64,000 nucleotides of DNA from Rhodovulum marinum. GTDB lineage: Bacteria; Pseudomonadota; Alphaproteobacteria; Rhodobacterales; Rhodobacteraceae. A model generated the notes under the pieces. It searched no databases and was not told the origin of the DNA. It was given only the letters and a program-made list of their open reading frames with translations. The position numbers were made by a program, and so were the translations under genes. The number at the start of each line of letters is the position of its first letter. Positions within the stretch are counted from its first letter, which is position 1. Positions 1-64,000 of the stretch are shown here, in pieces. The DNA is taken from the NCBI RefSeq assembly GCF_004343075.1, contig NZ_SLXP01000001.1, forward strand, positions 302,474 to 366,473. The letters are read 5' to 3'.

Positions 1-1
1 G

Positions 2-676
2 CTGTCGCAGCATGTGGTGGGGCTGGGGGTGACGCTGCTGGCGACGTCTTCGGCCTATTACGCCTATCGCCTCGCCCTGCCGGAGGTGACAAGCCCGCCG
101 CGGATCGAGCCGTTCCAGCCGCTGGATATCCCCGTGCTGTCGGATATCCCCTTTCTCGGCGAGGCGCTGTTTTCGCAGACCGCGCTGACCTATCTGGCCT
201 TTGCGACGGTCCTGATCGTGGCGCTGGTGCTGTACCGGACGCCGCTGGGGTTGGCGCTGCGGGCGGCGGGGGAAAACCCCTCGGCGGTCGAGGCGCAGGG
301 GCTGTCGGTCACGGCGATCCGCATGGGGGCGGTGATGGTCGGCTCGGGGATGATGGCGGTGGGGGGCGCCTTCCTGACCATGTCGGCGTTTTCGTCCTTT
401 TTCTTCGAGATGGTCAACGGGCGGGGCTGGATCTGCATCGCGCTGGTGGTGTTCGGGGCGTGGATGCCGGGCAAGGCGCTGTTGGGGGCGCTGTTGTTCG
501 CGGGGTTCGACGCGCTGCAGATCCGCATGCAGCAGACGCCGCTGGGCGCGGACATCCCCTACCAGGTATTCCTGATGGTGCCTTACGTCCTGTCGATCCT
601 GGCGCTGGTCGCGATGTCGCGCCGGGCCGAGGTGCCGGCGGCCCTGATGGTGCCCTATAACCGCGGAGAGCGTTGA
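2..676 (+). CDS. ABC transporter permease, nucleoside/BMP-family type (5' end cut by window edge)
   Basis: Inner-membrane permease of an ABC importer; only the C-terminal 224 codons are visible and the start lies before base 1. Several hydrophobic segments are seen, plus the cytoplasmic loop AAGENPSAVEAQGLSV. That loop is typical of the second permease of purine-nucleoside/BMP-family importers (YufQ/NupQ/PnrE type) and contacts the ATPase. The stop is 1 nt before the start of a cytosine deaminase-like gene, so the two are very likely co-transcribed. This suggests uptake of a nucleobase or nucleoside followed by deamination. The substrate is inferred only from this neighbour. Confidence 0.85.
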   Translation: MSQHVVGLGVTLLATSSAYYAYRLALPEVTSPPRIEPFQPLDIPVLSDIPFLGEALFSQTALTYLAFATVLIVALVLYRTPLGLALRAAGENPSAVEAQGLSVTAIRMGAVMVGSGMMAVGGAFLTMSAFSSFFFEMVNGRGWICIALVVFGAWMPGKALLGALLFAGFDALQIRMQQTPLGADIPYQVFLMVPYVLSILALVAMSRRAEVPAALMVPYNRGER

Positions 677-677
677 G

Positions 678-1985
678 ATGGCCGAGTTCGATATCCTCGT
701 GACGGGCGGCACATTGCCCGACGGGCGGGTGGCCGATATCGGGACGCGGGGCGACCGGATCGCCGCGGTGGGCGACCTGGCCGGGTCGACGGCGGGGCGC
801 CTGATCGACGCCACGGGCGATCTGGTCAGCCCGCCCTTCGTCGACCCGCATTTCCACCTGGACGCGACGCTGTCCTATGGCACGCCGCGGATCAACGCCT
901 CGGGCACGCTCTTGGAGGGCATCGCGCTGTGGGGCGAGTTGAAGGCGCAGGCCACGGTGGACGAGATGGTGGACCGCGCGCTGGCCTATTGCGACTGGGC
1001 GGTGAGCATGGGCCTTCTGGCGATCCGCAGCCATGTCGATACCTGCGATGACAGCCTGAAGGGGGTTCAGGCGCTGCTGGAGGTGCGCGAGCGGGTCAAA
1101 CCCTATCTCGACCTGCAACTGGTGGCCTTCCCGCAGGACGGGTTCTTTCGCGACCCGACGGCGCGGGACAACACGCTGCGCGCGCTGGACATGGGCGTGG
1201 ACGTGGTGGGCGGCATCCCGCATTTCGAACGCACGATGGAGGCGGGGCGCGACTCCGTCCGGGCGCTGTGCGAGATCGCGGCGGAGCGCGGCCTGCTGGT
1301 CGACATGCATTGCGACGAGACCGACGACCCGCTGTCGCGTCATGTCGAGACGCTGGCCCATGAAACCCGGCGGCTGGGGCTTCAGGGGCGGGTGGCGGGC
1401 AGCCACCTGACCTCGATGCATTCGATGGACAATTACTATGTCTCGAAACTGCTGCCGCTGATGGCCGAGGCGGAACTGGCGGCGATCCCGAACCCGCTGA
1501 TCAACATCGTGTTGCAGGGGAGGCACGATACCTATCCGAAGCGGCGCGGCCTGACACGCGTGAAGGAGATGCAGGCCCATGGCATCCGCGTCGGCTGGGG
1601 GCAGGATTGCGTGCGCGACCCGTGGTACAGCCTTGGCACCGCCGACATGCTGGACGTGGCGTTCATGGGGCTGCATGTCGCGCAGATGACCGCGCCCGAC
1701 GAGATGCGGCGCTGTTTCGACATGGTGACGGTGGAGAACGCCAAGATCCTGCACCTGGACGATTACGGCCTGCACGAGGGCGCGATGGCGTCTCTGGTGG
1801 TGCTGGACGCGGGCGACCCGGTGGAGGCGATCCGGCTGCGCCCCGACCGGCTGGCGGTGATCGCCAGGGGCCGGGTGGTGGCCGAGACGGCGCGGAACGA
1901 CAGCCGCCTGACGCTGGAGGGGCGGCCCGCGCGGGTGCGGCGGCGGCACCGGGCGGGGGCCCCGGAAGGAACGGGCCGCGGTTGA
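678..1985 (+). CDS. codA: Cytosine deaminase-like amidohydrolase
   Basis: Cytosolic metal-dependent amidohydrolase (435 aa) expected to deaminate cytosine or a related base. Metal-site motifs are in order: DPHFHLD (H58, H60), DMHCDE, GSHLTSMHS and GQDCVRDPW (D310). The stretch NPLINIVLQGRHDTYPKRRG closely resembles E. coli CodA from memory. One difference: the residue after the catalytic Asp, which is Asp314 in E. coli CodA and contacts the pyrimidine, is Cys311 here. Substrate preference may therefore differ (methylcytosine, isoguanine or another base). It starts 1 nt after the ABC permease stop. The C-terminal tail (about 20 residues, Arg/Gly-rich) is poorly conserved. Confidence 0.8.
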   Translation: MAEFDILVTGGTLPDGRVADIGTRGDRIAAVGDLAGSTAGRLIDATGDLVSPPFVDPHFHLDATLSYGTPRINASGTLLEGIALWGELKAQATVDEMVDRALAYCDWAVSMGLLAIRSHVDTCDDSLKGVQALLEVRERVKPYLDLQLVAFPQDGFFRDPTARDNTLRALDMGVDVVGGIPHFERTMEAGRDSVRALCEIAAERGLLVDMHCDETDDPLSRHVETLAHETRRLGLQGRVAGSHLTSMHSMDNYYVSKLLPLMAEAELAAIPNPLINIVLQGRHDTYPKRRGLTRVKEMQAHGIRVGWGQDCVRDPWYSLGTADMLDVAFMGLHVAQMTAPDEMRRCFDMVTVENAKILHLDDYGLHEGAMASLVVLDAGDPVEAIRLRPDRLAVIARGRVVAETARNDSRLTLEGRPARVRRRHRAGAPEGTGRG

Positions 1986-1991
1986 CCTTGC

Positions 1992-2075
1992 GGGTTTCGC
2001 CTTGGCTGCGCCAAGGCGACCGGCTGGGGGGCGTTGCCCCCCAGACCCCCCGGATATTTTCGGCCAGAAGAAGGG
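1992..2075 (+). repeat. GC-rich intergenic element, copy A
   Basis: Non-coding element directly after the deaminase gene. It has an 8-bp stem (CGCCTTGG at 1998-2005 with CCAAGGCG at 2011-2018), then GACCGGC, a second G-run/C-run hairpin (GGGGGGC GTT GCCCCCC), and ends CGGATATTTTCGGCCAGAAG. The same order of parts recurs at 19403-19527, with matching base changes in the first stem. The 3' motif also recurs on the minus strand near 16735 and 60200. It probably acts as an RNA hairpin or terminator at the gene end. Confidence 0.65.
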
Positions 2076-2135
2076 GCGGCGGGAAGAAGGGGCGGCGGGC
2101 CGTTGACCCGGCCTGTGCGAAGGGCGGCACGCCGC

Positions 2136-3557
2136 CTAGAGGATCGGGGCCATCAGGCGGGCCACGCGCGCCCCGTTCCGGCGCAGCGGGCCGCGCGTGT
2201 CGGCCAGCCGCGTCGTGTAGGCGTAGCCTTGCGCGAAATCCGCCTCGAGCATCGCCGCCACGGCGCGGGCGAAATCGGCGTCGAAGACCAGCGCGGTGGC
2301 CTCGAAATTCAGCCGGCAGGAGCGGTTGTCGAGATTCACCGTGCCGATCGAGGCGAAGGCCTCGTCCACCACCAGGGCCTTCTGGTGCATGAACCCGTCG
2401 GTATAGCGGAATATCTGCACGCCCGCGTTCAGCATCTCGTCGAAATAGGCGAAGGCGGCGAGCCAGACCCAGAGGTGGTCGCGCCTGTCGGCCATCAGGA
2501 TGCGCACGTCCACGCCGCGCAGCGCGGCCAGCGACAGCGCGGTCAGGATGTCGGTATCGGGGACGAAATAGGGCGAGGCGATCCAGATGCGGTCCTGCGC
2601 GGCGTGGATCGCGTTGCAGAAATAGAGGCTGCCGGTTTCCAGCACGTCCGCCGGCCCCGGCGCCACGATCAGCGCGTCCAGGTTGCCCGGCGCGGGGTCG
2701 GGGTCCCAGGCGAGGTTCAGCCGTTCCGCGGTGGCCCAGAACCAGTCCTCGACGAAGATCAGTTGCAACTGCGCCACCACCGGCCCCAAGAGCCGCAGAT
2801 GGGTATCGCGCCAGCGCCCGATGCGCGCGTCGCGCCCCATGTATTCGTCGCCCACGTTGTGGCCCCCCAGGAAACCCGCGGTGCCGTCGACGATGACGAT
2901 CTTGCGGTGGTTGCGGAAATTCACCTGGAAGCGGCTGTGCGGCTTGCGCAGCGAGTGGAAATCGGCGACGACCACGCCCGCCGCGCGCAGCTCGGACAGG
3001 TAGGCCTCGGGCAGCTTGTGGCTGCCGATGGCGTCGTAGAGCAGGCGCACGGTGCAGCCCGCCTGCGCGCGTTCGATCAGGCGGCGTTGCAGGGCACGGC
3101 CGGTGTCGTCGTCGCGCAGGATGTAGGTCTGCACCAGGACGTAGGACTCGGCCCGTTCGATCGCCTCGAAGATGGCGGCGAAGGTCCGGGGGCCGTCCAG
3201 CAGCAGGCGCGCGGTGTTGCCCGAGACCGCCGGCATCCCCGCGATCCGCTCGAACCCCGAAAGCGAGCGGCGCAGGCGCGGCGGCAGGCCCGCCCCCTCG
3301 GCGCGCCGGGCCGGGTCGAAATCGGGCAGCGTGGCGATCGAACTGCGCGCCGAACGCCGGGCGGTGACATAGCCCGGCAGGCGCGAGTGGCCGAGGAACA
3401 GGAAGATCGGCAGCGCGACATAGGGGGCGGCGACCAGGAACACCACCCAGCCGACCGCGCCCTGCGGTGTGCGCGCATTGCGGATCGCCCGGAACACCGC
3501 CCAGACCGTCGCGGCCTGAAACGCCAGCAGCAGCGCGGGAAGCACGACCTGAAGCAT
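2136..3557 (-). CDS. cls: Cardiolipin synthase (phospholipase D superfamily)
   Basis: Inner-membrane enzyme that condenses phosphatidylglycerol (or a CDP-DAG/PG pair) to cardiolipin. The 473-aa product starts at the ATG at 3557 (MLQVVLPALLLAFQ). The frame stays open upstream, but the extra residues are not membrane-like and would run into the next gene. Two N-terminal transmembrane segments are followed by two PLD catalytic motifs: NHRKIVIVDG and FMHQKALVVDE (HxKx4D type), each followed by the usual GG.N / GT.N context. Length fits the bacterial Cls family (about 480 aa). It lies 43 bp downstream of the endonuclease/phosphatase gene on the same strand. Confidence 0.92.
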   Translation of the reverse strand: MLQVVLPALLLAFQAATVWAVFRAIRNARTPQGAVGWVVFLVAAPYVALPIFLFLGHSRLPGYVTARRSARSSIATLPDFDPARRAEGAGLPPRLRRSLSGFERIAGMPAVSGNTARLLLDGPRTFAAIFEAIERAESYVLVQTYILRDDDTGRALQRRLIERAQAGCTVRLLYDAIGSHKLPEAYLSELRAAGVVVADFHSLRKPHSRFQVNFRNHRKIVIVDGTAGFLGGHNVGDEYMGRDARIGRWRDTHLRLLGPVVAQLQLIFVEDWFWATAERLNLAWDPDPAPGNLDALIVAPGPADVLETGSLYFCNAIHAAQDRIWIASPYFVPDTDILTALSLAALRGVDVRILMADRRDHLWVWLAAFAYFDEMLNAGVQIFRYTDGFMHQKALVVDEAFASIGTVNLDNRSCRLNFEATALVFDADFARAVAAMLEADFAQGYAYTTRLADTRGPLRRNGARVARLMAPIL

Positions 3558-3600
3558 GCCCCGATGCTGTGCCCTGCCCGGCCGAAAGGCAAGCGCGGGA

Positions 3601-4341
3601 TCAGGCGGCGGGGGCCATGTCCGCCCAGATCGGCAGGTGGTCGGAGGCGGCGCGGGCGCGCGGCGTCTCGTGCACCCCCGCCGCGCCCAGCGCCAGCCCG
3701 TGGCCATGGGCGATGCGGTCGAGCCCGGCGCGCGGGCGGCTGGCATGGAAGGTCTTGCCCGGCGCCACCACGCGGAAGCGGTCGGCCAGCGGCTCGAAGC
3801 CGCGGGTTTCGGACCATTCGTTGAAGTCGCCCAGGATCACGGTGCGCGCGCTTTCGGTTTCGCAGAACCGCGCGCGGATCGTGTGCAACTGGCGCAACCG
3901 CCAGCGCCGCATCAGGGCCAGGTGAACGCCCACCACGGTGATCGCGCCCGGCCCCTCGCCCAGGCGCACCAGCACCGCGCCGCGGGGTTCCAGACCGGGC
4001 AGGGCCAGCCGTTCGGCGGCGGTGACCGCCAGCCCCCGGCGCACCAGCACCGCGTTGCCGTGCCAGCCCAGGCTGACCGCGTTGGGCGCCAGGTCGGCCA
4101 CGGTGAAATCGGTTTCGCGCGCGATCATCTCGCGCGGCAGCGCGGCAGGCCGCGCACCCAGGCGCTTGTCGGCCTCTTGCAGGACGACCGCGTCGGCGCC
4201 GATCTCGTTTATGACGTCCAGCGTGCGGCCCGCGTCGCGTTTCCAGTCCAGCCCGACCGCCTTGCGGATGTTGTAGCTGGCCAGCCGGACGGGGCGCCCC
4301 GGGACAAGGGGGGCGGCACTTGCGGGCGGGCGGGTGGACAC
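3601..4341 (-). CDS. Endonuclease/exonuclease/phosphatase (EEP) family protein
   Basis: Metal-dependent phosphodiesterase fold (246 aa). Motifs in order: LASYNIRKAVG (strand 1), VLQEAD (catalytic Glu), GVHLALMRRW, GDFNEW (Asp/Asn pair) and SDHLPIWAD (catalytic Asp-His). The GTG start at 4341 is chosen because a perfect GGAGGT sits 9 nt upstream. A longer frame to 4443 lacks such a site and its extra residues look non-conserved. Similar EEP proteins often sit beside cardiolipin synthase genes in Rhodobacterales (recollection). The substrate, DNA or a phospholipid/phosphodiester, cannot be told from sequence. No signal peptide is visible. Confidence 0.85.
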   Translation of the reverse strand: MSTRPPASAAPLVPGRPVRLASYNIRKAVGLDWKRDAGRTLDVINEIGADAVVLQEADKRLGARPAALPREMIARETDFTVADLAPNAVSLGWHGNAVLVRRGLAVTAAERLALPGLEPRGAVLVRLGEGPGAITVVGVHLALMRRWRLRQLHTIRARFCETESARTVILGDFNEWSETRGFEPLADRFRVVAPGKTFHASRPRAGLDRIAHGHGLALGAAGVHETPRARAASDHLPIWADMAPAA

Positions 4342-4734
4342 GGGCGTCGGACCTCCGGTCGGAAACGGGCGCCGCACGGCGCGGTTTCGGGGCAGATAGG
4401 AACGCAAGGCGCGCGGAACAACCGCCAGAGGGTCCCCGCGCATCTGCGGGCAGGCCGCAGGGCGCGGGGAAAATGCGTCGGATTTTCGAAGAACTCGTCC
4501 CGCCAGTGCCCGGTCCGCGTTGCCAAAACCGCACCCTTCGGGCGATTCCGGGGTCTTTGACCGCAGCCGAACCCCGCAATCCCGGCGCCGTGCCGCGTTT
4601 TCGCCGCAATCGGCGCCGTGGGGGCCATTTTTTGGTCCAGCTTATCGGGAACAGTCGGACCTGTATCCGTGGATGTCAGGTGCGTCCGGCCTCCCCGCCG
4701 GGCCACCGCTCAATCGCGCAACCAGATCGCCAAG
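4342..4734. other. 393-bp divergent intergenic region, no gene seen
   Basis: Lies between the leftward EEP gene and the rightward kinase operon and must hold the promoters of both. It carries the GGAGGT ribosome site of the EEP gene (4351-4356) and an AT-richer patch near 4625-4650. I could not pick out convincing -35/-10 pairs. Short open frames here have no family features. Confidence 0.5.
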
Positions 4735-6042
4735 ATGAACGCAGCGCCCGACATAAAGAATCACCTGCCGGCCGACGGCCCCGTGGAGGAGTTGCAGCCC
4801 GGCACCGAGCTTTTGCATGGCCAGTACCGGATCGAACGGTTCCTGAATGCCGGCGGATTCGGCCTGACCTACCTGGCCCGGGACAGCCTGGACCGGACCG
4901 TGGTCATCAAGGAATGCTTTCCCGAATCGCTTTGCCTGCGCACCGGGCAGGACGTGCATGCCCGTTCACGCAGCTACAGCCAGGAATTCCACTCGATCGT
5001 CCAGCTTTTCATCGACGAGGCGCACCGGCTGGCACGGCTGAGCCATCCCGGCATCGTGGGCGTCCACCAGGTGTTTTCCGACAACACCACCGCCTACATG
5101 GCGCTGGACTATATCCAGGGCAAGACGCTGCTCGAGATCATCGAGGACCCGCGCGAGACACCGTCGCCCGCCGCGATCCGCGACATGCTGGTCAAGGTGC
5201 TGGACGCGGTGGCCTTCATCCATGATCAAAGCCTGCTGCATCGCGACATCTCGCCCGACAACATCATCATCGGGCTGGACGGCAACCCGGTGCTGATCGA
5301 TTTCGGCGCGGCGCGCGAACGGGCCACCCGCAACAGCCGCGTCCTGTCGCGGCTGCAGGTGGTCAAGGACGGCTATTCGCCCCAGGAATTCTATGTCGCC
5401 GGAATCAAGCAGGGGCCGCCCAGCGACCTGTATGCGCTGGCGGCGACCTTCCATCACCTGATCACCGGCGCGGCGCCGCCCAACAGCCAGCAGCGCATGG
5501 CCGCGCTGGCCGCGAACGAACCAGACCCCTGTCAGCCGCTTCAGGGACGGGTCCCGGGCTATGACCCCGCGTTCCTGGCGGCAATCGACACGGCGCTGAA
5601 CGTCGTGCCGCGGGAACGGCCGCAATCGGCCCATGACTGGCTGGCGATGATCGAAACCGGCCCGCGCGAGGCCGCGATGGGCGAGGTGCTGCCGATCGAC
5701 GACGACACGCGGATGTCGATCGCGCGCCTGGTCGAGGAGACCAACCGCGCCGTGATGGAGGCGCGCCAGCGCTCCAAGCAGGAGGCCCGCGCCCGGCCGC
5801 CCGAGCCCCCGAAACCGCCCGAGCGCAAGCCCGCCTTTGCCTGGCGCTCGCTTTATGACGACGACGAGGACGACCTTTCGGCGGCGGAGCCCCCCCCACC
5901 CGCCGAGGCCGCCCCGCAACCCTCCCCCCCGGACGAGGAAACGATTTGCCCGCGCCGGCCGCGCCTGCGCCAGCGCCGGCCGCGGCCCGGCCGGGGCGGG
6001 CTGTTCGCCGGGCTCGCCCGGCGTTTCATCGCGCGCACGTAA
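4735..6042 (+). CDS. Hanks-type serine/threonine protein kinase
   Basis: Soluble protein kinase (435 aa). The kinase domain covers about residues 30-320: glycine loop NAGGFGLTY (39-46), catalytic Lys59 in VVIKE, catalytic loop HRDISPDN (169-176) and DFG at 189-191. No transmembrane segment or extracellular sensor is seen. The C-terminal 110 residues are Pro/Glu-rich and end in a basic stretch with GLFAGLARRF, which could bind a membrane or partner. The ATG at 4735 starts just before conserved sequence; the open frame extends further upstream without family features. It heads a co-directional block with an FHA reader and a PP2C phosphatase, the usual partners of such kinases. No type VI secretion genes are nearby. 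Confidence 0.9.
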   Translation: MNAAPDIKNHLPADGPVEELQPGTELLHGQYRIERFLNAGGFGLTYLARDSLDRTVVIKECFPESLCLRTGQDVHARSRSYSQEFHSIVQLFIDEAHRLARLSHPGIVGVHQVFSDNTTAYMALDYIQGKTLLEIIEDPRETPSPAAIRDMLVKVLDAVAFIHDQSLLHRDISPDNIIIGLDGNPVLIDFGAARERATRNSRVLSRLQVVKDGYSPQEFYVAGIKQGPPSDLYALAATFHHLITGAAPPNSQQRMAALAANEPDPCQPLQGRVPGYDPAFLAAIDTALNVVPRERPQSAHDWLAMIETGPREAAMGEVLPIDDDTRMSIARLVEETNRAVMEARQRSKQEARARPPEPPKPPERKPAFAWRSLYDDDEDDLSAAEPPPPAEAAPQPSPPDEETICPRRPRLRQRRPRPGRGGLFAGLARRFIART

Positions 6043-6091
6043 CGAAATCCACCGCCCCCCCGCAGCAGGGTCCAGCACGGAAGACAGAGGC

Positions 6092-7102
6092 ATGAAGTTC
6101 CTGAGACGCAAGACCGGTGACAAGCCCGCCGGCGACGCATTCAACGACTATGTCGAACCGTTTCCGCCGTCGCGCAGGGCCGCCGCCGCGCCCATGCCCG
6201 CCGCGGACCCCGCCCACGCGCCCGCGGACCCGGGCGACCGGGTGGAAGAGTTCGACATGGCCTTCGAAGACGGCTTCGACGACGCCCCGGAGATGGAGGA
6301 CGACATGGACCACGGCCACGACCGGACCTTCTGGGCAACGCGGGGCACCGCGTTTCCGTCCGACGCGGAGACCGCCGAGGCGGCCGCGCGCCCGGTCCTG
6401 TTCCCCGGCGAGGCGGCACCCGCCGCGCGGCCGCAGCGCCTCGGCGCCGCCGAGGCCGCAGACCGCCGCACGGCGCTGCTCAACGGCTATCGCCCCGACG
6501 CGGACCCCGCTGCGCCCCCTGCCGCGCCCTCTGCCGCGCCGGCCATGGCCGCCGCGCCCGACCCCGAACCCGCCGATCTTTCGGCCTTCGAGGCGCCGCC
6601 GCCCGCGGCCGGCCGGTCTGGCGCCCGCGCGGGCCGCGCCAAGACCCGTCTTCTGGGGTTCGGCCAGCCGGCCGACGCGGCGGCCGATCCCTTTGCCCGC
6701 GACGAGCCCGCGATGCCGGCCGAACCGTCCCGCCCCGATTTCCCGGTCGGCTGGCTGGTGGTGGTCGAGGGCCCCGGGCGTGGTGCGCATTTCACCCTGT
6801 TCAACGGGGTGTCCCAGATCGGCCGCGGCGCGGACCAGACCGTGCGGCTGGATTTCGGCGACACGTCCATTTCGCGCTCGGGCCATGCGCTGCTGGCCTT
6901 TGACGACGAGCAGGGCAAGTTCTTCCTCGGCTCGGGCGGCAAGGTGAACATCGTGCGGCTGAACGGCCAGCCCCTGCTGAGCACCGAAGAGCTTTCGAAC
7001 GACGACAGGATCCGCATCGGCGAAACGACCCTGCACTTCGTCGCCTTCTGCGGCCCCGATTTCACCTGGTCGGCGGATCGGCCCGATGCCGACGGGCGCT
7101 GA
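6092..7102 (+). CDS. FHA-domain protein
   Basis: Phosphothreonine-reading adaptor (336 aa). The first 215 residues are low-complexity, Ala/Pro- and acid-rich, with a basic N-terminus (MKFLRRKTGDK). The C-terminal 110 residues form an FHA domain: QIGRGADQTV (the G-R pair), SISRSGHA (Ser/Arg/His positions) and a later RLNGQPL loop, all expected for pThr binding. KTRLLGFG just before the FHA domain is a plausible kinase target, because FHA proteins are often phosphorylated on such a Thr (inference). The start at 6092 has AGAGG upstream. It is 49 bp after the kinase and overlaps the phosphatase gene by 17 bp, so kinase, reader and phosphatase are probably co-translated. Confidence 0.88.
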   Translation: MKFLRRKTGDKPAGDAFNDYVEPFPPSRRAAAAPMPAADPAHAPADPGDRVEEFDMAFEDGFDDAPEMEDDMDHGHDRTFWATRGTAFPSDAETAEAAARPVLFPGEAAPAARPQRLGAAEAADRRTALLNGYRPDADPAAPPAAPSAAPAMAAAPDPEPADLSAFEAPPPAAGRSGARAGRAKTRLLGFGQPADAAADPFARDEPAMPAEPSRPDFPVGWLVVVEGPGRGAHFTLFNGVSQIGRGADQTVRLDFGDTSISRSGHALLAFDDEQGKFFLGSGGKVNIVRLNGQPLLSTEELSNDDRIRIGETTLHFVAFCGPDFTWSADRPDADGR

Positions 7103-8042
7103 TCTGCGCCTGGACGCCGCGACCGGCATCGGCCAGGGCCGGCGCGAGCACCAGGAGGACGCGATCATCGCCGATTTCACCATCGGCGGCGAGATCGGCC
7201 TTGCGGTGCTGGGCGACGGCATGGGCGGGCATGCCGCCGGCGACGTGGCCAGCCGCATCGTCGTCACCGAGGTGTTCAGCGAGCTGAAGCTGCAAAGCGA
7301 CGATCCCGACCGGTTCGCGCGCCATGCACCCGGCATCCTGCGCGCCGCCGCGCGCGAGGCGAATGGCTGCATCGCCGACCATGTCCGCAGCCATGCCGAA
7401 ACCGGCGGGATGGGCACCACGCTGGTGGCGCTGGCCGTGGCGCGCGACCGGCTGTTCTGGGTCTCGGTCGGGGATTCGCCGCTGTTCCTGTTCCGCGACG
7501 GCCAGCTGCACCAGATCAACGAGGATCATTCGCTTGCCCCGCAGATCGACGGGATGGTGCGGATGGGGCTGTTATCGGCCGAAGAGGCGCGCACCCATCC
7601 CGACCGCAACTGCCTGACCTCGGCGCTGACCGGGGCCGAGATCGGCCAGATCGACTGTCCCGACCGGCCGGTCGACCTGGCGGTGGGCGACATCATCGTC
7701 GCCGCCAGCGACGGGCTGACCTTCATCGCGCGCGACCGGATCCGCGCGATCCTGTCCGAATATCGCCGCCGCACCAGCGCCGAGATCGCCAACGCGCTGT
7801 TTTCCGAACTGGAGGCGCTGGGCGATCCCGAACAGGACAATGTCTGTTTCACCGTGATCCGCGTGGTGGCCCGCGGCTGGACCCCCGGCGTCCAGCCGCG
7901 CCGCCCGGCCCAGCCCGCCCCGGCGGACCGCCCGCGCCCGCGCCCGGACCTGGCCGCCGCGAGGCAGCGCGCCGGGGCGCGGCGCTGGGCGATCCCCCTG
8001 CCGATCCGGGCCCTGTTCAACCTTGGGAAACGAGCACAATGA
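7086..8042 (+). CDS. PP2C-type protein serine/threonine phosphatase
   Basis: Metal-dependent phosphatase (318 aa) expected to reverse the neighbouring kinase. Motifs: GRREHQEDA (metal Asp), LGDGMGGHAAGDVAS, GGMGTTLVALAV, WVSVGDSPLFLF, AASDGLT and the terminal DN pair in PEQDNVCF. Together these cover the PP2C catalytic core, about residues 8-255. The tail is Pro/Arg-rich and ends in a short amphipathic-looking segment (PIRALFNLGK). It overlaps the FHA gene by 17 bp, and its stop overlaps the next start (ATGA at 8039-8042), pointing to translational coupling. Confidence 0.9.
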   Translation: MPTGADLRLDAATGIGQGRREHQEDAIIADFTIGGEIGLAVLGDGMGGHAAGDVASRIVVTEVFSELKLQSDDPDRFARHAPGILRAAAREANGCIADHVRSHAETGGMGTTLVALAVARDRLFWVSVGDSPLFLFRDGQLHQINEDHSLAPQIDGMVRMGLLSAEEARTHPDRNCLTSALTGAEIGQIDCPDRPVDLAVGDIIVAASDGLTFIARDRIRAILSEYRRRTSAEIANALFSELEALGDPEQDNVCFTVIRVVARGWTPGVQPRRPAQPAPADRPRPRPDLAAARQRAGARRWAIPLPIRALFNLGKRAQ

Positions 8043-9181
8043 ACGCAATCCTGGAACGGGACACGCTTGCGCAGCTTCACCGGGTGCTGGGCGCCGCCCA
8101 CCTGCCCGACAAGGCCCGCGCCGATGGCCAACGCCTGCTCGAACGGCTGCGGGCGCCGGTGCGTCTGGTCGTGGCCGGCCCCGCCGGCAGCGGCAAGACG
8201 CACCTGGCGGGCCTGTTGGCCGGCTGCCCGCCGCGCCCTGCCGCCCCGGGGCCGTCCGGCGATGCGCCCGAAACCCCGTCGCTGGTGTTCCGCAACCTCG
8301 TCGTGATCGAATACGCCCTGCCCGCACCCGGCAGCGGAATCTGCGGCGCGGTCGGCCTCGAGGTGACCTCGCCCGATATCATCCTGTGGTGCACCCAGGG
8401 CTTTACCCATGACGAGGCGCAGGTCTGGGCGCGGGTGCCCGACAACCTGAAGGACCACGCGTTCCTCGTGCTGACCAAGGCCGACGAGTTGCTGCGGCTG
8501 GGCGTGCTGCAGGACCGGCTGGACGATCTTTGCGAGGTGGTCGAGACCGAGTTCCACAGCCTTCTCCCCATCGCGACGCGCCAGGCCATGGCCGCGCGCG
8601 ACGGCGCGCGCATCACCGACCCCGCGCTGCACGGGCGCAGCGGGGCGGGCGCGCTGTTCGAGGCGCTGGGCCGGATGATCGAACAGGGCCGAAGCGCCGA
8701 CCTGGACGCGGCGCAGCTGTTCGTGCGGCGCTATGGCGGCGCGCTTGCCGCGGCGGGGTCGCCCCCGCCCGCGCCGGTCTTCGCCGACAGCGCCCCGGCC
8801 ATGCCAGTCCCGCCCGCCGCCCCCGCGCCGATGGCCGCCGCCGCGCCCCCCGCGCCCCGGCCGGCCTGCCGCGACACCGAGATCTCGGCCAGGGCGCTGC
8901 GCCTGCTGGACGATCTGCGCGACGATTTCCCCGACGAGATCGGCCCCGACGACCCGGCCGAGATCTCGGCCCTGCTGGGGCTGTGCGCACGCACGGCCGA
9001 GGCGCTGGACGAGATGGTGACCGGGGCGCCCGGGGTTTCGGACGACCTGTCCGAGGACGTGATGGAAGCCAACGAGACCATGGTCTTGCTGACGCTGGAG
9101 GATGACGAGAACGCCGCCGCCGATGCCGTCACCCTGTTGTTGCAGCTGCGCCGCGGTTTCGAGACGCGGCTTGCCGCCTGA
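8039..9181 (+). CDS. Degenerate P-loop GTPase-like protein
   Basis: 380 aa. The N-terminal G-like domain (about 40-190) has an intact P-loop GPAGSGKT (47-54) and a TKAD base-recognition motif (146-149). The DxxG switch II motif is absent; the aligned stretch reads VIEYALPAPG. A segment with LWCTQGF, then DEAQVW and LVLTKADEL, lines up with the same region of the intact GTPase at 11434 (IWCTHAT, SEAAVW, LLLTRCDKL), so the two look paralogous. A Pro/Ala linker (240-285) leads to a C-terminal helical, acidic domain (about 290-380) of unknown family. It is translationally coupled to the PP2C gene. Hydrolysis is doubtful; a regulatory or nucleotide-binding role is inferred. Confidence 0.7.
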   Translation: MNAILERDTLAQLHRVLGAAHLPDKARADGQRLLERLRAPVRLVVAGPAGSGKTHLAGLLAGCPPRPAAPGPSGDAPETPSLVFRNLVVIEYALPAPGSGICGAVGLEVTSPDIILWCTQGFTHDEAQVWARVPDNLKDHAFLVLTKADELLRLGVLQDRLDDLCEVVETEFHSLLPIATRQAMAARDGARITDPALHGRSGAGALFEALGRMIEQGRSADLDAAQLFVRRYGGALAAAGSPPPAPVFADSAPAMPVPPAAPAPMAAAAPPAPRPACRDTEISARALRLLDDLRDDFPDEIGPDDPAEISALLGLCARTAEALDEMVTGAPGVSDDLSEDVMEANETMVLLTLEDDENAAADAVTLLLQLRRGFETRLAA

Positions 9182-9334
9182 CCGACCCCGCCGCCCAGGG
9201 AACGCCATGAGTCCGCCACGCTCAGGACATAGTCAGGGGAATAATTGTTTCGAAGGCCGCGACAAATCTGGCGGACGCGGCCGGCACCGGTCCGAAGCGG
9301 CCGGGTTCCACAGAACCAAAAGGGATGTCGCACC

Positions 9335-11407
9335 GTGACCTTGGACGATCGCGCAGCCACCGCCGTAGAGGCGGCCCGTCCCCGGACCGAGAACCCCGGG
9401 CTGATGAGCCTGGGCATGGATGGGTTCGCGGGATTCGTGAACCGGATGGACCAGATGCGCCGGGCGCTTGCCGACCTGACGGAACTGGGCGACGCGACCG
9501 TGGTCAAGGGGGCCGCGCGCCTGTCCGCGCAACTGGACCAGGTCGAACCCTCGATCACCTTCATCGGCCAGGTCAAGGCGGGCAAGACATCCCTGATCAA
9601 CGCGATGGCGGGCTGGCCGGGGCTGTTGCCCGCGGACGTGAACCCCTGGACCTCGGTGGTCACCTCGATCCACCTTTCGCCGTCCTGGGCGACCGCGGCG
9701 GCGGGGGCCAATTTCCGCTTTTTCGACCCGCAGGAATGGGACCGGCTGGTCGAAAAGGGCGGCCGCATGGGGGAACTCGCCAGCCGCGCCGGCGCCGAGG
9801 AGGAGCTGGAAAAGGTGCGCCGCCAGGTCGAGCGGATGCGCGAGAAATCCAAGGGCCGGCTGGGCCGCCGGTTCGAGTTGCTGCTGGGCCAGGAACACCG
9901 CTACGGCACCTTCGACGAGGCCATGGTGGAACGCTATGTCTGCCTCGGCGACGATTTCGAGGATGACGAGGGCGAACCCTTCGACATGCGCGGGCGTTTC
10001 GCAGACATCACGAAATCCGCCGACCTGATGGTCGATCATGCCAACGTGCCGTTCAAGCTGTGCCTGCGCGACACGCCGGGCGTCAACGACACCTTCCTGA
10101 TGCGCGAACAGATCACCATCGGCGCGATCCGCGACAGCCGGCTGTGCGTGCTGGTGCTGTCGGCGCACCAGGCGCTGTCGACGGTGGACATGGCGTTGAT
10201 CCGGCTGATCTCGGCGGTCAAGGCGCGCGAGGTGGTGATCTTCGTCAACCGCATCGACGAGCTGTCCGACCCCGCGGCGCAGGTCGCCGAGATCCGCGAG
10301 TCGATCCGCGCCACGCTTCGGAAACACGAGGGCCCGGCCGAGGCGCCGATCCTGTTCGGCAGCGCGGTCTGGGGCCAGCATGCGTTGCAGGGCACGCTGG
10401 CGCAGATGTCCGAGGACAGCCGCGCCGCGCTGGACGCGCTGGCCCGGCATGACGGGCTGGACGGTGGCGCCGCGGCGGCGACGCCGGAAGATGTCTGGAC
10501 GGCCTCGGGTATTCCCGCGCTTTACCGCGCGCTGGGCGAACGCGTCGCCGAGGGCATCGGCGGCGAGGCGATCGACCGGATCGCGCGCAGCGTCGGCAAC
10601 CTGGCCCGCGGCGTGACGGCGGCGCAGCGGTCGATCGGGCTGGCGGTCGCGGACGGGCAGGCGGTGCATCTGGATATCCCGCGCCTGGCCCGCGAGCTGG
10701 ACGCGATCGAGGCGCGCGCGACGCTGGCGCTGGAAACCGCCTATGACGCCCAGCGCCAGGCGTTCTGCGTGCGCCTGGACCGGTCGCATCACAATTTCCT
10801 GGACCGCGCCACCGCGGCGCTGATCGAGCACCTGGAAAAATACGGCGAGGGCACGGTCTGGTCCTATGAACCGACCGGGCTGCGCCTGCTGTTGCGCTCG
10901 GCCTGCCAGGTCTTCGGCAAGCGCATCCAGGACGATGCCAGGGCGATCCTGGAAACCGCCGCGGCCGAGGTGTCGGCCACCTATCGGGCCGCCTTCGGGC
11001 TGGACCAGACGCTGGCGATCGAGCCGCCCGAACCGCCGCGGCTGAACCCGCCGGTCGCCATCGCCCAGACCATCGCGCTGGACGTCAAGGGCACCTGGTG
11101 GCGGCGCTGGTGGCTGCGCCGCAAGGGCTATCGCAGCTTCGCCAGCGAGTTCTACAAGATGATCAGCGCCGAGACCGCGCCGATCCTGGACGAGCTGTCC
11201 CACGACCATGCCGAGGCGATCCGCACCGACCTGATGCGCACGCTGGCCACCTTCCTGGAGGAGCAGCGCGAGATCGTGACCGCGCTGGCCGAAAAGGCCG
11301 CGCCCACACCCGACGACCTGGGCGCCGCGCTGGGCTATCAGGCGCGCGCCGAACGGCTGCGCCAGATCGAGGGCGTGGTCGCCACGATGCGCCAACAAGC
11401 GGCCTGA
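9335..11407 (+). CDS. Dynamin-like large GTPase
   Basis: 690-aa protein with an N-terminal helical lead, then a GTPase domain: G1 FIGQVKAGKTS (P-loop 78-85), G3 DTPG (246-249) and G4 NRID (305-308). About 350 residues of mostly helical sequence follow. This size and layout match bacterial dynamin-like proteins, which assemble on membranes. A basic patch WWRRWWLRRKGYR near residues 588-600 could be a membrane-contact paddle (inference). The GTG start at 9335 has AAGGGA upstream; the ATG at 9404 is an alternative. A 153-bp gap separates it from the previous gene, so an internal promoter is possible. It is followed 26 bp later by another GTPase gene. Confidence 0.8.
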   Translation: MTLDDRAATAVEAARPRTENPGLMSLGMDGFAGFVNRMDQMRRALADLTELGDATVVKGAARLSAQLDQVEPSITFIGQVKAGKTSLINAMAGWPGLLPADVNPWTSVVTSIHLSPSWATAAAGANFRFFDPQEWDRLVEKGGRMGELASRAGAEEELEKVRRQVERMREKSKGRLGRRFELLLGQEHRYGTFDEAMVERYVCLGDDFEDDEGEPFDMRGRFADITKSADLMVDHANVPFKLCLRDTPGVNDTFLMREQITIGAIRDSRLCVLVLSAHQALSTVDMALIRLISAVKAREVVIFVNRIDELSDPAAQVAEIRESIRATLRKHEGPAEAPILFGSAVWGQHALQGTLAQMSEDSRAALDALARHDGLDGGAAAATPEDVWTASGIPALYRALGERVAEGIGGEAIDRIARSVGNLARGVTAAQRSIGLAVADGQAVHLDIPRLARELDAIEARATLALETAYDAQRQAFCVRLDRSHHNFLDRATAALIEHLEKYGEGTVWSYEPTGLRLLLRSACQVFGKRIQDDARAILETAAAEVSATYRAAFGLDQTLAIEPPEPPRLNPPVAIAQTIALDVKGTWWRRWWLRRKGYRSFASEFYKMISAETAPILDELSHDHAEAIRTDLMRTLATFLEEQREIVTALAEKAAPTPDDLGAALGYQARAERLRQIEGVVATMRQQAA

Positions 11408-11433
11408 CCCAGGGTTACCGGAGGCTGAAGACG

Positions 11434-12390
11434 ATGACCGAAGGCTATCACGACGACTTTCCCCGGTTCGACGAGGGTTTTGAGGCCCTGGACGAGGTGC
11501 CCGCCCCCGCGCCCGACCCCGCGCCCACCCCGGCCCCGGCCGCGAAAAAGCCCTGCATCGCGCTGATGGGCGAGTTCAGCGCGGGCAAATCCACGTTGTC
11601 GAACCTGCTGATCGGGCAAAGCCCCCTGCCGGTGAAGGTGACGGCCACGCAACTGCCGCCGGTGCGCATTTCCCACGGCACCGGCCAAGCCTGGCGCGAG
11701 GACCTGGACGGCACGGTGCATCCGCTGGACATCGACGCGCTGTGCGAGGTCACGCCCGCCGAAACGCGGCTGGTACAGCTGTTCGTCGAGGCCGACCTGC
11801 TGACGATGTGCGACCTGATCGACATGCCCGGCATTTCCGACCCGAACATGGATCCAAGCGTCTGGGAAGGCGTCATCGGGCAGGCCGACGGGGTGATCTG
11901 GTGCACCCACGCCACCCAGGCCTGGCGCCAGAGCGAGGCCGCGGTCTGGGAAGAACTGTCGGACCGGCTGGCGCAATCCAGCATCCTGCTGCTGACCCGC
12001 TGCGACAAGCTGGTGACCGAGGAGGACCGCGCGCGGGTTCTCAAGCGCGTCAAGCGCGAGGCCGAGGACCAGTTCGCGGCCGTCTTCCCGATTTCGTTGA
12101 CCCAGGCGGTCGCGGGCCGCGACGACTGGGACCTGTGGACGGCCAGCGGTGCCGAGGCCTTCAGCCAGACCTTCATCGCGCTGTTGAACGGGCTGCGGGG
12201 CGCGCCCGGCGGCGAAGAACCGGTCCTGCCGCGCGCCTCTGACATCTCGCCCGCGCCGGCCGCCGCCCCGCCCGGCACCGGCGACATGGCCGAGGACGGC
12301 GTCCGCCCGCGCCGCGTCGCGGTGAACCCCAACCGCGGCCGGTCGGCCCGCCCGGGCGGGGATCGTGCAGCCGGGTTCGACGGGATCTGA
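11434..12390 (+). CDS. Small P-loop GTPase (dynamin/YfjP-like G domain)
   Basis: 318 aa. After a Pro-rich N-terminal 40 residues comes a complete G domain: G1 GEFSAGKS (46-53), candidate G2 Thr in VTATQLPP, G3 DMPG (130-133) and G4 TRCD (188-191). GEFSAGKS is the form seen in dynamin-superfamily GTPases. The last 90 residues are low-complexity and Arg-rich at the very end. The start at 11434 has GGAGG 9 nt upstream and is much better than the longer open frame, which overlaps the dynamin-like gene. Its G domain is the intact relative of the degenerate one at 8039. Partner and target are unknown. Confidence 0.8.
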   Translation: MTEGYHDDFPRFDEGFEALDEVPAPAPDPAPTPAPAAKKPCIALMGEFSAGKSTLSNLLIGQSPLPVKVTATQLPPVRISHGTGQAWREDLDGTVHPLDIDALCEVTPAETRLVQLFVEADLLTMCDLIDMPGISDPNMDPSVWEGVIGQADGVIWCTHATQAWRQSEAAVWEELSDRLAQSSILLLTRCDKLVTEEDRARVLKRVKREAEDQFAAVFPISLTQAVAGRDDWDLWTASGAEAFSQTFIALLNGLRGAPGGEEPVLPRASDISPAPAAAPPGTGDMAEDGVRPRRVAVNPNRGRSARPGGDRAAGFDGI

Positions 12391-12496
12391 CGCCCCGCGC
12401 GGGCGCCGCCCCCGGGCGGGATTTGCGGGGCCAGAACGCGCAGGTGGACGTTTTGCCTGTGGAAGGCGCCGAAATATCGACTAGACTGCGCGCAAG

Positions 12497-12916
12497 ATGG
12501 CGCTTTTTCAGCGAATGCAATCCCTGCGCAAATCGACGGCAGGCTGCCGGTCCCTGGCCTATGTGGACCTGTCGGCGCGGCTTGTGCTGTGCAGCGATTC
12601 CGACCTTCCGGCCCCGCCGCAGGAAGCGCTGGACGCGCTGTGCCTGCGCGCCGCCCGGCTTCTGGCCGGGCCGATCGCCGCGGCCGCGGGCGAGGCGCTG
12701 GCCCTCGACGACCCGCCGGACGAGGCGATCGCGCTGCACAATGGCCGGATCGAACTGTTCCTGCGCGCCCCCGGCGCACCGGACGAGGCGCTGTGTTGCG
12801 TGCTGGATGCGGCGGCCGATCCCGAACCCGCCCTGGCCGTGCTGCGCGCCGGGATCGGTGCGATCCTGCCCGACGACACGGCCGAGGCCGCTGTCGCAAC
12901 CGAACGGGGCCAGTGA
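12497..12916 (+). CDS. Small orphan protein, possibly roadblock/LC7-like
   Basis: 139-aa cytosolic protein with no family I recognise firmly. A strand-like AYVDLSARLVLCSDS near the N-terminus, a long helix, then RIELFLRAPG and CVLDAAADP and a final helix give an alternating pattern. That pattern and size resemble roadblock/LC7 proteins, which in bacteria act as partners of small GTPases (MglB type). Three GTPase genes upstream make this attractive, but it is inference from pattern only. The stop is 1 nt before the GTG start of the next gene. A 106-bp gap precedes it, so it may have its own promoter. Confidence 0.55.
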   Translation: MALFQRMQSLRKSTAGCRSLAYVDLSARLVLCSDSDLPAPPQEALDALCLRAARLLAGPIAAAAGEALALDDPPDEAIALHNGRIELFLRAPGAPDEALCCVLDAAADPEPALAVLRAGIGAILPDDTAEAAVATERGQ

Positions 12917-12917
12917 C

Positions 12918-13676
12918 GTGAGCGGTCTGGACAGGCTCAACAGCAAGCTGGCCAAGCTGAAGGGCGCGGATGACGACGCCGAACAGATCGTCACCGGCGC
13001 CACCGACGGCATCATCGCCGTGCTGCTGTCCGAAATCGAGGAAACGATCCTGCCGCGCGAAATGGTGCTGACCGACGAGGATGGCGCACGCTTCGTCTTG
13101 CTGGTCGCGGGGCGGCGGCTGTTGCACGTGGGCGAAACGGCCGCCCCCGGCCCCGACGAAGACGACGACGGCGACCCGTCCGAGCGGATCATCGCCGCCT
13201 TCAACGGCCCGTTCCGCGCCTTTCTCGATCGCGCGCGCGAACTCGGCATCGATGCGCACCGGCCGCATGACCGGATCGACCCGACCCGGATCGGCTGTTC
13301 GGTCGAAACGCTGGCCCAGGCGGTGGCGGGCGGCCCGACCGCCGCGCCCGCGGCCGACCCGGTCACCGAGGCGCTGGCGCTGGCCGCGGCGGGCCTGCGC
13401 CTGGCCGGCGGCGAGATCGTGGCGCGCAGCGGCGATGCGGCGCTCCTCGACCGGCTGGAAGGGTTCTCGGCGGCGGCCACCGGGCTGTCCCGCGTCACCG
13501 GCGAGGATGCGGCCAGCCCGGTCGGCACGATTATCGGCACCCCCGACCCCCGGGGCCTGCTGCTTGCACGGGTCGCGTTCCGCGGCGAGGCCGCGCTGGT
13601 GCTGGCCCCCGCCACGGCGCGCCCGGCCCTGTTGGCGCTGTGCCGCCGGCCAAGCCCCGCGGCGGCGCCCGCCTGA
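12918..13676 (+). CDS. Orphan protein paired with the preceding gene
   Basis: 252-aa cytosolic protein of unrecognised family. A GTG start (MSGLDRLNSKLAKLKG) follows the previous stop by 1 nt, so translation is probably coupled. Residues 20-110 look like one compact alpha/beta unit with an acidic insert (DEDDDGD). A second unit from about 150 to the end (LALAAAGLRLAGGEIVARSG, then ARVAFRGEAALVLAP) repeats a similar strand-helix rhythm to the 12497 product. No catalytic motif, signal peptide or membrane segment is seen. It is the last gene of the kinase/GTPase block; the cobalamin riboswitch follows. Confidence 0.6.
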   Translation: MSGLDRLNSKLAKLKGADDDAEQIVTGATDGIIAVLLSEIEETILPREMVLTDEDGARFVLLVAGRRLLHVGETAAPGPDEDDDGDPSERIIAAFNGPFRAFLDRARELGIDAHRPHDRIDPTRIGCSVETLAQAVAGGPTAAPAADPVTEALALAAAGLRLAGGEIVARSGDAALLDRLEGFSAAATGLSRVTGEDAASPVGTIIGTPDPRGLLLARVAFRGEAALVLAPATARPALLALCRRPSPAAAPA

Positions 13677-13717
13677 CCGGTTTCCCGACGATGTTCGCCC
13701 CGCGGCCCCGGTGCCGC

Positions 13718-13746
13718 TTGACACCCCGCCACCCGGGGACTAGGCG
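13718..13746 (+). promoter_or_regulatory. Predicted sigma70-type promoter of the cobalamin riboswitch
   Basis: TTGACA at 13718-13723, a 17-nt spacer and TAGGCG at 13741-13746. The -35 is consensus and the -10 is weak. The implied transcript start (about 13753) falls right at the start of the riboswitch. Confidence 0.55.
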
Positions 13747-13751
13747 AACGG

Positions 13752-13936
13752 GGTCTTGGTTCATCCGCACCGCCCCCGGGCGGCACGGGTGATGAAAAGG
13801 GAACACGGTGCGGCCCCCGGGCCAATGCCGTGGCTGCCCCCGCAACTGTCAGCGGAGAGCGCGGCTGCACACGCCACTGGGCCCATGCCCGGGAAGGCCA
13901 GCCAAGCGATGACCCGCGAGCCAGGAGACCTGCCAG
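13752..13936 (+). ncRNA. Cobalamin (B12) riboswitch
   Basis: Adenosylcobalamin-type aptamer. Conserved blocks appear in the right order: GGTGATGAAAAGGGAACACG, CAATGCCGTGGCTGCCCCCG followed by CAACTGTCAGCGG, CCACTGG, GGGAAGGC, GATGACCCGCGAG and the B12 box AGCCAGGAGACCTGCC near 13919-13934. It lies directly upstream of btuB. With ligand bound it should lower expression of the uptake and cobQ genes. Confidence 0.95.
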
Positions 13937-13985
13937 GACGATCACCCAGTCCGGCCGCGGGGCGTGGCGCGGGCGGCGGACATCT

Positions 13986-14014
13986 CCGCAGTGGTGATGC
14001 CTCACCGTCTGCGG
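13986..14014 (+). terminator. Hairpin downstream of riboswitch, possible expression platform
   Basis: CCGCAG (13986-13991) pairs with CTGCGG (14009-14014), and GGTGA with TCACC inside it around a TGCC loop. It sits between the aptamer and btuB. No long T-run follows, so it could act on translation or as a weak or Rho-assisted terminator. Confidence 0.4.
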
Positions 14015-14095
14015 AAAGCACGCCTTTCCAAAGACTTGCAACCACGACCGGCCGACCGTGCGAGGCGGCGGCCTGAAAACGGATATGGGACAGAC

Positions 14096-15898
14096 ATGAG
14101 TCGGAAAACAATCGCGCTGGGGCTGGGCTGGGTGGCGCTTGCCCCGCTGGCCGCACAGGCACAAGACAGCTTCCTTCTGGACGAGATCGTGGCCTCGGCG
14201 ACCCTGGTGCCGCTGGAGGTCAACCGCACCGGCGCCACGGTCGAAACGCTGAACGCCGACGAGATCGCCGCGGGCGGGCGCAGCGTCGGGCAGACGCTGT
14301 CGCTTTTGCCCGGCGTCTCGATCAGCGCGAATGGCGGGCTGGGCGGCTCGGCCACCTTGCGCCTGCGCGGTCTCGGCGGAAGCTATATCGGCGTGCGCAT
14401 CGACGGGATCGACATGGCCGACCCCTCCAGCACGCAGACCTCTTTCAACTTCGGCACGCTGGCCACCGGCCTGCCCGACCGCATCGAGGTGCTGAAGGGC
14501 GCGCAATCGGCGCTGTACGGCTCGAACGCCATCGCGGGGGTCGTCGATATCACCACCTGGCGGCCCGATGCGCAGGGCTTCTCGGGGCAGGCCAGCGTCG
14601 AGGCCGGCAGCCATGGCAGCGGGTCGGCGACGGTCAGCCTGGGCCAGCGCGGCGAACGCGGCGAGGTCGCGCTGACCTTTTCGCGGATCACGACCGACGG
14701 CGAGTCGGCGCGCAACACCGACACCGAGGATGACGGGTTCGACCAGACCCAGCTTTCGGTCTTCGCGGCCTATGACGTGACCGAAACCCTCCGGCTGGGG
14801 GTCTCGGCGCTGTATTCCGACGGCACCTCGGAATTCGACCGCTCGACCGTCGATCCCAGCGGCGAGATCGACCAGACCCGCCGCGCCCTGCGCACCTTTG
14901 CCCAGTTCACGACCGGCCCGGTCGACCACGAACTGGCGCTGTCCTATTCCGAAACCGAGCGGTTCGACGAGGGCGGCTTTACCGAGCGGTTCCTCGGCGA
15001 ACGCACCAAGCTGGAGTATCTCGGCGAAACCGACCTGACCGCGGATCTGGGGCTGGCCTTCGGCGCCGACTGGACCGAGGAAAAGGCCACGCTTGACGGC
15101 ACGACCTACGACGCCGACAGCGCCGCGGCCTTCGGCGAATTGCAATACGCCGCGACCGCCGATCTCGACCTGGCGCTGTCGCTTCGCTACGACAGCTATT
15201 CCGATTTCGAGAACCAGCTGTCGGGGCGTGCGGCGATGGCCTGGCGGATCGAGGACGACCTGATCCTGCGTGCCGTCCTGGGCACCGGCTACCGGGCGCC
15301 CTCGCTTTACGAACGTTTCGGCCCCTATGGCAGCGCGACGCTTGAACCCGAAACCAGCCGCAGCGCCGAGATCGGCCTGGAAAAACGCTACGGCCCCGAC
15401 AGCTTTGCCAAGGCAACGCTGTTCTATTCCGAGATCGACGACCTGATCGACTATGATTTCGCGCTGAGCGCCTATGCCCAGGCGCCCGGCACGACGACCA
15501 CCAAGGGGGTCGAACTGTCCGGGCGCCATGCGCTGACCGACCGCGTCGCCGTGTTCGGCGCCTACACCTATACCGACGCGACCGGACCGGACGGCCGGCT
15601 GTTGCGGGTGCCGCGCCACGATCTCAGCCTGGGGCTCGAGGCGGGGCTGAGCGACCGGCTGAAGGCCGACCTGACCCTGCAGGCGGTGGCCGACCGGCGC
15701 GATACCAACACCTTCCCCAACCCGCCGTCGGGCATCGCCGACTACACCCTCGTGAATGCCGGGATGTCCTACGAGATGACCGACACCACCGAGGCCTACC
15801 TGCGCGTCGAGAACCTGTTCGACGAAAGCTACGAACCGGTGCGCGGCTATAACGGCGCGGGCCGCTCGGTCTTCGTGGGCCTGCGTGCGCGTTTCTAG
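14096..15898 (+). CDS. btuB: TonB-dependent cobalamin outer-membrane receptor BtuB
   Basis: 600-aa outer-membrane receptor for vitamin B12. The signal peptide ends near AQAQ, followed by a TonB box-like LLDEIVASAT. The plug domain spans about 40-150 (GQTLSLLPGVSI, LRLRGLGGSYIGVRIDG, RIEVLKGAQSALYGSNAIAG). The 22-strand barrel ends in the aromatic VGLRARF, the expected C-terminal outer-membrane signal. The ATG at 14096 is chosen because a signal peptide follows immediately. It sits under the cobalamin riboswitch and overlaps the btuF-like gene by 14 bp. Confidence 0.95.
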   Translation: MSRKTIALGLGWVALAPLAAQAQDSFLLDEIVASATLVPLEVNRTGATVETLNADEIAAGGRSVGQTLSLLPGVSISANGGLGGSATLRLRGLGGSYIGVRIDGIDMADPSSTQTSFNFGTLATGLPDRIEVLKGAQSALYGSNAIAGVVDITTWRPDAQGFSGQASVEAGSHGSGSATVSLGQRGERGEVALTFSRITTDGESARNTDTEDDGFDQTQLSVFAAYDVTETLRLGVSALYSDGTSEFDRSTVDPSGEIDQTRRALRTFAQFTTGPVDHELALSYSETERFDEGGFTERFLGERTKLEYLGETDLTADLGLAFGADWTEEKATLDGTTYDADSAAAFGELQYAATADLDLALSLRYDSYSDFENQLSGRAAMAWRIEDDLILRAVLGTGYRAPSLYERFGPYGSATLEPETSRSAEIGLEKRYGPDSFAKATLFYSEIDDLIDYDFALSAYAQAPGTTTTKGVELSGRHALTDRVAVFGAYTYTDATGPDGRLLRVPRHDLSLGLEAGLSDRLKADLTLQAVADRRDTNTFPNPPSGIADYTLVNAGMSYEMTDTTEAYLRVENLFDESYEPVRGYNGAGRSVFVGLRARF

Positions 15899-16718
15899 GC
15901 TCATACCCCTGGCCGCTGCCCTGGCATTCGCCGGGGCAGCGGCGCTGGCCGAGGCCCCGCGGCGCGTGGTCTCGATCAACCTGTGCACCGACCAGCTGGC
16001 CATGCTGGTGGCGGCGCCGGGCCAGCTCGTCTCGGTCAGCGACCTTGCCGCCGATCCACGCTCCTCGGCCATGGCCGAGGCGGCGCGCGCCTTTCCTGCC
16101 AACCGGGGCGGCGCCGAGGAAATCCTCGCCCTGCGCCCCGATCTCGTCCTCGCCGGCCGGTTTTCCGACCCCGCCACGCTGTCGATGCTGCGCCGGCTGG
16201 GCATCCCGGTCGAACAGTTCGACCTGACCCGCAGCCTCGACGAAATCCCCGCGCAGATCCGCCAGGCCGGCCGGGCCCTCGATCGCGAGGCCCGGGCCGA
16301 GGCATTGGTCGCGGCCTTCCAGGCCCGCCGCGCCGAACTGGCGCAAAGCACGGGCGATCGCCCGGTGGCCGCGATCTTCCACCCCAACGGCTTTACCCAG
16401 GGGGCGGGCACGCTGTCCGACGATATCATGGCGCAGGCCGGCTTCGACAACCTCGCCGCCCGGCTGGGCCGCAGGGGCGGCGGGCGCCTCTCGCTCGAAG
16501 ACCTGGTGATGGCCGACCCCGACCTTCTGGTCGTGTCGCGCCCCTACCCCGCCACCTCGCGCGCCGAGGAAATCCTGACCCATCCCGCGCTGCGCGCCAC
16601 CCGGGCGGCCCGCGCCCCCGCCTTCACCGGCCCCGACTGGACCTGCGGCACGCCGCTCGTGCTCGATGCCGTCGCACGCCTGGCCCAGCGCCACCGCCCC
16701 CTTGCCGGGACCGACTGA
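15885..16718 (+). CDS. btuF: Cobalamin ABC transporter substrate-binding protein (BtuF-like)
   Basis: Periplasmic binding protein of the TroA/BtuF fold (277 aa). A signal peptide ([20 protein letters not shown]) is followed by [17 protein letters not shown], the typical first strand of BtuF. Later come LRPDLVLAG and the long central helix ([16 protein letters not shown]). The start is a GTG inside the btuB end (14-bp overlap), so the two are translationally coupled. No btuC or btuD gene is adjacent; the next gene is cobQ. The permease and ATPase must be encoded elsewhere. Confidence 0.87.
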
Positions 16719-16734
16719 CGATGCGCACAGCCTG

Positions 16735-16762
16735 TCTTTTTCTTGGTCCAAATACTCACGGC
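16735..16762 (-). repeat. Partial copy (D) of the intergenic element
   Basis: On the minus strand it reads GTGAGTATTTGGACCAAGAA, then AAAG. This matches the 3' motif of the element at 19500-19527 (GAGTATTTGTCCCAAGAAAA). The GC-rich hairpin part is largely missing. It fills most of the 88-bp gap between btuF and cobQ. Confidence 0.5.
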
Positions 16763-16806
16763 ACCGCCCCCGCCGCCCGGCCGACGGCCAGAAGGGGCGC
16801 GCGCCC

Positions 16807-18264
16807 GTGACCCGCGCGCTGATGATCCAGGGCACGGGGTCCAACGTGGGCAAGTCGATGCTGGTCGCGGGGCTCTGCCGTGCCGCGCGCGCGCGCGGGC
16901 TGTCGGTCGCGCCCTTCAAGCCGCAGAACATGTCGAACAACGCCGCCGTCACCGCCGACGGGGGCGAGATCGGCCGCGCCCAGGCGTTGCAGGCGCTGGC
17001 CGCGGGGCTTGACCCGGTCACCGACATGAACCCCGTTCTCATCAAGCCCGAAAGCGACACCGGCGCGCAGATCGTCGTGCAGGGCCGGGCGCGGGGGGCC
17101 TGGCGGGCCTCCGATTTCACCGGCGAGCGGGCGCAGTTGATGGCCCCGGTGCTGGAAAGTTTCCAGCGGCTGGCCCGCGGCGCCGACCTGGTGCTGGTCG
17201 AGGGCGCGGGCAGCCCCGCCGAGATCAACCTGCGCCGGGGCGACATCGCCAACATGGGCTTTGCGCGCGCCGCCGGCGTGCCCGTCGTGCTGGTCGGCGA
17301 TATCGACCGGGGCGGCGTGATCGCCCAGATCGTCGGCACGCAGGCGGTGCTGGACGCGGAGGATGCCGCGACGATCCGCGGATTCGCGATCAACAAGTTC
17401 CGCGGCGACCCGCGGCTCTTCGACGACGGCTATGCCGCGATCGAACGGGCCACCGGCTGGCCCGGCTTCGGCGTGGTGCCGTGGTTCGACCTCGCCCACC
17501 GCCTGCCCGCCGAGGACGCGGTCGACCTGGGCGCGCCCTCGGGCGGGGGGGCGTTCCACATCGCCTGCCCGATGCTGTCGCGGATCGCCAATTTCGACGA
17601 TCTCGACCCGCTGAAGCTGGAACCCGCGATCCGCCTGACCATGGTCCCGCCCGGCCAGCCACTGCCGGGCGATGCCGACCTGGTGATCCTGCCCGGCACC
17701 AAGTCGACCCGGGGCGACCTGGCCTTTCTGCGGGCGCAGGGCTGGGATGTCGACCTTTACGCCCATGTCCGGCGCGGGGGCCGGGTGCTGGGGGTGTGCG
17801 GCGGTTACCAGATGCTGGGCCGGCGCATCGCCGACCCGGAAGGGCTGGAAGGCCCGCCCGGCGAGACCGAGGGGCTGGGCCTGCTGGAGCTGGAAACCCG
17901 TATGGCCGCCGACAAGACCCTGACCCGCGTCAGCGCGACCCATGCCGCGACCGGCGCGCCGCTGCGGGGCTATGAAATCCATATCGGCCGCACCGAGGGC
18001 CCCGACCGCGCCCGCCCGTTTGCCCATGTCGCGGGCCGCCCCGAGGGTGCGGTTTCGCCCGATGGCCGCATCGCGGGCACCTACCTGCACGGGCTGTTCA
18101 CCGGCGACGCGTTCCGCCGCGCGTTTCTGTCGGGCCTCGGGCTTGCCCCCGGCGCGCAATCCTATGGCGCGGCGGTCGAGGCGGCGCTGGACGGGCTGGC
18201 CGGGCACCTGGAAACCCACATGGATCTGGACGCGCTTTTCGCCGCCGCCGCGCCCCTCCCTTGA
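16807..18264 (+). CDS. cobQ: Cobyric acid synthase CobQ
   Basis: Glutamine-dependent amidation of adenosylcobyrinic acid a,c-diamide to cobyric acid (four amidations). 485 aa, the usual family length. The N-terminal dethiobiotin-synthetase-like ATPase domain has [10 protein letters not shown] (P-loop) and [12 protein letters not shown]. The C-terminal glutaminase-like domain has the nucleophile Cys in VCGGYQMLG and its His in YLHGLF. The GTG start at 16807 places the P-loop 8-17 residues from the start, as usual. Downstream of btuB-btuF, it may share riboswitch control. Its presence implies cobalamin synthesis or salvage of early intermediates. Confidence 0.95.
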
Positions 18265-18315
18265 CAGCGGGCGCGGAACGCCCCTGCATGGGACAACCAA
18301 GAAGGGGCCCGAGCG

Positions 18316-19377
18316 GTGAACCAGCGCCTCCTGATCGTCACGACCGCCCGTAACGAGGGGCCGTTCCTGCTGGAATGGCTGGCCCATCACATCGGCGCGG
18401 GCGCGACCGACATCCTGGTCTATTCCAACGACTGCGAGGACGGCACCGACGCGATGCTGGACGCGCTGGCGGCCGCAGGCATCCTGACCCATGTGGCGCA
18501 CAGCGCGCCCGAGGGCGAAAGCATCCAGTGGCAAGCGCTGAAAGCCGCGTGGAAACACCCGCTGAGGAAGGCCGCCGACTGGGTGCTGGGCATCGACCTG
18601 GACGAGTTCGTGAACATCCACCTGCCCGGCCACGGCTTCGCCGACCTGATCGCCGCGCTGCCCGAGGGGACGGATGCCATCGCCCTGCAATGGCGGTTCT
18701 TCGGGGATAACGGCGTGTTTTCCCATGAGGACCGCCCCGTCACCGAACAGTTCACCGCCGCCATGCCGCCCGAGTGCGGCTATCCGGTCTCGGCGAGTTT
18801 CTTCAAGACGCTGTTCCGCGCCGCGGGGCCGTTCAACCGGCTGGGCGTCCACCGGCCCCGGCAGAAGCCGCCCGCCAAGGCGGGCGTGCCGCGCTGGGTC
18901 GACGGGTCGGGCGCGGCCCTGCCCGCGGCCATCGCGGGGACCGACACGCGGCTGTCGCTGATCGGGCACGAGGGCGCGCGGGCGCTGGCCGAGATCAACC
19001 ATTACGCGGTGAAATCGGCCGAAAGCTTCATGGTCAAGCGCGCCCGCGGGTTGCCGAACCGGGCGGGCAAGGCGATCGACCTGGCCTATTGGGTGGAGCG
19101 CAATTTCAACAGCGTCGAGGACCGGAGCATCGCCGCGATGGCGCCCACGACGGCCGGGGCGCTGGCGCGGCTGCGCGCGGTTCCGGGCGTGGCCGAGTTG
19201 CACGCGGCGGCGGTCGACTGGCACCGGGCGGCGTTCCTGCGGATCGTGACGGACCCGGAAGAGCACGCGCTTTACACGCGGCTTTTGCTGGCGGGGGGCA
19301 GCCGCGCCCTGCCCGCCGCCGTGCGGCAGCAGGCGATCGCGTTGTATCACCGTGCCCGGATCGGGGCGGGGCAATGA
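18316..19377 (+). CDS. Glycosyltransferase (GT2/GT92-like)
   Basis: 353-aa cytosolic enzyme. It starts TTARNEGPFLLEWLAHH and has VYSNDCEDGTDA and the metal-binding GIDLDEFVNIH (DxD-like), a pattern shared by bacterial GT2/GT92-type proteins. No transmembrane segment is seen. The GTG start has AAGGGG upstream. It is clearly paralogous to the C-terminal half of the 19570 product: MKNEGPFIIDWLAYH, VYTNDCSDGTDA, CMDVDEYINVK and the NHYAV(K/R)SAESF(M/L)VKR block are shared. It opens a five-gene surface-glycan-type cluster. Donor and acceptor sugars are unknown. Confidence 0.8.
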   Translation: MNQRLLIVTTARNEGPFLLEWLAHHIGAGATDILVYSNDCEDGTDAMLDALAAAGILTHVAHSAPEGESIQWQALKAAWKHPLRKAADWVLGIDLDEFVNIHLPGHGFADLIAALPEGTDAIALQWRFFGDNGVFSHEDRPVTEQFTAAMPPECGYPVSASFFKTLFRAAGPFNRLGVHRPRQKPPAKAGVPRWVDGSGAALPAAIAGTDTRLSLIGHEGARALAEINHYAVKSAESFMVKRARGLPNRAGKAIDLAYWVERNFNSVEDRSIAAMAPTTAGALARLRAVPGVAELHAAAVDWHRAAFLRIVTDPEEHALYTRLLLAGGSRALPAAVRQQAIALYHRARIGAGQ

Positions 19378-19402
19378 CGGGGCGGGGCACGCAGACACGG
19401 TC

Positions 19403-19527
19403 CGGTTTCGCCCCGGCTAACGCCGGGGCGACCGGCCGGGGGGCGCTGCCCCGCCGCCATTGCCGCTCGGACCGATGGCGCGCCAATGGCAGCCCCCCCG
19501 GAGTATTTGTCCCAAGAAAAAGAACGC
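19403..19527 (+). repeat. GC-rich intergenic element, copy B
   Basis: Same layout as the copy at 1992: GGTTTCGCC, stem CGCCCCGG (19409-19416) with CCGGGGCG (19423-19430), GACCGGC, a G-run/C-run hairpin and a 3' end GGAGTATTTGTCCCAAGAAA. Two base pairs in the first stem are changed together (T-A to C-G) relative to copy A. An extra hairpin (GCCATTG with CAATGGC) is inserted before the 3' motif. It occupies the 192-bp gap between the two glycosyltransferase genes. Confidence 0.65.
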
Positions 19528-19569
19528 GCGACCACCGGGCGCCGCTTGGCATGCGGGGGGCCTGAGACG

Positions 19570-21819
19570 ATGGCTGCAAGTTCCCGCGACCCCGGCCGGT
19601 TCTTACGCCGGACAACCTGCACCAGACGGATCGGGGCGCGGCTTGTTCTGGACGCGGTCGCCGCGCAGGACGACGCCTGGATCGTCTTCGCCGCGGGCAC
19701 GCCGCCCGAGGCGGTGGGGCCGGCCGGGGGGACGGCGATCCGCGAGGTGCGGTCCATCGGGGGCGGGCTGGTCGTTACCGTCAGCACGCCGGAAGTGGTC
19801 ACCTTGACGGTGGACGGGTCCGAGGCCGAGATCGCGCCGCGCCGGGCCGAAACCGGCCTGTTCGCCGGGCTGAACGCGCTGGTCGCGTTGCGCAACGGCG
19901 AAAGCGCGGAACAGGCTGCCGAATGGCTGCGCCATCACGCCGGGGCGCACGGGGCGGAGGGTGCGCTGATCATCGACCGGGCGCCGGGGGGCGACGCGGC
20001 CTTCGCCACCGCGCTGGAGGCGCTGTGCCGCGACATCGGCGGGCTGCAACGCCTTGTTGTCGTCGACCTGGACGCGCCGCTGGGCCGCGCGGACCTGCCG
20101 CCCGAAAGCCACCCGTTCAACGCCTCGGAATCGCCGGGCAAGGACCGGATGGACCTGCCCTCGCCCGATCCCTGGACCGCGCCGCTGGGCGAATTGCAGC
20201 TTTACGAATGGCTGCGCCGGGCCTTTCTGGACGAGGCGCGGGCAGTGGCCAATCTGGACCTGTGCGACCTGCTGGCCCCGGCCGAGGGCGCGAACATGTT
20301 CGACCGGGCCGCGGCCGCGCCCTCGGGCGCGCTGCTGCTGTTGGGGCGGCATGTCTTTCCCTGGCGTCCGCGCGACCCGGATGCGCCCGCCTTTGCAGAT
20401 CACCTGTGCGTGCAGTTCGACCGCCCCCGCGTGTCGCGCCGCTGGTGCGTGGCGCCGGCCAAGGCCGGCCCCGAGACGACCTGGCGGATGGTGCGGATCG
20501 CGGGGGCCGCGCCCCGGCACGAGGATGTCGCGCTGTTCTTCCGCTGCATGGGGCTGCGCCACCGGGGCCACCCGGTGTCGCGCATCGTGCCCAAGACCAG
20601 CCTGGTCGAGGAACCGCGGATGCTGGCGCTGGCCGAGCGGCTGGGCGGCAGGCCCCCGGTGCGGATGCCCGAGATCGCGCCGCCCCGGGTCGACCCCGCC
20701 GCCACCCGCACCGCCATCGTGACCACGATGAAGAACGAGGGGCCGTTCATCATCGACTGGCTGGCCTATCACCGGGCGATCGGGGTCGCGGATTTCCTCG
20801 TCTATACCAACGATTGCAGCGATGGCACCGATGCCCTGCTGGACCTGTTGCAGGACAGGGGGCTGGTGCAGCACCGCGACAACCCCTACCGGGCCTCGGG
20901 GCTGAAGCCCCAGCATGCCGCGTTGCAGGCCGCCGAGGACGAACCCCTGATCCAGGCCGCCGACTGGCTGATCTGCATGGATGTCGACGAATACATCAAC
21001 GTCAAGGCGGGCGACGGCACGCTGAGGGCGCTGTTCGAGGCGGTGGGCGCGGCCAACATGATCTCGCTGACCTGGCGGCTGTTCGGCAATGCCGACATCC
21101 ACGGTTTCGAGGATGCGCCCGTGATCGCCCAGTTCGACCGCTGCGCCCCCGAGATGACGCGCAAGCCGCACCAGGCCTGGGGGTTCAAGACGCTGTTCCG
21201 CAATGTCGGTCTGTTCAAGAAGCTGGGCGTGCACCGGCCCAAGGGGCTGAAACCGCAGCTTTGGGACCATATCGCCTGGGTCAACGGGTCGGGCCGGCCG
21301 CTGCCGCGCACGGATTACCGCAATGCGTGGCGGTCGACCGCGGAGACGGTGGGCTATGACCTGGTGCAGCTGAACCATTACGCGGTGCGCTCGGCCGAAA
21401 GCTTTCTTGTGAAGCGCGACCGGGGGCGGGTGAACCATGTCGACCGCGACCAGGGCCTTGCCTACTGGTTCCGCATGAACCACAACGCCGAGGAGGACCG
21501 TTCGATCCGGCGGATGATCCCGGCGATGGAGGCCGAGCGCGCGCGCCTGATGGCCGACCCGGACATCGCCGCGGCGCATGCCGCCTGCGTCGCCGCGCAT
21601 CGCGCCAAGATCGCCGAGCTGAAGGCGCGGCCCGATTACGCCGCGTTCTACGGCGAATTGACCGGCTGGCGGATGGAGCGGCTGTCGCGGATGCTGGGCC
21701 ATTTCGGGGCGAACGTGTTCCTTGCAGGCCCCGAATGCATCCCCGACGCGGTGGTGCGCGCCGAGCCTGACGAAGGGTTCTTCTTTACCGTCGATCCGCC
21801 GCGCGAGACCCGGCACTGA
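19570..21819 (+). CDS. Two-domain glycosyltransferase (GT2/GT92-like C-terminal half)
   Basis: 749 aa. The C-terminal 390 residues (from TAIVTTMKNEGPFIIDW) form a complete GT2/GT92-like domain with DVDEY as the metal site. They match the whole neighbouring 18316 protein block by block. The N-terminal 350 residues belong to no family I recognise. They are mixed alpha/beta without membrane segments, with FNASESPGKDR and QLYEWLRRAFLDEAR as their most distinctive stretches, and could be a second, decayed transferase or a substrate-binding domain. The ATG at 19570 avoids the intergenic element upstream. It is part of the glycan cluster. Confidence 0.75.
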   Translation: MAASSRDPGRFLRRTTCTRRIGARLVLDAVAAQDDAWIVFAAGTPPEAVGPAGGTAIREVRSIGGGLVVTVSTPEVVTLTVDGSEAEIAPRRAETGLFAGLNALVALRNGESAEQAAEWLRHHAGAHGAEGALIIDRAPGGDAAFATALEALCRDIGGLQRLVVVDLDAPLGRADLPPESHPFNASESPGKDRMDLPSPDPWTAPLGELQLYEWLRRAFLDEARAVANLDLCDLLAPAEGANMFDRAAAAPSGALLLLGRHVFPWRPRDPDAPAFADHLCVQFDRPRVSRRWCVAPAKAGPETTWRMVRIAGAAPRHEDVALFFRCMGLRHRGHPVSRIVPKTSLVEEPRMLALAERLGGRPPVRMPEIAPPRVDPAATRTAIVTTMKNEGPFIIDWLAYHRAIGVADFLVYTNDCSDGTDALLDLLQDRGLVQHRDNPYRASGLKPQHAALQAAEDEPLIQAADWLICMDVDEYINVKAGDGTLRALFEAVGAANMISLTWRLFGNADIHGFEDAPVIAQFDRCAPEMTRKPHQAWGFKTLFRNVGLFKKLGVHRPKGLKPQLWDHIAWVNGSGRPLPRTDYRNAWRSTAETVGYDLVQLNHYAVRSAESFLVKRDRGRVNHVDRDQGLAYWFRMNHNAEEDRSIRRMIPAMEAERARLMADPDIAAAHAACVAAHRAKIAELKARPDYAAFYGELTGWRMERLSRMLGHFGANVFLAGPECIPDAVVRAEPDEGFFFTVDPPRETRH

Positions 21820-21900
21820 GCGGTGGCCGCGCTGGACCGGTCCGGCCCCCCGTGCTAGCGTTTTCGGCAACGAGCAGGTGAACGACAAAAGACAGCCCGG

Positions 21901-23469
21901 ATGGCCCTGGCCCGCATTGGAACGCTTTGGATCGGTCCGGCGCTCAGCTGGATGGAACAGCTTTGCCTGGCCTCTTTCGTCGAGCACGGGCACGAGGTGA
22001 CGGTCTTTGGCTATGACCCGATCGAGAACCTGCCCGCGGGCGTCCGGTTCGAACGGGCCGAGGCGATCCTGCCGGGCGAGCGGATCCTGCGCCACGCGAA
22101 AACCGGCAGCCCGGCCTATCACGCCGATATCTTCCGGCTGCGGATGATCCGCGACACCGGGATGGTCTGGGCCGATACCGATGCCTATTGCCTGCGGCCC
22201 TGGGACCAGCCCGAGACCGGCCATTTCCATGGCTGGATCTCGGATGCGCGGCCCCTGGTGAACAACGGCGTGCTGGGCCTGCCGCGCGACAGCGCGACGC
22301 TGGCGGCGATGCTGGCGTTCACCGCCGACCCCTACCCGGTGCCGCCCTGGCTGAGCGCCGAGAAGCGCGCGGAGCTGGAGGCCCGCAAGGCCGCCGGTGA
22401 CCCGCTGCATGTCTCGCTCATGCCCTGGGGCGTGTTCGGGCCAGAGGCGCTGAGCCATTTCCTGCGCGAAACCGGCGAGATCGACCATGCCTTTCCGGGG
22501 CGCGTCCTGTATCCCGTGCCCTTCGCCCGCGCGGGCATCACCCTGCGCCCCAACCGCCGGGCCGAGGCCGAGGCGATGCTGACCCCGGACACGCTGTCGA
22601 TCCATTTCTGGGGCCGGCGGTTCCGCAATATCGCGGGGCGGATGGGCGGCACCCCGCCCGAGGGCAGCCTGGTGGATCACCTGTTGAAACGCCACCGGAT
22701 CGACCCGGCGCCCACCGCCCACCTGATGCCGCCGCCGCCAAAGGCGACGCTCGATCCCGGCCCCGCGCCCGATTTCTCGGTCTTTGAGGATGCGGACGTG
22801 GCCAACATGCTGTTGCAGCGGTCCGAAACCGCGGATGTGGGCGCGGAAATCCGCGCCTGGATGGCGGGCGACGACGCGCCGCTGATGGCCCATGCCCGCG
22901 CCCATCGCGACCGCGTGCTGGCCGACGTGTTCGAGGCCGCGCGCGCCGCCTGCGCGGGGGTCGTCGGCGCGCTGGACGCCGCCCCGCCGCAGCGTCTTGC
23001 CGATATCGGCTGCGGCTACGCCTTCGCCGACCTGATCCTGCACCGCCGCTATGGCTGTGACATCGTGCTGATCGATATCGAGGACAGCGACAGCCGCCAT
23101 TTCGGCATGGCGGATACGGGCGCGGGCTATACCAGCCTGTCCCGCGCGCGGGCCTTCCTGGAAACGAACGGCGTGCCGTCCGACCGGATCACCACGCTGA
23201 ACCCGCGCCGCGACGACCTGTCGGGGATCGCCACGCCCGACGCGGTCATCAGCCTGCTGTCCTGCGGCTATCACTACCCGGTCTCGACCTATGAAAGCCT
23301 GTTCCGCGACGTGCTGGCGGCGGGCGGGGCGGTGGTCCTGGACATCCGCAAGGGGTCGGGCGGCATCCCCGCGCTGAAGCGGATGGGCGCGACCGAGATT
23401 CTGGCCAAGGGGCCGAAACACGCCACCGTTCTGGTCGGCCAGGAGGACCGCCTTGTCCGACATGCTTGA
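21901..23469 (+). CDS. Glycosyltransferase-methyltransferase fusion protein
   Basis: 522 aa. Residues 1-270 resemble capsular/OCH1-like (GT32-type) transferases: FRLRMIRDTGMVWADTDAY carries the DxD motif, with VNNGVLG and SIHFWG further on. Residues 335-520 are a class I SAM methyltransferase-like domain: motif I LADIGCGYAFADLIL, then VLIDIEDS, SLLSCGYHYPVSTY and VVLDIRKGSGG. A Pro-rich linker joins the two. The methyltransferase half recurs in decayed form at the N-terminus of the 24154 product. It overlaps the next gene by 17 bp. It likely adds and methylates a sugar on a surface glycan; specificity is unknown. Confidence 0.72.
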   Translation: MALARIGTLWIGPALSWMEQLCLASFVEHGHEVTVFGYDPIENLPAGVRFERAEAILPGERILRHAKTGSPAYHADIFRLRMIRDTGMVWADTDAYCLRPWDQPETGHFHGWISDARPLVNNGVLGLPRDSATLAAMLAFTADPYPVPPWLSAEKRAELEARKAAGDPLHVSLMPWGVFGPEALSHFLRETGEIDHAFPGRVLYPVPFARAGITLRPNRRAEAEAMLTPDTLSIHFWGRRFRNIAGRMGGTPPEGSLVDHLLKRHRIDPAPTAHLMPPPPKATLDPGPAPDFSVFEDADVANMLLQRSETADVGAEIRAWMAGDDAPLMAHARAHRDRVLADVFEAARAACAGVVGALDAAPPQRLADIGCGYAFADLILHRRYGCDIVLIDIEDSDSRHFGMADTGAGYTSLSRARAFLETNGVPSDRITTLNPRRDDLSGIATPDAVISLLSCGYHYPVSTYESLFRDVLAAGGAVVLDIRKGSGGIPALKRMGATEILAKGPKHATVLVGQEDRLVRHA

Positions 23470-24157
23470 AATCGCGGGCGTGCGCATCCCGAACGACCCG
23501 GCCATCGTGACGCCGAAGATCGCCGAGGCGATCCGCAAGGGCCGCTATGAAAAGGACGAGGTCCGCGCCACGCCCAAGTTCATCGAACCCGGCGACCGGG
23601 TGATCGAACTGGGCGCGGGGCTGGGCTTCATCTCCAGCTATATCGCCACGGCCCTTGGCGTGCGCGATATCCTGTGCGTCGAGGCCGACCCGACGCTCTG
23701 CGCCTTTATCGCCCGGGTGCATGCGGAAAACGGGATCGAGGGCGTCGAGGTCAAGAACGCCGTCGCGCTGAACGACACCGGCCAGCCGGGCACCCTGCCC
23801 TTTTACGTGCGCGACCCGTTCTGGTCCTCGTCGCTGGACGGCGACACGCCTTACGTGCGGGTGGTCGAGGTGCCCGCGCTGCCGCTCTCGGGGCTGATCC
23901 GCGCCTTTCGCGCCAACACGCTCATCGTCGATATCGAGGGGGGCGAGCGCGACCTGTTCCGCGACCTTGACCTGACCGGCATCGACAAGATCTTCCTGGA
24001 AATCCACACCCGCAAGATCCGCCGCATCGGGATCAAGCTGTGTTTCGACGCGCTGTCGGCGGCGGGCTTTGCCTATGACCAGCAGGCCAGTTGCGGCGGC
24101 TCGGTCCTGTTCCGCCGCATCCCCGCGGGGCAGTTGCGGCAGGCCGGGTTCACGTGA
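23453..24157 (+). CDS. FkbM-family methyltransferase
   Basis: 234 aa. Class I methyltransferase core with motif I VIELGAGLGFISSYIA, acidic residue in CVEADPTLC, and the FkbM hallmark TLIVDIEGGERDLF near residue 160. The FkbM family O-methylates sugars or small molecules. The TTG start at 23453 is preferred because AGGAGG lies 6 nt before it; the ATG at 23462 is too far from that site. Its start overlaps the fusion gene by 17 bp and its stop overlaps the next GTG (GTGA), so the three genes are tightly coupled. Confidence 0.85.
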   Translation: MSDMLEIAGVRIPNDPAIVTPKIAEAIRKGRYEKDEVRATPKFIEPGDRVIELGAGLGFISSYIATALGVRDILCVEADPTLCAFIARVHAENGIEGVEVKNAVALNDTGQPGTLPFYVRDPFWSSSLDGDTPYVRVVEVPALPLSGLIRAFRANTLIVDIEGGERDLFRDLDLTGIDKIFLEIHTRKIRRIGIKLCFDALSAAGFAYDQQASCGGSVLFRRIPAGQLRQAGFT

Positions 24158-25530
24158 CCGGCAGCGAGACCGAAACGGTGATCGCCGCGCTGCATCTGGA
24201 CGAGGTGGGCCATTTCGCCGATATCAACGCCTCGGCTCCCGATCTCGCCGCCGCGTTGAACCGCCGCTATGGCTGCACGATCTCGGTCGTCGGGCTGGAC
24301 CGGCAGGGGGCGCGGGCGGCCCTGCCCGCCCCGGACCTCGCGGCCTATCGCGCCCGCCTGCAAGCCCTGGGCGTTCCGCCCGACGATATCGACAGCGCGC
24401 CGCCGCCCCGCCGCTATGACGTGATCGCCACGCTTGACGGGTTCGGCGCGCGCCACCGGATTGCCGCCCTCGGCCCCTTCCTCGACCAGGCGCTGCACGC
24501 CGATAGCCGGCTTGTCCTCGACGTGAAGAAGGGGTCGGGCAGTTATCCGTTCCTGGCCCGCTACGGCAACTGCACCACGCTGAGCCCCGCCACCCGCGAC
24601 GCCCCGGGCCGCGTCGTGATGGCCGTGGAACCGGCCGCCACCCCCGCCGCCGAATGGGCGGACATCGCCAGGGGCCTTGCCGGGCCGGGCGGGTTTTTCA
24701 CCGATTGCGGGCAGCATTCCTTTCTGTTCATCCCGCGCGGCGACACGCTGGTGGTGACCTTCGACAATCTCGACATCGCGCTGACCAAGCGCGAAACCCG
24801 CCGCCCCTGGGGCTTTGGCTTCATCGAGAAGAACGGCTGGTCGATGCTGGGGGTGATGGCGGGCGGCTGGACCTGGTTCCGCGACGGCGCCGTTTCGGCC
24901 GAGTTCGACCGGCTGGCGGCAAGCGGGTTCTTCGCCCGGTTTTCCCGCGTGATCTTTTACGGCGCGTCGATGGGCGGCTATGGCGCGGCGGCCTTTTCCG
25001 CCGCCGCGCCGGGCGCCACGGTCTTTGCCATCAGCCCGCAATCGACGCTGGACCGGGCCGTGACGCCCTGGGAAACCCGCTATCGCAAGGCGTGGGAGCG
25101 CGACTTTTCCGGCCCCTATGGCGATGCGGCCCTTGCCAGCCGGACCGCCGCCGCCGTGCATATCCTTTACGATCCTTACGTGGCGCTGGACGCCGCCCAT
25201 GCCGAGCGGTTCACGGGGCCCAACGTGCACAAGTGGCGCTGCCCGCTGATGGGGCACCGGCTGGGCTCGTCGCTGCAGCAGATGGGCATCCTGCAGGACA
25301 TCGCCACCGCCGCGATCGAGGGGCGGCTGGAGGGCGCGATGCTGTATCGCCTGCTGCGACGGCGCCGGACCTTCCCGCGTTACCTGCGCGAACTGGCGAA
25401 CCTTGCGCTGGAACGGGGCCATCCCGGCCTGGCGCTGCGGGTCTGCGATATCGCACTGGCCCAGGGCGACGACACGGCGTTTCACCGCCTCAGGGCGCAT
25501 ATCGAAGGGCGCCTTTCGCCCAAGGGTTGA
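24154..25530 (+). CDS. Alpha/beta hydrolase with relict methyltransferase-like N-terminal domain
   Basis: 458 aa. Residues 1-160 mirror the methyltransferase half of the 21901 product: NRRYGCTISVVGLD against HRRYGCDIVLIDIE, and VLDVKKGSGSYPFLARYG against VLDIRKGSGGIPALKRMG. Here the SAM-binding GCG motif is replaced (FADINASAPD). Residues 170-400 carry a serine-hydrolase elbow FYGASMGGYGAAAF (GxSxG), with DPYV and GHRLGSS as likely acid and His positions. The C-terminal 70 residues are helical and TPR-like. The GTG start overlaps the preceding stop. The role in glycan modification (deacetylase or esterase) is inferred from context. Confidence 0.65.
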   Translation: MTGSETETVIAALHLDEVGHFADINASAPDLAAALNRRYGCTISVVGLDRQGARAALPAPDLAAYRARLQALGVPPDDIDSAPPPRRYDVIATLDGFGARHRIAALGPFLDQALHADSRLVLDVKKGSGSYPFLARYGNCTTLSPATRDAPGRVVMAVEPAATPAAEWADIARGLAGPGGFFTDCGQHSFLFIPRGDTLVVTFDNLDIALTKRETRRPWGFGFIEKNGWSMLGVMAGGWTWFRDGAVSAEFDRLAASGFFARFSRVIFYGASMGGYGAAAFSAAAPGATVFAISPQSTLDRAVTPWETRYRKAWERDFSGPYGDAALASRTAAAVHILYDPYVALDAAHAERFTGPNVHKWRCPLMGHRLGSSLQQMGILQDIATAAIEGRLEGAMLYRLLRRRRTFPRYLRELANLALERGHPGLALRVCDIALAQGDDTAFHRLRAHIEGRLSPKG

Positions 25531-25558
25531 CCAGGCGCGATGGCCCCGGAATCGCCGC

Positions 25559-25588
25559 TTGCAGCGCTTGGGCGCCACGGCATAGCAT
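25559..25588 (+). promoter_or_regulatory. Possible promoter of the ABC importer operon
   Basis: TTGCAG (25559-25564) and TAGCAT (25583-25588), 18 nt apart, 57 bp before the substrate-binding protein gene. Fair match to sigma70; not proven. Confidence 0.35.
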
Positions 25589-25644
25589 GCCGCCGACCCA
25601 AGCGTGCCCGGGGTGCGCGAGGCAAGAACACAGGGGAGAGGAAG

Positions 25645-26784
25645 ATGAACGCGAAATCCAAGCTGCTGGCCGCCGTCGCCGCGCTGGCCATGGCCGGGGT
25701 GGCCGGGGCCGAGCCGCTGAAGGTCGGGATGATCACCACGCTGTCGGGCGGCGGCGCAAGCCTGGGCATCGACACCCGCGACGGGTTCATGCTGGCGGTG
25801 AAACAGGCGGGCAATCCCGACCTGGAAGTCGTGATCGAGGACGACCAGCGCAAGCCCGACGTGGCGGTGCAACTGGCCGACAAGATGATCCAGTCGGACA
25901 AGGTGGACGTTCTGACCGGCATCGTGTGGTCGAACCTCGCCATGGCCGTGGTCCCCGCCGCCACCGCGCAGGGCAAGTTCTACCTGTCCACGAACGCCGC
26001 GCCGTCGCAACTGGCCGGCAAGGGCTGCAACCCGAACTATTTCTCGGTCAGCTACCAGAACGACAACCTGCACGAGGCCGCGGGCGCCTATGCCGCCAAG
26101 GCGGGCATCACCAGGGCGTTCATCATGGCGCCGAACTACCCCGCGGGGCAGGATTCGCTGGCGGGCTTCAAGCGGTTCTACGAGGGCGAGGTCGTGGGCG
26201 AGGTCTATACCCAGCTGGGCCAGACCGATTACGCCGGTGAAATCGCACAGATCCGCGCATCTGGCGCCGATGGGGTGTTCATCTTCCTGCCGGGCGGGAT
26301 GGGGATTTCCTTCGTCAAGCAATACGCCGATTCCGGCGTCGGCCTGCCGCTGATCGGCCCGGCGTTCAGCTTTGAACAGACGATCATCCAGGCGATGGGC
26401 GACGCCGCGCTGGGCGTTCTGAACGGCGCGAACTGGTCGCCCGATCTGGACAACGCCGCCAACACCGCCTTCGTCGAGGGCTTCGCCGCGGAATACGGCC
26501 GGCTGCCCTCGGTCTATGCGTCCTATGGCTATGACACGGCGAACCTGCTCTTGTCGGCGATGGCCAAGGCCGACGTCAAGGATGCCGACGCCTTCCGCGC
26601 GGCGCTGCGCGCGGCCGATTTCGATTCCGTCCGCGGCGATTTCGCCTTCAGCCCCTCGCAGCACCCGGTGCAAGACCTTTACGTGCGCGAGGTGGTCCGT
26701 GATGGCGACATCCTGACCAACCGCATCGTGGGCACCGCGATCGAGGATCGCAGCCACGCCTACGAGGACGCGTGCAAGATGTAA
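25645..26784 (+). CDS. ABC transporter substrate-binding protein, branched-chain amino acid (LivK) type
   Basis: Periplasmic type I binding protein (379 aa). The signal peptide ends around AGVAGA, followed by LKVGMITTLSGGGASLGID, the standard opening of the Liv/amide/aromatic-acid binding family. VLTGIVWSNLAMAV, GCNPNYFSVSYQND and FSPSQHPVQDLYVREV are consistent with this family. The start at 25645 has a strong GGGGAGAGGAAG site. It heads an operon with two permeases and two ATPases. The family binds amino acids, amides, urea or aromatic acids; this sequence does not settle which. Confidence 0.9.
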   Translation: MNAKSKLLAAVAALAMAGVAGAEPLKVGMITTLSGGGASLGIDTRDGFMLAVKQAGNPDLEVVIEDDQRKPDVAVQLADKMIQSDKVDVLTGIVWSNLAMAVVPAATAQGKFYLSTNAAPSQLAGKGCNPNYFSVSYQNDNLHEAAGAYAAKAGITRAFIMAPNYPAGQDSLAGFKRFYEGEVVGEVYTQLGQTDYAGEIAQIRASGADGVFIFLPGGMGISFVKQYADSGVGLPLIGPAFSFEQTIIQAMGDAALGVLNGANWSPDLDNAANTAFVEGFAAEYGRLPSVYASYGYDTANLLLSAMAKADVKDADAFRAALRAADFDSVRGDFAFSPSQHPVQDLYVREVVRDGDILTNRIVGTAIEDRSHAYEDACKM

Positions 26785-26833
26785 CCGGCGCGGGCGGGCG
26801 TTTCGCGCGCCCGCCCCTGCGAGGACCTGTCCC

Positions 26834-27751
26834 TTGTCCGTGATGCTCTTGATCGAGCAGGCCCTGAACGGCCTGCAATACGGCGTCATGCTGTTCCTGA
26901 TGGCCGCCGGTCTGACGCTGGTCTTCGGGGTGATGGGACTGATCAACCTCGCGCATGGATCGCTGTTCATGGTGGGCGCCTTTGCCTGCGCCGCGGTCGC
27001 CGGGGCGACGGGCAGTTTCTGGCTGGGACTGGCCGCCAGCCTGGCGGCGGCGGCCGCCGCGGGGGCGCTGGTCGAACTGACCGTGATCCGGCGGCTTTAC
27101 GCGCGCGACCACCTGGACCAGGTGCTGGCGACCTTCGCGCTGATCCTGGTGTTTTCCGAAGGCACGCGCTGGCTGTTCGGGTCGTTCCCGCTGTATCTGG
27201 ACATTCCCGACGCGCTGGCGGGACCCGTCACCCTGCCCGGCGGCATCGACTATCCGCTGTATCGGCTGGTGCTGATCGGGATCGGGCTGGCCATCGCGGG
27301 GGCGCTGTTCTGGCTGATCGGGCGCACGCGGCTGGGTATCCGCATCCGCGCCGGAGAGGCCGACCGCGAGATGATCGCGGCGCTGGGCGTCGATATATCA
27401 AAGCTTTACACCATCGTTTTCGCCCTTGGCGCGGCGTTGGCGGGGCTGGCGGGCGCGCTGGTGGGCGCGCTGCAATCGGTGCAGGTGGGGATGGGCGAAC
27501 CCGTGCTGATCCTGGCCTTCGTGGTGATCGTGATCGGCGGCATCGGGTCGATCAAGGGGGCCTTGGTGGGCGCGATCCTGGTCGGGCTGACCGACACGCT
27601 GGGCCGGTTCCTGCTGCCGATCCTGTTTTCCACCTTCATGGAAACCTCGGCCGCGACCTCGGTCGGGGCGGCGCTGGCCTCGATGCTGATCTACATCCTG
27701 ATGGCCGGCGTGCTGGTGGTGCGCCCCGGCGGCCTGTACGGGCGGGCCTGA
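26834..27751 (+). CDS. livH: LivH-type ABC permease
   Basis: Inner-membrane permease (305 aa, about eight membrane segments) of the HAAT family. LQYGVMLFLMAAGLTLVFGVMGLINLAHGS is the typical N-terminal pattern of the family (first part LQYGVMLFLMAAGLT). The ATPase-contact loop is RAGEADREMIAALGVD. It reads from TTG at 26834, with ATG at 26843 as an alternative. It is 49 bp after the binding protein and 1 nt before livM. Confidence 0.9.
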   Translation: MSVMLLIEQALNGLQYGVMLFLMAAGLTLVFGVMGLINLAHGSLFMVGAFACAAVAGATGSFWLGLAASLAAAAAAGALVELTVIRRLYARDHLDQVLATFALILVFSEGTRWLFGSFPLYLDIPDALAGPVTLPGGIDYPLYRLVLIGIGLAIAGALFWLIGRTRLGIRIRAGEADREMIAALGVDISKLYTIVFALGAALAGLAGALVGALQSVQVGMGEPVLILAFVVIVIGGIGSIKGALVGAILVGLTDTLGRFLLPILFSTFMETSAATSVGAALASMLIYILMAGVLVVRPGGLYGRA

Positions 27752-27752
27752 G

Positions 27753-28736
27753 ATGGGGCGCGAGGGGGTTCTGAACTGGGTCGTCGCGCTGGCGCTGCTG
27801 GCGGTGCCGCTGGCGGCCCATGCGCTGGACGAGCCGTTCATCGTGACGCTGGCGACCAAGGTTGCGATCCTGGCGCTGGCGGGCGTGGGGCTGAACATCG
27901 CGCTGGGGCTGGGGGGCATGGTCTCGCTGGGGCACGCGGCGTTTTTCGGGATCGGCGGCTATGCGATGGCGGTGCTGGCCGCCCCGGTGCAGGCCTATGA
28001 GCCGCTGATGACCTGGCCCGTCGAGTTGCCGGGGACGAAATCCATGCCGGTGATCTGGCTGGCGGCGACGCTGGCGGGGGGGCTGGCGGCGCTGGCCATC
28101 GGGGCGCTGAGTTTGCGGACCAGCGGCGTCTATTTCATCATGATCACGCTCGCCTTCGGGCAGATGCTGTATTATTTCGCCATCTCCTGGCCCGCCTATG
28201 GCGGCGAGGACGGCATTTCCATCTATGTGCGCAACGGCTTTCCCGGCCTGAACACGCTGGACCCGATCCAGTTCTGCGCGCTGGCCTATGGCGTGCTGAT
28301 GGCCGCTCTGCTGTTTTCGCGCATGCTCGCCCGCTCGTGCTTCGGCCTTGCCCTGTCGGGGGCACGGCAGAACCCGGCCCGAAGTGCGGCGCTGGGCATC
28401 CGGCCCTATTCGGTGAAACTGACCGCCTTCGTGATCTCGGGCGCGATCACCGGGCTGGCAGGGGCGCTGTTTGCCGATCTCAACCGTTTCGTCAGCCCCG
28501 CGATGCTGAGTTGGCAGACCTCGGGCGAAATCATGGTTTTCGTGATCCTGGGCGGCGTGGCGCGGCTGTTCGGGCCGGTCGCGGGGGCGGCGCTTTTTAT
28601 CCTTCTCGAACATCTGTTGGGCGGCGTCAGCGACTACTGGAAGCTTTTCCTTGGCCTTGCGCTTCTGGGAATTGTCCTTTTCGCACGTGGGGGCCTGATC
28701 GGCACGCTGGCGGGCCGCGAGGTCGCCCATGACTGA
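27753..28736 (+). CDS. livM: LivM-type ABC permease
   Basis: Second inner-membrane permease (327 aa). GVGLNIALGLGGMVSLGHAA and the coupling loop GARQNPARSAALGI are the LivM hallmarks; about eight to ten hydrophobic segments. The ATG follows the livH stop by 1 nt and the gene end overlaps livG by 8 bp. It forms the heterodimeric channel with livH. Confidence 0.9.
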   Translation: MGREGVLNWVVALALLAVPLAAHALDEPFIVTLATKVAILALAGVGLNIALGLGGMVSLGHAAFFGIGGYAMAVLAAPVQAYEPLMTWPVELPGTKSMPVIWLAATLAGGLAALAIGALSLRTSGVYFIMITLAFGQMLYYFAISWPAYGGEDGISIYVRNGFPGLNTLDPIQFCALAYGVLMAALLFSRMLARSCFGLALSGARQNPARSAALGIRPYSVKLTAFVISGAITGLAGALFADLNRFVSPAMLSWQTSGEIMVFVILGGVARLFGPVAGAALFILLEHLLGGVSDYWKLFLGLALLGIVLFARGGLIGTLAGREVAHD

Positions 28737-29484
28737 GCCGGTGCTGGATGTTCGAAACCTGCAATTGTCCTTCGGCGCGCTGAAGGCCACGGATGGCGTT
28801 TCGCTGACCCTGCGCCCCGGCGAGATCCACGCGCTGATCGGGCCGAACGGGGCGGGGAAATCGACGCTGATCGGGCTGATCGCGGGCACGCTGACGCCCG
28901 ATGCGGGGCAGGTCTTCCTGTCGGGGCGCGACGTGACGGGCACGGATGTAGTCGCCCGTGCCCGCGCCGGGCTGGCCCGCAGCTTTCAGGTGTCGGCGGT
29001 CGCGGGCGAGCTGACGGTGCTGCAGAACGTGGTCCTCGCGGTGCAGGGCGCGCGGGGGCAAAGCTTTCGCTTTTTCCGCCCGGCGCTGGGCCAGGCCGAC
29101 CTTTGCGAGGCGGCCGAGGCGCATATCGCCCGCGTCGGCCTGTCGGACCGGCGCGCGGTGCAAGCGGGCGACCTGGCCCATGGCGAGCGGCGGCGGCTGG
29201 AACTGGCGATGGCGCTGGCGCTGTGCCCCCGCGCCTTTGTCCTGGACGAACCGATGGCGGGGATGGGCCCGGACGGCGCGCGCGAGATGACCGCCCTTCT
29301 GGACGATCTGCGCCACGAGGCGCCGATCCTGCTGGTGGAACATGACATGGACGCCGTGTTCGCGCTGGCCGACCGGGTCAGCGTGCTGGTCTCGGGCCGG
29401 GTGATCGCGTCCGGCACGGTGGCCGAGATCCGCGCCGACGCCGAGGTTCAGCGCGCCTACCTGGGCGAGGAAATGCTGGAATGA
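28729..29484 (+). CDS. livG: LivG-type ABC ATPase
   Basis: Cytosolic ATPase (251 aa). Walker A GPNGAGKST, signature LAHGERRRLELA (the AHGE form typical of LivG), Walker B AFVLDEPMAGM, and switch His in VEHDMD. Overlaps livM by 8 bp and livF by 4 bp, so the operon is translationally coupled. Confidence 0.93.
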   Translation: MTEPVLDVRNLQLSFGALKATDGVSLTLRPGEIHALIGPNGAGKSTLIGLIAGTLTPDAGQVFLSGRDVTGTDVVARARAGLARSFQVSAVAGELTVLQNVVLAVQGARGQSFRFFRPALGQADLCEAAEAHIARVGLSDRRAVQAGDLAHGERRRLELAMALALCPRAFVLDEPMAGMGPDGAREMTALLDDLRHEAPILLVEHDMDAVFALADRVSVLVSGRVIASGTVAEIRADAEVQRAYLGEEMLE

Positions 29485-30173
29485 CGCCGCTGTTGGAAAT
29501 GCGCGGCGTCACCGCCTTTTACGGCCATTCGCAGGCGCTGTTCGGTGTCGATCTGGACATGGCCGAGGGCGAGGTCGTGGCGCTGATGGGCCGGAACGGG
29601 ATGGGCAAGACCACCACCATTCGCGCGCTGACCCGGCTGATCCCGCATCGCGCGGGCGCCATCCGCTTTGCCGGCCAAACGCTGGACGGAATGCCCGCCC
29701 ACCGTGCCGCGCGGCTGGGCCTGGGCCTGGTGCCCGAGGGACGGCGTGCCTTTCGCGGCCTGACCGTGACGGAAAACCTGATCGCCGCCGCCCGCCCCGG
29801 GGCGTGGGACCTGGCCCGCGTGCATGCGCTGTTCCCGCGGCTGGCCGAACGCGCCGGGCAGGATGCAGGCTCGCTTTCGGGGGGGGAACAGCAGATGCTG
29901 GTGATCGGGCGGGCGCTGATGACCAACCCGCGGCTGTTGATCCTGGACGAGGCGACCGAGGGGCTGGCGCCCTTGATCCGGGGCGAAATCTGGGACGCGA
30001 TCCGCGCGCTGAAATCCGAAACCGGGCTGTCGATCCTGGTGGTGGACAAGTCGCTGAAGGAACTGGCCCGCGTGGCCGACCGGGCGGTGATCCTGGAAAA
30101 GGGCCGCACCGCCTGGGCGGGGCCGATGGCCGACATGACCCAAGACCTGGCCGACCGTTACCTGGGCGTCTGA
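29481..30173 (+). CDS. livF: LivF-type ABC ATPase
   Basis: Second ATPase of the importer (230 aa). Walker A GRNGMGKTT, signature LSGGEQQMLVIGRAL, Walker B LLILDEATEGL. The usual switch His region reads VVDKSLKELARV, with Lys where LivF proteins often have His or Lys. Starts at an ATGA overlap with livG. A GC-rich hairpin follows 10 bp after the stop. Confidence 0.93.
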   Translation: MTPLLEMRGVTAFYGHSQALFGVDLDMAEGEVVALMGRNGMGKTTTIRALTRLIPHRAGAIRFAGQTLDGMPAHRAARLGLGLVPEGRRAFRGLTVTENLIAAARPGAWDLARVHALFPRLAERAGQDAGSLSGGEQQMLVIGRALMTNPRLLILDEATEGLAPLIRGEIWDAIRALKSETGLSILVVDKSLKELARVADRAVILEKGRTAWAGPMADMTQDLADRYLGV

Positions 30174-30182
30174 CGCGAAAAA

Positions 30183-30210
30183 GGCCCGCGCGCGTCACCG
30201 CGCACGGGCC
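30183..30210. terminator. GC-rich hairpin between convergent livF and cydX
   Basis: GGCCCGCGCGCG (30183-30194) faces CGCGCACGGGCC (30199-30210) with one mismatch and a four-base loop. A short A-run precedes it, so on the minus strand a T-run follows the stem. It could therefore stop cyd transcription as well as livF. Confidence 0.6.
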
Positions 30211-30256
30211 AGAAACGCGGGCGGGGACCACGGATGCCCCGCCCGGTCGAACCGGT

Positions 30257-30379
30257 TCAGCGCTTGGGCGTGCCGCCCTCTTCCAGCGCCGCGTCCTCGT
30301 GCAGCTCAAGCCACATCGCGTTCACCACCGCAAAGAGCGCGGCGAGCGGAAGGCCCAGCATCCAGGCGAAATACCACAT
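30257..30379 (-). CDS. cydX: Cytochrome bd oxidase small subunit CydX
   Basis: 40-aa single-span membrane peptide, starting MWYFAWMLGLPLAALFAVVN and ending EEGGTPKR. The MWYFxWxLG start is the CydX/YbgT hallmark; the peptide binds CydA and stabilises the haems. The ATG at 30379 has an AAAGGAG site, and the gene lies 15 bp after cydB on the same strand. It is too short for most gene finders. Confidence 0.93.
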   Translation of the reverse strand: MWYFAWMLGLPLAALFAVVNAMWLELHEDAALEEGGTPKR

Positions 30380-30394
30380 CTTTCGGCTCCTTTC

Positions 30395-31546
30395 TCAGTA
30401 GACCGAGTCGCTGTTTTCCAGCACGTCGTCGGCGGTCACTTTGCCCCACAGCACCTTGTAGACCCAGGCGGTGTAGGCCAGGATCAGCGGCACGAAGATC
30501 ACCGCCGAGACCAGCATCACGAACAGCGTCAGGTGCGAGGACGAGCTGTCCCAGACCGTCAGCGACGAGTTCGGGTCGATGCTGGAGGGCAGGATGAACG
30601 GGAACATCGTCAACCCCACGGTCGAGATGATGCCGGTGATCGACAGTTTCGACGCGATCATCGTCCAGCCCTCCTTGCGCGCGGTGAAGCCCAGCCAGGC
30701 CAGCGCGGCCCCGGCAAAGCCCAGCGCGGGCGCGATGACGATCCAGGGCCGTGCGGCATAAGCCGCCATCCACGACCCGCCCTTCTCGACCTCGCTCATC
30801 AGCGGGTTCGAGGGGCCATCGGTCGCGACCTCGCCCACGAAGGCATAGCCGTCGATCCCGGCGGCCAGCCACAGACCGGCCAGCGCGAAGGTCGCCATCG
30901 TGGCCAGCGCCGCCCAGCCGCCGAAGGTGCGGGCGCGGTCGGCGACCAGCCCCTCGGTCTTGAGCACCAGCCACGCCGCCCCGTGCATCACCAGCATCGA
31001 CAGCGACACGATCCCGGCCAGCAGCGCATAGGGGTTCAGCAGCCCGAAGAACGATCCCTCGTACATCGGCATCAGGTCTTCGGTCAGGTAGAACGGCACG
31101 CCCTGCAGCACGTTGCCGACCGCCACGCCGAAGACCAGCGCGGGGACGAACCCGCCGATGAACAGCGCCCAGTCCCAGGCCGTGCGCCAGGTTTCGCTGT
31201 CCCGCTTGGAGCGGTACTTGAACCCCACCGGCCGCAGGATCAGCGCGGCGAGGATCAGGAACATCGCAAGGTAGAACCCCGAGAAGCTGACCGCGTAAAG
31301 CGGCGGCCAGGCGGCGAAGATCGCGCCGCCGCCCAGGATGAACCACACCTGGTTGCCTTCCCACACGGGACCCACCGTGTTGATCGCCACGCGCCGTTCC
31401 ACGTCGGTCTTGGCGACGAAGGGCAAGAGCGCCCCCACCCCAAGGTCGAACCCGTCGGTCAGCGCGAACCCGATCAGCAGCACGCCCAGCAGCAGCCACC
31501 AGATCACCCGCAGGATTTCGAAATCCATGAGTTCATGAAGGATCAT
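30395..31546 (-). CDS. cydB: Cytochrome bd ubiquinol oxidase subunit II
   Basis: Inner-membrane subunit (383 aa, eight to nine spans). FEILRVIWWLLLGVLLIGFA, DGFDLGVGALLPF, GNQVWFILGGGAIFAAWP and SSSSHLTLFVM follow E. coli CydB closely. The ATG at 31546 has a GGCGGAG site 8 nt upstream. A GTG at 31555 overlapping the cydA stop, and an ATG at 31528 aligned with E. coli, are alternatives. It sits between cydA and cydX. Confidence 0.95.
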   Translation of the reverse strand: MILHELMDFEILRVIWWLLLGVLLIGFALTDGFDLGVGALLPFVAKTDVERRVAINTVGPVWEGNQVWFILGGGAIFAAWPPLYAVSFSGFYLAMFLILAALILRPVGFKYRSKRDSETWRTAWDWALFIGGFVPALVFGVAVGNVLQGVPFYLTEDLMPMYEGSFFGLLNPYALLAGIVSLSMLVMHGAAWLVLKTEGLVADRARTFGGWAALATMATFALAGLWLAAGIDGYAFVGEVATDGPSNPLMSEVEKGGSWMAAYAARPWIVIAPALGFAGAALAWLGFTARKEGWTMIASKLSITGIISTVGLTMFPFILPSSIDPNSSLTVWDSSSSHLTLFVMLVSAVIFVPLILAYTAWVYKVLWGKVTADDVLENSDSVY

Positions 31547-31551
31547 AGCGT

Positions 31552-33153
31552 TCACTCCGCCGGTTGTTGCGCAACGCCGCGGCCCGACAGGCGGTCTTCA
31601 TGCCGCCGGTTCCAGGCATCGGTCTCGGGCACGTCCATGAACGGCCCCTTGCGGATGTATTTCAGCATCAGCCCCATCTCGATCACGAACAGCGTCGAGT
31701 AGAAGGCAACGAAGCCCGCCAGCGTCAGCGCGACCTGCGTCACGCTCAGGTTGCTGACCGACAGCGCGGTGGGCAGCACGCCGTCCACCGTCCAGGGCTG
31801 GCGGCCGAACTCGGCCACGAACCAGCCCATCTCGGCGGCGATCCAGGGCGTCGGGATGGCGGCGACCGCCAGCCACAGCGACCAGCGCGGGAACCGCATC
31901 CCGTAGAAGTTGGCCCGGATGAAGAAGAACACCATCACCGCGATGAAGGCAAAGCCCAGCCCCACCATGATGCGGAACGCCCAGAACAGTTGCGGCACAC
32001 CCGGGACGGTGTCCTCGGCGGCCATGGCGATCTGTTCGTCCGTCGCGGTGCGCGGATCCTCGACATAGCGTTTCAGCAGGAAGGCAAAGCCCAGGTCGGC
32101 GCTGTGCTCCTCGAACCGGGCGACCATCTCGGGGGTGGCCTCGCCCTTGGCCGCGCGGATGTCCATCAGCGCGTCATAGGCGATCAGGCCGTCGCGGATG
32201 CGTTCCTCGGATTCGATGACCAGGTCATTGATCCCCGGCATCTCCTCGGTCAGCGACCGGGTGCCCAGAAGGCCCATCACGACCGGCACCTGGACCGCGA
32301 ATTTCGTCTCGCGCGCTTCCATGTCGGGCACGCCGACCAGGTTGAAATGCGCGGGCGCCTCTTCGGTTTCCCACATGCCCTCGATCGCGGCCAGCTTCAT
32401 CTTCTGGGTATGCGTGGCCGAATAGCCGGACTCGTCGCCCAGGATCACCACCGACAGCGACGCGGCCAGGCCGAAACTTGCCGCCACCGCGATGGACCGT
32501 TTCGCCAGCGCCTCGTGCCGGCCCTTCAGCAGGTACCAGGCCGACACGCCGAGGACGAAGACCGACGCGGTCACGTAGCCCGCCGACACCGTGTGCACGA
32601 ACTTGGCCTGGGCGACGTGGTTGAACATCACGTCGAAGAACGACGTCATCTCCATCCGCATCGACAGCGGGTTGAATTCCGCGCCCACCGGGTTCTGCAT
32701 CCAGCCGTTCGCGATCAGGATCCAAAGGGCCGAGAAGTTCGACCCGATCGCCACCAGCCAGGTGACGACCGCGTGGGCGACCTTCGACATCTTGTCCCAG
32801 CCAAAGAACATCAGCCCCACGAATGTCGCCTCGAGGAAGAAGGCCATAAGCCCCTCGATGGCCAGCGGCGCGCCGAAGATGTCGCCGACATAGTGGCTGT
32901 AATAGCTCCAGTTCATGCCGAACTGGAATTCCATGGTGATGCCGGTGGCCACCCCAAGGACGAAGTTGATTCCGAACAGCGTGGCCCAGAATTTGGTCAT
33001 TTGCCGCCACACCGGGCGGTTGGTCATCACATAGACCGTCTCCATGATCGCGACGATGATCGAAAGACCAAGCGTCAGCGGCACGAAGAGGAAGTGATAC
33101 ATCGCTGTCATGGCGAACTGGAGCCGGGACAGCTCGACAATGTCGAGTTCCAT
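31552..33153 (-). CDS. cydA: Cytochrome bd ubiquinol oxidase subunit I
   Basis: Quinol-oxidising, haem-bearing subunit (533 aa). TAMYHFLFVPLTLG holds the haem b595/d ligand His near residue 19; GRQPWTVDGVLPTA and the long periplasmic Q-loop (about residues 240-330) are of the E. coli long type. High-affinity oxidase for low oxygen, also resistant to NO and sulfide in known examples. The ATG at 33153 follows AAAGGAGG; a longer open frame upstream is not conserved. An FNR-type site and matching -10 lie upstream, so cydABX can be transcribed separately from cydDC. Confidence 0.96.
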   Translation of the reverse strand: MELDIVELSRLQFAMTAMYHFLFVPLTLGLSIIVAIMETVYVMTNRPVWRQMTKFWATLFGINFVLGVATGITMEFQFGMNWSYYSHYVGDIFGAPLAIEGLMAFFLEATFVGLMFFGWDKMSKVAHAVVTWLVAIGSNFSALWILIANGWMQNPVGAEFNPLSMRMEMTSFFDVMFNHVAQAKFVHTVSAGYVTASVFVLGVSAWYLLKGRHEALAKRSIAVAASFGLAASLSVVILGDESGYSATHTQKMKLAAIEGMWETEEAPAHFNLVGVPDMEARETKFAVQVPVVMGLLGTRSLTEEMPGINDLVIESEERIRDGLIAYDALMDIRAAKGEATPEMVARFEEHSADLGFAFLLKRYVEDPRTATDEQIAMAAEDTVPGVPQLFWAFRIMVGLGFAFIAVMVFFFIRANFYGMRFPRWSLWLAVAAIPTPWIAAEMGWFVAEFGRQPWTVDGVLPTALSVSNLSVTQVALTLAGFVAFYSTLFVIEMGLMLKYIRKGPFMDVPETDAWNRRHEDRLSGRGVAQQPAE

Positions 33154-33223
33154 TTTGGCGGGCCTCCTTTGGCCGTTACCCGTACGAATCCCAAAAATGC
33201 ACGACCTGCGCATCTTTAGATTC

Positions 33224-33265
33224 GTTCTAGGTATACCTTTGTGTGCGGACCTTGACCTATATCAA
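33224..33265 (-). promoter_or_regulatory. FNR/FnrL-type site and -10 of the cydA promoter
   Basis: TTGAC CTAT ATCAA at 33252-33265 matches the FNR-family consensus (TTGAY N4 RTCAA). Placing its centre at -41.5 puts -12 to -7 exactly on 33224-33229, which reads TAGAAC on the minus strand. That is the geometry of a class II FNR-activated promoter directed at cydA. Confidence 0.7.
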
Positions 33266-33288
33266 TATCCGATGCCGGAGATGCATCT

Positions 33289-34950
33289 TCAGGTCATGCG
33301 AATCAGGCGGTCCGCCCAGTCGCGTTCCGCCTTGCGGTGCGACGCGGTCAGGATCGTGGCGCGCGGCAGGATTTCGCGGATTCCGCCCAGAACGCGGATC
33401 GCCGTGGGCCGGTCCAGCCCCTCGGTCGGTTCGTCCAGCAGCACAAGGCGCGGTTTGCGCAACAGCGCGCGGGCCAGCGCCAGCCGCCGCTGTTCGCCGC
33501 CCGACAGCCCCGCGCCGTTTTCCGACAACGGCGCATGCAGCCCGCCGCGCCCCGCCACCGTGCTGGACAGCGCCACCGCCTCCAGCACCTCCAGCGCCTC
33601 GCGTTCGTCCAGGCCCGGGCGTGCCAGCGCCAGCATGTCGTAAAAGCTTTGGCCCAGCAGCATGCTGCGCTGGGGCAGATAGGTCATCTCGGCCCGAAGC
33701 TGGCTTTCGGACAGGTCGGACACCGGGCGGCCGGCGATGTGGATCTCGCCCCGGTCGGGCGCGATCAGCCCCGCGGCCAGCGCCAGCACGGTGCTTTTGC
33801 CCCGGCCCGACGCGCCGACCAGCGCCACGCTTTCGCCCGGTGCCACGCTCAGGCCGAAATCGGCGATCACCGGGCGTTCGGCCCCGGGGTGACGATAGCT
33901 GATCGCGGTCATCTCCAGCGCCGCGGCGGCCTCGTCCGGCGCGGGGGCGGCGGGCGCCGCCGGCACCGGCGCGGCGCCGTTCTCGGGCATCAGCCGGCGC
34001 ACCCGGCGCGCGGCGTCCAGCATCCGGCCCAGGTCGGCCAGCCCCCGGCGCAGCGGCTGCACCGTCTCGGCCAGCGCCAGCGCGGCGAAAAAGCCCAGCG
34101 CCGCCTGCGCGGGGCCGATGGCGCCCCGCTCGACCAGCGCACCGCCCAGCCACAGCGCCACGCCGGCCGAAAACGTGGTGGTCAGCGCCAGCAGCAGGCC
34201 CGCCCGCCGCTCCAGCCGGTCGACCGCGTCCAGGTTCTCACGCAGGCGCGCCTCGGCGGCGCCCACCGCCCCGGTCTGGTCGGGCAGGCGGCCATAGACC
34301 ACCAGATCGTCGCGCGCCCGCAGCAGATCGATCAGCCGGATACGGAAGGCCTGCAACGCCTTTTCCGACCTGCGCGAGGGGGCCAGCGCATGCCGCCCCG
34401 TCCAGATCAGCACCAGCCCCGTGCCCAGCGCGAAGCTCATCACGATCCAGGCCGCCAGCACCAGGTCGGTCAGCCACCACAGCATCAGGAAACTGCCCAG
34501 GTAGACCACCGCCGCCGACACCGCCGGGATGAACAGTCGCAGCGCGATGCCGTCCAGCGCGTCGACATCGGCGACCAGCCGGTTCATCGTCTCGGCGCCG
34601 CGCAGTTGCGACAGCCGCCGGAACGGCAGGTCCAGCACCCCGCGCAGCAGGCCCACGCGGATGTCGGTCAGGCTTTTCAGCGTGGCGTCATGGGTCAGGA
34701 GCCGCTCGCCATAGCGCGCCGCGGTCCGGCCCAGCGCCAGGAACCGCACCGCCGCCGAGGGCTGGAACACGTTGAAGGCAATGCCGATCCCCGCAAGCCC
34801 CGCCGCGCCCGCCGCGGTGATGAACCACCCCGACAGGCCCAGAAGCGCGACACCCATGGCCACCACCGCCACCGCCAGCGCCGTGCCCCGGATCAGCGAG
34901 GCGCGCTGCGCCCGCCAGATCAGCCGCAGGATATGCAGGATGTTGTTCAT
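33289..34950 (-). CDS. cydC: Thiol/haem ABC exporter subunit CydC
   Basis: Half of the heterodimeric CydDC exporter (553 aa), which moves cysteine/glutathione to the periplasm and is needed for cytochrome bd assembly. Six N-terminal membrane spans (about 15-300), then an ATPase domain with Walker A GASGRGKST, signature LSGGEQRRL and Walker B LVLLDEPTEGL. Overlaps cydD by 4 bp. The 135-bp gap to cydA carries the FNR-type promoter. Confidence 0.93.
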   Translation of the reverse strand: MNNILHILRLIWRAQRASLIRGTALAVAVVAMGVALLGLSGWFITAAGAAGLAGIGIAFNVFQPSAAVRFLALGRTAARYGERLLTHDATLKSLTDIRVGLLRGVLDLPFRRLSQLRGAETMNRLVADVDALDGIALRLFIPAVSAAVVYLGSFLMLWWLTDLVLAAWIVMSFALGTGLVLIWTGRHALAPSRRSEKALQAFRIRLIDLLRARDDLVVYGRLPDQTGAVGAAEARLRENLDAVDRLERRAGLLLALTTTFSAGVALWLGGALVERGAIGPAQAALGFFAALALAETVQPLRRGLADLGRMLDAARRVRRLMPENGAAPVPAAPAAPAPDEAAAALEMTAISYRHPGAERPVIADFGLSVAPGESVALVGASGRGKSTVLALAAGLIAPDRGEIHIAGRPVSDLSESQLRAEMTYLPQRSMLLGQSFYDMLALARPGLDEREALEVLEAVALSSTVAGRGGLHAPLSENGAGLSGGEQRRLALARALLRKPRLVLLDEPTEGLDRPTAIRVLGGIREILPRATILTASHRKAERDWADRLIRMT

Positions 34951-36650
34951 GCCGCCGCCTCTGCCTGCATCGCGATCTGGCGGTCCATCCGCGCCGCCAG
35001 CACCGGGTCATGGGTCGCCACGATCAGCGCCGCGCCGCCCGCCACCAGCCCCAGAAGACCCTCGGTCACCAGGCCCGCGGTTTCCTCGTCCAGGTCGGCC
35101 GTGGGTTCGTCGGCCAGCAGCAGGTCGGGATGGGCGTGCGCCGCGCGCGCCACGATCAGGCGCCGCGCCTCGCCGCCCGACACGCCCATGCCGAACTCGC
35201 CCAGCTGGGTGTTCAGCCCGCGCGGCAGGGTCGCCACCACCCGGTCGGCCGCCGCCAGTTCCAGCGCCGCGTCCAGCGGCAGCGAGTGCCCCGGCCGCAC
35301 CGCCAGCGTCAGGTTCCTTTTCAGGCTGCCCGACACGAACCGCGGCTGCTGTGGCAGCCAGCCAAGGCGGGCCCGCCAGGCATCGGCGTTCTCGGGGGCC
35401 AGCACCGTCTCGCCCAGCCGTATCTCGCCCTCGGTCGGCACCGCCATCCCCGCGATCAGCCGCAGAAGCGAGGATTTGCCGATGCCGCTGGGCCCGGTGA
35501 TCGCCAGCGTCTCGCCGGGGGCGAGGTCGAAATCGGGAAACCGGATCAGCCGCCCGCCCGGCGGTTGATAGGCCAGCCCCCGCACCATCAGGGTATCGGC
35601 CGTGTCGATCGGTTTCGCCGAGGCCCCCACCCCCAGGAACGAACTTTCGCCCTTGGCCTCGATCTCGGCCAGTTCGCGGGCTACCGCGCTGGCGTCCGCC
35701 TTGTCGTGCCAGGCCGAGGCCAGGTCGCGCAGCGGCTGGAAATAATCCGGCGCCAGCAGCAGCAGGAACACCCCTTCGGCCACCGTCAAGGGCGTGGCCC
35801 AGGCGCCGAAGGTGATCTCGCCCAGCAACGAAAAACCCACGAAGACCGCGACCATCGCCACCCCGATCGCCGCGAACAGCTCCAGCACGGTGGAGGACAG
35901 GAAGGCGATGCGCAGAACCTCCATCGTGCGGCGGCGCAGCCGGTCGGCGGCATCGCGGAACCCCGCCACCGTGCGCTCGGACGCGTCGAGCAGCCGGATA
36001 TCGACCAGCGCCGTCAGCCGCTCCAGCAGCAGCACGTTCATGTTCGACAGCTCTTCCATCTGGCGTTCGCTGGCCTGCTTGGCGGCGATGCCGACCAGCG
36101 CCATGAAGACCGGGATCAACGGCCCCGCCACCAGCAGCACCAGCCCCACGGCCCAGGAGAACCAGAACGACACGGCCAGGATCACCAGCGGCACGATATA
36201 GGCGCGGCGCCGGGCGATATAATAGCGGGTCAGGAACGGCGTCATCGCCGCCATCTTCTCGGCGGCGAGCGTGGCGGTGCGGGCGGCAGGCGGGCGCGCG
36301 GCGTCATCGGTGGCGCGGCGCGATTCGCGCGTCACCAGCCTGGCCCGTTCCAGCGCCAGCACCGTGTCGGCCGCGCGGAACGCCATCGCGCCCGCCCGGT
36401 CGTCCAGCAGCGCGCGGCCCAGCCCGACGATCACGAAGATCAGCGCGTAGATCGCGACATGGCCGCCCACGCGTTCGGGTTCCAGCATGTGACCGATCGC
36501 CAGCGACACCGCGCCCGCCTGGACCAGCCACAACAGCGACGCCCCCGTGGCCAGCGCGCCCGCGCGTTCCAGCCTGCTCATCACCGGGGCGGTCATCTGG
36601 GCAAGCCGCTTGCCCGCGGGATCGTCCTTCTTCGCGCGTTTCCGGCTCAA
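34947..36650 (-). CDS. cydD: Thiol/haem ABC exporter subunit CydD
   Basis: Partner of CydC (567 aa): six membrane spans, ATPase domain with Walker A GPSGIGKSS, signature VSGGEARRL and Walker B LLLADEPTADL. The start is a TTG at 36650 (MSRKRAKKDD); ATGs further in would remove the polar N-terminus but keep the first span. First gene of cydDCABX, divergent from the NsrR-like regulator across 140 bp. Confidence 0.92.
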   Translation of the reverse strand: MSRKRAKKDDPAGKRLAQMTAPVMSRLERAGALATGASLLWLVQAGAVSLAIGHMLEPERVGGHVAIYALIFVIVGLGRALLDDRAGAMAFRAADTVLALERARLVTRESRRATDDAARPPAARTATLAAEKMAAMTPFLTRYYIARRRAYIVPLVILAVSFWFSWAVGLVLLVAGPLIPVFMALVGIAAKQASERQMEELSNMNVLLLERLTALVDIRLLDASERTVAGFRDAADRLRRRTMEVLRIAFLSSTVLELFAAIGVAMVAVFVGFSLLGEITFGAWATPLTVAEGVFLLLLAPDYFQPLRDLASAWHDKADASAVARELAEIEAKGESSFLGVGASAKPIDTADTLMVRGLAYQPPGGRLIRFPDFDLAPGETLAITGPSGIGKSSLLRLIAGMAVPTEGEIRLGETVLAPENADAWRARLGWLPQQPRFVSGSLKRNLTLAVRPGHSLPLDAALELAAADRVVATLPRGLNTQLGEFGMGVSGGEARRLIVARAAHAHPDLLLADEPTADLDEETAGLVTEGLLGLVAGGAALIVATHDPVLAARMDRQIAMQAEAAA

Positions 36651-36702
36651 ACCCTGCCCCGCTCGTCGTTTCCCACCTGCCCCGCGCCGAAACGCAAAGG
36701 GC

Positions 36703-36763
36703 TTGCCTGATCTTTAACAGGCTCTATGCTCGGGAGAACCCGTATGTGAGATAAATCATTATC
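36703..36763 (+). promoter_or_regulatory. Predicted promoter and palindromic operator, cydD / nsrR-like intergenic region
   Basis: TTGCCT (36703-36708), 16-nt spacer, TATGCT (36725-36730) form a sigma70-like promoter for the regulator. Just downstream, GATAA ATCA TTATC (36750-36763) is a short inverted repeat suited to a dimeric regulator such as the adjacent Rrf2 protein. The link is inferred from position. Confidence 0.45.
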
Positions 36764-36790
36764 CGCGACGGTTGGCAAAGAGAACCGCCG

Positions 36791-37234
36791 ATGAGGTTGA
36801 CGACACGCACCAATATCGCGATGCGCGCGTTGATGTATTGTGCCGTCAACGGCGGGCGCACGGTGCGGAAATCCGATATCGCCAGCGCCTGCAACACCTC
36901 GGAAAACCACATGGCGCAGGTCATCAACACGCTGGCCCATCACGGGCTGGTGCAGACCACGCGCGGGCGCAATGGCGGGCTGACACTGAAACGCGCGCCC
37001 GAGGACATCACCGTGGGCGAGGTGTTCCGCCATCTCGAATCCGGCGTGCCCTTTGCCGAATGTTTCGATCCCCAGACGAACACCTGCCCGATCACCTGCT
37101 GCTGCCGCCTGAAAGGCGCGCTGCACAGCGCCATCGACGCCTTTTACAAGACGCTCGACGGCATCACCCTGGCCGACCTGGTCGCCGGCAACCAGGACCT
37201 GCAAAAGGCGCTCTTGCTGACCGAGCCCGGCTAG
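36791..37234 (+). CDS. nsrR: Rrf2-family iron-sulfur regulator, NsrR-like
   Basis: 147-aa DNA-binding protein. Winged-helix N-terminus (MRLTTRTNIAMRALMYCAVN; recognition region ASACNTSENHMAQVINTL) and a cysteine cluster with Cys91, Cys99, Cys103, Cys104 and Cys105 before RLKGAL. Cys91, Cys99 and Cys105 sit like the cluster ligands of NsrR. NsrR senses nitric oxide and represses NO-defence genes. Divergent from cydDCABX, whose oxidase tolerates NO, so local control is plausible. RirA/IscR-type functions are less likely given the cysteine spacing, but not excluded. Confidence 0.8.
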   Translation: MRLTTRTNIAMRALMYCAVNGGRTVRKSDIASACNTSENHMAQVINTLAHHGLVQTTRGRNGGLTLKRAPEDITVGEVFRHLESGVPFAECFDPQTNTCPITCCCRLKGALHSAIDAFYKTLDGITLADLVAGNQDLQKALLLTEPG

Positions 37235-37292
37235 GCAACGCCGCGCCGCGCCGCTAGAACCGGGAAAACGCCCCAGCGAAAGCCCGTGCCCC

Positions 37293-38579
37293 GTGACCGA
37301 CCCCGTTCCTTCGCCCGGCCAGGCCCCGCAGGACTTCCTGCGCCATCTGTTCGCGGTGGCCGTCGCCGCCGCCGACCCGATGCGCGCGGTGCCCGCCGCG
37401 CTGCCGCCGAAACCGGACGGCCGCGTTGTGGTGATCGGCGCGGGCAAGGCGTCGGCGCGGATGGCCGAGGCGGTGGAATCGGCCTGGGGCCCGTGCGAAG
37501 GGCTGGTCATCACGCGCTATGGCTATGCCCGGCCCACGCAGGGCATCGAGATCGTCGAGGCCGCCCACCCGGTGCCCGACGCCGCGGGCGTGGCCGCGAC
37601 CGACCGGATGCTGGCGCTGCTGGACGGGCTGGGCGAGGACGATTTCGTGCTGGCGCTGATGTCGGGCGGGGGATCGGCGCTGTTGATCCGGCCCGCGGGC
37701 GACATCACGCTGGCCGAGAAACAGAAGGTCAACGCCGATCTCTTGGCCTCGGGCGCGCCGATCGGGCAGATGAACCGCCTGCGCAAGCATCTGAGCCGGG
37801 TCAAGGGCGGCCAGTTGGCCGCCGCGGCCTATCCCGCGCGGATGCTGGCGCTGATGATTTCCGATGTGCCGGGCGACGACCCGGCCGCCATCGCCTCGGG
37901 GCCCACGGTGGGCGATGCCAGCACGCCGAGTGAGGCCCGCGCGATCCTGGACCGCTGGCAGATCGTCCCGCCCGCCTCGGTCGCCGCGGTTCTGGCGGGG
38001 GACACCGGCGTTCTGCGCCCTGAAGACCCGCGGCTGGCGCGCGTCGAGAACCGGGTGATCGCCGCGCCGTCCCAGTCGCTTGAGGCCGCCGCCGAGATCG
38101 CCCGCGCCGCCGGCTGCCGGGTGGAACTGCTGGGCGACGCACTGGAGGGCGAGGCGCGCGACCTGGCCGCCGAACATGCCGCGCTGGCGCGGACCCGGCA
38201 GGCCGCCATGGCCCCGGGCGCGGCGCCGCTGGTGCTGCTGTCGGGGGGCGAGTGCACGGTCACGCGGCGGGGCGACGGCGTGGGCGGGCCGAACGCCGAA
38301 TACGCCCTTGCCCTGGCCGCGGCGCTGAAGGGCGCGCCCGGCATCCACGCCATCGCCTGCGACACCGACGGGGTCGACGGCGCGGCCGAGGTCGCGGGCG
38401 CGGTGATCGGCCCCGGCACGCTGGCGCGCGCCCGCGCCGCCGGGCGCGACGCGGCCGCGGCGCTGGCCATCAACGACGCACACGGGTTCTTTGCCGCGCT
38501 GGGCGACCAGGTGGTGCCCGGCCCCACCCTGACCAACGTCAACGATTTCCGCGCAATCCTTGTCCAGCCGGCGGATTGA
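37293..38579 (+). CDS. Glycerate 2-kinase (MOFRL family)
   Basis: ATP-dependent phosphorylation of D-glycerate to 2-phosphoglycerate (428 aa; GckA/TtuD family, once named hydroxypyruvate reductase). VVVIGAGKASARMA, LMSGGGSALL, HLSRVKGGQLA, ISDVPGDDPAAIASGPTVGD and the C-terminal LSGGECTVT...GGPNAEYAL (MOFRL domain) are characteristic. GTG start at 37293. The next co-directional gene is a GH13_18 phosphorylase that may release glycerate, giving this kinase a direct substrate. A role in glyoxylate/serine metabolism is the alternative. Confidence 0.9.
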   Translation: MTDPVPSPGQAPQDFLRHLFAVAVAAADPMRAVPAALPPKPDGRVVVIGAGKASARMAEAVESAWGPCEGLVITRYGYARPTQGIEIVEAAHPVPDAAGVAATDRMLALLDGLGEDDFVLALMSGGGSALLIRPAGDITLAEKQKVNADLLASGAPIGQMNRLRKHLSRVKGGQLAAAAYPARMLALMISDVPGDDPAAIASGPTVGDASTPSEARAILDRWQIVPPASVAAVLAGDTGVLRPEDPRLARVENRVIAAPSQSLEAAAEIARAAGCRVELLGDALEGEARDLAAEHAALARTRQAAMAPGAAPLVLLSGGECTVTRRGDGVGGPNAEYALALAAALKGAPGIHAIACDTDGVDGAAEVAGAVIGPGTLARARAAGRDAAAALAINDAHGFFAALGDQVVPGPTLTNVNDFRAILVQPAD

Positions 38580-38708
38580 CCCCGGCGCGGCACCGTCACT
38601 GCCCAAATCCTGTGCAACCGCGCCCGCAGCGGGGCCTTCCGCGCGCCATCGCCTTGCACCGGCGCGCGCGCCGCGCAACTCTCGCCCGAAACACCGGGCC
38701 CGAAACGA

Positions 38709-40454
38709 ATGAGCGAACCCTCGCAGAACCTGCGCATGAAGCTGGCCGATCTGGTCGGCCGCGTCTATCCCGATCTCGACCGCGATCACCTGGTCGGACA
38801 GATCATCCAGGCGTTCTGGCCCGAGGGCACCCACCCCCGCCGCCGCGCGCGCACGCCATCGAACCGGCTGTGGTCGCCGCATGACGCCATGGTCATCACC
38901 TATGGCAACAGCATCGTGGACGGCCAGCACAAGCCGCTGGATCTGCTGAACGATTTCCTGAACCGCCACCTCAAGGGCACGGTCAGTTCGGTGCATATCC
39001 TGCCGTTCTTCCCGTTCACCTCGGATGACGGCTTTGCGGTCACGGATTACCGCGCGGTCAACGGCAACCTGGGCGACTGGGCCGATATCCGCCGCATCGC
39101 GGCCGAGTTCACGGTGATGTCCGATCTCGTGCTGAACCACGTCTCCAGCCAGTCGCCCTGGTTCAACGCCTACCTGCAGGGCCACGAACCCTATGACCGG
39201 TTCTTCTTCGAGGCCTCGCCCGATGACGACCTGTCGCCCGTGGTCCGCCCGCGCACCAGCCCGCTGTTGCGCGAGGTCGAGACCGCGCATGGCACCCGCC
39301 ATGTCTGGTGCACCTTCAGCCACGACCAGGTGGACCTGGATTTCCGCAACCCCGAGGTTCTGCTGGAATTCCTGCGCATCATGCGGCTGCATGTCGAAAA
39401 CGGCATCCGCATCGTGCGGCTGGATGCGGTGGCCTTCCTGTGGAAGGAACCCGGCACGCCGTCGATCCACATGCCCCAGACCCACGCCATCGTGCAGCTG
39501 ATGCGCGTGCTGTGCGATTTCGCGGTCGAACCGATCATCCTGTTGACCGAAACCAACGTGCCCAATGTCGAGAACCTGTCCTATTTCGGCAACCGGAACG
39601 AGGCGCACGCGGTCTACAACTTCTCGCTGCCGCCCTTGATCCTGCACGCGCTGATGTCGGGGACGGCGCAACACCTGCACCGCTGGCAGACCACGATGCC
39701 GCCCGCGCAACTGGGCTGTGCCTACCTGAACTTCACCGCGTCGCATGACGGGATTGGGATGCGCCCGGTCGAGGGGCTTTTGCCCGAGGAGGAGATCGGC
39801 GAGATCATCGCCACCGTCCGCGCCTTTGGCGGCGAGGTCTCGATGCGCACGCTGAACGGCGGCGGCGAGGCGCCCTATGAACTGAACATCACCTGGTTCG
39901 ACGCGATGAAGGGCACGTTCGAGGGCGAGGACGACCACCAGGTCGACCGGTTCCTGTGTTCGCAGACCATGGTGATGGCGCTGGAAGGGGTGCCGGCCTT
40001 CTATATCCACGCGCTGCTCGCCACGCCCAACGACCATGCGGGCGTGGAAAAGACCGGGGTCAAGCGCGCGATCAACCGCCACCGCTGGGATTACCCGCAC
40101 CTTCTGGCGCTGCTGGACGATCCCGCCAGCCCGCAGGCGCAGGTGCTGCGCCAGATGAAGCGGCGCATCGCGATCCGCTGCCGCCAGCCCGCCTTTCACC
40201 CCAATGCCACGCAGTTCACCCTGCATCTGGACCACCGGCTGTTCGGCCTGTGGCGGCAAAGCCTGGACCGCGACCAGTCGATCTTTGCCCTGCACAATGT
40301 CAGTGCCGAGGACCTGTCGGTCTCGCCCATGTCGATCAACCTGATCGGCGGCGAGAACTGGGTCGACCTGCTGACCGGCGAGACGATCTCGCCCACCGGC
40401 ACCGATATCCCCTTCGCCCCCTACCAGTGCCGCTGGATCACCAACCGGGGCTAG
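38709..40454 (+). CDS. GH13_18 sugar phosphorylase, probably glucosylglycerate phosphorylase
   Basis: 581-aa cytosolic phosphorylase of the sucrose phosphorylase family. Catalytic nucleophile Asp239 (IRIVRLDAVAF), acid/base Glu281 (LLTETNVPN) and stabilising Asp347 (TASHDGIG). SVHILPFFPFTSDDGFAVTD is the family's active-site loop. Length is well above sucrose phosphorylases (about 490-505 aa) and close to YcjM-type glucosylglycerate phosphorylases (about 560). A glycerate 2-kinase lies just upstream and glucosylglycerate synthesis genes lie 5-7 kb downstream, both favouring glucosylglycerate + Pi to glucose 1-phosphate + glycerate. Sucrose or glucosylglycerol remain possible. Confidence 0.8.
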   Translation: MSEPSQNLRMKLADLVGRVYPDLDRDHLVGQIIQAFWPEGTHPRRRARTPSNRLWSPHDAMVITYGNSIVDGQHKPLDLLNDFLNRHLKGTVSSVHILPFFPFTSDDGFAVTDYRAVNGNLGDWADIRRIAAEFTVMSDLVLNHVSSQSPWFNAYLQGHEPYDRFFFEASPDDDLSPVVRPRTSPLLREVETAHGTRHVWCTFSHDQVDLDFRNPEVLLEFLRIMRLHVENGIRIVRLDAVAFLWKEPGTPSIHMPQTHAIVQLMRVLCDFAVEPIILLTETNVPNVENLSYFGNRNEAHAVYNFSLPPLILHALMSGTAQHLHRWQTTMPPAQLGCAYLNFTASHDGIGMRPVEGLLPEEEIGEIIATVRAFGGEVSMRTLNGGGEAPYELNITWFDAMKGTFEGEDDHQVDRFLCSQTMVMALEGVPAFYIHALLATPNDHAGVEKTGVKRAINRHRWDYPHLLALLDDPASPQAQVLRQMKRRIAIRCRQPAFHPNATQFTLHLDHRLFGLWRQSLDRDQSIFALHNVSAEDLSVSPMSINLIGGENWVDLLTGETISPTGTDIPFAPYQCRWITNRG

Positions 40455-40466
40455 CGGCGGGCGGCG

Positions 40467-40760
40467 TCACTGCGCCGTTTTCAGATGCGCCAGATAGGCC
40501 ACGATGGCCCGGATCTCGTCATCGGTGACGTCGATCTCGGGCATCCGCTCGATGCCGCCGGTGGCGTTGCGCACGCGGTAATAATCGCTGCCCCGGATAT
40601 CGCCGCTGCGGCCATGGCTGGCGGTCGGGCCGTGGCAGGTGATGCAGTTCTCCTCGAACAGCGCCTTTCCGGCGATCACCGGCGGCGGGGTCTCGGCATG
40701 GGCGGCGGACACGGTCAGAACGGCCAGGCAGGCGGCAAGGCGGGGCAGGATAGGCGGCAT
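40467..40760 (-). CDS. Small periplasmic c-type cytochrome
   Basis: 97-aa exported monohaem cytochrome. The signal peptide ends near AAHA, haem-binding CITCH is at residues 39-43, and likely axial Met73 is in ERMPEID. Class I size. An unspecified electron carrier. It is divergent from the PhoX-like gene, and a Pho-box-like repeat reading toward it lies at 40820-40837, an unexpected regulon for a cytochrome. The stop is 12 bp from the convergent phosphorylase stop. Confidence 0.88.
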   Translation of the reverse strand: MPPILPRLAACLAVLTVSAAHAETPPPVIAGKALFEENCITCHGPTASHGRSGDIRGSDYYRVRNATGGIERMPEIDVTDDEIRAIVAYLAHLKTAQ

Positions 40761-40819
40761 GGCATGTCCCGGTCAGGCAGAGGGGGCGAAGATCGGCCCG
40801 GGTGATTTGGCACATCTTT

Positions 40820-40837
40820 CATACAGTTTTGTAACAG
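40820..40837 (-). promoter_or_regulatory. Pho box-like direct repeat facing the cytochrome gene
   Basis: On the minus strand CTGTTAC AAAA CTGTATG: two 7-mers 4 bp apart, the PhoB layout (CTGTCAT N4 CTGTCAT). It lies 60 bp upstream of the cytochrome start. Confidence 0.5.
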
Positions 40838-40886
40838 CCCGCCGCCGATCCGCGGGTCCATGCCTGCCGGGCGGCGCCGCGACCAA

Positions 40887-40904
40887 CCGTCAAGAAACTG
40901 TCAC
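40887..40904 (+). promoter_or_regulatory. Pho box upstream of the PhoX-like gene
   Basis: CCGTCAA GAAA CTGTCAC: two 7-mers separated by 4 bp, close to the PhoB consensus. TAGGAA follows 10 bp later as a possible -10, which is the usual spacing in Pho promoters. Directed at the gene starting at 40970. Confidence 0.6.
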
Positions 40905-40969
40905 GCGCCCCGACTAGGAACGTGCGCCATAGGAACACCCCTTTCCAACGAATCCTCCGGAGGAACGAC

Positions 40970-43078
40970 ATGCCCGCACTGATGGCAACCCGCCTGCGCC
41001 TCGCCCTTCCCCTCGCCGCGGCCCTTTTGGGCTCGACCGCGCTGACCGCCCATGCCGAAGGCCTGGTGACGATCGGCCAGACCACCGCCGTGGTTGCCGA
41101 GGCCAGCACCGCCGACGAGCCCGCCGAACTGGCCGATGGCAAGTCCGGCGACACCGCCTATCCCTTCCTCGGCAATCTCAAGGCGCTTGCCACCGTGGGC
41201 GAGGTCGACGCCGAAACCGGCAAGGCGCTGACCGGCTATCCCGATGGCCACGCCGCCTGGCTGGCCGACGAGGACACGGTGCGCATCGCCTACCAGTCGG
41301 AATCCTACGCCACCATGTCGAACGAGACCTATGGCTGGGAAATGACCTCGGGCGCGACCTTCACCGGGTCGCATGTCCACACCATCGATTATGACCGCGC
41401 GGGACTGGCCGATTTCCTGGGCAACGACGCGCCCGCCGCCAGCATCGTCAAGGGCTCGGGCCACCTGTTCAACCGCGTCTTCAACGTGTTCGGCAACGAG
41501 GTGCTGCCCCGCTCGGAAGGTGGCGTCTGGGGCAACCAGGCCCGCCCCGACGGCACGCTGGTCGAATTCACCGACGATTTCAAACTGTCGAACGGCGACT
41601 TCTTCTTCCAGTCGTTCTGCGGCGCCTGGTACGAACCGGCGAACAAGTACGGCGCGGGCATCGGCTTTGCCGACGACGTGTGGCTGAACGCCGAGGAATG
41701 GAACATCCAGGAGATGTTCGAAACCCAGGACGCCAGTGGCAACGTCACCCAGACCTGGAACACCGACGAGGGCATGGGCCTGGCCTCGATCGTGACCGAC
41801 ATCGCCACCGGCACCGCCTATACCGTGCCGGCGCTGGGCCAGACCGGCTATGAAAAGATCATGCCGATCAACCCCGCCCATCCCGATTACGTCGTGCTCG
41901 TGCTGGCCGGCTATAACCACGATCTCGAACCCGCGCCGCTGAAGATCTATGTCGGCAAGAAGGGCGTGGACGCCGCCGGCAACCCGGTGGGCGACGACGC
42001 GACCGAGCGTGACCGGTTCCTGGCGCGCAACGGCCTGCTGCACGGCAAGATCTACGGGCTGGCGGTCGCCAATACCGATTACGCCGCGCTTGGCATCGAC
42101 ACGATCGACCCCACCGCCAAGATGATGGACGCCTATATCACCAACCCCGATGCGGCCGACAGCTTTGCGGCGAAATTCGTGCCGACCTCGTACCAGTGGG
42201 GCGGCTGGGACGCGCCCGTGGCCGTCGGTGAAACCGAGATGACCCGCTGGCAGATGGCCGAGGAACAGCCCGAGGGCCACACCTATTTCGTGGGCGATTC
42301 CAAGACCGAACACCCCGCCGTCGACCCCGACATCACCCGCCAGCGCTGGGTGCAGAACCTGACGCAGGAAGGCGGCATCCTCTCGTTCGAGCTGACCGAT
42401 TTCCTGGCCCAGGTCGAGGCCGCCGAGGGCGGCCTGCCCGCCATGGTCTCGGCCAGGGTCGACCGGGTGCTGGGCGCCCATGACGGCTCGCTGACGCTGG
42501 AAGTGGCCGACAAGGGCCTCAAGCATGGCGGGCAGGGCACCCACGCCACCTGGGAAGACGGCCGCGCCAAGACCGTCGCGCCCGACGGGCTTCAGTGGAT
42601 CAAGGCGTCCGATGCCGACGTGCTGATCGTGGACGAGGATTCGGGCAACGAATTCGGCGAGCGCAAGTTCGCCCTGGTGATCGACCCCGAAACCATGCAA
42701 CCGGTCGAGGACGGCAAGGGCTATTTCCTGGCCCAGGCCGGCGGCAAGGCCAACCCCCGCGCCGCGGCCGGCGCCTCGGTGATGGGCGGCGCCTTCTCCA
42801 AGGCCAACTCGGCCGAATTCTCGGGGACGTGGAACATCACCGCCCTGCTGGCCCGCAAGGAGGACGGCAGCTTCTACAGCGCCGCCGACCTGGCCGGCAC
42901 CGGCCAGCAAGCGGTGAACGCCAGCCTGCCGCTGGATCGCCAGGTGCTGATCGGCGTCGTCCAGAACAAGGCCGAATCGGCCGGCCAGGTCAAGGAGGTG
43001 CAGGCCGACCAGGGCGGCCAGCTGTTCATCTTCAACCTCGACCTGCCGGAAGCGGCCTACCAGACCGCGATGAAGTGA
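40970..43078 (+). CDS. Exported PhoX-like (DUF839-type) protein, putative phosphatase
   Basis: 702-aa secreted protein. Sec signal peptide ends near TAHA (residue 29). The long all-beta-looking body contains VWLNAEEWNIQEMF, LDPGHPDY-like NPAHPDYVVLV, DGLQWIKASDADVLIVDED and RVDRVLGAHD. I place it near PhoX/DUF839 beta-propeller phosphatases with only moderate confidence. The Pho box upstream supports a phosphate-starvation role independently. GGAGGAA lies 5-6 nt before the ATG at 40970. A perfect hairpin terminator follows. Other secreted propeller proteins are the alternative. Confidence 0.6.
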   Translation: MPALMATRLRLALPLAAALLGSTALTAHAEGLVTIGQTTAVVAEASTADEPAELADGKSGDTAYPFLGNLKALATVGEVDAETGKALTGYPDGHAAWLADEDTVRIAYQSESYATMSNETYGWEMTSGATFTGSHVHTIDYDRAGLADFLGNDAPAASIVKGSGHLFNRVFNVFGNEVLPRSEGGVWGNQARPDGTLVEFTDDFKLSNGDFFFQSFCGAWYEPANKYGAGIGFADDVWLNAEEWNIQEMFETQDASGNVTQTWNTDEGMGLASIVTDIATGTAYTVPALGQTGYEKIMPINPAHPDYVVLVLAGYNHDLEPAPLKIYVGKKGVDAAGNPVGDDATERDRFLARNGLLHGKIYGLAVANTDYAALGIDTIDPTAKMMDAYITNPDAADSFAAKFVPTSYQWGGWDAPVAVGETEMTRWQMAEEQPEGHTYFVGDSKTEHPAVDPDITRQRWVQNLTQEGGILSFELTDFLAQVEAAEGGLPAMVSARVDRVLGAHDGSLTLEVADKGLKHGGQGTHATWEDGRAKTVAPDGLQWIKASDADVLIVDEDSGNEFGERKFALVIDPETMQPVEDGKGYFLAQAGGKANPRAAAGASVMGGAFSKANSAEFSGTWNITALLARKEDGSFYSAADLAGTGQQAVNASLPLDRQVLIGVVQNKAESAGQVKEVQADQGGQLFIFNLDLPEAAYQTAMK

Positions 43079-43103
43079 TCCCGGGCCAGGGATCGAACCC
43101 GCG

Positions 43104-43129
43104 GGGGCGCGCATCTTGCGCGCCCCTTT
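43104..43129 (+). terminator. Rho-independent terminator after the PhoX-like gene
   Basis: Perfect 9-bp stem GGGGCGCGC / GCGCGCCCC with loop ATCTT, followed by TTT. Confidence 0.75.
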
Positions 43130-43212
43130 GCGTCGGGGCGGGGCGGAATTAACCGGGCGCTAAGGGCGCGCGTGCTCTGGTCCCGCCACGATCCGCAACG
43201 AGGTGAGTCGAC

Positions 43213-45018
43213 ATGAAACCGAGGCTTCAATCGATCAGGGTGCGTCTTTTCCTGGGCGCCGGCCTCCTGTTCCTGGCGCTGGCGGTCATCCAGGCCGCCG
43301 TCCTGCAACGCCAGTCGGCCGAAGCGATGCGCGCCGCGGCACAGCAGCGGCAGGCCACCTCCTTGCGGATCCTCATCGACCAGTTCGCCTCGGAATTCGA
43401 CGGCATCGACCTTAAAACCGGGCCCGGGGGGCGCGTGGAACGGGCCAGCTGGGCGGCCCTGCCCGAACTGACCGATCACGCGATCATCGACCGGGTCGCC
43501 GCGCTTTCGGGCGAAACCGCGACGCTCTTCGCCTGGGATGCCGCGCGTGGCGATTTCGTGCGCGTGACCACCAACATCCGCAAACCCGATGGCTCCCGCG
43601 CCGTGGGAACGGTGCTGGGGCGGGACAATCCCGTTCACGCCGCGATGATCCGGGGCGAAACCTTTACCGGCGAGGCCACGATCCTGGGCAAGCCCTACCT
43701 GACGATTTACGAACCCATCATCGGACCGGCGGGCAAGGCGATCGGCATCTTCTATGTCGGTATCGACCGCAGCCAGATCGACGCCGCGATCGCCGCGGCC
43801 CGCTATACCAGCCTGGTGCTGTCGGGCCTGCTGATCGCGACCGCGCTGGGGGCGCTGGTGCTGATGCTGCGCGCCATGCTGCGCCCGCTTTCCGACCTGG
43901 GCGCATCCTTCGAACGGATGGCCGGCGGCGATCTGGACGCCCCCGTGCCCCATGCCGGCCGGCCGGACGAGATCGGCGCCATCGCCAGCCGGGCCGATAG
44001 CTTCCGGCAAGAACTGGCCGACGCGCGCCGCCGCGACGAGGACGCAACGCGCCAACGCGAACAAGACAATGCCCGTGTCGTCAGGACATTGTCAGCCGGC
44101 CTGAAACGCCTGGCCGAGGGCGACCTCACGCAAAAGCTCGATGAATGGCTGCCCGAAACCTACAAGGGGCTGCGCATGGATTTCAACGCCACGGTCGATT
44201 CGCTGAACATGCTGATCGGCTCTGTCATCGAGAACGCGCTTGAAATCCGCCGCAACGCCGACGCGATCACCGCCTCGTCCGAAGAGCTGTCGCACCGGAC
44301 CGAGAACCAGGCCGCCACGCTGGAGGAAACCGCCGCCGCGATGGACGAGCTGACCAACAGCGTGAAATCCACCGCCGCCAGCGCCGCCGAGGTCGAGAGC
44401 GTCGTCCAGGGCGCCCACAAGGATGCCGAGCAAAGCAGCCGCGTGGTCCATGATGCCATAGGCGCGATGTCGGACATCAAGAAATCGTCGGACGAGATCA
44501 GCCAGATCATCGGCGTGATCGACGATATCGCCTTCCAGACCAACCTCTTGGCGCTGAACGCCGGTGTCGAGGCCGCGCGCGCGGGCGAGGCCGGGCGCGG
44601 CTTTGCCGTCGTCGCCTCCGAGGTGCGGGGCCTGGCCCAGCGCTCTTCCGAAGCGGCGAATGAAATCAAGACGCTGATCTCGGGCGCGTCGGAACGGGTG
44701 GATTCGGGGGTGTCGCTGGTCAACCGGGCCGGCGACGCGCTGACCGATATCCTTGGCCGGGTAAGCGAGATCACCGGGCTGGTCGGCGGCATCGCGACCA
44801 GCGCCCAGGAACAATCCGTCGGGCTGGGCGAGATCAATATCGGCGTCACCCAGCTTGACCAGGTGACGCAGCAGAACGCCGCGATGGTCGAAGAGATGGC
44901 CGCCGGGGCCGCCACGCTGAACGCGGAGTCGGCCTCGCTGGAACAGCTGGTCGCACGGTTCAGAACCCGGGACAGCGGCAACATGCCCTTCGCGGCCGGC
45001 GGCGCGACGGCCGCCTAG
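43213..45018 (+). CDS. Methyl-accepting chemotaxis protein with periplasmic single-Cache domain
   Basis: 601-aa inner-membrane chemoreceptor. TM1 is about residues 10-30, the periplasmic domain 31-197 ends in the Cache-like [18 protein letters not shown], and TM2 is about 198-218. HAMP is about 219-285 ([20 protein letters not shown]). The signalling domain has the conserved tip [20 protein letters not shown] (from residue 436) and flanking methylation helices. The ligand is unknown. The start has GAGGTG upstream. It sits between a Pho-regulated gene and the glucosylglycerate genes, with no che genes in the window. Confidence 0.92.
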
Positions 45019-45028
45019 AGCCGCCGCG

Positions 45029-45043
45029 GGGGTCCGGGACCCC
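45029..45043. terminator. Short hairpin after the chemoreceptor gene
   Basis: GGGGTC CGG GACCCC starting 11 bp after the stop, in the 110-bp gap between convergent genes. No T-run; weak evidence for termination. Nothing else is seen in this gap. Confidence 0.35.
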
Positions 45044-45128
45044 GGCCGCCCGCCGGGCCGGACCGGTTGCACGATGGGTTATCGCGGACCGGGCCCGCGC
45101 ACCGCCGGCCGCCACGGGCCCCGGCGCG

Positions 45129-46349
45129 CTAGCCGTGATCGGCCGCGTCCGCCGCCACCGCCGACAGCATGTCCGACATCAGCGCCGGGTCGGCCGCGTG
45201 CACCCGGTTCCAGGTCGGGATGAACGGCGTCTCGGCGGGGTTGTCCAGGAACACCTGGCCCGCCTCGGTGATGTTGCGGGCGAACAGCTCGATGATGTTC
45301 TCCTCGGCATGCCGGTCCAGGTTCAGCCCGTTCATCCGCGCGTCGTTGTGATAGCATTCCAGCAGGTCCAGCGCCGAGCGGTAATAGGTGGCCTTGAGCG
45401 TGCGGAAGATTTCCTCGGAAAACACCGTGCCGTCGGCGGCCAGCTTGCGGAAGATCGACTTGCAGATGTCGATCGACATTCGCGACAGCCCCGCGCTTGC
45501 ATCCTCTTCGGAGACCGGCTGATGCTTGTGGTCATAGGCATCCGCGATTTCCACCTGGCAGACCGATTGCGGCGCGAGGTTGCGCCACGCCTCGGACAGC
45601 ACGCCGATTTCCAGCCCCCAGTCGGATGGGATGCGCAGGTCGGGCAAGGGCGCGGTGCGCATCGCGAATTCGCCCGACAGCGGGTAGCGGAACGACCGCA
45701 GGTAATCCAGGTAATCACGGTCGCCGATGGTCTTTTTCAGCGCGATCAGCACCGGGCTGACCAACAGCCGGCTGACCCGCCCGTTCAGCTTGCCCGCGCC
45801 GATGCGGGGGTAGAACCCCTTGGCCAGCTGGTAGGGAAAGGCGGGGTTGGCCACCGGATAGATCAGCCGGGCCAGCATGTCGCGCGAGTAGGTGAGGATA
45901 TCGCAATCGTGCAGCGCCAGCACCGCGCTGTCCTTGCAGGCCATGATATAGCCCATGCAGAACCACACGTTGCGCCCCTTGCCCGGTTCGCCGGGGTCCA
46001 GGTTCAGCGCGTCCAGCCGGGCGTGGATGGCCTGCATCCGCGGGCTGTCCTGCCAGATCACCACGTGGTTCTGCGGCAGCCGGCCGAAGAATTCCAGCGC
46101 ATGGGCGTATTGCCCCGCATCGGCCTGGTCCAGCCCGATCACGATGCGGTGCAGATAGGGCACCTCGGCCAGTTCATCCAGGATCGCGGGCAGCGCCTCG
46201 CCCTGCAGTTCCGAGAACAGCGAGGGCAGGATCAGGCTGATCTTGCGGGTCTGGGCGAAGGTCGTCAGCTCGTGCGCCAGCTGTTCGGACGAGGCCGACC
46301 GCAGGTTGTGGAGCGTCGCCACATTTCCGTTCTGGTGAAAGTCCGCCAC
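45129..46349 (-). CDS. gpgS: Glucosyl-3-phosphoglycerate synthase (GT81)
   Basis: Transfers glucose from an NDP-glucose to 3-phosphoglycerate, the first step of glucosylglycerate synthesis (406 aa, cytosolic). ADFHQNGNVATLHNL at the N-terminus, SLILPSLFSEL, and the metal/substrate motif LALHDCDILTY are the GpgS pattern; RSFRYPLSGEFAM and SDWGLEIGVL are also conserved (recollection). GTG start at 46349, 18 bp after its phosphatase partner, so the two form an operon. GT55 mannosyl-3-phosphoglycerate synthases look different. Confidence 0.88.
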   Translation of the reverse strand: MADFHQNGNVATLHNLRSASSEQLAHELTTFAQTRKISLILPSLFSELQGEALPAILDELAEVPYLHRIVIGLDQADAGQYAHALEFFGRLPQNHVVIWQDSPRMQAIHARLDALNLDPGEPGKGRNVWFCMGYIMACKDSAVLALHDCDILTYSRDMLARLIYPVANPAFPYQLAKGFYPRIGAGKLNGRVSRLLVSPVLIALKKTIGDRDYLDYLRSFRYPLSGEFAMRTAPLPDLRIPSDWGLEIGVLSEAWRNLAPQSVCQVEIADAYDHKHQPVSEEDASAGLSRMSIDICKSIFRKLAADGTVFSEEIFRTLKATYYRSALDLLECYHNDARMNGLNLDRHAEENIIELFARNITEAGQVFLDNPAETPFIPTWNRVHAADPALMSDMLSAVAADAADHG

Positions 46350-46367
46350 GCGCCCGATCCCCCCGCC

Positions 46368-47147
46368 TCAGATGCCGCGATCCTTGATAACCCGTTCAAC
46401 GGCCGCGTTCCAACCCTTCGGCCCGGGTGCGTCGATCCGCACGATCCGGCCCTCGGCCTCGCCCGCCAGGGGCGGCAGGGCGGGGCGGTGCGGGTTTGCG
46501 ATGACAAAGCCCAGGTCGGCGCCCTCCAGCATCTCGATATCGTTGGGCGCATCGCCCAGCGCCACCGTGAACGGGGTGCCATAGCGCGCCGCGATCTCGG
46601 CCATGCGGCTGGCCTTGGTGCCGCCGAAGGACAGGGTCAGGAACCGCCCGCCCTCGCGCGCGCCGATCCCCTGCGCGGCCAGCGCGGCCAGGAACGCCTC
46701 TTTCTGGGCGGGCGAGCCGCGCCACAGGCCCGGTTCGGAAAACCGGCGCTGGGCGGCCAGCTCCGCCTCGGCGCGCGGCAGGCCGGTGCGCCGGGCGATC
46801 ATCGCCAGGTCCCAGTCGCCGAACCCCTGGAACGCCGCCCGAAGCGAGGCCGGCAGCCGTTTCAGCACCGCGCGCAACTCGCAATAGCGGCCCGAATCCA
46901 CGGGCGCGCCGGCGCCGGGGTTCAGCACGCCCGCCCCGTTCTCGACGATGGCCGGGCAATCGGCCAGGCCCAGTTCGGCGCGCAGCGGGGCGATCTCGGC
47001 CGCGGTCTTGGACGAGGCCAGCACCACGGGCACCCCCGCCGCGCGCAGATGCGCCAGCGCGGGCGCCGCGGCCTCGTGGGAGTAATCCTCGTGGTCCAGA
47101 AGGGTGCCGTCGAGATCGGTGAAGACAAGAAGGGGTGGTCTCGGCAT
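46368..47147 (-). CDS. gpgP: Glucosyl/mannosyl-3-phosphoglycerate phosphatase (HAD-IIB)
   Basis: Removes phosphate from glucosyl-3-phosphoglycerate to give glucosylglycerate (259 aa). HAD motif I FTDLDGTLLD (nucleophile Asp), motif II VLASSKT, motif III Lys in GGTKASRM and motif IV LGDAPNDIEML. AIVENGAGV and the HAD-IIB cap fit the mannosyl-3-phosphoglycerate phosphatase family. The ATG at 47147 is chosen because motif I begins 8 residues later; the open frame extends further upstream without family features. First gene of the gpgP-gpgS pair. Confidence 0.87.
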   Translation of the reverse strand: MPRPPLLVFTDLDGTLLDHEDYSHEAAAPALAHLRAAGVPVVLASSKTAAEIAPLRAELGLADCPAIVENGAGVLNPGAGAPVDSGRYCELRAVLKRLPASLRAAFQGFGDWDLAMIARRTGLPRAEAELAAQRRFSEPGLWRGSPAQKEAFLAALAAQGIGAREGGRFLTLSFGGTKASRMAEIAARYGTPFTVALGDAPNDIEMLEGADLGFVIANPHRPALPPLAGEAEGRIVRIDAPGPKGWNAAVERVIKDRGI

Positions 47148-47226
47148 CGGGGGGATCCGGGTCGTTCGCACTGTGAACACCCTAGACGCGAGAGGGCCCC
47201 GAAGGCCAGCCCATCCGCCCCTTGAA

Positions 47227-47242
47227 AGCCCGCGCGCGGGCT
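47227..47242. promoter_or_regulatory. Perfect 16-bp palindrome upstream of the exporter operon
   Basis: AGCCCGCGCGCGGGCT, perfectly symmetric, 29 bp before the ATPase gene. A TTGAAA (47222-47227) abuts it and CTTACT/TTACTG follow it, so it would fill a -35/-10 spacer. Candidate operator; a GC-rich hairpin with no regulatory role is the alternative. Confidence 0.4.
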
Positions 47243-47270
47243 GGCTTACTGGATGCGAAGGGGGGCGATC

Positions 47271-47978
47271 ATGGACCGTCCGATCTTTCGAACCGAGGGC
47301 GTGACCAAGGTCTACGACACCGGGGGCGCCAAGGTGCATGCGCTGGCGGGCGTCGACCTGGAACTTTTCGCCGGCGAACTGGCCGTGCTGCTGGGCCCCT
47401 CGGGCAGCGGGAAATCCACGCTTCTGAACATCCTGGGCGGGCTGGACCGGGTCAGTTCGGGCAAGGTCTGGTTCCGCGACCTCGACCTGACCGCGCTGCG
47501 CGACCGGGGGCTGACGCGATACCGGCGCGACCACGTGGGGTTCGTGTTCCAGTTCTACAACCTCGTGCCCAGCCTGAGCGCGCGCGAGAACGTGCAACTG
47601 GTAACCGACGTGGCGCGCGACCCGATGGACCCGGCCGAGGCGCTGGGGCTGGTGGGGCTGTCGCACCGGATCGACCATTTCCCGGCGGAAATGTCGGGCG
47701 GCGAACAGCAGCGCGTGGCCATCGCGCGGGCCATCGCCAAGAGGCCCGAGGTGTTGTTATGCGACGAACCCACCGGCGCGCTGGACAGCAAGACCGGCGT
47801 GCAGGTGCTGGAGGCGCTGAAGGACATCAACGACCGTTTCGGCACCACCACGGTCGTCATCACCCACAACGCCGCGATCCGCAAGATGGCGCACCGGGTC
47901 GTGCGATTCCATGACGGGCGGATCAGCGGGGTCGAGGTGAACGACACCCGCCTGGCCCCGCACGAGATCGCGTGGTGA
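47271..47978 (+). CDS. ABC exporter ATPase (MacB/LolD type)
   Basis: 235-aa ATPase: Walker [11 protein letters not shown]-loop [18 protein letters not shown] (typical of LolD/MacB proteins), signature [15 protein letters not shown], Walker [12 protein letters not shown] and switch His in VITHN. First gene of a three-gene operon with an FtsX-like permease (4 bp gap) and a periplasmic adaptor, like DevBCA/MacAB-type systems. Confidence 0.92.
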
Positions 47979-47982
47979 TCCG

Positions 47983-50346
47983 ATGCAGGCGCTGGATATC
48001 AAGCTGTTGCGCGATTTCCGCCGGCTCTGGGCGCAGGCGCTGGCCATCGCGCTGGTGCTGGGCTGCGGGGTGGCGATCTTCCTGACGTCCTTCGGGATGT
48101 ACAACGCGCTGGAGGACACCCGCGCGGCCTATTACGAACGCAACCGCTTTGCCGACGTGTTCTCGGAAACCCGCCGCGCGCCCGCGACCCTTGCCCCGGA
48201 AATCGCGGCCATCCCCGGCGTGGCCAATGTCGAAACGCGCACCGTGGGCAGCGTGGTCCTGGACATTCCGGGCCGCGTCCGCACCGGGGTGGGCCGCATC
48301 ATCTCGCTGCCGAATGGCGGGCTGCCGCAGCTGAACATCCCGATCCTGCGCGCAGGCCGCCTGCCCGCGCCCGACGCCACGGACGAGGTCGCGGTGAACC
48401 AGCCCTTCGCCGAGGCGAACGGCTTCGTGCCGGGCGACACGCTGCGGGCCAACCTGAACGGGCAGAAACGCAGCCTGACGATTACCGGCACGGTCCTGTC
48501 GCCCGAGTTCATCTATACCATCGGGCCGGGCCAGATGATGCCCGACAACGAGGGCTTCGGCATCCTGTGGATGCCCGAACGCGCGGCGGCGGCCGCCTTC
48601 GACATGACCGGCGCGTTCAACTCGGTCGCCCTCAGCCTGACCCGCGCGGCGAACGCGGCCGAGGTGATCGACCGGCTGGACGACCTGCTTGCCCCCTATG
48701 GCGGGTTCGGCGCCTACGGGCGCGAGACGCAGCTGTCGAACAGCTTCATCGACGCCGAGATCGCGCAGTTGAAGAACCTCGCGCTGGTGCTGCCGCCGGT
48801 CTTTTTCGGCATCTCGGCCTTCCTGGTGAACATGGTGCTGGCGCGGATCATCACGCTGGAACGCGCCGAGATCGGCCTGTTGAAGGCCGTGGGCTATTCC
48901 AACCGCGAGGTCTGCGTGCATTACCTGATGCTTGCCGGCCTGGTGGCGCTGGTGGGCATCCTGATCGGCTTTGCCGCCGGAAGCTGGCTGTCGCACGCGC
49001 TGGCGGTGCTGTATGCCGATTTCTTCGATTTTCCCTACCTGATCTACCGCGTCTCCTACGACGTCTACGTGATCGCGGCGGTCATCGCGCTGGCCGCCGC
49101 CGGTCTGGGGGCGGCGCGCTCGGCGCTGGCCGCCGCGCGGCTGTCGCCCGCCGTCGCGATGCAGCCCCCCGCGCCGCCGCAATTCTCGCGCAGCCTGTTC
49201 GACCGGGCGCTGGCCGCGGCCCGCCTGTCGCAACCCGCGATGATGGTGTTCCGCTCGATCCTGCGCTGGCCGGTGCGCGCGGGGCTGACCACGCTGGGCC
49301 TTGCGCTGGCCGTCGCGGTGATGGTCGCGGCCACCTTCACCGACGACTCGCTGGACGTCATCATGGACCAGGCGTTCTTCCAGTCGAACCGGCAGGACAC
49401 GATGTTGCTGTTTTCCGAGGACCGGCCGGTCTCGGCCATCGAAGAGGTCCGCCGCCTGCCCGGTGTCCTCGCCGTCGAGGGCCAGCTTTACCTGTCGGCC
49501 GAGCTGCGCCATGGCCACCTGTCCAAGCGGGTGGGCATCGAGGCGCGCCCGCCGGGCGCCGACCTGTCGCGCGCCATCGACACGCAGGGCCGCGTCGTCG
49601 CGCCCCCGCCCGGCACGATCCTGTTGTCCGCCCGGCTGGCCGCCGAACTGGGCGCGCGCCCCGGCGACAGCATCGAGGTGGAATTCCTGGGCAACCGGCG
49701 CGAGACGTTCCACCTGCCCGTTGCCGGGCTGGTGACGCAGTATTTCGGCCTGGGCGCCTACATGGATTTCGACACCGTCAACGCGCTGTTCCGGCAGGCC
49801 CCGCAGGTTTCGACCGCCAACATCCTGCTGGACGACGCGCAAGAAGACGCCCTGCACGCGCGGCTGAAGGACATGCCCGGCCTTGCCGGCACGATGATGC
49901 TGACCGAAAGCCGCCGGTCCTTCCAGGACACCATCGCCGAGAACGTGCTGATCATGAACGCGATCTACGCCACCATCGCGGTGCTGATCACGGTGGGCGT
50001 GGCCTATAACGGCGCGCGGGTGCAACTGTCGGAGCGTGCACGCGAACTGGCCAGCCTGCGCATCCTGGGCTTCACCCGCGCCGAGGTCTCGGGCATCCTG
50101 ATGGGTGAAACGCTGGTGCTGGCGCTGGCCGCGCAACCCTTGGGCTGGCTTCTGGGCTGGGCCATCGCCTGGTCGATGACGGCGGGGTTCACCTCGGACC
50201 TGTATTCCATCCCGCTGGTGCTGAAACCCGCCACCTTCGCCCAGGCCAGCCTGGTGGTGCTGACGGCCACGGTTGCGGCGGTGCTGGTGGTGCGGCGGCG
50301 GCTGGACAACCTGGACCTGGTGGCCGTGATGAAGACACGGGAGTGA
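47983..50346 (+). CDS. ABC exporter permease with two FtsX domains
   Basis: 787-aa inner-membrane protein. N-terminal span (WAQALAIALVLGCGVAIFL), large periplasmic MacB-PCD-like domain, then a first FtsX block (residues about 260-380, with LERAEIGLLKAVGYSNREV). A second span and periplasmic domain follow, with a second FtsX block at the C-terminus (LSERARELASLRILGFTRAE). Duplicated LolC/MacB-like architecture. Partner of the ATPase upstream and the adaptor 4 bp downstream. The cargo (lipid, peptide or drug) is unknown. Confidence 0.9.
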   Translation: MQALDIKLLRDFRRLWAQALAIALVLGCGVAIFLTSFGMYNALEDTRAAYYERNRFADVFSETRRAPATLAPEIAAIPGVANVETRTVGSVVLDIPGRVRTGVGRIISLPNGGLPQLNIPILRAGRLPAPDATDEVAVNQPFAEANGFVPGDTLRANLNGQKRSLTITGTVLSPEFIYTIGPGQMMPDNEGFGILWMPERAAAAAFDMTGAFNSVALSLTRAANAAEVIDRLDDLLAPYGGFGAYGRETQLSNSFIDAEIAQLKNLALVLPPVFFGISAFLVNMVLARIITLERAEIGLLKAVGYSNREVCVHYLMLAGLVALVGILIGFAAGSWLSHALAVLYADFFDFPYLIYRVSYDVYVIAAVIALAAAGLGAARSALAAARLSPAVAMQPPAPPQFSRSLFDRALAAARLSQPAMMVFRSILRWPVRAGLTTLGLALAVAVMVAATFTDDSLDVIMDQAFFQSNRQDTMLLFSEDRPVSAIEEVRRLPGVLAVEGQLYLSAELRHGHLSKRVGIEARPPGADLSRAIDTQGRVVAPPPGTILLSARLAAELGARPGDSIEVEFLGNRRETFHLPVAGLVTQYFGLGAYMDFDTVNALFRQAPQVSTANILLDDAQEDALHARLKDMPGLAGTMMLTESRRSFQDTIAENVLIMNAIYATIAVLITVGVAYNGARVQLSERARELASLRILGFTRAEVSGILMGETLVLALAAQPLGWLLGWAIAWSMTAGFTSDLYSIPLVLKPATFAQASLVVLTATVAAVLVVRRRLDNLDLVAVMKTRE

Positions 50347-50350
50347 ACGC

Positions 50351-51571
50351 ATGACGCTGTCGGCACGCAACATCGTCCTGGCCGGGCTGGGCGCGGCGCT
50401 GGTCGCCGGGCTGGTCTACACCGCGTTCCGCACCGACCCGGTGCCCGTCGACCTGCACAGCGTCGCGCGCGGGCCGATGCAGGTCACCGTCAACGCCGAC
50501 GGCAAGACCCGCATCCGCGACATCTACGAGGTCGCCGCGCCACTGACCGGCACCGCGCGCCGCTCGCCGGTCGAGGTGGGCGACCCGGTCACCCGGGGCG
50601 AAACCGTCGTCGCCATCGTAGAACCCACCGCGCCCAGCCTGCTGGACACCCGGTCGCGCATCCAGGCCGAGGCCGCCGTGCGCGAGGCCCAGGCCGCCCG
50701 CGCCCAGGCCGAAAGCGGGCTGAGGAAGGCCGAGGAAGACCTTGCCTATGCCCAAAGCCAGTTCGACCGCGCGCAGGCACTGGTCGATCGCGGCGTGGCC
50801 TCGTTCACCCGGCTGGAGGACGCCACCCAGCAACTGGCCATCGCGCGCGCCGCCCGCGACGCCGCCGCCTCGGGGCTGCAAATGACGCAAAGCGCGCTGG
50901 AGCGCGCCCGCGCCGCCCTGATCCCGCCCGAGGAGGACGCGGCAGGATCGTTCAACGGTGAATGCTGCGTGGCCATTCACGCGCCCATCGACGGCACCGT
51001 GCTGGAGGTCGACGTGATCTCGGAGCGGCCCGTGACCATCGGCACGCGGCTCTTGTCGATCGGGCGGCGCGACGACCTGGAAATCGTCGCCGACCTGCTA
51101 TCGTCGGACGCGGTGCGGCTGACCCCAGGCGACCGCGCGATGGTGGAACGCTGGGGCGGCGACACGGTGATCGAGGCCCGCCTGCGCAAGATCGAGCCCG
51201 TGGCCCGCACCAAGGTTTCGGCCCTCGGGATCGAGGAACAGCGGGTGGATGCGCTGTTCGACATCCTCACCCCGCCCGCGGACCGCCCGGGCCTGGGCGA
51301 AGGTTTCGCCGTGTTCCTGCGCATCGTCGAATGGCAGGACGAGAACGCGCTGCAGGTGCCGCTTTCGGCGCTGTTCCGCCGCGACGGCGGCTGGGCGGTG
51401 TTCACCGTGGCCGACGGCACCGCCACCCTGACCCCGGTCCGGGTCGGCCGCCGCGGCGAGACCACCGCCCAGGTACTGGACGGTATCGCGCCGGGCCAGC
51501 GCGTCATCACCCACCCCTCGGACGAGGTCGGCGACGGCACCCCCGTGGTGGACCGCGCCACGCTGGAATGA
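50351..51571 (+). CDS. HlyD/MacA-type periplasmic adaptor of the ABC exporter
   Basis: 406 aa with an N-terminal membrane anchor (NIVLAGLGAALVAGLVYTAF), biotinyl-lipoyl half-motifs (ARRSPVEVGDPVTRGETV and CVAIHAPIDGTVLEV), an Ala/Glu-rich coiled-coil hairpin between them (about 100-190), and a beta-barrel (from about 230). It links the ABC permease to an outer-membrane channel. No TolC-like gene is adjacent, so a shared TolC is likely. Confidence 0.9.
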   Translation: MTLSARNIVLAGLGAALVAGLVYTAFRTDPVPVDLHSVARGPMQVTVNADGKTRIRDIYEVAAPLTGTARRSPVEVGDPVTRGETVVAIVEPTAPSLLDTRSRIQAEAAVREAQAARAQAESGLRKAEEDLAYAQSQFDRAQALVDRGVASFTRLEDATQQLAIARAARDAAASGLQMTQSALERARAALIPPEEDAAGSFNGECCVAIHAPIDGTVLEVDVISERPVTIGTRLLSIGRRDDLEIVADLLSSDAVRLTPGDRAMVERWGGDTVIEARLRKIEPVARTKVSALGIEEQRVDALFDILTPPADRPGLGEGFAVFLRIVEWQDENALQVPLSALFRRDGGWAVFTVADGTATLTPVRVGRRGETTAQVLDGIAPGQRVITHPSDEVGDGTPVVDRATLE

Positions 51572-51676
51572 CCGGCCCGCGACGCCACGCCGCCCCGGGG
51601 GCGGGACGGGCTGTTACATTCCCGCGCTAGGCGCATGCACGGGGCGGCACGGCCCCAGGCGACACGAGGACCGACC

Positions 51677-52429
51677 ATGACCGACTGGCCCCCCGGCGGG
51701 TCCGACCCGCTGCTGGATGCGCTGCAATCCGACCACCTGCCCGACACGGGCCATGCCGACATGGCCGGGCTTTTGCGCGACCGGCGGCTGGGGCGGGTGG
51801 CGCTGGTCTCCTCCTTCGGGGCGGAAAGCGCGGCGCTTCTGCATTTCGTCACGCGCATCCTGCCCGGCGTGCCGGTGCTGTTCCTCGATACCGGGCGGCA
51901 TTTCCCCGAAACGCTGGCCTATCGCGACGCGCTGGCCGCGCGGCTGGGGCTGAACCTGGTGATCCTGCGGCCCGACCCCGCGCTGATCGGCGCCGAGGAT
52001 GCCGATGGCCGGCTGCACGCGCGCGATCCGAACATGTGCTGCACCCTGCGCAAGACCTTTCCGCTGGCCGACGCGCTGGCGGGGTTCGACACCTGGATTT
52101 CCGGGCGCAAGCGGTACCAGGCGACAACCCGCGCCGCGCTGCCCGCGATCGAACGGGACGGCGCGCATCTCAAGGTGAACCCGCTGGCCTTCTGGTCCGA
52201 GGCCGATGTCGCCGCCTGTTTCGACCGCCACGCCCTGCCCCGGCACCCGCTGGTCGGCCGCGGCTATGCCTCGATCGGCTGTGCGCCCTGCACCCGCCCC
52301 GTCCGCCCCGACGAAGACCCCCGCGCGGGCCGCTGGGCCGACACGCCCGACAAGACCGAATGCGGCATCCACCTGGGCCCCGACGGCCGCTTTGCCCGTG
52401 CTCGCCCCCGGCCGGACAGCCCGCATTAG
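51677..52429 (+). CDS. cysH: Assimilatory APS reductase (CysH, iron-sulfur type)
   Basis: Reduces adenylyl sulfate to sulfite and AMP using thioredoxin (250 aa, cytosolic). SSFGAESAALLHFV (PP-loop-like), LFLDTGRHFPETLAYRD, and the CC...CxxC set in NMCCTLRK and GCAPCTRP that binds a 4Fe-4S cluster, marking the APS rather than PAPS enzyme. The catalytic Cys is in TECGIHL near the C-terminus. Standalone gene; the sulfide oxidation operon follows on the same strand. Confidence 0.93.
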   Translation: MTDWPPGGSDPLLDALQSDHLPDTGHADMAGLLRDRRLGRVALVSSFGAESAALLHFVTRILPGVPVLFLDTGRHFPETLAYRDALAARLGLNLVILRPDPALIGAEDADGRLHARDPNMCCTLRKTFPLADALAGFDTWISGRKRYQATTRAALPAIERDGAHLKVNPLAFWSEADVAACFDRHALPRHPLVGRGYASIGCAPCTRPVRPDEDPRAGRWADTPDKTECGIHLGPDGRFARARPRPDSPH

Positions 52430-52515
52430 CGCGGGCACGCGCGACCGCCTGTCCTTCGTCTTTCCCGTGCAACGTCCCGTGCAATCGCCCGGCGGCGCAA
52501 TTCAAATATGACTCT

Positions 52516-52545
52516 TTGACATAGGTCAGAGATTCTGCGTATACA
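52516..52545 (+). promoter_or_regulatory. Strong sigma70-type promoter of the sqr operon with tandem repeat
   Basis: TTGACA (52516-52521), 18-nt spacer, TATACA (52540-52545). A 10-bp tandem repeat, GCGTATACAG / GCGCATACAC (52537-52556), covers the -10 and could be a regulator site. The segment also resembles a degenerate FNR box (TTGAC ATAG GTCAG). Confidence 0.55.
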
Positions 52546-52590
52546 GGCGCATACACATGCAGGAATTCGAATGTTTAAGGGAGAAATCGC

Positions 52591-53913
52591 ATGACCGAGC
52601 CGGATCGAATCGCCCTCTCGCGGCGGGGTTTTCTCGGGATGGCCGCGGGCGGCATGGCCCTGGCGGGCGTGACCGCCGGCCCGGCGCGCGCCCAGCGGAT
52701 TAAGACCCAGGCGAAAATCGTGATCCTGGGGGCCGGCGCCGCCGGCACCGCCATGGCGAACCGGCTGGTCGAACGGCTGGACGGGGCCAAGATCACCATC
52801 GTCGACGGGCGCAAACGGCATTTGTACCAGCCCGGCTTCACGCTGATCGCCTCGGGGCTGAAACCGGCGAACTACTCGGTTTCGTCCACCGCCGAATGGC
52901 TGCCCAACGGCGTCGAGTGGATCGAGGAGGCCGCCGCCGAGATCGACCCCGAGGCCAACCGGATCGTCACCACCGGTGGCAAGACGGTCGCCTATGATTT
53001 CCTGATCCTGGCCACCGGCCTGAAACTGGACTGGGACGCCATCGAAGGGTTCGACATGAACCTGGTGGGCACCAACGGCATCGGCGCGGTCTATGCCGGC
53101 CCGGAACAGGCGCATGCGACCTGGGGCGCGATGGACCGCTTTACCGACGAGGGCGGCAAGGCGGTGTTCTACCGCCCGGCGACGGAAATGAAATGCGCCG
53201 GCGCGCCGCTGAAATACACGTTCCTCACCGACGACTACGCCCGGCGCAAGGGCAGCCGCGGCCGGGTGGAAATCCACTATGCCGCCCATAACAAAAGCTT
53301 TTTCTCGGTGCCCATCGTCAACGAAAAGGTGCGCATGCTGTTCGACGACCGGGGCGTGAAACCCTGCTTCGACCATGTGCTCAAGGCGATCGACCCGGGG
53401 AAGAAGATCCTGACCTTCGCCACGCCCGAGGGCGAGCAGGAAATGGATTACGACTTCACCAACGTGATCCCGCCGATGGTGGCCCCCGACGTGCTGCGCA
53501 ATTCGCCCCTGCCCTGGCAGGACGGCCCCTGGGTCAACGAGGGCTGGGCCGAGGTCGACAAGGAAACCCTGCGCCACGCGCGCTATTCCAACGTCTTCGC
53601 CGTGGGCGACTGCGCGGGCGTGCCCAAGGGCAAGACCGCGGCCTCGGTGAAATGGCAGGTGCCGGTGGCCGAGGATCACCTTGTCGCCGATATCGAGGGC
53701 AAGCTGAGCCCCGCGGCCTATAACGGCTATACCTCCTGCCCGATGATCACCCGGGTCGGCCGCGCCATGCTGGTCGAGTTCGACTACAAGAACAACCTGA
53801 CCCCGTCCTTCCCCGGCGTGATCGCGCCGCTGGAAGAGCTGTGGATTTCCTGGCTGATGAAAGAGGTGGCGCTGAAGGCCACCTATAACGCGATGCTGCG
53901 CGGCAAGGCGTAA
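52591..53913 (+). CDS. sqr: Type II sulfide:quinone oxidoreductase with Tat signal
   Basis: Flavoprotein that oxidises sulfide and passes electrons to quinone (440 aa). N-terminal Tat signal SRRGFLGMAAGGMALAG, FAD-binding VILGAGAAGTAMANRL, and the two redox cysteines of type II SQR at Cys202 (EMKCAGAPLKY) and Cys383 (YTSCPMITRVGRA). The FAD-binding end FAVGDCAGVPKGKTAAS and FDYKNNLTPSFPG resemble mitochondrial SQR. The Tat signal would place it on the periplasmic face, unusual for this type. It leads an operon with a small membrane protein and an anion channel; GGGAG precedes the ATG. Confidence 0.87.
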   Translation: MTEPDRIALSRRGFLGMAAGGMALAGVTAGPARAQRIKTQAKIVILGAGAAGTAMANRLVERLDGAKITIVDGRKRHLYQPGFTLIASGLKPANYSVSSTAEWLPNGVEWIEEAAAEIDPEANRIVTTGGKTVAYDFLILATGLKLDWDAIEGFDMNLVGTNGIGAVYAGPEQAHATWGAMDRFTDEGGKAVFYRPATEMKCAGAPLKYTFLTDDYARRKGSRGRVEIHYAAHNKSFFSVPIVNEKVRMLFDDRGVKPCFDHVLKAIDPGKKILTFATPEGEQEMDYDFTNVIPPMVAPDVLRNSPLPWQDGPWVNEGWAEVDKETLRHARYSNVFAVGDCAGVPKGKTAASVKWQVPVAEDHLVADIEGKLSPAAYNGYTSCPMITRVGRAMLVEFDYKNNLTPSFPGVIAPLEELWISWLMKEVALKATYNAMLRGKA

Positions 53914-53926
53914 GGAGGATCAAGAC

Positions 53927-54286
53927 ATGAAGGAACTTACTCTCGAAACTTTGATCGCTGTTTTTCAAGAGATTTTCGGCGCTGCGCTGTTCTGGACCAT
54001 GGTCGCGGTGGCCATAATCATTACTCTTGCATTCATCTTTGTTCTGATTCGCGACCGCAGCATCGAGGGGCGCTATCTCGCCCGTGCCGAGCTGTCGGCC
54101 CCGGTCGGGGCAATCGCCGCGATCCTTTTCGTGCAGTACATGACGAATTCTGGCTTCTCCGATATCGGGGGGCCGATCGACATCATAGTTCTGCTTGGAA
54201 CCGGAGTCGCAGGGGCGGGCGGCCTGATCTTCCTGGCCTACGTGGTTCAGGCGTTCATGCGGCAGCCCGACAAGGACGGATATTGA
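53927..54286 (+). CDS. Small integral membrane protein (DUF5368-like)
   Basis: 119 aa with about three membrane spans (FWTMVAVAIIITLAFIFVLI, APVGAIAAILFVQYM, IIVLLGTGVAGAGGLIFLAY). I recall similar proteins annotated DUF5368 in Rhodobacterales; function unknown. It lies 13 bp after sqr and 19 bp before the SLAC1-type gene, so it is probably an accessory of the SQR system. Codon use is noticeably less GC-biased than its neighbours (for example GATTTTCGGC and ATAATCATT stretches). Confidence 0.75.
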   Translation: MKELTLETLIAVFQEIFGAALFWTMVAVAIIITLAFIFVLIRDRSIEGRYLARAELSAPVGAIAAILFVQYMTNSGFSDIGGPIDIIVLLGTGVAGAGGLIFLAYVVQAFMRQPDKDGY

Positions 54287-54305
54287 CCCAAGGAGCTTGG
54301 CTCAG

Positions 54306-55295
54306 ATGAGCGCAACCGCAGAAAATCACTCCGGCGCAGGCGGCGATCACAGCCGCCTGGCCCATTACCCGATCACCTTCTTCGCCACCGTCATGGGGAT
54401 GCTGGGGCTGACGCTTGCGCTGCATGCCGGCGAAAAGGCCTATGGCCTGACCTTCCACGCGTCGCATTACGTGCTGCTGGCCTCGGCCGCACTGCTGATC
54501 GCGGTATCGGTGGGCTATGGGCTGAAACTGCTGACCCATTTCAAGATGGCGGCCTGGGAATGGCACCACCCGGTGCGGCTGGCGTTCTTTCCGACGATCT
54601 CGATCTCGCTGATCCTGATGTCGATCGCCACGCTGGCCGAATACCCCGCCATCGCGGGCCCGCTGTGGATCGTGGGCACCGCGCTGCAGGGCGTGCTGTC
54701 GCTTCTGGTGATTTCCGACTGGATCGGGCATCGCGACTTCAAGCCGGGCCATATCAACGCGGCCTGGTTCATCCCGGCGGTGGGCAACATCCTGGTGCCG
54801 ATCGCGGGGGCGCCGCTGGGCTATCCCGACATTTCCTGGCTGTTCTTCTCGGGCGGGCTGCTGTTCTGGGTGGTGCTGCTGACGCTGGTGATGAACCGGC
54901 TGATGTTCCACGACCCGCTGCCCGCGCGGCTGCAACCGACGCTGGTGATCCTGATCGCGCCGCCGGCGGTGGGCTTCATCTCGTGGATGCGGCTGAACGG
55001 CGAGCTGGACCATTTCGCGATGTTCATGATCAACGCGGCCTATGTCTTTGCGCTGATCGTGGCGACGCAGCTGCCGAAAATCCTGCGCCTGCCCTTCGCG
55101 CTGTCGTTCTGGGCGCTGTCCTTCCCGCTGGCCGCGCTGACCATCGCCACCTTCCTTTACGCGGGCGAAACCGGGTCGGCCTTTCACAAGGCGCTGGGCG
55201 GCGGGCTTCTGGGCCTTCTGGTGCTGATCATCGCCGTGCTGCTGGCCCGCACCACGGTCGCCATCGCCCGGCACGAGATCTGCCAGCCGGAATAA
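54306..55295 (+). CDS. SLAC1/TehA-type anion channel or exporter
   Basis: 329 aa, ten predicted spans, of the tellurite-resistance/dicarboxylate transporter (TDT) family. The pattern HYPITFFATVMGMLGLTLAL opens the first helix pair, with FPTISISLILMSIA and YPDISWLFFSGGLLFW later. Such channels export sulfite, nitrate or organic anions. Its place after sqr suggests export of a sulfur oxyanion (inference). The ATG at 54306 has AAGGAG 10 nt upstream; an in-frame TTG at 54297 is too close to that site. Confidence 0.82.
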   Translation: MSATAENHSGAGGDHSRLAHYPITFFATVMGMLGLTLALHAGEKAYGLTFHASHYVLLASAALLIAVSVGYGLKLLTHFKMAAWEWHHPVRLAFFPTISISLILMSIATLAEYPAIAGPLWIVGTALQGVLSLLVISDWIGHRDFKPGHINAAWFIPAVGNILVPIAGAPLGYPDISWLFFSGGLLFWVVLLTLVMNRLMFHDPLPARLQPTLVILIAPPAVGFISWMRLNGELDHFAMFMINAAYVFALIVATQLPKILRLPFALSFWALSFPLAALTIATFLYAGETGSAFHKALGGGLLGLLVLIIAVLLARTTVAIARHEICQPE

Positions 55296-55320
55296 CCGGC
55301 GCGGTCCGGCATCCCGCAAA

Positions 55321-55348
55321 GGGCGGCGCGCCCCGCGCCGCCCTTTTT
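55321..55348 (+). terminator. Strong Rho-independent terminator of the sqr operon
   Basis: Perfect 10-bp stem GGGCGGCGCG / CGCGCCGCCC with a CCC loop and TTTTT. Serves the plus-strand operon; the convergent phosphatase ends 12 bp beyond. Confidence 0.9.
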
Positions 55349-55359
55349 CCATGCGCAGG

Positions 55360-55896
55360 CTACGGGTCGATCAGGATACTGCCCAGAACCTCGACCCCGT
55401 CGCCCGCGGGCCGGATCACCAGCACCTCGCCCGACCGCGTGCCCCGCCCGGTCAGCGCCGAGATGTTGACCTGGTGGGTGACCAGCATCAGCCGCCCCTC
55501 GCCCCCCTCGATCAGGGCGCGCGCGGCGCGGGTCTGGGCCGCGCGGGTCGAGAAATCGCGGAAGAAAGAATTCAACTCCGGTGCCTCGATCACCGGCCCC
55601 AGGTCCAGCAGTTCGGCGGTTTCGCGGGTGCGGCACCACTGGCTGGTCAGCACCCGGTCAAAGGCGATGCCGCGGGCGCGGAAGGCGTCGCCGATCGCGC
55701 GGGCCTGCGCCCGGCCGCGGTCATCCAGGTTGCGCTGGGTGGCACAATCGCCCAGTCGGAACGCCGCCGGGTCGCCGGTGCCCGGCGCCAGCGCGTGGCG
55801 CATGATGGCCAGCGCGCCGGGGGTTTCCAGCGCCGCCCAATCATTGGCCAGCGCAAGGCCGGGCCAAAGGCACAAAAGCAAGCCGATCCATCGCAT
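55360..55896 (-). CDS. Exported histidine phosphatase-family protein
   Basis: 178 aa with a signal peptide (MRWIGLLLCLWPGLALA). The catalytic RH motif appears as AIMRHALAPGTGDP instead of the usual RHG. Second-half His is in MLVTHQVNISALTG, and VLTSQWCRTRETAELL is the usual middle block of the phosphoglycerate-mutase-like superfamily. Periplasmic phosphatase of unknown substrate. The ATG at 55896 is preferred over a TTG at 55902. Confidence 0.8.
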   Translation of the reverse strand: MRWIGLLLCLWPGLALANDWAALETPGALAIMRHALAPGTGDPAAFRLGDCATQRNLDDRGRAQARAIGDAFRARGIAFDRVLTSQWCRTRETAELLDLGPVIEAPELNSFFRDFSTRAAQTRAARALIEGGEGRLMLVTHQVNISALTGRGTRSGEVLVIRPAGDGVEVLGSILIDP

Positions 55897-55944
55897 GAAC
55901 AACAGCTAGCCGCGCAGCCCGCCCCGTCCAGTCCCGGGCGGGCC

Positions 55945-56730
55945 TCAGCCCCGGCGCGGCACCAGCAGGCTGGCCGCGAACACCACCGTGGCCGCGACCA
56001 CGATGCTGGGCCCGGCGGGCGTGTCGAACACCAGCGAGCCCCACAGCCCGCCCAGCGCCGCCAGCGCCCCGATCGCGGTCGCGCCCAGGGCCATCGCCTC
56101 GGGCGAGCGCGCCAACGGCCGCGCCGCCGCCGCCGGGATGATCAGCATCGCCACGATCAGCAGGGCGCCGACCACCTGCAACGCCACCGCCACCACCAGC
56201 GCCAGCGCCACGGTCAGCGCCAGCCGCTCGCGCCCCGGCTCCAGCCCCGAGGCCTTGGCCAAATCCTCGCTGACCGTCACGGTCAACAGCGCGCTCCAGC
56301 GCCATAACAGCAGGCCCAGCACCGCCAGCGCGCCGGCCCAGATCACCGCCAGTTCGCCGCGGCCCACCGCCAGGATATCGCCGAACAGATAGGCCGACAG
56401 GTCGACCCGCACCGCCGGCAGGAACGACACCGCCACCAGGCCAAAGGCCAGCGCCCCATGCGCCAGCACGCCCAGCGCCGTATCCATCGCCAGCCCGCGC
56501 CCGGTCAGCGTCGTCACCGTCAGCGCCATCGCCAGCGCCGCGGCCAGCGTGCCGCCGAACAGCGAAATCTGGAACCCCAGCGCCAGCGCCACCCCCAGGA
56601 TCGCGGCATGGGCCGTCGCCTCGCCGAAATAGGCCATCCTGCGCCACACGACAAAGGCGCCCAGCGGCCCCGCCGCCACCGCCACCGCCAGCCCCGCCAG
56701 CGCCGCGCGCACCAGGAAATCATCCAGCAT
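55945..56730 (-). CDS. znuB: Zinc ABC transporter permease ZnuB
   Basis: 261-aa inner-membrane permease of the metal ABC-3 family, about seven to eight spans. GPLGAFVVWRRMAYFGEATAHAA is split here as GPLGAFVVWRRMAYFGEAT and HAAILG, the family start. MLIIPAAAARPLA is the conserved coupling region. The ATG at 56730 overlaps the znuC end by 11 bp. Confidence 0.92.
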   Translation of the reverse strand: MLDDFLVRAALAGLAVAVAAGPLGAFVVWRRMAYFGEATAHAAILGVALALGFQISLFGGTLAAALAMALTVTTLTGRGLAMDTALGVLAHGALAFGLVAVSFLPAVRVDLSAYLFGDILAVGRGELAVIWAGALAVLGLLLWRWSALLTVTVSEDLAKASGLEPGRERLALTVALALVVAVALQVVGALLIVAMLIIPAAAARPLARSPEAMALGATAIGALAALGGLWGSLVFDTPAGPSIVVAATVVFAASLLVPRRG

Positions 56731-57508
56731 GGGCCGGATCCTTCTGCGTCGCCGTGCCGTGCGCAGGCGTGTGGTCATGGTCGTGATCGTGGTCGCAGGC
56801 GTCATGCGCGTGGTCATGCTTGTGCTGGTACAGCGCCATGGTGCCATGGGTGCCCAGACCGAACAGCGCCCGGTATTCCGGCGCCGCCGTGACCACATGC
56901 GGCTGGCCCTGGCAACAGACATGCCCGTTCAGGCAGATCACCCGGTCCGACGCGCTCATCACCACGTGCAGGTCGTGACTGACCATCAGGATCGCGACCC
57001 CGGTTTCGCGCCGCACATCCTCGATCAACTGGTAGAACGCCGCCGTCCCCGGCTGGTCCAGCCCCTGCGTCGCCTCGTCCAGGATCAGCAATTCCGGGTC
57101 GGCCAGCAACGCGCGCGCCAGCAGCACCCGCTGGAACTGCCCGCCCGACAGCGCCGTCATCTGCCGATCTTCCAGCCCCGGCACGCCGACCTTGTCCAGC
57201 ATCGCCCGCATCTCGTCGCGGTCGCGCCGGTCGGGAAGCGACAGGAACCGCCGCACGCTCAGCGGCATCCGGTCGTCCACCGCCAGCCGCTGCGGCACAT
57301 AGCCGATGCGCAGCCCGGCCCGCCGCGTGACCTGCCCCGCGCTTGGCCGCACCACGCCCAGCAGCGCGCGCACCAGCGTCGATTTCCCCGACCCGTTCGG
57401 CCCGACAACAGTGACGATCTCGCCCGGTTCGATCACCAGGTCGACATCGCGCAGCGCCGCCATCGCGCCATAGCTGACCCCCAGCCCCTGCGCCGCGATC
57501 AGCGTCAT
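56720..57508 (-). CDS. znuC: Zinc ABC transporter ATPase ZnuC with His-rich tail
   Basis: 262-aa ATPase. Walker A GPNGSGKST, signature LSGGQFQRVLLARAL, Walker B LLILDEATQGLD and VSHDLHVVM. After residue 230 the tail is packed with His and Asp (HKHDHAHDACDHDHDHDH), a likely zinc-holding segment. The start overlaps the zur stop (ATGA) and the end overlaps znuB, forming zur-znuC-znuB. Confidence 0.93.
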   Translation of the reverse strand: MTLIAAQGLGVSYGAMAALRDVDLVIEPGEIVTVVGPNGSGKSTLVRALLGVVRPSAGQVTRRAGLRIGYVPQRLAVDDRMPLSVRRFLSLPDRRDRDEMRAMLDKVGVPGLEDRQMTALSGGQFQRVLLARALLADPELLILDEATQGLDQPGTAAFYQLIEDVRRETGVAILMVSHDLHVVMSASDRVICLNGHVCCQGQPHVVTAAPEYRALFGLGTHGTMALYQHKHDHAHDACDHDHDHDHTPAHGTATQKDPAHAG

Positions 57509-57993
57509 GCCCCCGCCTCCCGGCAGGCCGGGCACAGGCCCACCGCCTCGATGTTCATCCGCTCGATCTCGAATCCCAGCTCGTCCGCCGCCGCCCGCAA
57601 CGCCCGCGCGACCGCCGCCCCCGGCGCCTCGGCCAGCGCATGGCAGGACGCGCAGATCAGGAAGGCGGGCACATGCGCCTCGCCCGGGTGCATGCAGGCG
57701 GCGAACGCGTTCAGCCGCCGGATGCGATGGGCCAGCCCGTGCTCGACCAGGAAATCCAGCGCCCGGTAGGCCACGGGGGGCTGGCGGCCGAACCCGTCCT
57801 CGGCCAGCCGCTCCAGCACGTCATAGGCGCCCAGCGCCTGGTGCGCCTCCAGCAGGATCTCCAGCGTGCGCCGGCGCACCGGCGTCAGCCGCAGCCCCTG
57901 CGCCTCGGCCACCGCCTCGGCACGCGCCAGCGCGCCCGCACGGCAGGCGGCGTGATCGTGATCGGCAAATCCCAGCGGGCCGTCGGGTTCCAT
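57505..57993 (-). CDS. zur: Zinc uptake regulator Zur (Fur family)
   Basis: 162 aa. Winged helix (LRLTPVRRRTLEILLEAHQALGAYDVLERL), Zn-sensor residues in HPGEAHVPAFLICASCHAL and a structural-zinc pair CPAC at the C-terminus. Both CxxC motifs and the Zur-like VAYRALDFLVEHGLAHRI favour Zur over Fur. Represses the znu genes when zinc is replete. Divergent from znuA over a palindromic site. Confidence 0.92.
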   Translation of the reverse strand: MEPDGPLGFADHDHAACRAGALARAEAVAEAQGLRLTPVRRRTLEILLEAHQALGAYDVLERLAEDGFGRQPPVAYRALDFLVEHGLAHRIRRLNAFAACMHPGEAHVPAFLICASCHALAEAPGAAVARALRAAADELGFEIERMNIEAVGLCPACREAGA

Positions 57994-58010
57994 GCGATCT
58001 CCCCTTGACT

Positions 58011-58025
58011 TGTTATCTTATAACA
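58011..58025. promoter_or_regulatory. Zur box between zur-znuCB and znuA
   Basis: TGTTAT CTT ATAACA, a perfect 6-bp inverted repeat matching the alphaproteobacterial Zur consensus. TTGACT (58005-58010) directly precedes it on the plus strand, so a bound dimer would cover both divergent promoters. Confidence 0.85.
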
Positions 58026-58071
58026 TATCTCTTGTGTGCCGAACCGCAACCCTGAACCGACGGAGCCCGCC

Positions 58072-59064
58072 ATGCGTTCGCTCACCGCCCTCGCCCTTGT
58101 CCTGGCCGCCGCCCCGGCGCTGGCCGCACCGCCCAAGGTAATGACCGACATCCCCGCCGTCCATGCGCTGGCCGCGGGCGTGATGGGCGATCTCGGCACG
58201 CCGGGCATCCTGCTCGACCAGGGGGCCGACGCGCATCACTTCCAGCTGCGCCCCTCGCAGGCCAAGGCCCTGTCCCAGGCGGACCTGCTGCTGTGGATCG
58301 GGCCGCGGATGACGCCCTGGCTGGAACGCGCCGTCGCGGGCGTCGGCCTGGCCGGCGAAAGCCTCATCCTGATCGAGGCGCCGGGCACCTTCCGGCGCGA
58401 CTTCGGCGCGACGCCCGAAGAGGACGGGCACGCGCACGACCATGACCATGACCACGCACAGGCGGACGAACAGCACGCGGACGAAGAACAGGACCACGCC
58501 GCGGCCGACGATCACGGCCACGCCCATGCCAAAAGCGGGCTCGACCCCCATGCCTGGCTCGACCCGGAAAACGCCCGCGTCTGGACCCGCCTGATCGCCG
58601 CAAAACTGGCCGACCGCGACCCCGACAACGCGGCGGTCTATGCCACGAACGCCCAGGCGACCCTTGCCGCCATCGACGCGGCCGAGGCCCAGGTGCGCGC
58701 CACCCTCGCCCCGGTGGGCGATGCCCCGATCATGGTGTTCCACGACGCCTATGGCTATTTCGCCGATCATTTCGGCCTGCACGTCGCCGGCGCCATCGCG
58801 CTGGGCGACGCCGCCGACCCGGGCGCGGGCCGGCTCGACGCGCTGCGCGACGACCTGCGCCATGACGGCATCGCCTGCATCTTCCCCGAGGCCCAGCACG
58901 ACCCCGCCTATATCGCCGCCATCGTCGAGGGCACGCCCAGCCGGGTCGGCGCCCCCCTCGATCCCTCGGGCAGCATGCTGGACTACGGCCCCGCGCTCTA
59001 CCCCGCGCTGCTGACCGGGCTGGCGCATACGATCGCCGACTGCGTGACCGGGGCCGGGGGCTGA
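58072..59064 (+). CDS. znuA: Zinc-binding protein ZnuA
   Basis: Periplasmic zinc receptor (330 aa). Signal peptide MRSLTALALVLAAAPALA; ligand His in GADAHHFQLRPSQ, GLDPHAWLDPENAR and VFHDAYGYFADHF; and a charged His-rich loop (HAHDHDHDHAQADEQHADEE, about residues 123-142) typical of ZnuA. ATG at 58072 with CGGAG upstream; a longer frame to 58036 runs back through the promoter region. Faces zur across the Zur box. Confidence 0.95.
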   Translation: MRSLTALALVLAAAPALAAPPKVMTDIPAVHALAAGVMGDLGTPGILLDQGADAHHFQLRPSQAKALSQADLLLWIGPRMTPWLERAVAGVGLAGESLILIEAPGTFRRDFGATPEEDGHAHDHDHDHAQADEQHADEEQDHAAADDHGHAHAKSGLDPHAWLDPENARVWTRLIAAKLADRDPDNAAVYATNAQATLAAIDAAEAQVRATLAPVGDAPIMVFHDAYGYFADHFGLHVAGAIALGDAADPGAGRLDALRDDLRHDGIACIFPEAQHDPAYIAAIVEGTPSRVGAPLDPSGSMLDYGPALYPALLTGLAHTIADCVTGAGG

Positions 59065-59088
59065 ACACGCCCACCCCGCGCAACGCAA

Positions 59089-59139
59089 GGGGCCGGGGGC
59101 GTCAGCCCCCGGCCCCGGTCGCCTCGCGGCACGCGAGGC
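59089..59139. terminator. Two adjacent perfect hairpins between convergent znuA and bhcD
   Basis: GGGGCCGGGGGC gtca GCCCCCGGCCCC (59089-59116, 12-bp stem) and GCCTCGCG gca CGCGAGGC (59121-59139, 8-bp stem). No T-runs. Probably a bidirectional barrier. Confidence 0.5.
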
Positions 59140-59164
59140 GAAACAGCTCGAACCCGCGCCAGGC

Positions 59165-60130
59165 TCAGAAATCCACCTCGACCGCCACACCCTTGGCCTG
59201 CGCCAGCTCCACCGCCTTCGCGGCCACCGCCAGGTCCTGAAGCCCCACGCCCGTCCCGTCGAACAGCGTGATCTCGTCCTCCGACCGGCGCCCCGGCGCC
59301 GTGCCCTCGATCACCGCGCCGATCTGGGTGATGTCGCCCTCGGCAATCAGACCCTGCGCCACCGCGTGCTGCGCCTCGCCGATGGTCACCGACTGCGCCA
59401 CCTCGTCGGTGAACACCCGCGCGCGGGCCAGGATCGCGGGGTCCACCTCCTGCTTGCCCTTGGTGTCCGTCCCCATACAGGCCAGGTGCGTGCCGGGGCG
59501 GATATGGGCATCCATCACCTGCGCCTCGAAACTCGACGTGATGGTCACGATCACGTCCGCCTGCGCCCCCATCTCCTCGAGGCTCACCGCCTCGAAGGGC
59601 AGGCCCAGCTCCTCCGCCGTCTCGGCCAGCCGCGGCAACATCTCGGGGTGATAGTTCCAGCCCACCACCCGTTCGAAATCGCGCTGCGCCACCGCCGCGC
59701 GCATCTGGAACGCCGACTGGTGCCCGGCACCCACCATGCCCAGCACCTTCGCATCCTCCCGCGCCAGGTGCTTGATCGACACCGCCGACGCCGCCGCGGT
59801 GCGAAGCGCCGTCAACAGGTTGCCGCCCACCAGCGCATGCGCCCGCCCGGTATCGGCATCGAACAGCACCACGGTCGACTGGTGGTTGGTCAGCCCCTTC
59901 TCGGCATTCCCCGGCCAGTAGCCCCCCGATTTCAGCCCCAGCACCAGCCCCGCCCGGTCGAACCCCGACTTGAACCCGTACAGGGCATCCGCATGCCCGA
60001 TCGCCTCGCGGATGACGGGGAAATTATAGGCATCCCCCCGCGCCATCGCGGCGAACACCGCCTCCACCGCGTCGAAACTGTCCTCGGCCGAGATCAGCCC
60101 GGCGATTTCCTTCTCGGGAACGATGATCAT
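59165..60130 (-). CDS. bhcD: Iminosuccinate reductase BhcD
   Basis: Last enzyme of the beta-hydroxyaspartate cycle: reduces iminosuccinate to L-aspartate with NADH (321 aa, ornithine cyclodeaminase/mu-crystallin family). Rossmann motif VLGMVGAGHQSAFQMRAA; substrate region VLGLKSGGYWPGN; conserved THLACMGTDTKGKQE. It is 185 bp downstream of bhcC, with an intergenic element between. Identification rests on the bhcRABCD gene order plus the family. Confidence 0.93.
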   Translation of the reverse strand: MIIVPEKEIAGLISAEDSFDAVEAVFAAMARGDAYNFPVIREAIGHADALYGFKSGFDRAGLVLGLKSGGYWPGNAEKGLTNHQSTVVLFDADTGRAHALVGGNLLTALRTAAASAVSIKHLAREDAKVLGMVGAGHQSAFQMRAAVAQRDFERVVGWNYHPEMLPRLAETAEELGLPFEAVSLEEMGAQADVIVTITSSFEAQVMDAHIRPGTHLACMGTDTKGKQEVDPAILARARVFTDEVAQSVTIGEAQHAVAQGLIAEGDITQIGAVIEGTAPGRRSEDEITLFDGTGVGLQDLAVAAKAVELAQAKGVAVEVDF

Positions 60131-60199
60131 CCCTGCCCCTCCTTCGCGCTTCTGCGAAACTCATGGAAAGGGCGCCGGGACAGCGCCCCCGCGCCCTCG

Positions 60200-60313
60200 C
60201 TTCTTCTGGCTGCAAATATCCCCGCCGGAGGCGCGCGGCCCGCCAGGGCCGCGCCACCCCCAACCCCGGACAAGCGGACCGCAGGTCCGCGCGGGCCCGG
60301 GGGCGGGAGCGCC
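60200..60313 (-). repeat. GC-rich intergenic element, copy C, between bhcC and bhcD
   Basis: On the minus strand two perfect hairpins (GCGGACC/GGTCCGC and GCGCGGCCC/GGGCCGCGC) are followed by GGGGATATTTGCAGCCAGAA, then GAAG. The end motif matches copy A; the hairpins are unrelated in sequence to copies A and B. It may lower bhcD expression relative to bhcABC by partial termination or processing. Confidence 0.55.
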
Positions 60314-60315
60314 CC

Positions 60316-61479
60316 CTAATACGCCTTGCCGCGGGCCGAGACCGGCCAGACCACCTCGACCTTGCCGGCCCTGACGCCGACATACCAGTCGTGCACGTTG
60401 CAGGTCGGGTCGCAATGGCCCGGCACCAGCTTCAGCTTGTCGCCGACCTTCAAGACGCCCTTGGGATCGGAAATCACCCCGTGCTCGTCCGAGCATTTGA
60501 CGTATTCCACGTCGTCACGGCCATAGATCACCGGCAGCCCGCTATCGACCGACTGCGCCTTCAGCCCCGCGTCGCAGATCGCCTTGTCCGCCTTGGCATG
60601 GCTCATCACGCTGGTCAGCAGGAACAGCGCGTTCTCCCACTCGCCCTGGTCGATCCGCTTGCCGTCCTTGTCCAGGATGCGCCCGTAATCCGCATCCATG
60701 AAGGCATAGGACCCGCACTGCAGCTCGTTATAGACGCCCGAATTGCCCTCGAAGTAATACGACCCGGTGCCGCCGCCGCCGACGATGTCGCAGTCCAGCC
60801 CCTCGGCCTTCAGCCCCTCGACGGCGTCGCGCACCATGGCGACCGCGATGTCGATCTTGGCCTTGCGGTCCTCGTACAGGTCCATGTGCTGCATCGCGCC
60901 CTGGTAGGCCTGGATGCCGGCGAATTTCAGGCCCGGGGCGGCGTCGATCGCCTTGGCGATCTTCACCACGTCCTCGGTCGTGGTCACGCCGCAGCGCCCG
61001 GCGCCGCAGTCGATTTCCACCAGGCACTCGATCTCGGTGCCGTGTTTCTGGGCGGCTGCCGACAGGTCGGCCACGTTCGCCACGTCATCGACGCAGCAGA
61101 TCGTCCGCGCCCCCAGCTTGGGGATGCGCGCCAGCCGGTCGATCTTGGCCGGGTCGCGCACCTGGTTCGACACCAGCACGTCCTTGATCCCGCCGCGGGC
61201 AAAGACCTCGGCCTCGCTCACCTTCTGACAGCACACCCCGCAGGACCCGCCCAGGCGTTCCTGCAGCAACGCCACGTCCACCGACTTGTGCATCTTGCCA
61301 TGCACCCGGTGGCGCATGCCGTGTTCCTTGCACCAGTCGCCCATCTTCTTGATGTTGCGCTCCAGCGCGTCGAGATCCAGCACCAGGCAGGGGGTCTGGA
61401 TATCGGCCTCGTCCATGCCCGGAACGGCCGGGATGTCATAGCCCACTTCCAGCGCTTCGAAATCGGTCACGTCCTTCAT
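60316..61479 (-). CDS. bhcC: Beta-hydroxyaspartate aldolase BhcC
   Basis: Joins glycine and glyoxylate to (2R,3S)-beta-hydroxyaspartate (387 aa, PLP-dependent, DSD1/D-threonine aldolase-like family). Substrate-binding and PLP Lys region RHRVHGKMHKS, TPCLVLDLDALERNI at the start of the barrel, and the C-terminal metal site PGHCDPTCNVHDW. It is 15 bp after bhcB. Confidence 0.94.
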   Translation of the reverse strand: MKDVTDFEALEVGYDIPAVPGMDEADIQTPCLVLDLDALERNIKKMGDWCKEHGMRHRVHGKMHKSVDVALLQERLGGSCGVCCQKVSEAEVFARGGIKDVLVSNQVRDPAKIDRLARIPKLGARTICCVDDVANVADLSAAAQKHGTEIECLVEIDCGAGRCGVTTTEDVVKIAKAIDAAPGLKFAGIQAYQGAMQHMDLYEDRKAKIDIAVAMVRDAVEGLKAEGLDCDIVGGGGTGSYYFEGNSGVYNELQCGSYAFMDADYGRILDKDGKRIDQGEWENALFLLTSVMSHAKADKAICDAGLKAQSVDSGLPVIYGRDDVEYVKCSDEHGVISDPKGVLKVGDKLKLVPGHCDPTCNVHDWYVGVRAGKVEVVWPVSARGKAY

Positions 61480-61494
61480 CGCTGTTCTCCCTGT

Positions 61495-62466
61495 TCAGCT
61501 CTTGATCCAGGGCAGCTTGTCCAGATCGACATTGCCGCCCGTGATGATGACGCCCACGCGCTTGCCCGCGAAGACCTCCTTGTTCTTCAGGATGGTGGCC
61601 AGCGGCACCGCGCAGCTTGCCTCCATCACGATCTTCATCCGCTGCCAGGTCAGCTTCATCGCGTCGATGATCTCCTGCTCGCTGGCGGTCAGGATGTCGG
61701 TCACGTGGTTGGACACGAAATGCCAAGTGAGTTCCTTCAGCGGCACTTTCAACCCGTCGGCCACGGTGTCGGGCGCGTCGTCGGCGATGATGTGACCGGC
61801 CTTGAAGCTGCGATAGGCGTCGTCCGCCTGCTCGGGCTCGGCGGCATAGATCTTCACGCCCGGCGCGATGTTCGACAGCGTCAGGCAGGTGCCCGACACC
61901 ATGCCGCCGCCGCCGATCGGCGCGATGACGGCGTCCAGCCCCGGCACCTGTTCATTCAGCTCGCGCGAACAGGTCCCCTGCCCCGCGATCACGCGCGGGT
62001 CGTTATAGGGGTGCACGAATTCCGCGCCGGTCGAGGCCTGCACCTCGGCGAAGACCGCCTCGCGGCTCGACGTGGACGGCTCGCACTCGGTGATGATCCC
62101 GCCATAGCCGCGCACGGCGTCCTTCTTGGCCTGCGGCGCGGTGCGCGGCATCACCACGTGGCAGGGGATGCCCCGCCGCCCGGCGGCATAGGACAGCGAC
62201 AGCGCGTGGTTGCCCGACGAATGCGTCGCCACGCCCTTTTTCGCGGTCTCGTCGTCCAGGCCGAACACCGCGTTGCACGCGCCCCGCACCTTGAACGCGC
62301 CCGCCTTCTGGAAGTTCTCGCACTTGAAGTACAGCTCCGCCCCGGTCAGCTCGTTGAAATAGCTCGAGGTCAGCACCGGCGTGCGGTGGATATGGGGGGC
62401 GATGCGTTCATGCGCCGCCACCACGTCGTCATAGGTCGGGATATACATCTGCTTGTCGTCTTTCAT
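61495..62466 (-). CDS. bhcB: Beta-hydroxyaspartate dehydratase BhcB
   Basis: Converts beta-hydroxyaspartate to iminosuccinate (323 aa, serine/threonine dehydratase family, PLP). PLP Lys59 in ENFQKAGAFKVRGA, phosphate-binding loop PIGGGGMVSG, SSGNHALSLSYAA. Starts 7 bp after bhcA. Confidence 0.95.
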   Translation of the reverse strand: MKDDKQMYIPTYDDVVAAHERIAPHIHRTPVLTSSYFNELTGAELYFKCENFQKAGAFKVRGACNAVFGLDDETAKKGVATHSSGNHALSLSYAAGRRGIPCHVVMPRTAPQAKKDAVRGYGGIITECEPSTSSREAVFAEVQASTGAEFVHPYNDPRVIAGQGTCSRELNEQVPGLDAVIAPIGGGGMVSGTCLTLSNIAPGVKIYAAEPEQADDAYRSFKAGHIIADDAPDTVADGLKVPLKELTWHFVSNHVTDILTASEQEIIDAMKLTWQRMKIVMEASCAVPLATILKNKEVFAGKRVGVIITGGNVDLDKLPWIKS

Positions 62467-62473
62467 CGCACCC

Positions 62474-63652
62474 TCACGCCGCCGCCTGCACCGGGGCGGC
62501 CTTGTTCGTCCGGTAATAGTCCTGTGCCGCGGCGACCCCGCTGCCCAGCGTGACCGGCACGCCCATGTCGGCCATCGCCATTTCCGCCGTCGCGATCCCC
62601 GACAGCGCCATCACGTCGGTCAACATGCCCAGGTGACCGATGCGGAACACCTTGCCCGCGACCTCGCCCAGCCCGGCGCCGAAGGCGACGTGATAGGCAT
62701 CGGCGGCGTGACGGACCAGGGCGTTGCCATCCACCCCCTCGGGCAGAACGATCGCCGTCACCGTATCAGAGTAGAGCGCGGGCGAGACCGCGCAAGGCCG
62801 CAGCCCCCAGGCGGCCACGGCGGCGCGCACGCCCTCGGCGATCCGGTGGTGGCGGGCGAACACGTTGTCCAGCCCCTCGGCCAGCAGCATGTCGCAGGAC
62901 GCGCCCAGCCCGTTGATCAGGCCGACCGCGGGGGTATAGGGCGTGCCCAGCTTCAGCATGTCGCGGAAATCGAAGAAACAGCGCGACAGTTTCGCGGTTT
63001 CCATCGCGGCCAGCGCCTTGGGGCTGACCCCAACGATGGCAAGGCCCACCGGCAGCATGAACCCCTTCTGCGAACCGGTCACCGCCAGGTCGACGCCCCA
63101 TTCCGTCATGCGGAAGTCCATCGAGGCGATGGAACTGACGCCGTCGACCATCAACAGCGCCGGGTGGCCCGCGGCGTCCAGCGCCGCGCGCACCGCCGCC
63201 ACGTCCGAAACGACACCCGTCGCGGTCTCGTTATGGGTGACCAGCACCGCCTTGATCTGGTGGCCCGTATCGGCGGCCAGGATCTCGGCAAAGCGGTCCA
63301 CCGGGGCGCCTTCGCCCCAGGGGCATTCGACGACCTCGACATCCAGCCCGTGGCGCTGGCACAGGTCGATCCATTTCAGCGAGAACATGCCGTGGCGCGC
63401 GGCCAGCACCTTGTCGCCGGGGCTCAGCGTGTTGGTGACCGCGGCCTCCCAGCCGCCCGTGCCCGAGGCCGGGAACAGGATCACCTCGCCCGCGTCCATC
63501 TTCAGCACCTCGGCCACGCCGGTCTTGGCGCGCTCGAACAGCGGCGGGAACGCGGCCGAGCGGTGGTCCATCGTGGGGATGTCGCAGGCCCGGCGGATCG
63601 ATTCCGGGATATTGGTCGGGCCGGGAATGAAGACGGGGTTCTGGCTGGACAT
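62474..63652 (-). CDS. bhcA: L-aspartate:glyoxylate aminotransferase BhcA
   Basis: Converts glyoxylate to glycine with aspartate as donor (392 aa, class V aminotransferase). PLP Lys196 in AVTGSQKGFML; SGTGGWEAAVTNTL and LLMVDGVSSIAS form the cofactor pocket. Start at 63652 has AAGGATG upstream; the longer open frame is not conserved and would cover the operator. First gene of bhcABCD. Confidence 0.95.
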   Translation of the reverse strand: MSSQNPVFIPGPTNIPESIRRACDIPTMDHRSAAFPPLFERAKTGVAEVLKMDAGEVILFPASGTGGWEAAVTNTLSPGDKVLAARHGMFSLKWIDLCQRHGLDVEVVECPWGEGAPVDRFAEILAADTGHQIKAVLVTHNETATGVVSDVAAVRAALDAAGHPALLMVDGVSSIASMDFRMTEWGVDLAVTGSQKGFMLPVGLAIVGVSPKALAAMETAKLSRCFFDFRDMLKLGTPYTPAVGLINGLGASCDMLLAEGLDNVFARHHRIAEGVRAAVAAWGLRPCAVSPALYSDTVTAIVLPEGVDGNALVRHAADAYHVAFGAGLGEVAGKVFRIGHLGMLTDVMALSGIATAEMAMADMGVPVTLGSGVAAAQDYYRTNKAAPVQAAA

Positions 63653-63735
63653 GGGTTCATCCTTTTCGTGTCGCGCCACGGGGATACCGCGGCGGCAGGG
63701 TGCGGCGCAATTTTTTTGAAAAAATCCTGCGCTGG

Positions 63736-63806
63736 ATGAAAAAACATGCAACCACCCTGAAATCGCGCCGTTTTTCGGCTTTCATTAAATGAAAAAACAT
63801 TTCATT
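63736..63806. promoter_or_regulatory. Candidate BhcR operator region
   Basis: Two identical 12-mers ATGAAAAAACAT at 63736-63747 and 63789-63800, 53 bp apart (about five helical turns). The second lies in overlapping palindromes TTTCATTAAATGAAA (63780-63794) and AATGAAA AAACA TTTCATT (63788-63806). The only strongly AT-rich stretch here, between bhcA and bhcR. Confidence 0.65.
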
Positions 63807-63838
63807 TTCCCGGAAATACCCTGCCGGAGCCGACTCGC

Positions 63839-64000
63839 ATGACCCAGCCCCGCCCCCGTGGCCGCCCCCGCGCCTTTCACGACAAGACCGAACAGAACAC
63901 GATACAGTCGCTCGACCGGGCGATGGCGCTGCTCAGGGCGCTGGCCAAGACCAACGGGCTGACGCTGACCGAACTGGCCGACCGGTCGGGGCAAAGTGCG
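63839..64000 (+). CDS. bhcR: IclR-family regulator BhcR (3' end beyond the window)
   Basis: First 54 residues only. A basic N-terminus (MTQPRPRGRPRAFHDKTEQN) leads into an IclR winged helix: SLDRAMALLRALAKTNGLTL and TELADRSGQS. Divergent from bhcABCD as in Paracoccus, where BhcR senses glyoxylate and controls the operon. ATG at 63839 with GGAG about 10 nt upstream. Confidence 0.9.
   Translation, partial: MTQPRPRGRPRAFHDKTEQNTIQSLDRAMALLRALAKTNGLTLTELADRSGQSA

Follow-up and report, generated by a model that had tools for sequence, protein, structure and literature searches.

The eight genes at positions 4735 to 13676 of the window (the whole 64,000-nucleotide stretch of a Rhodovulum marinum contig that was analyzed) were shown by gene order, boundaries, co-inheritance and motifs to be a real conserved unit. 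We propose, as a reading poised about evenly between right and wrong, that the block encodes one cytosolic system in which a Hanks-type kinase (KIN) and a PP2C phosphatase set a switch in an FHA protein and this switch in turn governs a dynamin-like protein (DYN) and a short dynamin-type GTPase (GTb), aided by orphan A (ORA, with orphan B, ORB) and a degenerate GTPase-like protein (GTa). The pairing of a phosphorylation switch with dynamin-like proteins appears to be undescribed so far.

Recurrence and co-inheritance of the eight-gene block

The preliminary description had reported eight same-strand genes with overlaps, and eight ORFs were confirmed in position and strand in this region of the Rhodovulum genome. 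The FHA and PP2C genes overlap by 17 bp and the PP2C and GTa genes by 4 bp. The start of DYN was set by alignment to a GTG at 9335 (the ORF as listed begins at 9245). The features are:

4735..6042, + strand: KIN, Hanks-type Ser/Thr kinase (435 aa; Pfam Pkinase 2e-26)
6092..7102, + strand: FHA protein (C-terminal FHA domain, Pfam FHA 5e-7)
6635..6661, + strand: RAKTRLLGF linker motif, proposed phospho-threonine site (Thr codon 6644-6646)
7086..8042, + strand: PP2C-family Ser/Thr phosphatase (Pfam PP2C_2 3e-11)
8039..9181, + strand: GTa, degenerate P-loop GTPase-like protein (P-loop; without Pfam match above cut-off)
9335..11407, + strand: DYN, bacterial dynamin-like protein (Dynamin_N 1e-11)
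11096..11113, + strand: WWRRWW tryptophan patch in DYN, candidate tip for membrane contact (WW..WW in 61/68)
11434..12390, + strand: GTb, short dynamin-type GTPase (Dynamin_N 8e-12)
12497..12916, + strand: ORA, predicted Roadblock/LC7 fold (AlphaFold2 and Foldseek)
12918..13676, + strand: ORB, conserved orphan (directly downstream of ORA)

All eight genes were found in the same order at 68 of 110 loci, comprising the window and 109 further loci (L002-L110); the latter were selected by a dynamin match, and therefore this fraction is no population rate. The other 42 loci lack the full block, and 18 of these are on short stretches close to the end of a contig or record. Among the 394 genomes sampled from the family, the dynamin was present in 101, a count that may be low as few candidates were scored per genome, and the full block in at least 59. 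From the 101 matching genomes, 97 were taken as 100 regions (L011-L110), two more are covered by other loci with agreeing coordinates (G000 by the window, G363 by L008), and G004 and G147 were left out. A stop falls within the dynamin match at two loci: L019, where the dynamin is split over two ORFs, was excluded from the 68, and L037 was kept. The GTa and GTb slots were assigned from position in the loci because the profiles of the two proteins drifted into one another.

The block is carried on chromosome-sized contigs and on plasmids with variable flanks, the commonest flanking gene family accompanying at most 13 of the 68 full blocks by rough gene calls (GC3 rule). A search for P0008 on plasmids gave no match. 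When the FHA protein was searched for separately, it was found together with the dynamin in 81/86 genomes (expected 22.0; p ~4e-58). This search had no match in 20 of the 101 DYN-positive genomes, and therefore some dynamin pairs would work without the FHA switch; conversely, some kinase-FHA-PP2C trios have no nearby dynamin. Once RpoB had been corrected for, the distance matrices of the eight proteins from 23 genomes were mutually correlated (partial r 0.45-0.90; 0 of 200 permutations), and their correlation with RpoB itself was low (0.17). The patchy distribution, the plasmid copies and this weak agreement with RpoB suggest mobility. Taken together, the recurrence at 68 of 110 loci, the variable flanks, the co-occurrence of FHA protein and dynamin and the matrix correlation rule out chance gene neighbors. 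The block is a conserved unit in the genomes sampled, and neither of the outcomes that the preliminary description had named as contrary (genes scattered independently in relatives, or all within a known cluster) was seen, the genes being broken up into sub-modules in some genomes.

The same classes of enzymes and phospho-reader make up the PpkA-Fha-PppA trio of type VI secretion, and this shared composition, along with an overlap of dynamin and the type VI sheath protein VipB slightly above expectation (33 of 394 genomes compared to 25.9), could point to a displaced or orphan type VI regulator. This overlap was not significant (p = 0.065), no match to VipB (PF05943) was found in the whole window genome, and in six genomes, picked out by eye, dynamin and VipB share a contig, with ~60 kb between the closest pair among the matches listed. 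The FHA protein scored 9.5 bits against the TagH model, far below its cut-off of 120. A type VI regulator was rejected on these grounds and is, in our estimate, extremely improbable; unlike in the type VI trio, VipB is neither linked to the block nor required. The earlier claims that secretion genes are absent and that the unit is separate from type VI secretion hold for VipB, the one type VI gene searched.

The putative phospho-switch and the dynamin-type GTPases

KIN has intact catalytic motifs (HRD[IL]..DN in 66 and DFG in all of the 68 full blocks) and a C-terminal tail of low complexity; a strongly hydrophobic 19-residue window was detected in 9 of the 68 kinases. The phosphatase matched the NCBIfam Stp1/IreP model at 1e-44, below the model cut-off. 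The FHA protein consists of an N-terminal low-complexity linker of ~200 residues and a C-terminal FHA domain that is closest to GarA/OdhI: it matched NCBIfam OdhI at 1.4e-7 (31 bits, below the cut-off of 200), and its eight PDB matches at E<=0.01 were GarA/Rv1827, OdhI and 2kkl (listed as Mb1858), which we take to be of the GarA family. Of the patterns used for phospho-Thr-binding residues of the FHA domain, GRG was found in 68/68 and two others of our own in 51/68 each. Within the otherwise variable linker lies the motif RVKTRLLGF, its Thr invariant in 68/68; conservation in the T, R and G columns of the 68 aligned proteins was 1.00, compared to a linker mean of 0.25. Among 20 FHA proteins at hand-picked places apart from dynamin or in dynamin-negative genomes (L111-L130), TxxLGF was absent in 9. 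Its invariance in the full blocks makes the linker Thr a likely, still putative, phospho-switch. In the actinobacterial GarA/OdhI the FHA domain is likewise preceded by a conserved Thr motif, there controlled by Ser/Thr kinases. By contrast, that motif is ETTS, the linker of the block protein is longer, and GarA/OdhI is tied to TCA-cycle enzymes whereas the block protein is tied to GTPase genes.

DYN has the attributes of a bacterial dynamin-like protein, with G1, G3 and G4 motifs (P-loop, DTPG and NRxD, each in 68/68), a Dynamin_N match above cut-off, a long C-terminal region and PDB matches to the bacterial dynamin-like protein 2j68 (2e-5) and to 5owv_A (6e-4). The WWRRWW patch may form the membrane-contact tip of DYN. 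GTb matched 5owv_C (2e-10) and has little sequence outside its G domain, with 318 residues compared to 614 and 732 in the chains compared; its P-loop and DxPG were present in 68/68, and our own G4 pattern [NT][KR].DK was present in 47/68 and missing in 21/68. In GTa, the P-loop pattern was found in 48/68, [NT][KM].D in 37/68 and a loose D..G pattern, at any position, in 57/68, so that this protein looks degenerate in many relatives. A search of the window proteins against Pfam found no match above cut-off for GTa, ORA or ORB. With a P-loop and no Pfam match in GTa, the earlier count of three P-loop GTPase-like proteins was right, with one of them apparently degenerate. The name 'zeta toxin', given to GTa in one plasmid record, was rejected, the corresponding Pfam match being under the cut-off.

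The entry 5owv is presumably the dynamin pair CjDLP1/2 of Campylobacter jejuni, which like DYN and GTb is encoded by two adjacent dynamin-family genes in one operon, and DYN and GTb hit its separate chains, A and C. Unlike that pair, the block has a short GTb with hardly more than a G domain, and it includes another six genes, for a kinase, an FHA protein, a PP2C, a pseudo-GTPase, a predicted Roadblock protein and an orphan. LeoABC is another bacterial dynamin in a small operon. To our knowledge, neither a phospho-signaling module nor a Roadblock protein is known for the LeoABC and IniA/IniC operons, and the on/off control of bacterial dynamins is largely open. According to passages of PMC6715688, IniA/IniC also represent bacterial dynamins within a small operon.

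The orphan proteins ORA and ORB

MglB is a regulator of GTPases, and ORA is predicted from its modeled structure to have the same Roadblock/LC7 fold and is a candidate GTPase regulator. AlphaFold2 modeling on a six-sequence alignment gave a best pLDDT of 77.5, with the five models spanning 48 to 77.5. All 41 PDB matches of the best model by Foldseek at E<=0.001 were Roadblock-type, and its predicted order H-E-E-H-H-E-E-E-H, followed by a low-confidence last helix, contains the alpha-beta-beta-alpha-beta-beta-beta-alpha arrangement of Roadblock/LC7. Attempts to prove this identity by sequence failed, the profiles falling short of the Roadblock family. Robl_LC7 was absent among the 24 Pfam families matched by 91 ORA members, one member matching MAPKK1_Int (which we take to be a Roadblock-fold family) at 0.014, and PF03259 had no match in any of 20 genomes searched, including five that carry the block (damaged in one). 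Ten PDB matches were obtained with the ORA profile: seven phospholipase A2 chains (best 0.066), one complement regulator, Rv3364c (0.35), presumably a Roadblock protein, and CvnB5 (0.58). CvnB is described as a Roadblock protein in the relevant part of PMC4316618. A single Ruegeria ORA had no Roadblock match in the PDB.

These sequence results (no Pfam Roadblock match, phospholipases as top profile matches), as well as the single model of five above pLDDT 70, would fit an ORA that is not a Roadblock protein, with both orphans as unrelated passengers. Against this, besides the uniform Foldseek matches, stands the order GTPase-ORA-ORB, fixed in nearly all ORA-bearing loci: a GTPase gene lies immediately upstream of ORA in 90/93 cases and ORB immediately downstream in 91/93. 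We consider the passenger reading improbable. The ORB model reached a pLDDT of 62 and had no PDB fold match at E<=0.001; with this empty search and a negative ORA-ORB profile comparison, ORB was rejected as a second Roadblock protein. In all, 89 homologues of ORB and 68 of GTa were collected. Thus, of the earlier suggestion that both orphans regulate GTPases, the part on ORA is supported by the predicted MglB fold, and the ORB product is left without a usable fold match.

As presented in parts of PMC4316618, the conservons (CvnA-D) of Streptomyces likewise combine a kinase, a Roadblock protein, a GTPase and an uncharacterized protein per operon. Conservons and MglA/MglB differ from the block in their histidine kinase (Hanks kinase/FHA/PP2C in the block), their Ras-type GTPase (dynamin-type in the block) and a Roadblock protein that in the block is undetectable by sequence. 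With Pkinase and Dynamin_N in place of a histidine kinase and a Ras-type GTPase, the block is not a conservon.

Proposed mechanism and possible roles

We infer each binding, phosphorylation, GTPase-control and membrane step of the following scheme, as well as its biological role. A signal would activate KIN, which would phosphorylate the invariant linker Thr in R-[VA]-K-T-R-L-L-G-F of the FHA protein. The FHA domain would bind this phospho-Thr in cis, in a manner like GarA/OdhI, or in trans, and binding would alter the hold of the FHA protein on its GTPase partner until PP2C resets the switch. ORA/ORB may bind GTb and tune its GTP cycle, as MglB does on MglA, GTb and DYN may assemble heterotypically on the membrane like the Campylobacter dynamin pair, and GTa may serve as a pseudo-GTPase adaptor. 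Somewhat short of an even balance, and thus tentatively, we regard the block as a previously undescribed transferable cassette, in which Hanks phosphorylation, sensed through the built-in Thr switch of an FHA protein, would act on a dynamin pair by way of a Roadblock regulator that sequence searches miss.

Two more specific roles were considered. A mobile anti-phage defense, modeled on Leo-type dynamins or kinase-based defense, with infection sensed by the kinase and a protective or lethal action of the dynamin pair at the membrane, would agree with the signs of mobility and with PADLOC matches of the kinase to PD-T4-6 (4e-43) and of the dynamin to LeoA (5e-10). The PD-T4-6 match, however, represents a broad kinase class, and 47 PADLOC models were matched at 1e-10 by near neighbors of the block (140 scanned of 237 gene calls; raw counts), with each of the 25 of these models listed hit by one or two neighbors. 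Most of the listed neighbor models were GajB helicase. Location of the block in defense islands thus finds no clear support in the gene content around it, and we regard a defense role as unlikely. A kinase-switched system for membrane stress or envelope maintenance, similar to the mycobacterial IniA/IniC, is more plausible but still doubtful. Consistent with it are the conserved tryptophan patch of DYN, the lack of a constant flanking partner and the membrane fission activity of the bacterial dynamin IniA, as given in the portion of PMC6715688 on this protein, while the accessory nature of the cassette and a neighborhood without pointers to envelope stress speak against it. Such a role is compatible with the phospho-switched cytosolic system proposed above, from which it differs in biological role.

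Next to its dynamin pair the block carries a kinase together with a phosphatase, an FHA reader whose linker Thr is a candidate switch residue, and ORA as a candidate GTPase regulator. The predicted fold of ORA suggests that bacteria with no match to the Pfam model (20 of 20 genomes) have Roadblock proteins nonetheless. If true, the proposed system would be a bacterial counterpart to the eukaryotic control of membrane GTPases by kinases and Roadblock proteins.

Organization and distribution of the eight-gene block

As the preliminary description had claimed, eight genes were found on one strand of the window, which lies on contig C1 of a 3.95 Mb genome in 38 contigs. In order, these encode a kinase, an FHA protein, a PP2C phosphatase, a degenerate P-loop GTPase-like protein (GTa, the 8039 product), a dynamin-like protein (DYN), a short dynamin-type protein (GTb) and orphans A and B (ORA and ORB, the 12497 and 12918 products).

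2136-3746, - strand: PLD/cardiolipin-synthase-type gene (by eye), divergent, 5' of the cassette
3601-4443, - strand: endonuclease/phosphatase-family-like ORF (by eye), divergent, 5' of the cassette
4735-13676, + strand: eight-gene block, ORFs separated by short gaps or overlapping
13740-13951: cobalamin riboswitch (RF00174, 118 bits), directly 3' of the cassette
ATG at 14096: TonB-receptor-like gene (by eye), 3' of the riboswitch

The next transcription unit probably starts at the riboswitch. Dynamin identity between the window and four Rhodovulum species was 85-87%; the window's PLD/cardiolipin-synthase-like gene recurs at all four Rhodovulum loci.

Dynamin was detected (E ≤ 1e-20) in 101 of the 394 genomes of the sampled family, which we take to be GTDB Rhodobacteraceae, and in 60/149 genomes of the order sample. 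Among 385 genomes sampled from the class and 200 from the phylum, matches numbered two and three, respectively, all within the same family. Iterated profiles were used to search 110 loci: the window, nine named loci and 100 regions (L011-L110) taken from 97 dynamin-positive genomes out of the 101. By this approach, the full block was found on one strand and in one order at 68 loci, 60 of them in L011-L110. Adding the window and G363 (represented by L008, R. euryhalinum) to the genomes behind these 60, no fewer than 59 of the 394 family genomes carry it. Three genomes carried two full blocks each: G371 (L056/L062), G266 (L031/L063) and G128 (L045/L067). The contigs that carry blocks L054 and L071 measure about 4.0 and 4.3 Mb. 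Among 72,556 plasmid records, dynamin was also present on 18, of which 12 were from Leisingera, five from Ruegeria and one from Rhodobacter. Of four plasmids inspected, two from Leisingera carried all eight genes in this order, the one from Ruegeria had them rearranged, and the Rhodobacter plasmid had four consecutive dynamin genes without other block genes, on a stretch that starts with base 1 of the record.

Of the 42 loci without a full block, 18 were on short stretches close to where a contig or record stops. The remainder included lone dynamin pairs and rearranged sets, such as one in which dynamin-GTPase-ORA-ORB precedes another dynamin pair and the kinase trio. Loci L005 and L100-L104 displayed dynamin-GTPase-dynamin-GTPase, with kinase, FHA, PP2C, ORA and ORB all absent from the stretch seen (truncated by the end of the record or contig in L005 and L100); this arrangement is possibly a stripped or ancestral form.

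Co-inheritance and sub-modules

The proposal that these genes form a conserved unit was borne out by the recurrence of the block and by an independent search for the FHA region (E ≤ 1e-15), which matched 86/394 genomes; FHA and dynamin occurred together in 81 genomes vs 22.0 expected, FHA alone in 5 and dynamin alone in 20. Clustering of 431 flanking gene calls from the 68 blocks placed the largest family (by eye ABC transporters, in mixed positions) at 13/68 loci, and three families were confined to the four Rhodovulum loci plus the window. Thus, the eight genes stay together while their surroundings vary. RpoB was sought in 30 dynamin-positive genomes and matched in 24, 23 of them with the full block. 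For these 23 genomes, the eight distance matrices correlated beyond RpoB (partial r 0.45-0.90; value reached in 0/200 permutations), and mean cassette distance correlated with RpoB at 0.17 (Spearman). Since the matrices agree with one another and hardly with RpoB, the data fit a block inherited as one unit, with either transfer or an old duplication.

Adjacency was counted at loci picked by dynamin or FHA. A GTPase gene was 5' of ORA in 90/93 cases and ORB 3' of it in 91/93; dynamin was followed by a match to the smaller-GTPase profiles in 127/129 cases and by a second dynamin match in the other two; and FHA was flanked by kinase before and PP2C after in 87/101. Several of 20 FHA places chosen for lying apart from dynamin (L111-L130) consisted of the kinase-FHA-PP2C trio only. 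With dynamin absent from the stretch, L118 had the trio and L117 kinase and FHA (PP2C uncalled), each with GTPase, ORA and ORB. The related trio apart from dynamin was observed in L111, L116, L118, L119, L126, L127 and L130, where the kinase is usually longer (373-1052 aa as called). Between kinase and FHA of L111, a short ORF was called over a stretch that is PDZ-like by eye. In L114 and L125 (two genomes), FHA, PP2C, kinase, a protein of about 430-460 aa and a second kinase were near one another.

Properties of the encoded proteins

Matches above Pfam cut-offs in the block were Pkinase, FHA, PP2C_2 and, in two proteins, Dynamin_N; domain searches found no family for ORA and ORB. Three P-loop GTPase-like proteins had been described, of which two carry Dynamin_N and GTa has a P-loop and no family. 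Across the 68 blocks, the P-loop and G3 motif were present in all DYN and GTb proteins and the G4 pattern in 68 DYN and 47 GTb; GTa kept its motifs in part (P-loop 48, G4 37, loose D..G pattern 57). In L003 (8637-9872), the GTa homologue is named 'zeta toxin family protein' in the public record; its Pfam Zeta_toxin match was under cut-off and spans the P-loop region only, and this identity was rejected.

DYN matched PDB 2j68, a bacterial dynamin-like protein presumably from Nostoc, and chain A of 5owv, which we take to be the CjDLP1/2 entry; GTb matched chain C. With just 318 residues, GTb is not a full dynamin. A WW..WW patch was found in 61/68 DYN proteins and a 19-residue window with hydropathy above 1.9 in 0/68, so that membrane contact of DYN, if any, would be peripheral. 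Such windows were found in 9/68 kinases, two ORA, two ORB and no other slot; a few kinases may thus be membrane-bound. According to a study of the Campylobacter jejuni pair, bacterial dynamin genes mostly occur as operon pairs, and formation of the tetramer sets off GTPase activity and lipid binding (PMC6104087); PMC4316618, PMC12321487 and PMC6715688 were also drawn on.

The FHA protein is mostly low-complexity linker, with R-x-K-T-R-L-L-G-F at a median of about 147 residues before the C-terminus. In 68 aligned proteins, conservation was 1.00 at motif columns T, R and G vs means of 0.25 for the linker and 0.75 for the FHA region. Among ORFs of all fetched loci, TxxLGF was found in 85/101 of the FHA family (one by look a chance match) and 16/19,465 others. 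At least four of the 16 FHA ORFs without it carry an isoleucine version (TRLIGF), and the rearranged Ruegeria type has RVKTTFLGF. Nine of the 16 are among the 20 FHA matches in L111-L130, so that the motif is a trait of the cassette type and is not shared by all relatives. Leucine at +3 of threonine fits FHA preferences, and the linker threonine may be phosphorylated.

An alignment of six sequences was the basis for modelling ORA (best pLDDT 77.5; others 48-67). All 41 PDB matches of the model (E ≤ 0.001) were Roadblock-type entries: MglC, MglB, MglA-MglB complexes, Roadblock/LC7 proteins, Ragulator/LAMTOR and MP1-p14 complexes (presumably including 5x6u, titled just as a human complex) and two chains of a GATOR1-Gtr-Lam complex. 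The Pfam Roadblock model matched 0/91 ORA members, and PF03259 matched 0/20 alphaproteobacterial genomes (five with the block) and 3/14 control genomes. ORB gave a low-confidence model with no PDB match.

Type VI secretion and possible role

The preliminary description had placed the module apart from secretion genes. This held for the type VI sheath protein VipB (PF05943), the sole secretion gene searched, which had no match in the window's genome; VipB was found in 9/16 genus genomes and 101/394 family genomes, and its overlap with dynamin was not significant (33 vs 25.9 expected, p 0.065, 394 genomes). Of 237 near-neighbour gene calls, 140 were scanned with PADLOC and Pfam: among the matches listed, each PADLOC model occurred in one or two of the 140, and response regulators were the commonest Pfam family (7/140). 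The neighbouring genes do not decide between roles. Titles and abstract openings in an open-access collection that lacks most subscription papers and every bioRxiv preprint yielded no description of the cassette. The block most likely encodes a dynamin pair that is phospho-gated and has a Roadblock regulator, a system that could serve in membrane maintenance, in vesicle formation or in defence.
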